Below, piece by piece: positions 1 through 38,845 of a stretch of 38,845 nt of DNA. The position numbers were made by a program, and so were the translations under genes. Position 1 is the first letter of the stretch. Each line of letters begins with the position of its first letter. Below the pieces are notes generated by a model, which worked only from the letters and a program-made list of their open reading frames with translations, ran no database searches and had not been told where the DNA came from. The stretch is from Haloferacaceae archaeon (lineage in GTDB: Archaea; Halobacteriota; Halobacteria; Halobacteriales; Haloferacaceae), in NCBI GenBank assembly GCA_028274865.1, contig JAQCMY010000261.1:1-38845 (forward strand). The letters run 5' to 3'.

Positions 1-2
1 AC

Positions 3-143
3 CGCACCGTCCGGTACAGGTGGGAGGCAGCGGACAACTGGGACGAGTGGGACACGCAGCCGATCGCCGAGGTGAACAGCCGCGTCGGCGAACTCGCCGA
101 CGACGGCGACGGGTGGCGCCTCGTCGACGACGGGGACGGCTGA
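3..143 (+). CDS. C-terminal fragment of a hypothetical protein (5' truncated by window)
   Basis: Open frame 3 from window edge: RTVRYRWEAADNWDEWDTQPIAEVNSRVGELADDGDGWRLVDDGDG*; haloarchaeal acidic composition. Confidence 0.6.
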   Translation, partial: RTVRYRWEAADNWDEWDTQPIAEVNSRVGELADDGDGWRLVDDGDG

Positions 144-479
144 CGGGGCTGTTCACCGCGGAACGGCGGACCGACGTTCGGTTCGGTCTCGAGCGTCGCC
201 CGTGGGGCGTCTGTCTCGTCCGCCTCGACCGACGTCTCGACGGCCAGCGGTCGGGCCGCTCGGACGCGTCGTCGGCTGCCGGACACCGGACCTCCGGCTC
301 CGGGTCCGCGAGGAACACGGCGCGCTTCGGCAGGTGCCGCCGACCGTCTGAGTGTCGTCATACGGGCCGATCCGGCGGGAGGCGGAGTTTCACGCTCCGT
401 AGTCGGTCGCGCCGTTTGAAGTGCCGGGTCGGGCGAACCACACGTCACCGCCGAACTGCCGGCGGGCCGTACTCGACAG

Positions 480-914
480 ATGGAACTCAGACCCCTCCTC
501 GCGGACGAACACGCGGTCAGCCCGGTTGTCGCGGTGGTCCTGATGGTGGCGGTCACCGTCGCCCTCGCCGCCGTCGTCGGCACGACTGTCCTCGGTGCCG
601 GACAGGGAGTCGAGCCGAACCCCGCGCCACAGGCGTCGTTCGGCTTCGACTTCGACGAGAGCAGCCAGGAGGTCGACGTGACCCACCGCGGCGGCGACCG
701 CATCGAGGTCGGCGAGAACGCCCGGCGCGTGGCGCTGGTCTCGACTGCGAGTTCGGCTGCTGTCTGGATCGACTCGTCTGGCCAGCGCATCGCTGCCGGC
801 GACACGTACGACGGCTACGACTACGGGGCGCCGGAGGCGACGGTGCGGGTCGTCTGGGAGGGCGAGAAAAACGACAGTTCGGCCACGCTGGCGCAGCAGG
901 AGGCGCCGGCCTGA
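480..914 (+). CDS. Type IV pilin N-terminal domain protein (haloarchaeal pilin-like)
   Basis: N-terminus DEHAVSPVVAVVLMVAVTVALAAVVG is the archaeal class III signal peptide/pilin hydrophobic segment. Confidence 0.85.
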   Translation: MELRPLLADEHAVSPVVAVVLMVAVTVALAAVVGTTVLGAGQGVEPNPAPQASFGFDFDESSQEVDVTHRGGDRIEVGENARRVALVSTASSAAVWIDSSGQRIAAGDTYDGYDYGAPEATVRVVWEGEKNDSSATLAQQEAPA

Positions 915-975
915 CGCGCCGGCGGTCCGGTCCCGCCCCGGCGAACTTTTGCGTGTTCCGCCGGTCCGTAGAGGC

Positions 976-1470
976 GTGACGCCCGCGACTGCGCTGGCCC
1001 TGCTCCTGCCCGCCGGCGTCCTCGCCGGCCTCGCCGGTACGGTCGTCATGGACGTCCCGATGGCCCGCCACCGGGAGGGCTGGACGCCGGCGTTCGTCGC
1101 CGCGAGCGTCCTGCGCCGGACCGACCCGGGTGCCGTGGCGTTCCGGGACGCGGCGGTCGTCCACCACGCCGCCGGGGTCGCCGCGGGTGTGCTGTACGCG
1201 CTCGTCGCCGCGCCGCTCGCCGTCGCACTGGCCGACACGCCGGCGACGCCGGGGGTCGCGGCGCTCCCGGTCGTCGCACACGGCCTCGCCGTCGCCGTCG
1301 TCGTCGGGGTCGTCTACGGCCTCTTCGCGTACGTCGTCTTCCCGCGCGCCGGACGGGCGGTCGACGACGACCGCGGAACCGAGGTCCGTGGCCAGTGGCT
1401 GCGGTCTGTCGCCGTCTTCGGCGCGACGTTCGCCGTCGCAGTTCCCGCCCTGGCGGCTGCCGCCGGCTGA
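976..1470 (+). CDS. Membrane protein of unknown function
   Basis: GTG start at 976; Ala/Val-rich with several TM segments; ends AAAAG*. Confidence 0.7.
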   Translation: MTPATALALLLPAGVLAGLAGTVVMDVPMARHREGWTPAFVAASVLRRTDPGAVAFRDAAVVHHAAGVAAGVLYALVAAPLAVALADTPATPGVAALPVVAHGLAVAVVVGVVYGLFAYVVFPRAGRAVDDDRGTEVRGQWLRSVAVFGATFAVAVPALAAAAG

Positions 1471-1520
1471 CCACGGCCCACGAGCGCCGGGGTTTTCTCA
1501 CGCGGGACGGAACCGGGCGT

Positions 1521-2249
1521 ATGACCCAGCCGCACCTGCTCGTCGAAGCGGGCGACGTCAACGACCTCGTGCTCGTTCCGGGCGACCCGGGACGCGTCGA
1601 GCGCATCGCCGCGCGCTGTGACGAGCGCCGCGAGGTCGCGCGCAACCGCGAGTACCTGATCGTCGACGCCGAGTACGAGGGACAGCCGCTGACCATCTGC
1701 TCGACGGGCATCGGCTCGCCCTCCGCCGCGATCGCCGCCGAGGAACTCGCCGCCGTCGGCGCCGAGACGCTCGTGCGCGTCGGAACGACGGGCGCGCTCC
1801 AGCCGTCGATGGACGTCGGAGACGTCGTCGTCGCCACCGCCGCGGGCAAGGAGGAGGGGACGAGCCGGCGCTACGAGTCGGTCGAGTATCCCGCGGTGCC
1901 GGACTTCGAGACGACCCGTGCGCTCGTCGACGCCGCGGAGGCCCGGGACGAGGACGTCCACGTCGGACCGGTCGTCACCGACGACGCGTACTACGCCGAG
2001 ACCGAGGCGCGCGTCGCGGACTGGACCGCCGCCGGACTGCTCGCCGTCGAGATGGAGGCCGCGGCGCTGTTCACCGTCGCGCGGCGGGAGGGGATGCGGG
2101 CCGGCGCGCTCTGTACCGTCGACGGCAACCTCGCCGCCGGGACACAGAAGACCGAGGCCGCCGACGGCGAGGAGCTGCCCGCGAAGGCGCGGAACAACGT
2201 CGAGCGGACGATCGGCGTCGCGCTCGAGGCCGCGACGACGCTGGCCTGA
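1521..2249 (+). CDS. Nucleoside (uridine) phosphorylase family protein
   Basis: VLVPGDPGRVERIA, STGIGSPSAAIAAEEL, RVGTTGALQ, VEMEAAALFTVA motifs of the PNP/UDP phosphorylase family. Confidence 0.9.
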   Translation: MTQPHLLVEAGDVNDLVLVPGDPGRVERIAARCDERREVARNREYLIVDAEYEGQPLTICSTGIGSPSAAIAAEELAAVGAETLVRVGTTGALQPSMDVGDVVVATAAGKEEGTSRRYESVEYPAVPDFETTRALVDAAEARDEDVHVGPVVTDDAYYAETEARVADWTAAGLLAVEMEAAALFTVARREGMRAGALCTVDGNLAAGTQKTEAADGEELPAKARNNVERTIGVALEAATTLA

Positions 2250-2410
2250 GTGGCCCGCGACCGCGACGACCGTCGCCCGTCCCGGATCCGGGGCCGGGGC
2301 CGGACCGCCGCCGTGGCCCGTCGAATTCGCCGGGTCGAGCGCCGCGAGGCCGGCGAGACACGCAGCTGGCTAGCACCGACAGCCTCCGACACCCCACCGT
2401 CGTCGTCGCG

Positions 2411-2880
2411 GTGCCCGGGCCCGTCGGAGCGGTGACCTCCCTCTCGGCGACCGTCGAGATGGTCTCGGCTCTCCTGCTCCCGCCGCTGGCCGCCGGTGCG
2501 TACACCCCGTTCGCCGGTGCGTACACCCCGTTCGCCGACCCGGAGGACCGGTACGTCAACCCGCGGCGGTTCGTCGGCGGGCTGACCGCCGGGGCGGCCT
2601 GTGGCGTCGGCGCGGTCGAGCTCTCGGGCACCGGGACGACACCGGGGATCGACCCGCCCGCCGCCGGCCTCGCCGTCTTCCTCACCGCGCTGGTGACCCG
2701 AGCCGTCGCCGTCGGGCTCGACGGCGCTGCTGGTCCTCGCCACCGGCGTGACGGGTCTCGCCTTTCTCGCCCGGATGGTCGGCTCGGCCCTGCTCGTCGC
2801 CGGCGTCGGTCGGGTCGTGTCGCCGACGTTCGAACGGCTCGGGCGCACGGACGTGGGCGTCGTCAGTCGCCGGCGAGTGA
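2411..2880 (+). pseudogene. Frameshifted membrane protein gene (probable pseudogene or sequence error)
   Basis: Hydrophobic frame from GTG 2411 (VSALLLPPLAAGAYTPF...AVFLTALVTRAVAVG) continues as hydrophobic protein in the +1 frame (TALLVLATGVTGLAFLARMVGSALLVAGVGRVVSPTFERLGRT) around 2715-2730; the end coordinate is approximate. Confidence 0.5.
2492..2533 (+). repeat. Perfect 21-bp tandem duplication (gccggtgcgtacaccccgttc x2)
   Basis: Read directly at 2492-2512 and 2513-2533; encodes AGAYTPF twice. Confidence 0.95.
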
Positions 2881-2897
2881 CACTACGGGCGCCGGGG

Positions 2898-4055
2898 TCA
2901 CCGCTCGCCCATCAGCTCCTCTGCCGTCCGCTCCGCGGCGGAGGCGTCGGCGGGGTCGCCGAGCGCCGAGCGGACGAGCAGCCGGCCCCCGATCGTCGCC
3001 GGGCTGATGACGGTGTTCGCCCCCGCCCGCTCCAGCTTGCGGACGTTCTCGCGGTGGGTCACGGCGGCGACGATACGGAGGTCCGGGTTGAGCTGGCGGG
3101 CGGTGAGGATGGCGAGCGCGTCCGCGGCGTCGTCGTTCGTCGCCGCGACGGCGGCACGGGCGCGCTCGACGCCGGCGCGGTCCAGCGTCTCCTCGTCGCT
3201 CGGGTCGCCCGCGAGGACGGGGACGTCGTGCTCGCGGAGCCCTCGGGCGCGCTCCTCCGGCGTGACGACGAGGTACTGCTCGTCCCCGAGTTCGTCCAGC
3301 ACCGGCTCGGTGAGGTCGCCGTAGCCGAGAACGACCACGTGTCTGTCGAGCGTCTCCAGGTCTGTCTCGTTCATGCCTCCGAGGGCGCGTGCCAAGCGTG
3401 CCTCGATCGCCGGGGTCAAAAGCACCCCGAGGGCGACGGCAAAGGCGGCGACGTTGACGAGGAGCGCCGAGACCCCGAACAGCCGTGCGATCTGCGACTG
3501 TGGCGCGATGTCGCCGTAGCCGACCGTCGAGCCGGTGACGACGGTGAAGTAGAACGCGTCGGTGACGGTGGCGATCCCACTGAACTCGTCCCGGAGGACG
3601 AAGGCCCCGACGGTCCCGTACGCCTGCGCGCCGACGATCGCCGCAACCGCGGCCAGCTGTGTCGGTGTCGGGTCGAACTCGCGGGTGAACTGCCGGCGGC
3701 TGAACAGGAGCGCCGGGGCCGCCGCCGCCGAGGCGACGACGAGCGGGACGGAGAGCGCGCTCGACTGGATCAGCCCCTGCGCGGCGGCGACCGGCAGGAG
3801 GCCGAGCGAGGCGTACCACCCGAGGCGGTAGCCACGGTCGAGCGACGCCGCCGAGGCGAACAGCAGAAATCCCGTCAGCGCCCCGGTGAATCCGGCGACC
3901 TGCTGGACCACGCTCGGAACCACCCGGGCGAACGGCCCGCCGATGCCGCCGGTGCCGATGTCGACCACCCCCGTGATCACCGACAGGAGGGCGACGACGG
4001 CAACCGCCGACACCGTCGCACGGGTTCCGAGGCGGGCGATACGGCTCTCGCTCAC
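2898..4055 (-). CDS. Two-pore-loop type K+ channel with TrkA-N (RCK) domain
   Basis: Selectivity filter TVGYGD; Rossmann motif VVVLGYGDLTEPVLDEL; multiple TM helices; GTG start. Confidence 0.92.
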   Translation of the reverse strand: MSESRIARLGTRATVSAVAVVALLSVITGVVDIGTGGIGGPFARVVPSVVQQVAGFTGALTGFLLFASAASLDRGYRLGWYASLGLLPVAAAQGLIQSSALSVPLVVASAAAAPALLFSRRQFTREFDPTPTQLAAVAAIVGAQAYGTVGAFVLRDEFSGIATVTDAFYFTVVTGSTVGYGDIAPQSQIARLFGVSALLVNVAAFAVALGVLLTPAIEARLARALGGMNETDLETLDRHVVVLGYGDLTEPVLDELGDEQYLVVTPEERARGLREHDVPVLAGDPSDEETLDRAGVERARAAVAATNDDAADALAILTARQLNPDLRIVAAVTHRENVRKLERAGANTVISPATIGGRLLVRSALGDPADASAAERTAEELMGER

Positions 4056-4204
4056 GGCGAGGGGTCGACGGCAGCTGGTATGAAACGTCCGGGTTCGGCT
4101 CAGTCCAGCCGTCTGGCCCGTCGACGGGGACCGTCGCGGGGCTGGATCCGCGGGCGCCGTGGCCGACCGCGTAATCCTTGTTCCTCCGGCCCCTCTGGCA
4201 CGAC

Positions 4205-4504
4205 ATGACAGAAGGCGACGTCGAGGTGACGGTGCGGCTGTTCGCCGACCTCGCCGAGGCGGCGGAGAGCCGCGTCGTGACCGTGTCGGTGCCGCCGGAC
4301 GCGACGGTCGGTGCGGCGCTCGACGCGCTCGTCGCCGAGCGCCCGGCGGTCGGCGAGCGGCTGTTCGACGGCGACGCGGTGCGACAGGGCTACACCGTCG
4401 CGCTCGACGGCGAGACGGTCGAGCCGTCGGCGCCGCTGGCGGGCGACGAACTCGCGGTGTTCCCGCCGGTGACCGGCGGAGCCGCCGGCTCGAGACGGGA
4501 GTGA
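4205..4504 (+). CDS. Ubiquitin-like small modifier / MoaD family protein with C-terminal extension after GG
   Basis: MTEGDVEVTVRLFADLAEAAESRVVTVSVPPDATVGAALDAL...GDELAVFPPVTGG then AAGSRRE*; beta-grasp MoaD/SAMP pattern. Confidence 0.88.
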   Translation: MTEGDVEVTVRLFADLAEAAESRVVTVSVPPDATVGAALDALVAERPAVGERLFDGDAVRQGYTVALDGETVEPSAPLAGDELAVFPPVTGGAAGSRRE

Positions 4505-4580
4505 CGCCGGCGACGAGACGAGACGACGCGGGACAGTCACGAGAGCCGGCGGACCGACCGCGGAGGCGGCTCTCCTGGCG

Positions 4581-5456
4581 CTACTCGGGGCGCGGCCGGG
4601 CGGTGAACAGCGTCTGGACGACCGAGAACGGGTCGTACAGCGACTGGTGGCACTGGCAGTAGACCTCGTTTGCGTCGCCGAACGTCGCCGCGTCGGCGGT
4701 CTGTTTCCAGCCCGGCACACAGCAAAAGTGCGTACACTTGTTCAGCCACGCGACGACGCCCCGGTCGGTCGCGGCCTGGAGCCACGACCGGGCCGTGTCC
4801 GTGATGTCGCCCTCGCCGTTCGCGAGGCGCTCGACGAGCGGACTGCGGATGACCTGGACCGGTATCGTCGACTCGGCCTCCTGCGAGCGCCACGTCGCGG
4901 TTGCGGGCTTGCCGAGCGGGTCGCCGAACTCGTTGTTCCACGTCTCGTAGTCGCCGAAGTCGTCGATGTTCAGCGGGTCGTCCTCCTCGTAGGCCTCGCC
5001 CTGCCAGTCGTAGGCGGGGTTCGACCCGACGCGAAACAGGTTGTCGCTCTCGTAGGTCGGGTCGAGGCCGGCGTACGACTCGACGCCGCAGTACTGGAAC
5101 CACTCCTGGGTGTACGTCGTCCCGCTGTTCTTGAAGTTCTCCTCGCTGGCGATCTGGACCCGGAGCCCCCCCTCGTTCACCGTCTGGACCTCCGGCCACA
5201 CGCCGCGGATGTCGCCGTCGCCGGTGACCTCGACCGGGACCATCGGCATCCCGCGTGGCGCGGGGCCGCCGACGTTCTCGATCGCCCACGACTGCGTGGT
5301 CCCACCTCCGGCGCCGCTGGAGCTGGTGGCGGAGTTGACCGTGACGACGCCGGTGCCGCCGACGCCGACGAGCGTCGCGCCGCCGACGACACCCTTGACG
5401 AACCGGCGCCGGCCAGAGTCGTCGGGATACTTGTCGCTCCCGTCGTCCGCGCTCAT
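4581..5456 (-). CDS. Rieske 2Fe-2S protein with Tat signal (cytochrome bc-type complex)
   Basis: Tat-like GRRRFVKG N-terminus; Rieske motifs CTHFCC and CQCHQS. Confidence 0.9.
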   Translation of the reverse strand: MSADDGSDKYPDDSGRRRFVKGVVGGATLVGVGGTGVVTVNSATSSSGAGGGTTQSWAIENVGGPAPRGMPMVPVEVTGDGDIRGVWPEVQTVNEGGLRVQIASEENFKNSGTTYTQEWFQYCGVESYAGLDPTYESDNLFRVGSNPAYDWQGEAYEEDDPLNIDDFGDYETWNNEFGDPLGKPATATWRSQEAESTIPVQVIRSPLVERLANGEGDITDTARSWLQAATDRGVVAWLNKCTHFCCVPGWKQTADAATFGDANEVYCQCHQSLYDPFSVVQTLFTARPRPE

Positions 5457-5557
5457 AGTTCGGCTCTTCGAGTCGGTACGCAAAAGCCTGACGACAGCCG
5501 TCTGGCAGCCGCTCGCCCCTCCGAAACGTTCTTTGAGGGCGCTCGTACACGGGCAGT

Positions 5558-7207
5558 ATGCCGACGCACTCGACGGACTACGATCCCGACAAGGGACGCA
5601 AGTTCGTCTTCGTGACGGGGGGTGTGATGTCCGGGCTCGGAAAGGGTATCACGGCGGCCTCGACCGGCCGACTGCTCTCGAACGCGGGGTTCGACGTGAC
5701 CGCGGTGAAGATCGACCCGTACCTGAACGTCGACGCCGGGACGATGAACCCGTACCAGCACGGCGAGGTGTACGTCCTGAAAGACGGCGGGGAGGTCGAC
5801 CTCGACCTCGGAAACTACGAGCGGTTCCTCGACACGGACATGACCTCCGACCACAACGTGACGACGGGGAAGGTGTACCGCGACGTGATCGAGTCCGAGC
5901 GCGCCGGCGACTACCTCGGGCGTACGGTTCAGATCATCCCCCACGTCACCGACGACATCAAGCGTCGGATCCGGGAGGCCGCGGAGGAGACCGACGTCTG
6001 TCTCGTCGAGGTCGGCGGAACCGTCGGCGACATCGAGGGGATGCCGTACCTCGAGGCCCTGCGTCAGTTCGCGAACGAGGAGGACGACGACGACCTCCTG
6101 TTCGTCCACGTCACGCTCGTCCCGTACTCGCAGAACGGCGAACAGAAGACGAAGCCGACCCAGCACTCGGTGAAGGAGCTCCGTTCAATCGGCCTCCAGC
6201 CGGACGTACTGGTCGGCCGGTGCGAGGACCGGCTGGAGGAGGACGTCCGCGAGAAGATCGCGCTGTTCTGTGACGTCCCGACAGACGCGGTGTTCTCGAA
6301 CCCCGACGTCGACGACATCTACCGCGTCCCGCTCGTCGTCGAGGACGAGGGGCTGGACGCCTACGTGATGGACGAACTCGGGCTGCGCGACGAGGCGCTC
6401 CCGGCGACAGAGCGCGACCGGACGTGGCGCGAGACGGTCACCCGCGAGCCCGAGGGCGAGGTGACCGTCGCCCTCGTCGGCAAATACGACCTCGAGGACG
6501 CGTACATCTCCGTCCACGAGGCGCTGAAACACGCCGGACTGGAGGTCGGCGTCGACGTGAACGTCGCGTGGGTCGACGCCGACGCGGCGGACGTCTACGA
6601 CAACGAGACGCTGGCCGCCGCCGACGGCGTCGTCGTCCCCGGCGGGTTCGGCGCGCGCGGAACCGGGGGGAAGATAGCGGCTGTCCGCCACGCCCGCGAG
6701 GAGAACGTCCCGTACCTCGGGCTCTGCCTCGGCTTCCAGGTGGCCGTGGTCGAACACGCCCGGACCCGCCTCGGCCTGACCGGCGCCCACTCCACCGAAC
6801 TCGACGCCGACACCCCCCACCCCGTGATCGACATCCTGCCCGAACAGCACGAGGTCGAGGAGATGGGCGGGACGATGCGGCTCGGCGCGCACACCACACA
6901 GATCGACCCGGGGACGCTCGCACACGAGGTGTACGGGTCGACAGAGTGTACGGAGCGCCACCGGCACCGATACGAGGTCAACCCCGAGTACATCGGCCGC
7001 CTCGAGACGGACGGGCTGTGTTTCTCCGGCCAGGCCGGGCCGCGGATGGAGATCGTCGAGCGGACAGACCACCCGTACTTCGTCGGGACGCAGTTCCACC
7101 CCGAGTTCCGCTCGCGGCCAGACCGCGCCAGTCCGCCGTTCGTCGGGCTGGTCGAGGCCGTCCAGGAGCGCCGGGCCGCGCGCGAGGGCCGGGAGGTCGA
7201 GGCCTGA
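5558..7207 (+). CDS. pyrG: CTP synthase
   Basis: [44 protein letters not shown], GATase triad region YLGLCLGFQ. Confidence 0.98.
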
Positions 7208-7208
7208 G

Positions 7209-8126
7209 ATGGTCGACGTCGAGGCGTTCGTCGAGCGCGCGGTCGCGGAGGTGGACGAGGCCGTCGGCGACGGTCGAGCGGTGATCGCGCTCTCGGGCGG
7301 CGTCGACAGCGGCGTCGCGGCGGCGCTGGCCCACGAGGCGATCGGCGAGCGGCTCACGCCCGTCTACGTCGACACGGGGCTGATGCGGCAGGGCGAGACC
7401 GAACAGGTGGCGGAGACGTTCTCGTTCATGGAGTCGCTGCGGGTCGTCGACGCGCGCGACCGCTTCGTCGACGCCCTCGCGGGCGTCACCGACCCGGAGG
7501 AGAAGCGCCGCGTCGTCGGCGAGCAGTTCATCCGCGAGTTCGAGCGCGAGGCGCGCGACGCCGACGCGGACTACCTCGTCCAGGGGACGATCTACCCGGA
7601 CCGCATCGAGAGCGAGGGAAATATCAAGTCCCACCACAACGTCGGCGGCCTGCCCGAGCGGGTCGACTTCGAGGCGATCGTCGAGCCGATGCGCGAGCGC
7701 TACAAGGACGAGGTCCGGGAGGTCGCTCGCCACCTCGGACTCGCGGAGGTGACCGCCGAACGGATGCCGTTTCCCGGTCCCGGCCTCGCGGTCCGGATCG
7801 TCGGCGAGGTGACCCGCGAGAAGCTCGCGGTGGCGCGACACGCCTGCGCCGTCGTCGAGGAGGAGACCGCCGAACACGACCCGTGGCAGGCGTTCGCGGC
7901 GGTGCTCGGGCGCGCGACGGGGGTCAAGGGCGACAACCGGGTCCACGGCTGGGTCGTCGCCGTCCGCTCCGTCGAGTCCCGCGACGGGATGACCGCGCGG
8001 GCGCAGAACCTGCCGTGGGAGACGCTCCAGCGCATCCAGAGCCGGATCACGGGCGAGAGCGACGACGTCGCGCGGGTGGTGTACGACGTGACGCACAAGC
8101 CGCCGGCGACGATCGAGTACGAGTAG
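7209..8126 (+). CDS. guaAB: GMP synthase subunit B (ATP-PPase)
   Basis: [21 protein letters not shown]-loop, [24 protein letters not shown]-terminal KPPATIEYE. Confidence 0.97.
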
Positions 8127-8282
8127 AGCGCGGGGCGGCGCGAGGCGCCGGTCCGCGAGGCGAAGCGGCAAACGGAGAGCAGAGGGCGAGTCACGACGCC
8201 GGATCGCTTATCTCTGCCCCGACAGTCGATCGAGTGTGTACTGGACCGCGGACGACAGGGGCGGCCCCGGGGGGAGGCGGCG

Positions 8283-8618
8283 GTGACGGCGGTCGTCGTC
8301 GGCCCGGACGAAGACGGGCTCGGCGCGGCGCTCGACGCGGCGGGCGAGGAGGTACACCGCGTCGAGGGCGTGCCGACCGGCGACGCGCTCCGGGCGGCGG
8401 GCGCGGACGACGCCGACCTGTTCGTCCTGACCGACGTGGGCGAGGCGACGACGATCGCGGTCGTCAAGGAGCACAATCCCGGCGTGCGCGTCGTCGTGTA
8501 CGACGACGGGTCGCTGCCGGCGTTCGCGAGCGGGCAGGCCGACATCGCCGTCGACCCCGCGCTCCTCGGGCCGGAGACGGTCGCGGACGAGCTGACAAAC
8601 GGCGCAGCCGGGCGCTGA
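8283..8618 (+). CDS. Small haloarchaeal protein, DUF7126-like (Rossmann/TrkA-N-like)
   Basis: MTAVVVGPDEDGLGAALDAAGEEVHRVEG...DLFVLTDVGEATTIAVVKEHNP. Confidence 0.7.
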   Translation: MTAVVVGPDEDGLGAALDAAGEEVHRVEGVPTGDALRAAGADDADLFVLTDVGEATTIAVVKEHNPGVRVVVYDDGSLPAFASGQADIAVDPALLGPETVADELTNGAAGR

Positions 8619-8746
8619 GGCGGCTCGCCGCAGGAGACCGGGGGCGGTCGTGACGACCCGCAGCACCGACTGCTGCGGTCACGACACCGTCGGCCCGGAG
8701 ACGAGGCGACCCGACAATTCAAGCCGCCCGGTCCGTTCGAGCAGAC

Positions 8747-9067
8747 ATGGACCGGTACGCGGCGGCTGTCTCCGGGCTCAACCCGGACGACGGCGAGCGG
8801 CTCGACGCCGAACTCGCGGTCACCGAGGAGACGCTGGTGAAGCTGTTCGCGCTCGGGCCCGGCGGCGCGATCCCGCCACACGACCACCCCGGCTCGACGA
8901 ACGTCCTCCACGTGACGGAGGGGACGGTGACCGTCGTCGTCGACGACGAGGAGACGCGGGTCGACGCACCCGGAACGGTCGTCGTCGACCCGGGCGCCGA
9001 GCACGGCGCACGAAACGAGGGCGAGGGACGCGCGGTACTGACCGCGACGTTCGCGCCGCCGCCCTGA
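8747..9067 (+). CDS. Cupin domain protein
   Basis: Cupin metal motif GAIPPHDHPGSTNVLHVTEG...DPGAEHGARN. Confidence 0.88.
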   Translation: MDRYAAAVSGLNPDDGERLDAELAVTEETLVKLFALGPGGAIPPHDHPGSTNVLHVTEGTVTVVVDDEETRVDAPGTVVVDPGAEHGARNEGEGRAVLTATFAPPP

Positions 9068-9071
9068 CCCG

Positions 9072-10061
9072 ATGCCGGCAGTCCGGGTGACGACCGGCGC
9101 ACGGCTCCACTTCGGGTTCACCGGCCTCAGCCTCGCGCACGACCGTCTCTACGGCGGGCTCGGACTGACCCTCGACGAGCCGCGGCTCTCCGTCGTCGCC
9201 CGTCCCGCCGAGACGGTCGACTGTGACGACAGCCGCGCCCGCGACTACGCCGAGCGTGCGGTCGCCCTCCTCGGCCTGTCGGGCGTCACCGTCGACGTCG
9301 AGCGGGAGCTGCCGGCCCACGTCGGCCTCGGGAGCGGGACGGCGACGGCGCTCGCGGTGCTGGCCGCGACGGCGCGGGCACACGGCGAAGCTGTCGACCC
9401 GCGGGCGCTGGCGCCCGACCTCGGGCGGGGCGGGCGGTCGGGCGTCGGCGTCGCGGCGTTCGAGCGCGGCGGCGCGGTCGTCGACGCCGGTCACCCGACC
9501 GCGCTGTTCACCGGCGACCGACCCGAGCGCGGCGAGTGGAGCGTCCCGCCGGTCGCCTGTCGCCACCCGGTCCCGGACGACTGGCGGTTCCTCCTCGTCG
9601 TCCCCGACGTCGAGCCGGGGCGGAGCGGCGACGTCGAGGACCGGAGCATGCGCGAGGCGGTCCGGCGCGGCGACGGCGCGGACGCCGACCGCGTCGCGGG
9701 CGTGGTCGTCCGGCGCCTGCTCCCGGCGCTCGCGGAGGGCGCGGTCGAGCGGTTCGGCGCCGCCGTCGCGGCGGTCGGTCGGCTCAACGGCTCGTGGTAC
9801 GCAGACGAACAGGGCGGGCTCTACCGCCCGCCCGTCGGCGAGGTGGTGGCGTCGCTCGCCGAGGAGTCTGCCGTCTCGGGCGCCGGACAGTCGTCGTGGG
9901 GGCCGACGGCCTACGGCGTGACCGACGCCGACCGCGCCGACGCGGCGCGTGCCGCCGGCGAGCGGGCGCTCGCCGACGCCGGCGTCGACGGACGGGTCCG
10001 GGTCGTCGCCGGACGGAACGAGGGCCGGCGGGTCGAGCGCGCCGACCGGCCGAAGAGCTAA
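9072..10061 (+). CDS. Beta-ribofuranosylaminobenzene 5'-phosphate synthase family (GHMP superfamily)
   Basis: TTGARLHFGFTGLS N-terminus and GHMP motif LPAHVGLGSGTATALAVLA. Confidence 0.85.
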   Translation: MPAVRVTTGARLHFGFTGLSLAHDRLYGGLGLTLDEPRLSVVARPAETVDCDDSRARDYAERAVALLGLSGVTVDVERELPAHVGLGSGTATALAVLAATARAHGEAVDPRALAPDLGRGGRSGVGVAAFERGGAVVDAGHPTALFTGDRPERGEWSVPPVACRHPVPDDWRFLLVVPDVEPGRSGDVEDRSMREAVRRGDGADADRVAGVVVRRLLPALAEGAVERFGAAVAAVGRLNGSWYADEQGGLYRPPVGEVVASLAEESAVSGAGQSSWGPTAYGVTDADRADAARAAGERALADAGVDGRVRVVAGRNEGRRVERADRPKS

Positions 10062-10085
10062 CTCGCGGGGCGCCGTCGTGGGAGT

Positions 10086-10919
10086 ATGACGAGAATCCCG
10101 TTCGGCATCGAGCGGCTGGACGACGTCGTCGGCGGCGGCGCGCCGCCGGGGTCGGTCGTCCTTCTCGTCGGCGAAGGCGGCGCCGGCGCGCGGGAGTTTC
10201 TCTACACCAGCGCGGCGATGAACGGCCTCGCACGGCGGGACGAGGAGCTGTTCGAGCTCTACTACGGCGACGAGGTGCCGTCGGGCGTCGTGCCCGAGAT
10301 TCACTACGTCTCGTTCACCACCGGCGAGAAGTATATCGAGCGGGAGATGGCGAACACGATGGCAGCGGAGGTCGTCGAGACGGCGCTCCCGGCGGTGACG
10401 GTGCGGGACCTCTCGCCGGAGTACTTCGCGCTCAGTCCCGTTCCGCGCTCGTGGTACGCGGGCGAGACGAAGGCCATCACCGAACTCGGGCGGAGCGAGC
10501 GGAGCGAAGACGTGTTGAACGCGCTCGGGAGCTACCTCAGCGCGAACGCGGAGGGCAATCTGGTGCTGATCGACTCGGTGACGGACCTCGTCGCCGGGGC
10601 CACCGACGAGATGCAGTGGGGCGACGTCGTGATGCTGATGCGGGGGCTAGAGAAGGCCGCGAACCGCTGGGGCGGGCTGATCCTCCCGCTGGTCAACCGC
10701 GCGACGCTCACCGCGACCGAACTGGGGAGCCTCGAGGACACCGCAACTGGCACTCTCCGGTTCGAGTGGGAGTCCGGCGGGTCGAAGCGCGACCGGACGA
10801 TGGTCGTCAAGGAGTTCCGTGGTGTGCTCTCGAGGCTGGAGGAGGAGAACATCGTCCAGTTCGAGACGGAGGTGGGCGAAGCCGGCTTCGACATCAGCGA
10901 CGTGCGCAAGATTCGCTGA
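10086..10919 (+). CDS. KaiC/RecA-superfamily ATPase-like (HTR-like) protein
   Basis: IPFGIERLDDVVGGGAPPGSVVLLVGEGGAGAREFLY; Walker B-like NLVLIDSVTDL. Confidence 0.82.
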   Translation: MTRIPFGIERLDDVVGGGAPPGSVVLLVGEGGAGAREFLYTSAAMNGLARRDEELFELYYGDEVPSGVVPEIHYVSFTTGEKYIEREMANTMAAEVVETALPAVTVRDLSPEYFALSPVPRSWYAGETKAITELGRSERSEDVLNALGSYLSANAEGNLVLIDSVTDLVAGATDEMQWGDVVMLMRGLEKAANRWGGLILPLVNRATLTATELGSLEDTATGTLRFEWESGGSKRDRTMVVKEFRGVLSRLEEENIVQFETEVGEAGFDISDVRKIR

Positions 10920-10975
10920 CGCGCCGCGAGAACTGTCTCACACACTTATCTGTGACCAGAACCATAGACAGTTGA

Positions 10976-11797
10976 ATGGCAACGGGCGAAGCACTGCCTG
11001 ACGAACTGCGAGAGTGGGTCGAGTCTCGCGCCGCGGAGGACGGAGTCGACCCCCAGCGAGTCCTCTCGCGGGCCGTCCTCGTCCACCGCGAGGCGGAGCG
11101 ACTCGCCGCAGCGGGCGAGCGCCCCGAGGCGGTCGACATCGCGGACCGGCTCGACCGCGTCGACGAGCTCGAGTCCGAGGTCCAGTCGGTCGCGAACCGG
11201 CTCGACCGCGTCGACGACGCCGTCGACACCCTCGGCGACGAGACGGAAGACCTGGTCGCGGACGTCCGCGAGCGGGTGATCCAGGTCAAGCGGGAGGCGG
11301 ACGCGAAGGCCCCGGCAGACCACGACCACGCCGACCTGCGCGAGCGGGTCGAGACGGCGGAGGCGGCAGCCGAGAGCGCCGCCGACGCGGCAGAGAGCGC
11401 CGCGAACGCGGCAGAGTCCGTCGAGGAGCGCGCCGACGGTGTCGCAGAGACGGTCGAGCGGCTGTCGACCCGGCAGGACACGCTCGCCCGCGCCGCCGTC
11501 GACGTTCGCGACCGGGTCCAGCGGCTCCAGCGCGACGAGCGGGCGCGCGCCGCCGCCGAGGACCTCCGGCGAGCGGCGAACCGCAACGGAGACGCGTCGG
11601 CGTCGTGTGAGGCCTGCGGCGAGACAGTCGACCTCGCCCTGCTCGCCCGCCCACGGTGTCCGCACTGCGAGGAGGGACTCGCGAGCGTCGAGCCCTCGGG
11701 ACTCTTTCGCGGCGCGACACTCCGCACCGGCGACCAGCCGGCGCTGACGGGCGAGACCCCGCTAGACGACCCGCTCGAGGACGCGGTGGACGAATGA
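10976..11797 (+). CDS. Coiled-coil protein with C-terminal zinc ribbon
   Basis: Long Ala/Glu coiled coil (AESAADAAESAANAAESVEERADGV), then CEACGETVDL...RCPHCEEGL. Confidence 0.8.
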   Translation: MATGEALPDELREWVESRAAEDGVDPQRVLSRAVLVHREAERLAAAGERPEAVDIADRLDRVDELESEVQSVANRLDRVDDAVDTLGDETEDLVADVRERVIQVKREADAKAPADHDHADLRERVETAEAAAESAADAAESAANAAESVEERADGVAETVERLSTRQDTLARAAVDVRDRVQRLQRDERARAAAEDLRRAANRNGDASASCEACGETVDLALLARPRCPHCEEGLASVEPSGLFRGATLRTGDQPALTGETPLDDPLEDAVDE

Positions 11798-12228
11798 GCG
11801 ACGACGACCGCGACGACCCCTTCGCCGACCTCGAAGACGACAGCCCCGACGACGACCCCTTCGCCGACCTCGAAGACGACAGCCCCGACGACGGCTTCGA
11901 GGAGGCGTTCGAGTCTGTCGACGTCGACGAGGTGCCGGTCGACGACGTGTGGGCCGCGATCGAGGGGACCGAAGCGGACGAGGACCCGGTCGAGAGCCCC
12001 GAGGTCGGCGGCGGCGACGTCGCCGTCGGGGCGACCGCCGAGCCGGTCGGCGACGGCGAACACCTCGTGCCGAAGGACGACTACTGCGGGCGGTGTCCGT
12101 ACCTCGCGGCCCCGCCGGACCTCGCCTGCGACCACGAGGGCACGACGATCGTCGCCGTCGAGGGCGACGAGGAGTTCCGGGTGCGGGACTGTCCGATGGT
12201 CGAGCGCGGCGGGGTCTCCGAGGAGTGA
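11794..12228 (+). CDS. Acidic haloarchaeal protein with four-cysteine C-terminal domain
   Basis: ATG overlaps upstream stop (ATGA); DYCGRCPYLAAPPDLACDHEG...VRDCPMVERGG. Confidence 0.8.
   Translation: MSDDDRDDPFADLEDDSPDDDPFADLEDDSPDDGFEEAFESVDVDEVPVDDVWAAIEGTEADEDPVESPEVGGGDVAVGATAEPVGDGEHLVPKDDYCGRCPYLAAPPDLACDHEGTTIVAVEGDEEFRVRDCPMVERGGVSEE
11812..11889 (+). repeat. Perfect 39-bp tandem repeat (gacgaccccttcgccgacctcgaagacgacagccccgac x2)
   Basis: Copies at 11812-11850 and 11851-11889; encodes DDPFADLEDDSPD twice. Confidence 0.95.
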
Positions 12229-12270
12229 CGAACGAGACGGATACAAGTGGCTCGGCTGTCTCTCCCGACC

Positions 12271-12597
12271 GTGCAGTTCTGTGACTGCGGCTCGATGATG
12301 CGGGCCGAGGACGGCGTCATGGTCTGCCGGTCCTGCGGCGCACGCGCCGACCGGGACGAGGAGCGCGCCGCGGCGTTCGTCTCGACGGAGGAACAGACCG
12401 ACGACGACGTGATAGAGACAGCGGAAGGGGCGGGGTTCGAGGGCAAGCCGACCGCCGACGACGTCACCTGCGACGAGTGCGGTCACGGTGCGGCGTGGTA
12501 CACGATCAAGCAGACCGCCTCCGCGGACGAGCCGCCGACGCGGTTTTTCAAGTGCAAGAATGAAGCATGTGGCTCAGTATGGCGCGAGTACAACTAA
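12271..12597 (+). CDS. tfs: Transcription factor S (TFIIS/RpoM-like), with 3' end replaced by an integrated element
   Basis: GTG start; VQFCDCGSMM zinc ribbon, CDECGHGAAWYTIKQTASADEPPTRFFKC; end NEACGSVWREYN*. Confidence 0.93.
   Translation: MQFCDCGSMMRAEDGVMVCRSCGARADRDEERAAAFVSTEEQTDDDVIETAEGAGFEGKPTADDVTCDECGHGAAWYTIKQTASADEPPTRFFKCKNEACGSVWREYN
12549..12558 (+). repeat. Putative left attachment core (attL) caagtgcaag within tfs
   Basis: Matches caagcgcaag at 14769-14778 (9/10) at the equivalent codon position of the two tfs 3' ends. Confidence 0.65.
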
Positions 12598-12659
12598 TTT
12601 GGAGAGGATTTCATATTAAACAAACTACCCAAATATCAAATTTCGTTTATCAGAACGTC

Positions 12660-13205
12660 TTATTTATTACATAAACAAGCCATGCAACGGTGCTTGCGAC
12701 GGACGGGTGCGCGAGACGGTGACCGCGACCGATGGGCCAGCGGAGTCTGAAAGGTGACGCCACTGTCGCCCGCGTCTGCATTTGTGGTGTCACGCCCCGA
12801 CGTGGTCGTCGCTGAGGCATTTGCCCCCACAGACGAAGGGGAAACATTCCGATTGGTCGTCAAGCTCTGAGAGCCTTCCGTGGCTCCGGGCCGTTGTTCC
12901 TCTGTATCGACGTGAGCGTTCTTCATTCCCGCGGTCTGTTCCGGATCGGGAGGGTCCGACTCCGTGGGAACGTGACTGTCGTCAGTCGTGCCCCAGTCGT
13001 TGGTCCCCGCGGCCCCGGTGGGGGCGTCGTCTCTCACACGGATGCGTTTGTTTTCGTCGCGGTAGACGTACTCCGACAGGTCGTTCTGAAGCACGTCCGC
13101 GACAGCACTACCGGTGTGTAGCCCCCACCGCTCTTGGAGGTCGCTGTTCGTCGCTGGTTCACATTCCCGGACGTCCGCCAAGAGGTCGGCGGCGCTTCGG
13201 TCCAT
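12660..13205 (-). CDS. Predicted winged-helix DNA-binding protein with disordered S/T-rich tail
   Basis: MDRSAADLLADVRECEPATNSDLQERWGLHTGSAVADVLQNDLSEYVYRDENKRIRV resembles wHTH; low-complexity C-terminal half. Confidence 0.55.
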   Translation of the reverse strand: MDRSAADLLADVRECEPATNSDLQERWGLHTGSAVADVLQNDLSEYVYRDENKRIRVRDDAPTGAAGTNDWGTTDDSHVPTESDPPDPEQTAGMKNAHVDTEEQRPGATEGSQSLTTNRNVSPSSVGANASATTTSGRDTTNADAGDSGVTFQTPLAHRSRSPSRAPVRRKHRCMACLCNK

Positions 13206-13444
13206 ATGCTCGGTAATCACTAGTTCACCCTTACGGCTTGTGGAGTCTACGGGTGTAAGACACGCCCGAGCGGCTGCGAGGGCGCATTATGCGGGCGGGC
13301 TGGCGGTGGGACCGGGTAAGGAAGGGTTGAGATGTTACCGTTGGACGGGCGGCAGCCCGTGCGGGCTATGGGGGTTACTTGTCCAAGTCGGGGTGGAAGT
13401 GAATAAACCCGAGTCCGATGAGTGACCCGACCTACCAGAAGATA

Positions 13445-14713
13445 TCAGTCCATCCGGTCCTGGAGAAGAGCACGCACTTCAGGATCGTCAAGCAGATCGT
13501 TGAGTAGCTGCACCTTCTCAACTGTATCCATATCCCCAGCCTCGCGGTAGGACTCGCGCATCCGGTCGTCAACCTCATTTCCTCGGCCGGATCCGCCTTC
13601 CAAGTGCTCGCGGTGAGTGAGCGCCGATCCACAGGTCTTGCAGCGTTCGGTTCCGTCGGGGAGTCGGTCGCCACACTCGGGGCATTCGTTCAGCGTGGGA
13701 CGGCCGATCACTACGTTGGTACCCGTCTCAGGATAGCCAAGTTCGTTCCGAATAGCGTCGTTGTTCAGATTATCTGCAAGATTGACGTAGGTATCGAATT
13801 CAGAGGAGTCGCCGGCCCAACCGGCAATCTGTTTGATTTGCTGTTCGGAGAGACCCTCCGAAACCATCCGAGTGATAGCGCAATGCCGGAGGAGGTGTGG
13901 CCACACCCGCTTGTCGATCCCGGCCTTTTCGGCTCGCTTGACGAGAATCCGGCGGAACGTAGCAGGGTGCATCGGCTGCGCCGGTTCAACCGTCTCGCGA
14001 TTGAGCACGGCCTTGTCGGTGGCACAGAACAATGCAGATTCCGGATTGTCCTTGTATGGGTGGCTCTCGTACCACGGACGAACGTAGTGCTTTGCCCACA
14101 GCAAGGGCTTCGTCCCGCTGGCACCCTTCAGCGCACCCTCTTCCTCGTTCAATTCAATCTCCATCGTTGATCCGTTTGTCTTGATGTGCTTCAGCCGGAG
14201 TGTCCGGATGGCGTCAAGTCGCTGTCCCGTGGCCAAGGCTAACGCGATGAACGCACGGTCCCGGGCGTTCTCAAAACAGGCGTGCAGCAGGTCGTCGATC
14301 TCGTCCTGATACAGTAGGTCGGAGGGCGAGAGATCCCGACCTTCAGACCGCTCTATATCAATCGCTTCCGGGTCAATACCGAGGTGGTCGTGGTAGCGGT
14401 AGAACACCCGCAACGTGGCTTGATAGTTCCCGATGCCAATGCCCTCGTCTTTCACGTCCGGATGAGTCCCGCCCTTCATCGAATCCAGGGTCTCGTTGAG
14501 GTCGGCCAGTGTGGCGTCGGCCAGTGAAGTGGCAGACCGTTCTGCCATCTTGTTCAGGTAGAAGGCGTGATTGCCACACGTCGTTTCGGCCTTCTGTCCC
14601 TCAATGTACGTCAGATACTCATCGATGAGTTCAGCATCTCGTTCGGCCACGTCGCCGGCCTCTGTGGCTTCTTTGAGGCGATTCCGTTGTGTTTCGATCT
14701 TCGACTTCGCCAT
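13445..14713 (-). CDS. Tyrosine recombinase/integrase (XerC/D-like) with C-terminal zinc ribbon
   Basis: Catalytic pattern: TGQRLDAIR (R), HLLRHCAI (HxxR), AGWAGDSSEFDTYVN (W/Y); CPECGDRLPDGTERCKTCG ribbon. Confidence 0.93.
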   Translation of the reverse strand: MAKSKIETQRNRLKEATEAGDVAERDAELIDEYLTYIEGQKAETTCGNHAFYLNKMAERSATSLADATLADLNETLDSMKGGTHPDVKDEGIGIGNYQATLRVFYRYHDHLGIDPEAIDIERSEGRDLSPSDLLYQDEIDDLLHACFENARDRAFIALALATGQRLDAIRTLRLKHIKTNGSTMEIELNEEEGALKGASGTKPLLWAKHYVRPWYESHPYKDNPESALFCATDKAVLNRETVEPAQPMHPATFRRILVKRAEKAGIDKRVWPHLLRHCAITRMVSEGLSEQQIKQIAGWAGDSSEFDTYVNLADNLNNDAIRNELGYPETGTNVVIGRPTLNECPECGDRLPDGTERCKTCGSALTHREHLEGGSGRGNEVDDRMRESYREAGDMDTVEKVQLLNDLLDDPEVRALLQDRMD

Positions 14714-14768
14714 GAGATTGCCTTGCACGGCTCTGTTATTAAAATTACTGTATAGTTTCTACGTTATC

Positions 14769-14778
14769 CAAGCGCAAG
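14769..14778 (+). repeat. Putative right attachment core (attR) caagcgcaag
   Basis: 9/10 match to 12549-12558, directly preceding the displaced tfs 3' end. Confidence 0.65.
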
Positions 14779-14812
14779 GAGTGTGGCTCCCGCTGGAGAG
14801 AGTACAACTGAG
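14779..14812 (+). pseudogene. Displaced native 3' end of tfs (ECGSRWREYN*)
   Basis: gagtgtggctcccgctggagagagtacaactga = ECGSRWREYN*; joined to 12558 it gives RFFKCKECGSRWREYN*, a canonical TFS C-terminus. Confidence 0.85.
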
Positions 14813-14880
14813 TTTCCACCGCTCGTGGTGAGGCTCCGCGGGGGACAGGTGAGGGAACACCGGAGGCCACGGTCGGGCGT

Positions 14881-15225
14881 CTACTCCGATGTCGCCTCGC
14901 TCGACTCGACGGCGTCGCGGGCGGTCGTCCCCACCGTCTCGTAGAACCGACCGCGCACGCTGTCGGCGTGCTGTGACATCTGTGTCACCACGACGGTACG
15001 GTCGCGCTCGACGACGAACACGATGTCGAGCGAGCGGTCGGCGAACGTCCCGCGAAGGAGGAACTTGTCGGGGTTGTAGAGTCCGTCGTGGTTCGGAGAG
15101 GTTCGGCGACAGACGTGGCCGGTCCCGGTACGGAGCGCGTCGCGGAGCTGAGCGGGCGTGAGGTATCGCCCGCGTTTCTCGCGGGCGGTGTCGCTCACGC
15201 GGATGTCGGCGAGCGGGTCGGACAT
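14881..15225 (-). CDS. Hypothetical haloarchaeal protein
   Basis: MSDPLADIRVSDTAREKRGRYLTPAQLRDALRTGTGHVCRR...; acidic, plausible codon use, ATG start inside a longer open frame. Confidence 0.7.
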   Translation of the reverse strand: MSDPLADIRVSDTAREKRGRYLTPAQLRDALRTGTGHVCRRTSPNHDGLYNPDKFLLRGTFADRSLDIVFVVERDRTVVVTQMSQHADSVRGRFYETVGTTARDAVESSEATSE

Positions 15226-15347
15226 ACTGTCGCTCGGCCGCGTTGCCGCTTGTGTGTGACGGTCGGGGCGCCAGCCGGCTGCTCCGGCGGGTGAGTGGCG
15301 GACAGACACCGGAGCCACCCGGGCCGGCCACTCGCGCTCGCGCGCGG

Positions 15348-17216
15348 TTAGATCGTCTCCCAGACGGGCGTCAGCTCCTCGACGCTCGCGCGGTAGGCCT
15401 CGTGGACCCGGTCGCGACCGTCCGTCGACAGGTCCCGCGTCGTCGTGACGTCGAGGCCGAAGACGCCCTCGTCGGCGTCGGCGTCGGCCTCCGCGTCGCC
15501 CGCCCCGCCGGCGATCACCTCGTCGTCGCGCCGACGCACGGTCGGGTCGTCGGTCGAGGAGAGTGTGGTGTAGTCCCGGGCCAGCCACTCGTCGACCGAT
15601 ATCGCGTGGTCGGCCTTCGCGCGGTCGCGGTAGAGCGACGGAAAGCCGTTGTAGGCGCTGAACGGGACGACCTCGCCGCCGGGCAGGGCGTAGTGGACGT
15701 TCGACTCGGCGACGTGGTCGAGGTCGTAGGTGTACGGGTCCTGGAAGTGCCGGACGCCGACGGGCAGGACACGGTCGAAGCGGTCCGCGAGCCCGTCGAA
15801 GGTCGTGAACGCGGAGGCGACGGCGTCGCTCGGGTCGCCGGCGAGCAGGCCGTCCATGTGGCCGACGAGACGCTTGCCTAGGCGCAGGCGGTCGAGTCGG
15901 CCCAGCTCCGAGGGGTCGTCGTCGCCGAGGAGTGCGCGCAGGTCCGCGAGGAGCGCCGGCACGTCCACGACGTCGGTGACCGGCACGAGGTCGTCGCCGT
16001 CGACGAGGACGAACGTGACCATCCACGACGCGAACGACGAGGTGACGCCGTAGAGACCGCCGCCGGTGAGCGGCCGGAGCGCCTCGGCGAGCGTCCGGAG
16101 CGCGGGCAGCGGGAACCACGCCTCCGCCGGGATCAGGCCGTCCGTGCCGTCCTCGACGGCGGCGACGACGTCGGGGATCGTCACCCGCTGGCGCTCGCGC
16201 TCGCCGTCGGTCATCCGCCCGACGAAGGAGACCGGCTGGAGGTTGACGCCACAGACCACGTCGGCGTTCGCGGCGCCGAACCGCACCACGTCGCCGACCT
16301 GGTCGTCGTTCCACCCGCCGATGACGGTCGGGACGACCATCGCGCACAGCCCGGCGTCGCGGCAGGCGGCGAGGGCGTCGGGGAACTCCCAGTAGCTCTT
16401 GGGGTTCGTCTCTGGTGTCACGCCGTCGAGACTCGTGTAGATACCGCGCGCGCCGGCGTCGGCGAGCGCCCGCGCCAGTCCGGGGTCGTCGGCGAACCGA
16501 CCGCCGTGGGTGTTTATCAGCACCTGCTCGGCGTGGGGCGCGACCGCCGTCGTCAGGTCGACGATATCCTCGCGGACGAGCGGTTCACCGCCGGTCAGCT
16601 GGATCGCCTCGGCGCCGGCGTCGGCGAGCGACGCGGCCATCTCGGCGACCTCGTCGCGGGTCGGCTCGTACAGCGGCTCGCCGGACTCGGCGTAGAAAAA
16701 GCAGTAGTGACACGAGCGGTCACACCGGTTCGTCACGACGAGGTTGCCGATGCCGGGCGTCGCGCCCGGAACGCTCCCGCAACAGGCGTCGGCTGTGCCA
16801 CACCCGTCCGTCCGGTCGGTGCCGAGCGCGTCGCTCCGTGACTGCTCGTCCCACGCCTTCGCCCGGTGGTACATCGCGGCGTCCGTCCAGCAGACGGCAG
16901 TGGTCCGGCCGTGGTCGGAACAGCGCCGCGTGAGGCGGACCTCGCCGTCGTCCTCGTAGACGAGGGCCGCGACGGTCATTCGGTCGTGGTCGCCGGCGGC
17001 GAGACAGTCGGGACAGACACTCGCGGTCAGGCGGAGCGGCGTCGCGCCCGTCGGCGAGAGGTCGGCGACGAGCGACCGGGCCGTCGCCGCGTCGGGGACG
17101 ACGCCCCCGGCGTGGGGTGACACCGGCACCTCGGCGTCGGTGTCGGGTGGCGGAGCGCCGCCGGGGAGCCACGGCGCACGAGACAGCGTTGATCGTGACA
17201 CGTCTCTCCGTACCAC
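15348..17216 (-). CDS. Radical SAM protein resembling the MJ0619 family (includes tetraether synthase-type enzymes)
   Basis: N-terminal CPDCLAAG/CSDHG domain; radical SAM motif NRCDRSCHYCFFYAE; LTGGEPLVREDIVDL. Confidence 0.85.
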   Translation of the reverse strand: MVRRDVSRSTLSRAPWLPGGAPPPDTDAEVPVSPHAGGVVPDAATARSLVADLSPTGATPLRLTASVCPDCLAAGDHDRMTVAALVYEDDGEVRLTRRCSDHGRTTAVCWTDAAMYHRAKAWDEQSRSDALGTDRTDGCGTADACCGSVPGATPGIGNLVVTNRCDRSCHYCFFYAESGEPLYEPTRDEVAEMAASLADAGAEAIQLTGGEPLVREDIVDLTTAVAPHAEQVLINTHGGRFADDPGLARALADAGARGIYTSLDGVTPETNPKSYWEFPDALAACRDAGLCAMVVPTVIGGWNDDQVGDVVRFGAANADVVCGVNLQPVSFVGRMTDGERERQRVTIPDVVAAVEDGTDGLIPAEAWFPLPALRTLAEALRPLTGGGLYGVTSSFASWMVTFVLVDGDDLVPVTDVVDVPALLADLRALLGDDDPSELGRLDRLRLGKRLVGHMDGLLAGDPSDAVASAFTTFDGLADRFDRVLPVGVRHFQDPYTYDLDHVAESNVHYALPGGEVVPFSAYNGFPSLYRDRAKADHAISVDEWLARDYTTLSSTDDPTVRRRDDEVIAGGAGDAEADADADEGVFGLDVTTTRDLSTDGRDRVHEAYRASVEELTPVWETI

Positions 17217-17286
17217 ACCACCGCCGTAACATAAGCGTTCGTCGGCCGGACAGAACGCTCAAGCAACCGCGGCCCCGCGGCTCCGC

Positions 17287-17958
17287 GTGGCCGACGAGCC
17301 GCTCCCGGTCGGCGCCTCGAACGAGCGGGTCAGGGCGACGTACGACCGTGTCGCCGGCGTCTACGAGCGGCTGCTCGGTCCCGTCGAGGCACCGAGCCAG
17401 CGCAGGGCCGTCGCGCTCCTCGCCGCCGAGGCGGACCCGGACCTCGCCGGCAGCCGCGTCGTCGACGTCGGGTGTGGGCCGGGCGGACGGCTCGCCGACC
17501 TGCGACGGCGTGTCGGGCAGGACGGGACGGTCGTCGGCCTCGACGCCGCGCCGGCGATGGCCGACCAGGCGCGGGGGCGCGGCGGCGCGGCTGTCCTCGG
17601 TGACGCCAGACGACTCCCGCTGGCAGCCGGGAGCGTCGACGCCGTCTGCGCGCTGGACGTCCTCGAGCTGTTCTCGACGGCGGACCTGCGGCGGGTCCTC
17701 CGCGAGATAGCCCGGGTTCTCCGGGCCCGCGGCCTGCTCTGTGTCGCCGCGATGACGACCGCCGACGTCCCCGACTCGCGGTTCCTCCGGGCGTACGAGC
17801 GGCTGTACCGGGCGGTGCCGGGTGCGGGACGGGTCGGCTGTCGGCCCGTCGACGTCGGCGGCGCGCTGACGGAGGCCGGGTTCGCCGTCGTGCGCCGCGA
17901 GCGGGCGGTTCGGGCGGGCGTCTGGCCGGTTGCCTGCGTCGTTGCCCGCCCGCGGTAG
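17287..17958 (+). CDS. Class I SAM-dependent methyltransferase
   Basis: VVDVGCGPGGRLADL, VVGLDAAPAMADQA, LPLAAGSVDAVCALDVLE; GTG start. Confidence 0.88.
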   Translation: MADEPLPVGASNERVRATYDRVAGVYERLLGPVEAPSQRRAVALLAAEADPDLAGSRVVDVGCGPGGRLADLRRRVGQDGTVVGLDAAPAMADQARGRGGAAVLGDARRLPLAAGSVDAVCALDVLELFSTADLRRVLREIARVLRARGLLCVAAMTTADVPDSRFLRAYERLYRAVPGAGRVGCRPVDVGGALTEAGFAVVRRERAVRAGVWPVACVVARPR

Positions 17959-17975
17959 CCCCGCCGTCGGCCACG

Positions 17976-17981
17976 TTTTTA
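17976..17981 (+). promoter_or_regulatory. Candidate archaeal TATA element for the PspA gene
   Basis: ttttta about 28 nt upstream of ATG 18006, consistent with leaderless transcription. Confidence 0.4.
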
Positions 17982-18005
17982 GGCTCCGCGCCCTCAAGAG
18001 GAGAT

Positions 18006-18839
18006 ATGGGAGTCCTCTCGCGCGCCTCGTACGTCGTCAAGTCGAAGATCAACGCGCTGTTGAACCGGACGGAGGACCCGTCGGAGACGCTCGACTACTC
18101 CTACGAGCAGATGCGCGACGAACTCCAGGACGTCAAGGAGGGGATCGCGGAGCTAACGACCCAGAAAAAGCGCCTCGAGATCCAGAAGCGCCGGCTCGAG
18201 AAGAACGTCGAGAAGCACAACGACCAGGCCCGCGATGCCGTCCAGCAGGGGCGCGACGACCTCGCCAGGCAGGCACTGGAGAAGAAGAAGGCGAAGATGA
18301 GCCAGATCGAGGAGCTAGAGGGCCAGATCGCCGACCTCCAGCAGACCCAGGACGGCCTCGTCGAGAAGAAAGACGAGCTCCAGGGCCGGGTCGAGGAGTT
18401 CCGGACGAAAAAGGAGACGATGAAGGCCCGCTACGAGGCCGCGGAGGCGTCGAACAGCGTCTCGGAGGCCATCAGCGGCGTCGGCGACGAGATGGGCCAG
18501 ACCGCCCGCTCGATCGAACGCGCCGAGGAGCAGACCGAGGAGATGGAGGCCCGGGCCGAGGCGATGGACGAGCTGCGCGACACCGGCGCGTTCGACGACG
18601 CGCTCTCGGACAAGGACCAGATCGACCGCGAACTGGAGCAGGGCCGGAGCGACCGCGAGGTCGAGGCCGAACTGGAGACGCTGAAGACGGACGTGAGCGG
18701 GGAGTCGGCAGACGGCGGCGAGGAGACGAGCGTCGCCCAGCCCGAGACGGAGGCGGAGTCGGAGGCAGACGCCGACGTCGACGTCGCCGACGAGGCCGTC
18801 GACGCGGAGCTCGAGGAGCTGAAAGACGAGGAGTCGTGA
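18006..18839 (+). CDS. pspA: PspA/IM30 family protein
   Basis: MGVLSRASYVVKSKINALLNRTEDPSETLDYSYEQM...; long coiled coil. Confidence 0.93.
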   Translation: MGVLSRASYVVKSKINALLNRTEDPSETLDYSYEQMRDELQDVKEGIAELTTQKKRLEIQKRRLEKNVEKHNDQARDAVQQGRDDLARQALEKKKAKMSQIEELEGQIADLQQTQDGLVEKKDELQGRVEEFRTKKETMKARYEAAEASNSVSEAISGVGDEMGQTARSIERAEEQTEEMEARAEAMDELRDTGAFDDALSDKDQIDRELEQGRSDREVEAELETLKTDVSGESADGGEETSVAQPETEAESEADADVDVADEAVDAELEELKDEES

Positions 18840-18840
18840 C

Positions 18841-20361
18841 GTGACGCCGGACGCAGCCGGTCTCGCAGACGCCGCCCGCGAGTCGCTGACCGACGAGACA
18901 CGCGAGGAGTTCGACCGCCGCGTCGCCCGGCAGGGCGAGCGGCTGCGCGCGGACGTCCGCGAGGGCCGTCTCGACGCGGCAGACTACGCCGTCGGCATCG
19001 AACTGGAGGCCTACGCCGTCGACGACGAGGGGCGCCTGCGCCGCGTTCCCGACGGCCTGTTCGAGCGCACGCCGTGTGCGAAGGAGCTGGGACGGCACAA
19101 CGTCGAGCTGAACACCGACCCGACGACGATGGACGCCGCGGGGCTGTCCGACCAGGCCCGACAGGTCACCGAGCGCGTCGCTGCGACGCGGGCGGCGCTC
19201 GACGGTCGGCTCGTCCTCGACGCGATGTGGACGGTCCCGCCGGCGGGCGGGAGCGAGGCCTACCTCACGGCCACGGAGGAGCGCGACGGGATGGTCGTCG
19301 CGGAGGAGATGCGGCCGAGCGGGCGGTACTGTGCGCTCGACAACGACGTGCTGGCACGTGCGGGCGGCGCGATCTCGCTCGACCTCCCCGGCCTGGACAC
19401 GACGGTGCCGAGCGTCCTCGTCGAGTCGCTCGCCACGTCGGTCCAGCCCCACCTGCAGGTGCCCGAGGCCGCGGCCTTCCCGCGATACTTCAACGCCGCC
19501 CTGCGGACGACGGGACCGCTCCTCGCGTTGACGTCGAACTCGCCGCTCCTGCCGGTCGACCTGTACGACGACGTCGACCCGGAGCGGCTGGTCGACGAGA
19601 CCCACCACGAGCTCCGGATCGCGGTGTTCGAGCAGTCGATCAACGCCGGCGCGCCGACGGGCGAGGGAAACGTCCGCCTGCCGCGCGACCTCGACTCGAC
19701 CGCCGAGGCCGTCGACCGGATCGTCGACGACGACACGTACGCGCCGGCGCTCGTCGAGGACCGGGCGGTCGAGCGGTACGCCGACGAGATACCGGAGTTC
19801 GACCGCAAGCGGGGCGTCTACTGGCGGTGGGTCCGGCCGGTGTTCGGCGGGCGCGAGGTGGCGAACGACGGCGGCGCCTCCGTTCGGGTCGAGTACCGGC
19901 CGCTCCCGACCCAGCCGACCGTCGCGGGCAACGTCGCGGTCCAGCTACTCGTCGTCGGACTGCTCCGGGGGCTAGTCGAGACGGCCCACCCGCTGCTCGA
20001 CCTGCCGTGGCCGGCGGCGCGGGACTGCTTCTACGGCGCCGCCGAGCACGGCCCGGACGCCGACCTCGCGTGGGTGACCGCGGCGGGCGAGCGGACGAGC
20101 GACCCCGACCGGGTCTACGACGACCTGTTCGCGACGGCGCGGGCGGGGCTGCGGGCCGCCGGCGTCGACGACGCGACCGTAGACGAGCGGCTCCGCCCGG
20201 TCGAGCGTCGCCGGGAGACCGGGCCCCCGAGCGCGTGGAAGCTCGACCGCGTCCGGACGGCGCTCGACGACGGCGCCGACCTCCGGACCGCGGTCCGGGC
20301 GGCCCAGCGCGCGTACGTCGAGCGGGCCGCGACGGGAACGCCGTTCGTCGACTGGGCTTAG
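18841..20361 (+). CDS. Glutamate-cysteine ligase GCS2-like carboxylate-amine ligase family protein
   Basis: AVGIELEAYAVDDEG, KELGRHNVELNTDP, RVEYRPLPTQPT patterns of the GCS2 superfamily. Confidence 0.8.
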   Translation: MTPDAAGLADAARESLTDETREEFDRRVARQGERLRADVREGRLDAADYAVGIELEAYAVDDEGRLRRVPDGLFERTPCAKELGRHNVELNTDPTTMDAAGLSDQARQVTERVAATRAALDGRLVLDAMWTVPPAGGSEAYLTATEERDGMVVAEEMRPSGRYCALDNDVLARAGGAISLDLPGLDTTVPSVLVESLATSVQPHLQVPEAAAFPRYFNAALRTTGPLLALTSNSPLLPVDLYDDVDPERLVDETHHELRIAVFEQSINAGAPTGEGNVRLPRDLDSTAEAVDRIVDDDTYAPALVEDRAVERYADEIPEFDRKRGVYWRWVRPVFGGREVANDGGASVRVEYRPLPTQPTVAGNVAVQLLVVGLLRGLVETAHPLLDLPWPAARDCFYGAAEHGPDADLAWVTAAGERTSDPDRVYDDLFATARAGLRAAGVDDATVDERLRPVERRRETGPPSAWKLDRVRTALDDGADLRTAVRAAQRAYVERAATGTPFVDWA

Positions 20362-21398
20362 CGCGGGTCGACGCCCGTTCCCGGACCGCTCTCGCGGAGG
20401 TCGATCCGCCCGTCGGAGAGGTCGAGCCCCGTGTACGGGTCGGCGCCGTCGGCGAGGAGGAGTGCGCCGTCTAAGTCGACGTAGTCCAGCAGCGGCGCGA
20501 GGTGACAGCCGGCGGCGATGCTCGCCGCCGATCCCACCATACAGCCGAGCATCACCTCCAGGCCGTGTGCCCGGGCCGCGGCGACGGCCCGCCGCGTCTC
20601 GCGCACGCCGCCACACTTCGACAGCTTCAGGTTCACGACGTCGGCGCGGTCGGCGAGCGCCGGCACGTCCGCGAGCGTCCGGCAGGACTCGTCGGCGGCG
20701 ACGGGGAGGACGGCGCGGTCGTAGACGAACTGTAGCCCGGCGGGGTCGTCGGCGGGGACCGGCTGCTCGACGAACTCGACGCCGAGGTCGTCGAGCCACG
20801 CCGCCTTCGTGACGGCCTCGCGGGGCGTCCACGCCTCGTTCGCGTCGACCCGGATCCGCGCGTCCGGCACGGCCTCGCGGACCGCCTCGACCCGCTCGCG
20901 GTCGCGGTCGGTGCCGAGCTTGAGCTTCAGCAGCCGGTGGCCGCGCTCGACTGCCGCGGCGGCGCGCTCGGCGGTCCGGCCCGGGTCGTCGATACCCACG
21001 GTGAACGAGGTGCGGGGCGTACGCGCCGGGTCCAGTCCCCAGAGCCGGTAGCAGGGCAGGCCGAGACGCGTCGCGGCGAGGTCGTGGAGCGCGACGGAGA
21101 CGCCGGCGCGGGCGGCGGGGTTCGCCCGTACGACCTCTCGCATCTCGCGTTCGATCCGGCCGAGCGCGTGGGGGTCGCCGACCCGTTCGACGGCCGCGAG
21201 GAGGTCCGGCAGGACCGCCGCGACGGTGTCTGCGGTCTCGCCGTAGCGCGTCGAGGGCGTGGCACAGCCGACGCCGGTGTTCCCCTCGTCGTCGGCTACC
21301 CGGACGACGACCACCTCGACGGACTCGCGGGTGCCCCGCGAGATCCTGAAGGCCTCTGCGAGGTCGAGGTCGTGGCGCTCGAACGTCGCCGTCAGCAC
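20358..21398 (-). CDS. Mandelate racemase/muconate lactonizing enzyme family, dipeptide (Ala-Glu) epimerase-like
   Basis: LKLKLGTDRDRERVEAVREAVPDARIRVDANEAW, VEQPVPADD, ADESC, NLKLSKCGG; GTG start overlapping DUF1611 end. Confidence 0.88.
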   Translation of the reverse strand: MLTATFERHDLDLAEAFRISRGTRESVEVVVVRVADDEGNTGVGCATPSTRYGETADTVAAVLPDLLAAVERVGDPHALGRIEREMREVVRANPAARAGVSVALHDLAATRLGLPCYRLWGLDPARTPRTSFTVGIDDPGRTAERAAAAVERGHRLLKLKLGTDRDRERVEAVREAVPDARIRVDANEAWTPREAVTKAAWLDDLGVEFVEQPVPADDPAGLQFVYDRAVLPVAADESCRTLADVPALADRADVVNLKLSKCGGVRETRRAVAAARAHGLEVMLGCMVGSAASIAAGCHLAPLLDYVDLDGALLLADGADPYTGLDLSDGRIDLRESGPGTGVDPR

Positions 21399-22420
21399 AG
21401 CGAATCGACCACCTCGGCGGCGTCGAACCGGATCGGGTCGGTCGCCGGGGCACCGACGGCCTCGGCGTAGGCGTCGACGGCCTCGCGCGCCGTCGCGTCG
21501 TCCCCGAGCGCCGCGGTGTTCAGCGCCCCGGCGACCACCCGGGTCTCGTTGACCGGCGCCGCGAGCGACTCGTAGCGGTCGACGTACGACTCGACCGACG
21601 GGACGGCGTAGTTCTCGTAGCCGTGGATCGCGTCGCGCCCGGCGGCGTGACAGACGACCAGCCGGTCGGGCATCGTCCCGTGGAGGAGGCCACAGGTGAC
21701 CGCGGAGTAGGCCGGGTGGACGATACTCCCCTGCCCCTCGACGACGAGGAGGTCGTGGTCCGCTGCGGCGCGGAGCACGAGGTCCTCGGCGGCGCCGGCG
21801 ACGAAGTCGCTCACCACGCGGTCTATCGGGGTACCCCACCCCTCGACCATGATGCCGGTCTGTCCGGTCGGCACCATCGCGGCGTCGACGCCCCGGTCTC
21901 GTGCCGCGCGGACGAGTTCCATCGACGTCGTCATCTTCCCCGTCGAACAGTCGGTGCCGACGGTCAGGACGACGTCGGCGTCGACCCCACGGGCGACACC
22001 CTCGGCGACGGTGAGGTCGGCGGGCGGGCGGCGGACGTCCCAGAGGTCGACGCCGTGGTCCGCCGCGAGCGCCGCGAGTGCCTCGTCCTCGCCGAGGAAG
22101 TAGTGGAGACCGCTCGCGACGTCACAGCCCCGCTCGACCGCCGCACGGACGTCGGGGCGCCACGACTCGTCGAAGCCGCCGCCGATCGGCGAGATACCGA
22201 TCACGAGCGCGTCGACGGCGGGCGCGTCGGCCATCGACGCGACGACCGGCGCGTCGGGGACGCCGGAGAGGTGGTCGACGACGCGGTCGCCCGCGTTCGT
22301 CCGGTCGAGCACCGCCGCTACCTCGTAGTCTGCGTAGCGAAGGATCCCGACCGCAGTCTTCGCGCGTTCGGGGAACGTCTCGTGGGCGAGGACCGCGACG
22401 CGGTCGCCGTCGTCGAGCAT
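21392..22420 (-). CDS. DUF1611 family protein (DgcN-like P-loop protein)
   Basis: VLTVGTDCSTGKMTTSMELVRAARDRG, VEGQGSIVHPAYSAVTCGLLHG. Confidence 0.88.
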   Translation of the reverse strand: MLDDGDRVAVLAHETFPERAKTAVGILRYADYEVAAVLDRTNAGDRVVDHLSGVPDAPVVASMADAPAVDALVIGISPIGGGFDESWRPDVRAAVERGCDVASGLHYFLGEDEALAALAADHGVDLWDVRRPPADLTVAEGVARGVDADVVLTVGTDCSTGKMTTSMELVRAARDRGVDAAMVPTGQTGIMVEGWGTPIDRVVSDFVAGAAEDLVLRAAADHDLLVVEGQGSIVHPAYSAVTCGLLHGTMPDRLVVCHAAGRDAIHGYENYAVPSVESYVDRYESLAAPVNETRVVAGALNTAALGDDATAREAVDAYAEAVGAPATDPIRFDAAEVVDSLC

Positions 22421-22458
22421 ACCCGCCCGCCGGCTGGCCGTCGTCAAGAACCCCGGGG

Positions 22459-23346
22459 TTAGAATCCGTACAGCGTCGTCGACAGGGCGTCCCGGCGGGC
22501 CGCCGCGAGCGCCGCCTCCGGGTCGCCGGAGGCGTCGACGGCGGTCCGGGCGCTCGCCGGCACGTCCGCGAGCGCGTCGAGGCTCGCGCGGTCGCCGGTC
22601 AGGACCAGCGGGGCGTCGACCTCGGCGAGGCGCTCGCGGGCGACGTCGCGGTGGTCTGCGATCTGCTCGTCGCGCCGGCGTTCGTAGCGCGCCTGCGAGA
22701 ACCCGCCCTTCGAGTGGTTCTCCTCGACGTCCGCAGAGCGGGTGGCGACGTCGACGCGCTCGCCGTCCTCGTAGGTCCCCAGGGCGAACAGGTCTGCGCG
22801 GACGAGCGCGACGGCGTGACGGGCCGGCGGGTCGAACCACTCGTCGTCGAGCCGGAACCGGTCGGCCCACTCGACGAACGGGTCGGGCGGGAACGGCGGG
22901 TCGAGCGCCGCCCGCACGACGCCGTGGTCGTCGGTCAGCGCGAGACAGGGCGCGGCGCCCGCGAGACGCGGCGCGTCGTCGCCGAAGGCCGTGCGAACGC
23001 GGCTACCCGGCTCCGTCACCCACGCCGTCAGGAGCGTCTCGGGGCCGCTCTCGACGCTCGACAGGCGGGCGCGGACGGCGTCGCACTCGTCGGGCGCGAG
23101 CGTCTGGACGCGCGGCCCTGCCTGCGCGCCGGCCTCGCTGCGCTCCGCGCGCTCGACCCGGTCCTCCAGCTCGACGACGCGGTCCTCCAGCCGGTTGACC
23201 CGCTCGTCGGCGTCCTGGCGGGCGCTCGCGGCCTCGGCACGGCGCTCCTGTTCGGCCTCCAGCCGGGCCTCGAGTGCGTCGCGCTCCTCGCGCAGGTCCG
23301 CGACCCGCTCTTTCAGCGCTGCCCGACCGAGGAGTTCGTCGATCAC
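22459..23346 (-). CDS. Vms1/Ankzf1-family peptidyl-tRNA hydrolase-like protein (eRF1-related)
   Basis: N-terminal coiled coil; EENHSKGGFSQARYERRRDEQIADHR motif characteristic of Vms1/aRF1-like domains. Confidence 0.85.
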   Translation of the reverse strand: MIDELLGRAALKERVADLREERDALEARLEAEQERRAEAASARQDADERVNRLEDRVVELEDRVERAERSEAGAQAGPRVQTLAPDECDAVRARLSSVESGPETLLTAWVTEPGSRVRTAFGDDAPRLAGAAPCLALTDDHGVVRAALDPPFPPDPFVEWADRFRLDDEWFDPPARHAVALVRADLFALGTYEDGERVDVATRSADVEENHSKGGFSQARYERRRDEQIADHRDVARERLAEVDAPLVLTGDRASLDALADVPASARTAVDASGDPEAALAAARRDALSTTLYGF

Positions 23347-23392
23347 GGCTCTGTCGCCGGTTCGCCCGGCGTCGACAAAAGGCCGCGGTCCG

Positions 23393-23752
23393 TCAGGTGC
23401 GGGCGCTCTCGTCTGGAGCGTAGCCCGCGTAGCGGAGGAGTTCGCCGGCGCGCTCCGGCGTCGCGAGCAGCACCTCGCGGCGGTCCGGCAGACGCTCGTC
23501 GGCGGCCATCGGGCCGGGGACGGCGAGCGTGCCCGAGGGCACCGAGTCGTCGCCGTGGACCGGGAAGTGGGCTCCCTCGCCGTCGAGCTTCATCACCAGC
23601 GGGGCGTCGAGGCGCTCGACGCCGTCGCCGCTGGCGTACAGCCGCTCGTTCACGCGCTCGTGGTCGTCCCCGTGGATGACCGGCCGGTCGCAGTCGCCCA
23701 GCCGGACGTACAGCCGACCGAGGTAGTAGCTCGACGAGAAGCGTTCGAACAT
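23393..23752 (-). CDS. Hypothetical haloarchaeal protein (DUF5802-like)
   Basis: MFERFSSSYYLGRLYVRLGDCDRPVIHGDDHERVNERLY...; consistent start and codon usage. Confidence 0.75.
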   Translation of the reverse strand: MFERFSSSYYLGRLYVRLGDCDRPVIHGDDHERVNERLYASGDGVERLDAPLVMKLDGEGAHFPVHGDDSVPSGTLAVPGPMAADERLPDRREVLLATPERAGELLRYAGYAPDESART

Positions 23753-23798
23753 CCGTGCGATCCGATCACACACACCGCCTGGTATAACTCTTGTCCGG

Positions 23799-24062
23799 CT
23801 AGTCCTCAGGTCCGGCGGTGGCGGCGGTCATCGACCAGACGGCGACGAGACCGAGGACGACGGCGGGGAGCATCGGGAGGACGAGCATCGCGACGAGAAA
23901 CGGGAGGCCCGCGCCGGCTGGCGCGGCGGGAAACAGGTAGACCGCGCCGGGAACCACGAGCACGCAGAGGACGACAGCGGCGACGAGCACCCACCCGCGC
24001 CGGCCGAAGCCGTCGGCGTGAACAGCGCCGCCGTCGGGCCGTTCGTCCTCTCGCTCGGACAC
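23799..24062 (-). CDS. Small membrane protein
   Basis: Two hydrophobic segments (GWVLVAAVVLCVLVVPGAVYLF; PFLVAMLVLPMLPAVVLGLVAVWSM). Confidence 0.7.
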   Translation of the reverse strand: MSEREDERPDGGAVHADGFGRRGWVLVAAVVLCVLVVPGAVYLFPAAPAGAGLPFLVAMLVLPMLPAVVLGLVAVWSMTAATAGPED

Positions 24063-24099
24063 GGTCGGCTCTTCGTCGGCGTCGGTAAAGCCGGTTCGG

Positions 24100-25140
24100 T
24101 CAGCGCTCCGAGTCGGGGACGACCACGACCTTGCCGAACCCCTCGCGCCCCTCGATCAGCTCGTGGGCGCGGGCCGCCTCGCTCATCGGCAGCGTCTCGC
24201 GGACCCGCGGCTCGAAGGTGCCGTCCCAGACGAGCGAGAGCACGTCGTCCACCTCGCCGGGGGTGCCCATCGTCGAGCCGAGCACCTCGAGCTGGTTCCA
24301 GAAGATGCGGTTGATGTCCGTCTCCGGTCGACCGCCCGTGGTCGCGCCACAGGTGACCAGCCGCCCGCCCTTCGCGAGCGACCGCAGCGAGTCGGTCCAC
24401 GTCTCCGCGCCGACGTGGTCGACGACGACGTCGACGCCACGCTTGCCCGTCTCCGTCTGTATCCAGTCGGTCACCGACGCCGCGGTGTAGTCGAGGACGT
24501 GGTCGGCGCCGCAGTCCTCGGCGTGGGCCAGCTTCGCCTCCGAGGAGGCCGTCGCGTACACCTCGGCGCCGGCGTGGTCGGCGATCTGGACCGCCGCGTG
24601 GCCGACGCCGCCCGACGCGCCGAGGACGAGAATCGACTCGCCCTGCCGGAGTTGTGCGCGGGTGTGGAGCATCCGCCACGCCGTCTGGAAGACGAGCGCG
24701 GCCGACCCCGCGACCGACCACGGGACACCGTCTGGAACGGACACGAGGTTGTCTGCCGGCACCGCGGCCCGTTCGGCGTGGACGCCGGGAACGTGTTCGC
24801 CGATGATGTGAAACCGCACACAGCGCGTCTCGTCGCCCGCGCGGCAGAACTCGCAGGACCCACAGGCGACGCCCGCCGAGACGGCGACGCGGTCGCCGGG
24901 GGCGAACCGGTCGACGCGGGCGCCGGTCGACTCGACGACGCCCGCGGCGTCGGAGCCGGGGACGTGGGGCATCTCGAGGTCGATACCCGGCAGGCCGCGT
25001 CTGGTCCAGACGTCGAGGTGGTTGAGCGCACCCGACTTGACGTCTATCACCACCTCGTCGTCCGCCGGGTCCGGCTCCGGGAACTCGCCGTACTCGATCA
25101 CGTCGCGGTCGCCGTGGGCCGCGAACTGGACGGCTTTCAC
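24100..25140 (-). CDS. Zinc-binding alcohol dehydrogenase family protein
   Basis: VKAVQFAAHGDRDVIEYGEFPEP; VACGSCEFCRAGDETRC; VLGASGGVGHAAVQIADHAGAEVYATASSEAK. Confidence 0.93.
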   Translation of the reverse strand: MKAVQFAAHGDRDVIEYGEFPEPDPADDEVVIDVKSGALNHLDVWTRRGLPGIDLEMPHVPGSDAAGVVESTGARVDRFAPGDRVAVSAGVACGSCEFCRAGDETRCVRFHIIGEHVPGVHAERAAVPADNLVSVPDGVPWSVAGSAALVFQTAWRMLHTRAQLRQGESILVLGASGGVGHAAVQIADHAGAEVYATASSEAKLAHAEDCGADHVLDYTAASVTDWIQTETGKRGVDVVVDHVGAETWTDSLRSLAKGGRLVTCGATTGGRPETDINRIFWNQLEVLGSTMGTPGEVDDVLSLVWDGTFEPRVRETLPMSEAARAHELIEGREGFGKVVVVPDSER

Positions 25141-25221
25141 GACCGGGCTCTCTGGGGCCGGGGACAAAACCCTTCGTCCGGCGCCGTCGGCGCTAAGTGT
25201 CCGGCGGTCCGCGTACCGGGC

Positions 25222-25758
25222 GTGAGCGACCACGACGAGAGCGGCGAAGCAGACGGCCACAGCCACCACGGCCACGACGTCGAGTCACTCGGCGTCGCCG
25301 TCCTCACCGTCACCTCCACCCGCACGCTCGACGACGACCCCGCCGGCGACGCGATCGCCACGGCCGTCGAGGACGCCGGCCACGAGGTCGTCGTCCGTGA
25401 CGCCGTCGACGACGACGACGACGCGATCCGGTCGCGGGTCGACGGCCTCGTCGACGAGGTCGGAACGGTCGTCACGACCGGCGGGACGGGCGTGACGCCG
25501 GACGACGTGACAGTCGAGGCCGTCGGGGAGCTGTTCGACAAGCGCCTGCCCGGCTTCGGCGAACTGTTCCGCCGGCGGTCGTACGACGAGGTCGGGACGC
25601 GGGTCGTCGGGACGCGCGCGACGGCGGGCGTCGTCGACGGCGTCCCGGTGTTCTGTCTGCCGGGGAGCGCGAACGCGGCGCGGCTCGGGGCCGACCTCGT
25701 GGTCGCCGAGGCACCGCATCTCGCCGGGCTGGCGGGGCGAGGCGCGCAGACGGAGTAG
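25222..25758 (+). CDS. moaB: MoaB/Mog-family molybdenum cofactor biosynthesis protein
   Basis: VAVLTVTSTRTLDDDPAGDAI, VVTTGGTGVTPDDVTVEAV, FCLPGSANAARLG. Confidence 0.9.
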   Translation: MSDHDESGEADGHSHHGHDVESLGVAVLTVTSTRTLDDDPAGDAIATAVEDAGHEVVVRDAVDDDDDAIRSRVDGLVDEVGTVVTTGGTGVTPDDVTVEAVGELFDKRLPGFGELFRRRSYDEVGTRVVGTRATAGVVDGVPVFCLPGSANAARLGADLVVAEAPHLAGLAGRGAQTE

Positions 25759-25850
25759 CCGTGACAGAGCAGACGGAACTACCGGAGCGACCTGCGGAGA
25801 TGGGCTGGCGGCGCCACGCGAAGGGGGATCGCCGCGCCGCTGACGGCACG

Positions 25851-25857
25851 TTCTTAA
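25851..25857 (+). promoter_or_regulatory. Candidate archaeal TATA box for ilvD
   Basis: ttcttaa centred ~26 nt upstream of ATG 25880; fits leaderless transcript. Confidence 0.45.
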
Positions 25858-25879
25858 CTGCGGGCGGAGAGCTAGGCGT

Positions 25880-27637
25880 ATGAGCGAGCAGGCGCCACAG
25901 GAGCGTGCAGACCGGGACGAGGACGCCGCGTTCGCCGGCGACAAGCCGGAGGACCTGCCGAGCAGCGAGGTGACCGCCGGGGCAGAGCGCGCACCCCACC
26001 GCTCGATGTTCCGGGCGATGGGCTACGACGACGCCGACCTCTCCTCGCCGATGGTCGCGATCGCGAACCCGGCGGCGGAGATAACGCCGTGCAACGTCCA
26101 CCTCGACGACGTCGCCGACGCCGCCCACGAGGCGATCGACGAGTCGGCGGGGATGCCGATCGAGTTCGGGACGATCACCATCTCGGACGCAATCTCGATG
26201 GGGACCGAGGGGATGAAGGCCTCGCTGGTCTCCCGCGAGATGATCGCCGACTCGGTCGAACTCGTCGCGTTCGGCGAACGGGTCGACGGCCTCGTCGTCG
26301 TCGGCGGCTGTGACAAGAACATGCCGGGGATGATGATGGCCGCCATCCGGACGGACCTGCCGTCGGTGTTCCTCTACGGCGGGTCGATCATGCCCGGCGA
26401 ACACGGCGGGCGCGAGATAACGATCCAGAACGTCTTCGAGGGCGTCGGCGCCTTCGCACAGGGCGACATCTCGGGGCGCGAACTCGACGAGATAGAGCGC
26501 CACGCCTGCCCCGGCGCCGGCTCCTGCGGCGGGATGTTCACCGCGAACACGATGGCCTCCGTCTCGGAGGCGGTCGGCTTCGCGCCGCTCGGGAGCGCCA
26601 GCCCGCCCGCCGAGGACGACGCCCGCTACGACGTCGCGCGGGAGGCCGGCGACCTCGCCGTCGAGGCCGTCGAGGAGCGCCGCCGGCCGTCCGATTTCCT
26701 CTCGAAGGAGTCGTTCGAGAACGCGATCGCGCTCCAAGTCGCGGTCGGCGGGTCGACGAACGCCGTCCTCCACCTCCTCGCGATGGCCGCGGAGGCGGGA
26801 GTCGACCTCGGTATCGAGGACTTCAACCGGATCAGCCGCCGGACGCCGAAGATCGCCGACCTCCAGCCCGGCGGCGAGCGGGTGATGAACGACCTCCACG
26901 AGGTCGGCGGCGTCCCGGTCGTGCTGGGCGAACTCCACGAGGCCGGACTGCTCCACGGCGACGCCCTGACGGTGACGGGCCGGACGCTCGGCGAGGAGCT
27001 GGCGGCGGTCGACCCGCCGGCGGTTTCGGACCTCGACGTCGACTTTCTCTACCCCGTCGACGACCCGATCCACGACCGCGGCGCGATCCGGGTTCTGACC
27101 GGCAACCTCGCGCCCGACGGCGCGGTCATCAAGATCACCGGGAGCGACCACCTCCGCCACGAGGGGCCGGTCCGGGTGTTCGAGAGCGAGGAGCCCGCGA
27201 TGTCCTACGTCCAGGAGGGCGACGTCGAGTCCGGCGACGTGATCTGTATCCGGAACGAGGGTCCACAGGGCGGCCCGGGGATGCGCGAGATGCTCGGCGT
27301 CACCTCGGCGGTCGCGGGACAGGGCCACGCGGAGGACGTCGCGCTGTTCACCGACGGGCGGTTCTCCGGCGCGACCCGCGGGTTCTCGATCGGCCACGTC
27401 GCCCCGGAGGCGTTCGTCGGCGGCCCCATCGCCGCGCTCCGCGACGGCGACCTGGTGACGATCGACGTCGACGAGCTCGAGCTGTCGGTCGACCTGACCG
27501 ACGAGGAGATCGACGAGCGCCTGGCCGACTGGACCCCCGAGCCGAACTACGAGGGCGGCGTCCTCGCGAAGTACGGCGCCGCCTTCGGCTCGGCGGCGAA
27601 CGGCGCGGTGACGAACCCCGGTCTCACGCGGGACTGA
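25880..27637 (+). CDS. ilvD: Dihydroxy-acid dehydratase
   Basis: GCDKNMPGMMMA, CPGAGSCGGMFTANTM, VGGSTNAVLHLLA, EGPQGGPGMREML. Confidence 0.97.
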   Translation: MSEQAPQERADRDEDAAFAGDKPEDLPSSEVTAGAERAPHRSMFRAMGYDDADLSSPMVAIANPAAEITPCNVHLDDVADAAHEAIDESAGMPIEFGTITISDAISMGTEGMKASLVSREMIADSVELVAFGERVDGLVVVGGCDKNMPGMMMAAIRTDLPSVFLYGGSIMPGEHGGREITIQNVFEGVGAFAQGDISGRELDEIERHACPGAGSCGGMFTANTMASVSEAVGFAPLGSASPPAEDDARYDVAREAGDLAVEAVEERRRPSDFLSKESFENAIALQVAVGGSTNAVLHLLAMAAEAGVDLGIEDFNRISRRTPKIADLQPGGERVMNDLHEVGGVPVVLGELHEAGLLHGDALTVTGRTLGEELAAVDPPAVSDLDVDFLYPVDDPIHDRGAIRVLTGNLAPDGAVIKITGSDHLRHEGPVRVFESEEPAMSYVQEGDVESGDVICIRNEGPQGGPGMREMLGVTSAVAGQGHAEDVALFTDGRFSGATRGFSIGHVAPEAFVGGPIAALRDGDLVTIDVDELELSVDLTDEEIDERLADWTPEPNYEGGVLAKYGAAFGSAANGAVTNPGLTRD

Positions 27638-27645
27638 CCGGCTGA

Positions 27646-28323
27646 CTACGCGACCCAGCGGACCGTCGGTCCCGCCCCGTCCGGCGCCCGGCGGAAGGAG
27701 AGGTCGGTCGGGAACGCCGTCGCGAACACCAGACGTCCGTCGAGGCCGTCGAACGTTCCGACCCGGTCTTCGTCGCGGAGCGTTCCGCGAACCCGCTCCA
27801 TCGCCGTCCGGTCCGGGGCCGACGTCTCGTCGCGCAGGTCGACGAGCGTCCACGCGTCAGCCGAGACGGTCGCCGGGTCGTCGCCGCGGTTCCGGTACTC
27901 GACGTCGGCCTCGACCCACGTCTCGCCGTCCGGCGGTTCGAGCGGCGCGTCGTCGCGGTACTCGTCGCGCAGGTCCCGCGCCGGAATCTCGTCGGTCCGG
28001 TCGAACCTGGCGACCCGGGCCTCCAGGCGCGTGTCTGGCGACGGGACCGTCGTCCACTCGCCCAGGTCGGCCCGCACCTCCGAGGGGACCGGCGTCGCAG
28101 TCGGTGTCGGCGAGGAGGTCGGTGTCGGCGTCGACGACGGCGTGGGGGTCGGGGTGGGCGTCTCCGTCGGCGTCGCGGTCGCGTCTGACGTGTCGGTGCC
28201 GACGACCTGGACGTCTCCGGGCGTCGGCGTCGCCGTGTCCGGCGGCGTGGTGTCGTCGCCCGTCGACGAGCCACACCCGGCGAGGAGCGCAACGCCCGCG
28301 GCGAGAAAGGGCCGCCTGTTCAC
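27646..28323 (-). CDS. Haloarchaeal lipoprotein with T/P-rich linker
   Basis: NRRPFLAAGVALLAGCGS lipobox; TATPTETPTPTPTPSSTPTPTSSPTPTATPVP linker; GTG start. Confidence 0.82.
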   Translation of the reverse strand: MNRRPFLAAGVALLAGCGSSTGDDTTPPDTATPTPGDVQVVGTDTSDATATPTETPTPTPTPSSTPTPTSSPTPTATPVPSEVRADLGEWTTVPSPDTRLEARVARFDRTDEIPARDLRDEYRDDAPLEPPDGETWVEADVEYRNRGDDPATVSADAWTLVDLRDETSAPDRTAMERVRGTLRDEDRVGTFDGLDGRLVFATAFPTDLSFRRAPDGAGPTVRWVA

Positions 28324-28388
28324 GACACTACTTTTCGGCGCGTCAGCATACCTGTTGCGGACCGGGTGCGGCGACGCGTGCTGCTGTA

Positions 28389-28459
28389 TGGGACCGCCGT
28401 GATTCGAACACGGGTCCAACGCACCCCATGCGCAGAGGATACCACTACCCCACGGTCCC
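28389..28459 (-). tRNA. tRNA-Pro (GGG anticodon)
   Basis: Minus strand: GGGACCG acceptor pairs with CGGTCCC; T-arm CCGTG-TTCGAAT-CACGG; anticodon loop ATGGGGT; no encoded CCA, no intron. Confidence 0.92.
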
Positions 28460-28511
28460 TCTGGCGTCAACTTGCCCGTTCGGCTCTTAACGGCTTCGTC
28501 TTCGCCGCCGG

Positions 28512-29417
28512 TCAGACCAGCACCCGGTCGAGGTCGACGACCTCGCCCCGGTCCGCGCCGGGGTCGCCGACGAGCGTTCCGAGACAGACGGCGGCGCCGT
28601 CGGGCGTGTAGACGGCCACCTGGTCGCCCTGCTCCGGGTCGCCGTCGACGCCGAGGACGCCCGGCGCGTAGACGGGCGCGCCCTCGGCCACCTCGCGGGC
28701 GGCGGACGGCGCGACCGTGAGTGCTGGCAGGCCGTCGAGCAGCCGCTCGGCGGGCGCGACGGCCTCGCGGAGCGGTCCGGAGTCGCCCTCGCGGGCGAAC
28801 GCGAGCGCGTCGGCGAACTCGTGGAGGTTCACGAGGTCGGCGTCGTCGAACGGACCCGTGCCGGTCCGGCGGAGGTGCCCCATGTGTGCGCCGACCCCGA
28901 GCGCCAGGCCGAGGTCGTGACACAGCTTCCGGACGTAGGTGCCGGACTCACACGACAGCCGGAGCAGGGCGCGGCGCTCCTCGACCTCGAGGGCGTCGAG
29001 GGCGTACACCTCGCGGACGCGGAGACGGCGCGCGACGGCGCTCCGGCGTGGCGGCTTCTGGTAGAGCCGCCCCTCGAACGCCGCGAGGGTGGCGCCGAGG
29101 TCCGCCGGCGCCGGGCCGTGGAGTTCGAGGACCGCGACGTACTCCTTCGGTGCGGTCCGGAACCGCTCGACGAGGCGGGTGGCGTCGCCGAGCATCGTCG
29201 GGAGCGACCCCGTCACCTTCGGGTCGAGCGTGCCGGCGTGGGCGGCGTCGTCGACCCCTGGCCCGCCGTCGAGCGCCGTCAGCGCGTCGGAAACCATCTC
29301 GCGAACCCACGCGGCGACCTGGTGGGCGGAGGGGCCGGGGGGTTTGTCGAGGTTGACCACCCCGAACCGCAGGAGCGTGGCGGGCGGGCGCTCGTCCGGC
29401 GGGCCTCGTGCTCGCAC
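28512..29417 (-). CDS. cbf5: RNA-guided pseudouridine synthase Cbf5 / TruB family
   Basis: VVNLDKPPGPSAHQVAAWV, AHAGTLDPKVTGSLP, YQKPPRRSAV, SCESGTYVRKLCHDLG. Confidence 0.95.
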   Translation of the reverse strand: MRARGPPDERPPATLLRFGVVNLDKPPGPSAHQVAAWVREMVSDALTALDGGPGVDDAAHAGTLDPKVTGSLPTMLGDATRLVERFRTAPKEYVAVLELHGPAPADLGATLAAFEGRLYQKPPRRSAVARRLRVREVYALDALEVEERRALLRLSCESGTYVRKLCHDLGLALGVGAHMGHLRRTGTGPFDDADLVNLHEFADALAFAREGDSGPLREAVAPAERLLDGLPALTVAPSAAREVAEGAPVYAPGVLGVDGDPEQGDQVAVYTPDGAAVCLGTLVGDPGADRGEVVDLDRVLV

Positions 29418-29424
29418 GCTGACG

Positions 29425-30021
29425 CTACTCCGCGTCGGCGCGCTGGAACTCGTAGCGGACGCCCTCGACGGGCATCGCGCCCTCGTCACCCCCGTCGGTG
29501 TACGACTCGACGGCGGTGCGGACGACGGCCGTCGCCGCGTCTGGCCCCCACCGAGCCGTGTTGAGGACGAGGTCGTAGATCGAGAGGTCGTCGATGTCGA
29601 TGTCGTAGTAGGTCCGGTAGCGCCGGGCCTCGCTCTCGGCGCGGCGGCGGGTCTCCTCGCGGACGGCGGCGGCGGACTTCTCCTCCCGCCCGGCGATGCG
29701 CTCGACCCGGACGGCGAGCGGCGCGGTCAGCCACACCCGGATGTCGGCGGCGTCGCCGGCGAGCCAGCCGGCGAGCCGCGACTCGAGCACCAGGTCGTCG
29801 CGGCGCCGCGCGAGGTCGTACTGCCGCCGGTCGAGGTCGTAGTCGATCGCGGGCTCCGTCTCCGCGAGTTCGTTCAGCTCGACGGGCGAGAGGCCACGCT
29901 CGTCTGCCACGGCCCGGAAGATGTCGCCGCCGCTGACGTGTTCGGAGCCCAGCGCCTCGGCGAGCGCCGCCGCGAGCGTCGACTTCCCGCCGCCGGCGGG
30001 GCCCGAGACGGTTATCAACAT
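29425..30021 (-). CDS. cmk: Cytidylate kinase
   Basis: [41 protein letters not shown]. Confidence 0.95.
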
Positions 30022-30069
30022 ACCACCGGTCGGCGCCGCCCGGGCAAAGAAGTTGCTATCGACGCGGGG

Positions 30070-30984
30070 CTACGACGGACTCGGGCTGATGTCGATGTTC
30101 AGCCCCTTGCGGATGATCTGCGTGAACCCCATCGAGCAGACGAAGTACCAGAGGATCCACACCTGGACCGGCCCGAGCGCGGCGTCCCGCCACTCGAGCG
30201 GACCACGGAGCGGGATCGTGATCGCTCCCGGGTCGATATGCTGGGTCCCGCCGCCGATGCCGAGTGCCCAGTACATCCACAGGAAGACGGGAATGGTGAA
30301 GAACATGATCCAGACCATCGGGCGGAACTGCTCTTTGAACATCCCGAGCTGGTCGCCCATCATCTCCATCTGTTCGTCCTGGAGCCGGTCCAGCGCCTCC
30401 TGGTCGTCGCGCTCTTTGGCCTTCTCCCGGCGCTCCTGGAGGTCCTTCATCTGCGCCTGGTACTGCCCCATCTTCTCCGTGTTCATCAGGTTCGCCTGGA
30501 GCAGCGTCGAGTACAGCCCCGTGCCCATCGCAAGCACCATCACGACGGCGTAGAACGGGAGCGCCTGTTCGAGCGGGCCGAGCGCGACGTTCATTATCCC
30601 GCCGATGAGGTCGCGGAGCGGCTGCCACGCGTAGGCGACGAAGAAGGCTATCGTCACCCCGGCGACGCCCTTGTCGTACACCGACCACGTCGTCTCCTCG
30701 ACGTCGTCGCCGTCCTCGACGGCGTCGGCGCCGTCTCCCCCGGCATCGTCCTGTCCGACCGCGGCGCGGGTCGCCTCCGGGTCGGCGAGTTCGAACCCGT
30801 CGTCGCCGTCGACGAGCACGCCCTGCTCGATCAGTCGGCCCCAGTGTCCGCTGGAGACGTCGTCGCGGACGTCCGCCCAGCGCACCGTGCCGTCCTCGGC
30901 GCGAGAGAGCACCGTCTCGACGGCGTCGCGCATCTCGGTGTCGTCCCCGACGAGGTCGCGAACTGTCCGTTCGGTCCGAGCCAT
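30070..30984 (-). CDS. DUF106 family membrane protein (archaeal Oxa1/YidC superfamily, EMC3/TMCO1-like)
   Basis: TM helices with cytosolic coiled coil (QYQAQMKDLQERREKAKERDDQEALDRLQDEQMEMMGDQLGMFKEQFRPMVWIMFFTIPVFLWMYW). Confidence 0.92.
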   Translation of the reverse strand: MARTERTVRDLVGDDTEMRDAVETVLSRAEDGTVRWADVRDDVSSGHWGRLIEQGVLVDGDDGFELADPEATRAAVGQDDAGGDGADAVEDGDDVEETTWSVYDKGVAGVTIAFFVAYAWQPLRDLIGGIMNVALGPLEQALPFYAVVMVLAMGTGLYSTLLQANLMNTEKMGQYQAQMKDLQERREKAKERDDQEALDRLQDEQMEMMGDQLGMFKEQFRPMVWIMFFTIPVFLWMYWALGIGGGTQHIDPGAITIPLRGPLEWRDAALGPVQVWILWYFVCSMGFTQIIRKGLNIDISPSPS

Positions 30985-31033
30985 CGAGACGGCGTAGGAT
31001 ATCGTAGAATAAGAAGGGTCCGCTCTCGGCGTT

Positions 31034-31660
31034 CTACGACTCGACCGTCTCGCGCAGCGCCGCGAACACCTCGTCGGGCGTGCCGTCGCCGTCCACCTCG
31101 ACCAGCGTGCCGGTCTCGCGGTAGTGGTCGACGACCGGCGCGGTGTTCTCCTCGTACACCCGGAGGCGCTCGCGCACGGTGTCCTCGGTGTCGTCGTCCC
31201 GCTGGGTCAACTCGGCGCCGCAGTCGTCGCAGCTGCCGGCCTCCGCGGGCGGTGCGAACTCGACGTGGTAGGTCGCGTCACACTCCGGGCAGATCCGTCG
31301 TCCCGTCAGCCGGCGGACGAGTTCGTCCTCGGGCACCGAGAGAAAGGCGACGGTGTCGAGGTCGACCATGTCGGCGAGGAACTCCGTCTGGTCGAGGTTC
31401 CGGGGGTAGCCGTCGAGTACGAACCCGTCGGCGTCGGCGAGCGCCTCGACGACGATCTCGTTCACCACGGGGTCGGGGACGAGTTCGCCCGCCTCCATGT
31501 ACTCGCGCGGCGTCCCGTGGTCGGTCTCCACGTCCCTGTTCGCGCGGAGCGCGTCGCCCGTCGTGACGTGGTCGACGTCGTACTCCTCGGCGAGTCGCGT
31601 GCTCTGCGTGCCCTTTCCCGCGCCGGGGGGACCGAGCAGGAGGATCTGTGGCTGGTTCAC
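31034..31660 (-). CDS. adk: Adenylate kinase with zinc-binding lid
   Basis: [46 protein letters not shown]...[11 protein letters not shown] start. Confidence 0.97.
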
Positions 31661-31772
31661 GGCAGTCAGACCAGCCGCGCGTATTTGAATCTCCCGACGG
31701 GTCGACGCCCGCCGTCGCCTCGCTCGCGGGACTCCCGGCCCTGTTAACCGTCCGCGCGCCCGACCGGAGCGC

Positions 31773-32204
31773 GTGACCCGATTCGACGCGACCGACCCCG
31801 GCGAGCGCCGGAAGCTCGTCGCCGACGCGGTCCGCGCACACCGGGAGCGTGGGAGCGAGTTCCTGACCGTCGAGGCCGCGTGGGGAGACGACGAGGAGAC
31901 GCTCGCCGACCTCGGTGCCGACGACGGCGGCGACGCGACAGCGCCCGACCCGTGGATCCAGTTCGGCGACCGCACGTTCAACCTCGACGTGACCGGGGCG
32001 GAGCTGACCCGGCTCGACGCCCTCCTGGACGACTACCCGGAGTTCCGGGTCGAGGCGCGCGACTCGCCGGCGGAGGCCGAGGGGACGAACGTCCGGATCA
32101 CGGCCAAGTCCGACGCCGGCCGGCTGGCGGCGTTCGTCGACGACGCCTTCCTCCGGGTGTACGAGGCGCCCGCAGACTACCGGCTCTGGGCCGCGAGCGT
32201 GTAG
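31773..32204 (+). CDS. Hypothetical haloarchaeal protein
   Basis: Acidic 143-aa ORF, compositionally typical, not recognised. Confidence 0.7.
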
Positions 32205-32266
32205 GCGGAGGCGACGGCGAGGCAGACGGGCGGAGCCGTTTACCGCCGACGCGCCCTCCCCCGACC

Positions 32267-33157
32267 GTGACGACAGCACCAGAGGGTCCCTCCGCGCCGC
32301 GGCCCGAGGAGGGCGAGTCCGCCGTCCTCGACGGCGACGGCGTCCGTCTCCACGCCGTCCGCGCCGGGCCGCCGGACGGACCGCTCGCGCTCCTGCTCCA
32401 CGGCTTCCCCGAGTTCTGGTACTGCTGGCACGAGCAGATACAGCCGCTCGCCGCGGCCGGCTACCGCGTCGTCGTCCCGGACCAGCGTGGGTACAACGCC
32501 AGCGAGACGCCGGCTGGCGTCGACGCGTACCGGATCGACGCGCTGGCGCGGGACGTCACGGCGCTGATAGACGCCCACGGCCGCGAGTCGGCCCACGTCG
32601 TCGGCCACGACTGGGGCGCCGCGGTCGGCTGGTGGACCGCGCTCCACCACCCCGAGCGCGTGCGGACCCTGACGGCGGTGAACGTCCCCCACCCGTCGGT
32701 GATGACCGAGGAACTCCGCCGGTCGTGGCGCCAGCGGCTCCGGTCGTGGTACGTCCTGGCGTTCCAGGTGCCGGCGCTGCCCGAGCGGGTCGCTCGCGCC
32801 GGCGACTGGCGGCTCCTCACCCGGTCGATGCGCCGGTCGAGCCTCCACGGGACGTTCGACGAGGCCGACTTCGAGCGCTACCGCGCGGCGTGGAGCAGGC
32901 CCGGCGCGTTCGGCGCGATGCTGAACTGGTACCGCGCGGTCGTCCGGGAGCGGCCGACGCCGGCCCGGGAGACGGTCGAGCCGCCGACGCTCGTCGTCTG
33001 GGGCGCTCGTGACGGGTTCCTCGCGCGGTCGATGGCCCCGCGCTCGGTCGGGCGGTGCCGCGACGGGCGGCTGGAGACGATCGCGGACGCGACCCACTGG
33101 GTCCACCACGAGCGTCCCGAGCGGCTCTGTCGCCTGCTCCGCGGGCAGTTCGCGTAG
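32267..33157 (+). CDS. Alpha/beta hydrolase (epoxide hydrolase-like)
   Basis: LLLHGFPEFWYCWHEQI, VVPDQRGYNAS, VVGHDWGAAVGWW, C-terminal DATHWVHHERPE. Confidence 0.92.
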   Translation: MTTAPEGPSAPRPEEGESAVLDGDGVRLHAVRAGPPDGPLALLLHGFPEFWYCWHEQIQPLAAAGYRVVVPDQRGYNASETPAGVDAYRIDALARDVTALIDAHGRESAHVVGHDWGAAVGWWTALHHPERVRTLTAVNVPHPSVMTEELRRSWRQRLRSWYVLAFQVPALPERVARAGDWRLLTRSMRRSSLHGTFDEADFERYRAAWSRPGAFGAMLNWYRAVVRERPTPARETVEPPTLVVWGARDGFLARSMAPRSVGRCRDGRLETIADATHWVHHERPERLCRLLRGQFA

Positions 33158-33201
33158 CCGCGAGTCGAACGGTTCAAGCCGGACGCCCCCGGCGCTCTGC
33201 C

Positions 33202-34461
33202 GTGGCCTCGCGGCTCGCCCGGCTCCTCATCGGCGTCCTCGGGGCGGACGCGGCGGTGCTCGCCGACCGTCCGTTCCGCGTCGTCCTCGTCGCCTCGCTG
33301 ATATCGCCGCTGGGCACTGCCGTCGTCTCGCCGGTGCTCGCGGGTCTCACCGGCCCGTTCGGCGTGACGGAGGCGCGCGCCGGCCTCCTCCTCGCCGGCT
33401 TCACCGCGCCGTCGATCCTGCTCATCCCCGTCGTCGGCGCCCTGTCGGACCGGGTCGGCCGCCGGCCGGTGCTCGCGGGCGGCCTCGCGCTGTTCGGCCT
33501 GTCGGGGAGCGCCGTCGCCCTGACGGGCGAGTTCCGGGCCGCGCTGGCGCTCCGGGCGCTCCAGGGCGTCGGCTACTGCGGGGTCGCGCCGGTGCTCATC
33601 ACGAGCGTCGGCGACATGTACGCCGGCGAGCGCGAGGCGACCGCGCAGGGCGTCCGCTTCACCGTCGTCGGCGTCGCCCTGACGCTCGCGCCGCTGGCCG
33701 CGGGGCTGCTCGTCGCCGTGGCGTGGCAGGCGCCGTTTCTCGTCTACCTGCTGTCGCTCCCGGCGGCGCTCGCGGTCGTCCTGTTCCTCGGCGAGCCGCG
33801 CGAGCGTCGGTCGGCGGCGTCGCTGGCCGAGACGGAGTCGCTCGCGGCGCTCGCACGGCGCCCCCGGGTGCTGGCGACGCTCGCCGGCCTGACGGCGCCG
33901 CGGCTGGTGTGGTTCGCCTTCCTCACATACGCCTCGGTGGTCGTCACCCGGCTGCTCGACGGGTCGCCCGCGGCGTCCGGCGCGGTGGTGGCCGCGGCGA
34001 GCCTCGGCGCCGCCGTCGCCGCGACACAGGTCGGTCGCCTCACCGGGGGCCACGGTCGGGCGCGGCTACTCGTCGCCGCGATCGTCGGGTCGGGCGCGGG
34101 CCTCGTCGGCGTCGGCGTCGCCCCTTCGGTTGCCGTCGCCGTCGGCGCCGCCGTCCTCACCGGGGCGGGGTTCGGGGTCAGTCTCTCGCTCTACCGCTCG
34201 GAGATGACGCGGCTGGCCCCCGCCGCGCGGCGCGGCGGGCTGGTGAGCGTCGGCGAGTCGGTCGGTCGGGTGGGGTCGACGGTCGGGCCGGTGCTGGCGG
34301 GAGCGTTCGTCGGACTGGGGCAGCCGGTCCTGGGGGACCGCGGCGCGGTGCGTGGTGCGCTGGCCGCGATGGCGCTGGTGGCCGTCGCGCTCGGGGCCAC
34401 GAGTGTCCTCGTCGCCGGGCGGTTCGCCGCGCCTCCCGGGTCGCCCGCGGCGGGTGACTGA
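33202..34461 (+). CDS. MFS transporter
   Basis: 12-TM pattern; GALSDRVGRRPVLAGG MFS signature; GTG start. Confidence 0.92.
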   Translation: MASRLARLLIGVLGADAAVLADRPFRVVLVASLISPLGTAVVSPVLAGLTGPFGVTEARAGLLLAGFTAPSILLIPVVGALSDRVGRRPVLAGGLALFGLSGSAVALTGEFRAALALRALQGVGYCGVAPVLITSVGDMYAGEREATAQGVRFTVVGVALTLAPLAAGLLVAVAWQAPFLVYLLSLPAALAVVLFLGEPRERRSAASLAETESLAALARRPRVLATLAGLTAPRLVWFAFLTYASVVVTRLLDGSPAASGAVVAAASLGAAVAATQVGRLTGGHGRARLLVAAIVGSGAGLVGVGVAPSVAVAVGAAVLTGAGFGVSLSLYRSEMTRLAPAARRGGLVSVGESVGRVGSTVGPVLAGAFVGLGQPVLGDRGAVRGALAAMALVAVALGATSVLVAGRFAAPPGSPAAGD

Positions 34462-34478
34462 CAGCCGGCGTGGCGCGA

Positions 34479-35036
34479 CTACTGCCGGTCGCGGCGCATC
34501 GCGATCTCGAACCACGGGCAGAGCCGGAGCTGCCGGTAGTAGCGCGGGTTGTCGCCGAGGTGGTCGTAGTCGGCCCAGAGGAGGCCGCCGATCTCCGACT
34601 CGTCGGGGTCGAGGCTCGTGTCGTCGAGCGTCGTCTGTAACACCGCACAGACCTCCCACTCCAGTCCGGCGTTCTCGTAGTGGCGCTTGTACTCGAAGCG
34701 GTCGGTCACCCGGAGGTCGCCGTACTGGTCCGGGGTGACGCCGAGCTCCTCCTCCAGTCGCGCGCGGCAGGCGTCGACCTGGGACTGCCCCTCGACGGGG
34801 TGAGAGGCGACGGTGCCGTCCCAGTGGGTGTCCCAGAGGCGCTTGTCCGGCGCGCGCTGTGCGAGGAGGACGCGACCGTCGTCGTCGAAGACCAGACAGG
34901 TAAACGCGCGGTGGCGCATCCCCGCGCCGGTGTGGGCGTCGAGGCGGTTCGCCGTGCCCCGTGGCTCGTCGTGTTCGTCGACGAGGACGACCGACTGACG
35001 GGTGTTCTCGTGGGATTCGGGGTCGTCCGGACTCAC
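34479..35036 (-). CDS. idi: Isopentenyl-diphosphate delta-isomerase type I (Nudix fold)
   Basis: RHRAFTCLVFDDDGRVLLAQRAPDKRLWDTHWDGTVASHP; EELGV; WEVCAVL. Confidence 0.92.
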   Translation of the reverse strand: MSPDDPESHENTRQSVVLVDEHDEPRGTANRLDAHTGAGMRHRAFTCLVFDDDGRVLLAQRAPDKRLWDTHWDGTVASHPVEGQSQVDACRARLEEELGVTPDQYGDLRVTDRFEYKRHYENAGLEWEVCAVLQTTLDDTSLDPDESEIGGLLWADYDHLGDNPRYYRQLRLCPWFEIAMRRDRQ

Positions 35037-35135
35037 GCTACGTCGGTCGGAGAGACACGACAAGGACTCTTCGGTTCGAGCGGCGAGCGTGCCGAACAGG
35101 AGGATTCTTACCCGTCGAGCCGCCCCACTCAGCGT

Positions 35136-36194
35136 ATGTCGCCCGCCTACCTGGCGCTGGAGGACGGTCGCGTCGTCGAGGCGCGGACCCGCGTCCCCGG
35201 CCGCACGAGGGGGGAACTGGTGTTCACGACCGCGTACACGGGCTACGAGGAGAGCCTGACCGACCCCTCCTACGAGGAGCAGGTCCTGACGTTCTCGTAC
35301 CCGCTCATCGGCAACTACGGCGTCCGAGCGGAGCGGTTCGAGTCCGACCGGATCCACCCCCGTGCCGCCGTCGCCCACGAGTTCACGGAGGAGATAGTCG
35401 AGTGGCTCGCGGGCGAGGGCGTCCCCGCCGTCGACCACCTCGACACGCGCGACCTGGTCACGTCCATCCGCGAGGGGGGCGCGATGCGGTGTGGCGTCGC
35501 CGCCGGCGAGGACGCGACGCCGGACGACGCCCGTGCCGAACTCGAGGCCTGCGTCCCGATGTCGGCCCACGGTGACATCGGCGAGCGGGTGAGTGTCGCC
35601 GAGACCGAGACGTTCGAACCGGAGGGCGAGTCGGTTGCCGACGTCGCCCTCGTCGACTGCGGTGCGAAGGGGTCGATCCGGTCGTCGCTGCTCGACCGGA
35701 ACGCCACCGTCCACCTCCTGCCCCACGACGTCGACGAGGCGACGGTGGAGTCGCTCGACCCCGACGTGCTGTTCGTCTCGAACGGCCCCGGCGACCCGGA
35801 GACGTTCGTGAACGCCGAGTCGCTGGTCGACTCGTACGTCGGCGAACGCCCGGTCGCCGGCATCTGTCTCGGCCAGCAGGTGGTCGCGAACGCGCTCGGC
35901 GGGTCCACCTCGAAGATGGAGTTCGGCCACCGCGGGGTGAACCAGCCGGTTCGCGACCTCGACTCCGGCCGCGTCGTGATGACGACACAGAACCACGGCT
36001 ACACCGTCGACGACCCCGGCGACCTCGACGTGACACAGCGAAACGTCAACGACGGCACCGCCGAGGGGCTGGCGTCGGCGGACCTCGACGTGCTCACGCG
36101 CCAGTACCACCCGGAGGCGAACCCCGGCCCGCACGACTCCCTCGACTTCTTCGACGACGTGCTGGCGCTGGCGCGCGGCGAGAGCCCCCTATAG
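35136..36194 (+). CDS. carA: Carbamoyl-phosphate synthase small subunit
   Basis: YLALEDGRVVEA, TGYEESLTDPSYEEQ, GICLGQQVVANALGG, QNHGYTVD, QYHPEANPGPHDS. Confidence 0.97.
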   Translation: MSPAYLALEDGRVVEARTRVPGRTRGELVFTTAYTGYEESLTDPSYEEQVLTFSYPLIGNYGVRAERFESDRIHPRAAVAHEFTEEIVEWLAGEGVPAVDHLDTRDLVTSIREGGAMRCGVAAGEDATPDDARAELEACVPMSAHGDIGERVSVAETETFEPEGESVADVALVDCGAKGSIRSSLLDRNATVHLLPHDVDEATVESLDPDVLFVSNGPGDPETFVNAESLVDSYVGERPVAGICLGQQVVANALGGSTSKMEFGHRGVNQPVRDLDSGRVVMTTQNHGYTVDDPGDLDVTQRNVNDGTAEGLASADLDVLTRQYHPEANPGPHDSLDFFDDVLALARGESPL

Positions 36195-36383
36195 CTCCCG
36201 GAGCCGGTCGTCCCAGCCGCGGTACGCGAGGAGGTACGCGACCGGGGTCGTCAGGGCGAGCGCGGCGCCGAGAATCCGGAGGTGCGTGACCGGGTCGGGC
36301 GGCGCGAGGGCCGCGCCGACTATCGTGGCGACGACGCCCGCGCCCGCGAGCGTCGTCAGAAACAGCGCGTGGCGAGGGTCCAC
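36189..36383 (-). CDS. Small membrane protein
   Basis: MDPRHALFLTTLAGAGVVATIVGAALAPPDPVTHLRILGAALALTTPVAYLLAYRGWDDRLREL; stop overlaps carA stop. Confidence 0.65.
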   Translation of the reverse strand: MDPRHALFLTTLAGAGVVATIVGAALAPPDPVTHLRILGAALALTTPVAYLLAYRGWDDRLREL

Positions 36384-36465
36384 AGCCGTGCCGTCGACCG
36401 GCGGCGGCCTGAATCCACCGGACGGGGGTCAGCATCTTTTTCCGAACTCCCGTCGGAGCCCCGCT

Positions 36466-37344
36466 ATGGTCACGGTGCGGGCGCCGGCCACCAGCGCCAA
36501 CCTCGGCAGCGGCTTCGACGTGTTCGGGGTAGCGCTCTCGCGCCCCGCCGACGTCCTCCGCGTCCAGCGCGCCGAGCGCACCACGATCGAGGTGACCGGC
36601 GTCGGGAGCGAGTATATCCCGGAGGACCCGGCCAAAAACACCGTCGGCGCCGTCGCGGAGGCGCTCGACGCCCCCGCGCACATCCAGATCGACAAGGGGG
36701 TCCGGCCCTCCTCGGGGCTCGGCTCCTCTGCGGCCAGCGCCGCCGGCGCCGCCCTCGCCCTCGCACGGCTGTACGACCGCGACCGGACCCGCCGCGACCT
36801 GATCCCGGTCGCCGCCGAGGGCGAGGCCGTCGTGTCGGGCGAGCCACACGCAGACAACGTCACGCCGGCGCTGCTCGGCGGGTTCACCGTCGCGAGCGAC
36901 CGGGTGACGGACGTCGACGCCACCGTCCCTCTGGTCGCGTGCCTGCCCGAGATCGCGGTCTCGACGCGCGACGCCCGCCGGGTCGTCCCCGGGGAGGCGT
37001 CGATGGACGACCTCGTCCACACCGTCGGCCGGGCCGCCACGCTCGCCGTCGGGATGTGCCGGTCGGACCCGGCGCTCGTCGGCGCCGGGATGGAGGAGCG
37101 GGTGGTCACCCCCCGCCGTGCGCGGCTGATCACCGGCTACGACGGCGTCCGCGAGGCGGCTCTCGGCGCCGGCGCGACGGGCGTCACCGTCAGCGGCGCC
37201 GGACCGGCGGTGGTCGCGGCCTGCCCCGACCCGTGTCGACGAGGCGTCGCCGGGGCGATGGTGGACGCGTTCGCCGACGCCGGCGTCGAGGCCCGGGCCT
37301 ACCAGACCCGGATCGGCCGCGGCGCGACAGTCTACGGGGACTGA
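36466..37344 (+). CDS. thrB: Homoserine kinase
   Basis: VRAPATSANLGSGFDVFGVAL; GVRPSSGLGSSAASAAGAALA. Confidence 0.96.
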   Translation: MVTVRAPATSANLGSGFDVFGVALSRPADVLRVQRAERTTIEVTGVGSEYIPEDPAKNTVGAVAEALDAPAHIQIDKGVRPSSGLGSSAASAAGAALALARLYDRDRTRRDLIPVAAEGEAVVSGEPHADNVTPALLGGFTVASDRVTDVDATVPLVACLPEIAVSTRDARRVVPGEASMDDLVHTVGRAATLAVGMCRSDPALVGAGMEERVVTPRRARLITGYDGVREAALGAGATGVTVSGAGPAVVAACPDPCRRGVAGAMVDAFADAGVEARAYQTRIGRGATVYGD

Positions 37345-37808
37345 TCGAGCGCCCGCTCGGCGAACCGGTCACGAACCGGCGGCGGGGGGACCTGACACTC
37401 GTCGGTCCAGCCGAACAGCCGGGAGCGCGTCCGCGCCACGAGGTCGTAGAACGGGTCCCGGAGCGGCCCCGGCACGGCGAGCAGGGGGCCGAGCAGCGAC
37501 CACGGGAGCCCGAGGCGCCGACAGACCCTGAGCGCCGCCGTCGACCGGGTGTACGCGACGCCGTCCGCGACGAGGACGACCGAGTCGAGGTCGTCGGTCG
37601 GCAGGCCGTGCCGGCGCAGGAGCTCCCGTCCGACGGGGGACCCGAGCGGCGCGAGGCGGTAGACGCCCGCGTCGTCGTCCCGCGCCACCGTCCTGACGGC
37701 GGCGTTACAGAGGTTACAGGCGCCGTCGAACAGGATCACCGGCGCGTCGAGGCCGTCGACGACGGCGGCGACGGAGCGCTCGTCGTCCGGTGTCGCGTCA
37801 CCCGTCAC
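37332..37808 (-). CDS. DCC family thiol-disulfide oxidoreductase (DUF393)
   Basis: VILFDGACNLCNAAVRTVARDDDAGVYRLAPLGSPVGRELL. Confidence 0.92.
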   Translation of the reverse strand: MTGDATPDDERSVAAVVDGLDAPVILFDGACNLCNAAVRTVARDDDAGVYRLAPLGSPVGRELLRRHGLPTDDLDSVVLVADGVAYTRSTAALRVCRRLGLPWSLLGPLLAVPGPLRDPFYDLVARTRSRLFGWTDECQVPPPPVRDRFAERALDQSP

Positions 37809-37908
37809 TGTACGCTGCCCGGGACGCGGCGCTCTTAACCGAGTCGGTGGTCCGAGTGGACGGCGGGCGCCTGAAGACACTTGTCCGGCGCGGACCACCC
37901 CCCGCGGC

Positions 37909-38494
37909 GTGAGCGGACGCACGCGAGCCGGCGCGCTACTGGTCGCCGCGGTCGTCCTCGCCGGGTGTGCCGGCGGGACCGGTGGGTCGGGCGGCACGGA
38001 CCCGGCGCCGACGTCCCCGGCCCAGCCGGCTGGGAGCGTGACGTACGACGTCCGTGCGGGGTCGTTCCCCGACGGGGTGGCGTCGGCGACGGTTCGCCTC
38101 CGGGTCGTCCTCGTCGAGGACACCGACGACCTCGGGCCGTGCTACCCCGGTGTCTTCCGGGGGCCGTACGAGCCGACAGTCACGCCGATTCCGCCGCCGT
38201 CCGGCGAGTGTCACCGGACCGAGACGGTGACACTCGCCCTGACGCCGGGCGCGGAGCGGACGGTCGGCCCGTTCGACGCGCCGGCGGGGACCGCGGGGTA
38301 CGCACTCGTCCTCGCGAACGCGACGGTGCGGGCCGAGAACGGTTCGGCTGTCGGGCGTCCGCGGGACGACGGTAGACCTCGCCGAGACGGCGACACGGCC
38401 AGACGGCGAGCGCCAGCGCGTCGAACTCCGGATCGAGGCGTACGACGACCGGTCGTACGACGACTGGCTGTTCGGGCGGGCGAGCGAGGGCTGA
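37909..38494 (+). pseudogene. Frameshifted lipoprotein gene
   Basis: GTG; LLVAAVVLAGCAGG lipobox, coding character to ~38350 (VRAENGSA), then acidic coding continues in +1 frame (GVRGTTVDLAETATRPDGERQRVELRIEAYDDRSYDDWLFGRASEG*). Confidence 0.7.
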
Positions 38495-38549
38495 CTGGCC
38501 AGGCGCCCGCGAGCACAACCGCTATCCGGGGGGCCGCGCAGAGGCGACC

Positions 38550-38845
38550 ATGGCCACCGTCGACGGTGCGCTCTCGCGCCTGCGCGACCGGGCCGACCTG
38601 CCCGCACGCGAGTCGCTCCCGCGGTGGGTCGCGCCGCTCCCCCGCGCTGTCGAGGATGTCGGCCTCGCCCTCGCGCCGCTGGTCGTCCTGACGAACCTCG
38701 TGGGCACCGCCTTCGGCTTCTGGTACTACCGCTTCCAGTTCGCCGGCACGGAGGTCGCCGCGTGGCCGCTCCTGCCCGACAGCCCCGCCGCGACGCTGTT
38801 CGCGGCGCTCGCGTTCGGCCTCTGGTATCTCGACCGGCCGAGCGA
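38550..38845 (+). CDS. DUF1405-like membrane protein (3' truncated by window)
   Basis: MATVDGALSRLRDR...LAPLVVLTNLVGTAFGFWYYRFQFAGTEVAAWPLLPDSPAATLFAALAFGLWYLDRPS. Confidence 0.8.
   Translation, partial: MATVDGALSRLRDRADLPARESLPRWVAPLPRAVEDVGLALAPLVVLTNLVGTAFGFWYYRFQFAGTEVAAWPLLPDSPAATLFAALAFGLWYLDRPS

Follow-up and report, generated by a model that had tools for sequence, protein, structure and literature searches.

An integrated element replaces the 3' end of a haloarchaeal tfs gene whose product carries an altered zinc knuckle

Results

We analyzed a window of 38,845 nucleotides, on one contig of a Haloferacaceae archaeon, around a gene for the archaeal transcript-cleavage factor TFS and the insert that follows it (Table 1). 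The gene product scored 71.3 bits as a whole protein against the TIGR01384 profile, whose curated cut-off is 64.75, and 50.5 bits against PF01096 (Zn_ribbon_TFIIS); on TIGR01384, the TFS of another genome of the same genus (G001) scored 76.5 bits. The insert has a GC content of 0.58, compared to 0.71 for its flanks, and its cargo consists only of an integrase gene and the DUF5797 open reading frame. The integrase could start at 14728 (GTG) or 14713 (ATG). Its catalytic motifs GQR, HLLR, GW, and TY are all readable, and together with the family assignment they indicate an intact-looking enzyme, from which we infer that it is active.

Table 1. Features of the tfs gene and the inserted element (window coordinates).
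Feature	Coordinates	Strand	Remarks
tfs, archaeal transcript-cleavage factor TFS, 108 aa, GTG start	12271..12597	+	TIGR01384, PF01096; element-supplied codons from 12559
Left attachment core CAAGTGCAAG, inside the tfs codons for Lys-Cys-Lys	12549..12558	+	matches 14769-14778
Element-supplied tfs tail NEACGSVWREYN-stop, gives Cx4C	12559..12597	+	missing from empty site
Small element ORF, DUF5797 (unknown function)	12660..13220	-	PF19110, 58.9 bits
Tyrosine recombinase (integrase), C-terminal zinc ribbon	13445..14728	-	PF00589, 80.8 bits; phrog_1 integrase
Right attachment core CAAGCGCAAG	14769..14778	+	one mismatch to left core
Displaced native tfs end KECGSRWREYN-stop, CxxC in context	14779..14811	+	agrees with G001 empty site

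The present gene ends in RFFKCKNEACGSVWREYN and a stop codon, with four residues between the cysteine codons at 12553-12555 and 12568-12570, and the last residues of its product are KCKNEACGSVWREYN. This TFS therefore deviates in its second knuckle, which is Cx4C, from the ribbon spacing CxxC...CxxC, a spacing that is usual but not strictly defining, as human RPC10 differs from it too. Approximately 2.2 kb downstream of tfs, positions 14769-14811 read CAAGCGCAAG-GAG-TGT-GGC-TCC-CGC-TGG-AGA-GAG-TAC-AAC-TGA, that is, a second tfs end. The two direct-repeat cores, CAAGTGCAAG and CAAGCGCAAG, are identical at 9 of 10 positions and share CAAG[T/C]GCAAG, with T or C at the one variable site. This tail repeat was recovered by a direct-repeat search over 2.5 kb, while a sequence-only search over 17 kb yielded too many GC-rich repeats to be informative. 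Compared to the displaced end, the supplied tail has NEA in place of E and also a valine instead of the arginine before the tryptophan, so that the two-codon in-frame gain proposed in the first-pass annotation is real but is not the whole of the change. The tail retains all four cysteines of the ribbon, the tryptophan, REYN, and the exact frame, and its GC3 is 0.50, compared to 0.91 for the body of the gene.

The same-genus genome G001 carries the corresponding empty site (locus L011). There tfs ends in RFFKCKQCGSRWREYN and has no insert; both flanks are 90-91% identical to those in the window, and the end of the gene runs straight into the sequence that in the window lies 3' of the displaced tail. 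Since the insert is absent from this site, the CxxC end is the native one, and the Cx4C end came with the insertion or after it. The comparison bears out two earlier proposals: the element supplies the C-terminus of TFS, as the tail from 12559 onward has no counterpart in the empty site, and the spacing shifted from CxxC to Cx4C, as the displaced copy and the empty site both have CxxC. We also considered that Cx4C might be native to this lineage or an artefact of assembly, the assembly being fragmented (291 contigs). We give this next to no credence: CxxC is found both in the same-genus empty site and in the displaced copy, both junctions lie within one contig, and a coherent in-frame gain of two codons accompanied by further changes is not what an assembly error produces.

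Next, we asked how rare the Cx4C spacing is. Within the order, 367 of 400 genomes matched a C-terminal tfs ribbon pattern that allows any spacing, 366 of them with CxxC, as in all of the matches listed for that pattern, and the ribbon pattern without CxxC matched only the window. A fixed Cx4C pattern run against 85,462 species found no other Cx4C TFS. The uniqueness of the spacing is beyond chance, and both the order-wide search and the larger one speak against the possibility, raised in the first-pass annotation, that it is common in genomes that carry no element. The sole match to the fixed pattern among the 85,462 species, in Evansella clarkii (L016), lies in a bacterial open stretch of 57 codons and was rejected as a chance match.

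Further tfs 3' ends in haloarchaea appear to have been hit repeatedly, with tail duplications in two or three additional genomes. In G363 (L063, 1369-3315) and G294 (L064), two copies of the bare tail CG...WREYN-stop lie within 2 kb of sequence: an intact CxxC tfs is followed by an AT-richer insert of 1.6-1.9 kb and then by the second tail. No recognizable integrase was found in these two inserts, and insertion is a putative cause of the duplications. Both keep CxxC, which argues against a general association of Cx4C with insertions into tfs. In G193 (L066, 3467-4179; L065), a host-type tfs ends in KCQERNSVAYS-stop after the third ribbon cysteine and adjoins a second, complete tfs of diverged sequence, presumably brought by an element; the same contig has a displaced-looking tail at a distance of approximately 1.2 Mb. 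The literature searched, the coverage of which was partial, contained no description of integration at tfs.

The two closest relatives of the integrase, with 51% and 49% identity, both lie in protein genes. In G026 (L049/L050, G026:C10 ~24192-31500), the element is in uvrB: a displaced native N-terminal piece of UvrB (112 aa, 24192-24527) adjoins the integrase, other open reading frames follow, and a uvrB restored to full length begins at ~29405. Approximately 109 codons of its element-side 5' part are recoded, encoding a protein stretch that is 81% identical and is joined at TCCTACTACGA. The cargo of this element includes a 705-aa open reading frame that by eye resembles DUF262. In G255 (L051/L052, G255:C33 ~324570-326740), a selenium-binding-protein gene is interrupted by a 2.2-kb element that separates its N- and C-terminal parts, and the gene is left broken, with no sign of repair. 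Exact 13-mer att repeats were not found in either genome, and both cases were settled by protein matches. These close relatives of the integrase thus enter protein genes, sometimes with one end repaired.

In another view of the tfs tail, it has diverged from attB at the DNA level as a barrier to re-integration, with the protein change as a by-product. The supplied and displaced tails do differ at many positions adjacent to the core while encoding nearly identical peptides, and there is similar divergence in G363, in G294, and in the recoded uvrB 5' end of G026. However, drift or a foreign donor would yield the same pattern, and a barrier would be compatible with site-specific integration that leaves a tolerated scar rather than exclusive of it. 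As a separate explanation we consider it unlikely.

We also looked for the element outside chromosomes. No circular or viral form bearing this attP turned up free in the viral, phage, and plasmid collections searched. Among viral contigs there was no Cx4C tail and no confirmed relative of the integrase; the bare tail had two matches there, both in unrelated AT-rich phage-like sequence, and these were set aside. Plasmids and phages gave only distant integrase matches, with identity of at most 31.4%, and no TFS was found in phages.

To assess what the new end means for the protein, we located the crossover relative to its functional parts. The Asp-Glu hairpin of TFS, SADEP, drives cleavage. It comprises residues 84-88 and is common to the other TFS proteins in our alignment (A1). 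The crossover follows FFKCK, 3' of this hairpin, which thus remains host-encoded, and the changed knuckle sits at the end of the ribbon opposite the functional tip. The best PDB match to TFS is human Pol III RPC10 (chains 7fji_I and 7a6h_I), which aligns without gaps over KCKNEACGSVWRE / KCCNAQCGHRWRD and has in common with the supplied tail the knuckle C-x-N-x-x-C-G (CCNAQCG in RPC10). In this subunit family (RPC10/C11), the C-terminal domain activates RNA 3' cleavage, as tested on yeast C11 (PMC8501072). The window genome's own TFS-like paralogue already has Cx4C (CPNPDC) at the other, first knuckle of this ribbon, where the gap in yeast RPC10 is longer still (CPNYDTC), and this speaks for a tolerated difference. 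AlphaFold2 predicts the same strands for TFS from the window and from G001, E75-80 and E90-95, followed by E103-107 in the one and E101-105 in the other, and the window model matches the ribbons 1qyp and 1tfi at 2.6 and 2.3 Å. The models are zinc-free and of modest confidence (mean pLDDT 68, pTM 0.40), and from them nothing speaks against folding, but no more can be said. Because the four cysteines and the Asp-Glu hairpin are intact, TFS has most likely kept its ability to bind zinc and to stimulate transcript cleavage.

A partial loss of function was considered as well, with TFS being non-essential or covered by a TFS-like paralogue. The window genome indeed has a second, TFS-like paralogue, as the first-pass annotation had proposed to check (L002:1489-1812, minus strand; 51.8 bits, under the TFS cut-off); G000, G001, and G002 each have a paralogue in which the second knuckle is CxxC and Asp-Glu is found, and G193 harbors its host-type tfs with a broken ribbon beside another complete tfs. 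But the retention of all four cysteines, the tryptophan, REYN, and the exact frame, together with a family score still over the cut-off, makes such a scar distinctly unlikely. The TFS-like paralogues at L069 and L071, like that at L002, have Asp-Glu and read CPNPDC or CPEPDC (Cx4C) at the first knuckle.

Discussion

Altogether, we favor site-specific integration in which a tail carried by the element's attP regenerates the target reading frame imperfectly but tolerably, with Cx4C as a tolerated scar, and we assign this reading a probability of about 0.8. On this reading, a 2.2-kb integrative element (12559-14778) with a tyrosine recombinase entered tfs at codons 94-96, where a 10-bp core served for site-specific recombination. 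Its attP would carry a tfs-derived tail, the in-frame fusion of which to the host gene regenerated the open reading frame and displaced the native 33-nt end downstream. The resulting spacing would be inherited from attP and would have no role as a regulator. Judging from CGSxWREYN, the tail probably derives from a tfs gene, and the common CGS suggests one of the same genus. The two extra codons were either brought by the element or arose after insertion; they would be the element's own if attP holds AATGAAGCATGTGGCTCAGTATGG.

Regeneration of an open reading frame by an attP-encoded tail has already been described for NitEve-E2, an element of Nitrososphaera evergladensis integrated at the 3' end of a gene for a zinc-finger protein (PMC6563490), and it is the best-supported mechanism for tfs. 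In both cases, an archaeal element occupies the distal 3' portion of a protein gene, an empty site is available for comparison, the reading frame is rebuilt from an end that derives from the element and brings a new stop codon, and the att sequences are short (13 bp in NitEve-E2, 10 bp here). However, in NitEve-E2 8 nt including the stop codon are replaced by non-homologous sequence, while in tfs a homologous tail takes the place of ~39 nt of a conserved zinc-ribbon end, with a change in the spacing of a metal knuckle; the host phylum (Thaumarchaeota) and the target gene differ as well. Protein genes are known targets of archaeal integrases, although less usual ones than tRNA genes (PMC8371274).

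The first-pass annotation had suggested that the element may supply a variant tip of TFS and thereby alter the behavior of host RNA polymerase, and had offered a tolerated scar as the alternative. Our data favor the latter. An adaptive change that alters the host polymerase for the element's benefit, through weaker cleavage, altered binding, or inhibition, would fit the uniqueness of the spacing among the 400 genomes of the order and the additional change of arginine to valine before the tryptophan. Small changes in the C-terminal ribbon can also make TFS an inhibitor of RNA polymerase, as in Sulfolobus TFS4 (PMC5715097), a TFS-family protein that likewise has an altered C-terminal ribbon. In TFS4, however, the switch is at the tip of the hairpin, where Asp-Glu is lost and three lysines are gained (DE to KKK), whereas in the window TFS the SADEP hairpin is encoded upstream of the crossover and unchanged, and only the distal cysteine knuckle is altered. 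Human RPC10 has the same knuckle spacing in a TFIIS-type ribbon with the same SADEP hairpin, the other tfs-tail duplications keep CxxC, and the insert carries nothing besides the integrase and the DUF5797 frame. We therefore regard such an adaptation as very unlikely. The likeness to RPC10 also has its limit, since the RPC10 knuckle is a native, fixed part of a stably bound subunit, while in TFS it is derived from a mobile element and sits in a reversibly bound archaeal factor.

The locus is a clean natural experiment on how much change a conserved transcription factor can accommodate: the last 12 residues of TFS have been rewritten by a mobile element, altering a zinc-knuckle spacing that is invariant in the other haloarchaea sampled. 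It also suggests that integration into tfs recurs in haloarchaea, and that there is an integrase lineage with protein genes as its targets that is able to supply a new 3' end (tfs) or 5' end (uvrB). It is very unlikely that the attP tail installs a functionally different TFS, for instance in polymerase affinity or cleavage, such that integration reprograms host transcription, and that this lineage swaps the ends of host genes (tfs, uvrB) with functional effect. If the variant TFS does work differently, it would represent a new way for mobile DNA to edit the RNA polymerase factors of its host.

Apart from the element, the N-terminal ribbon of TFS (window 12271-12300) has CDCG (C-x-C) in place of the usual CxxCG in both G000 and G001, a one-residue loss that is common to the genus and independent of the insertion.
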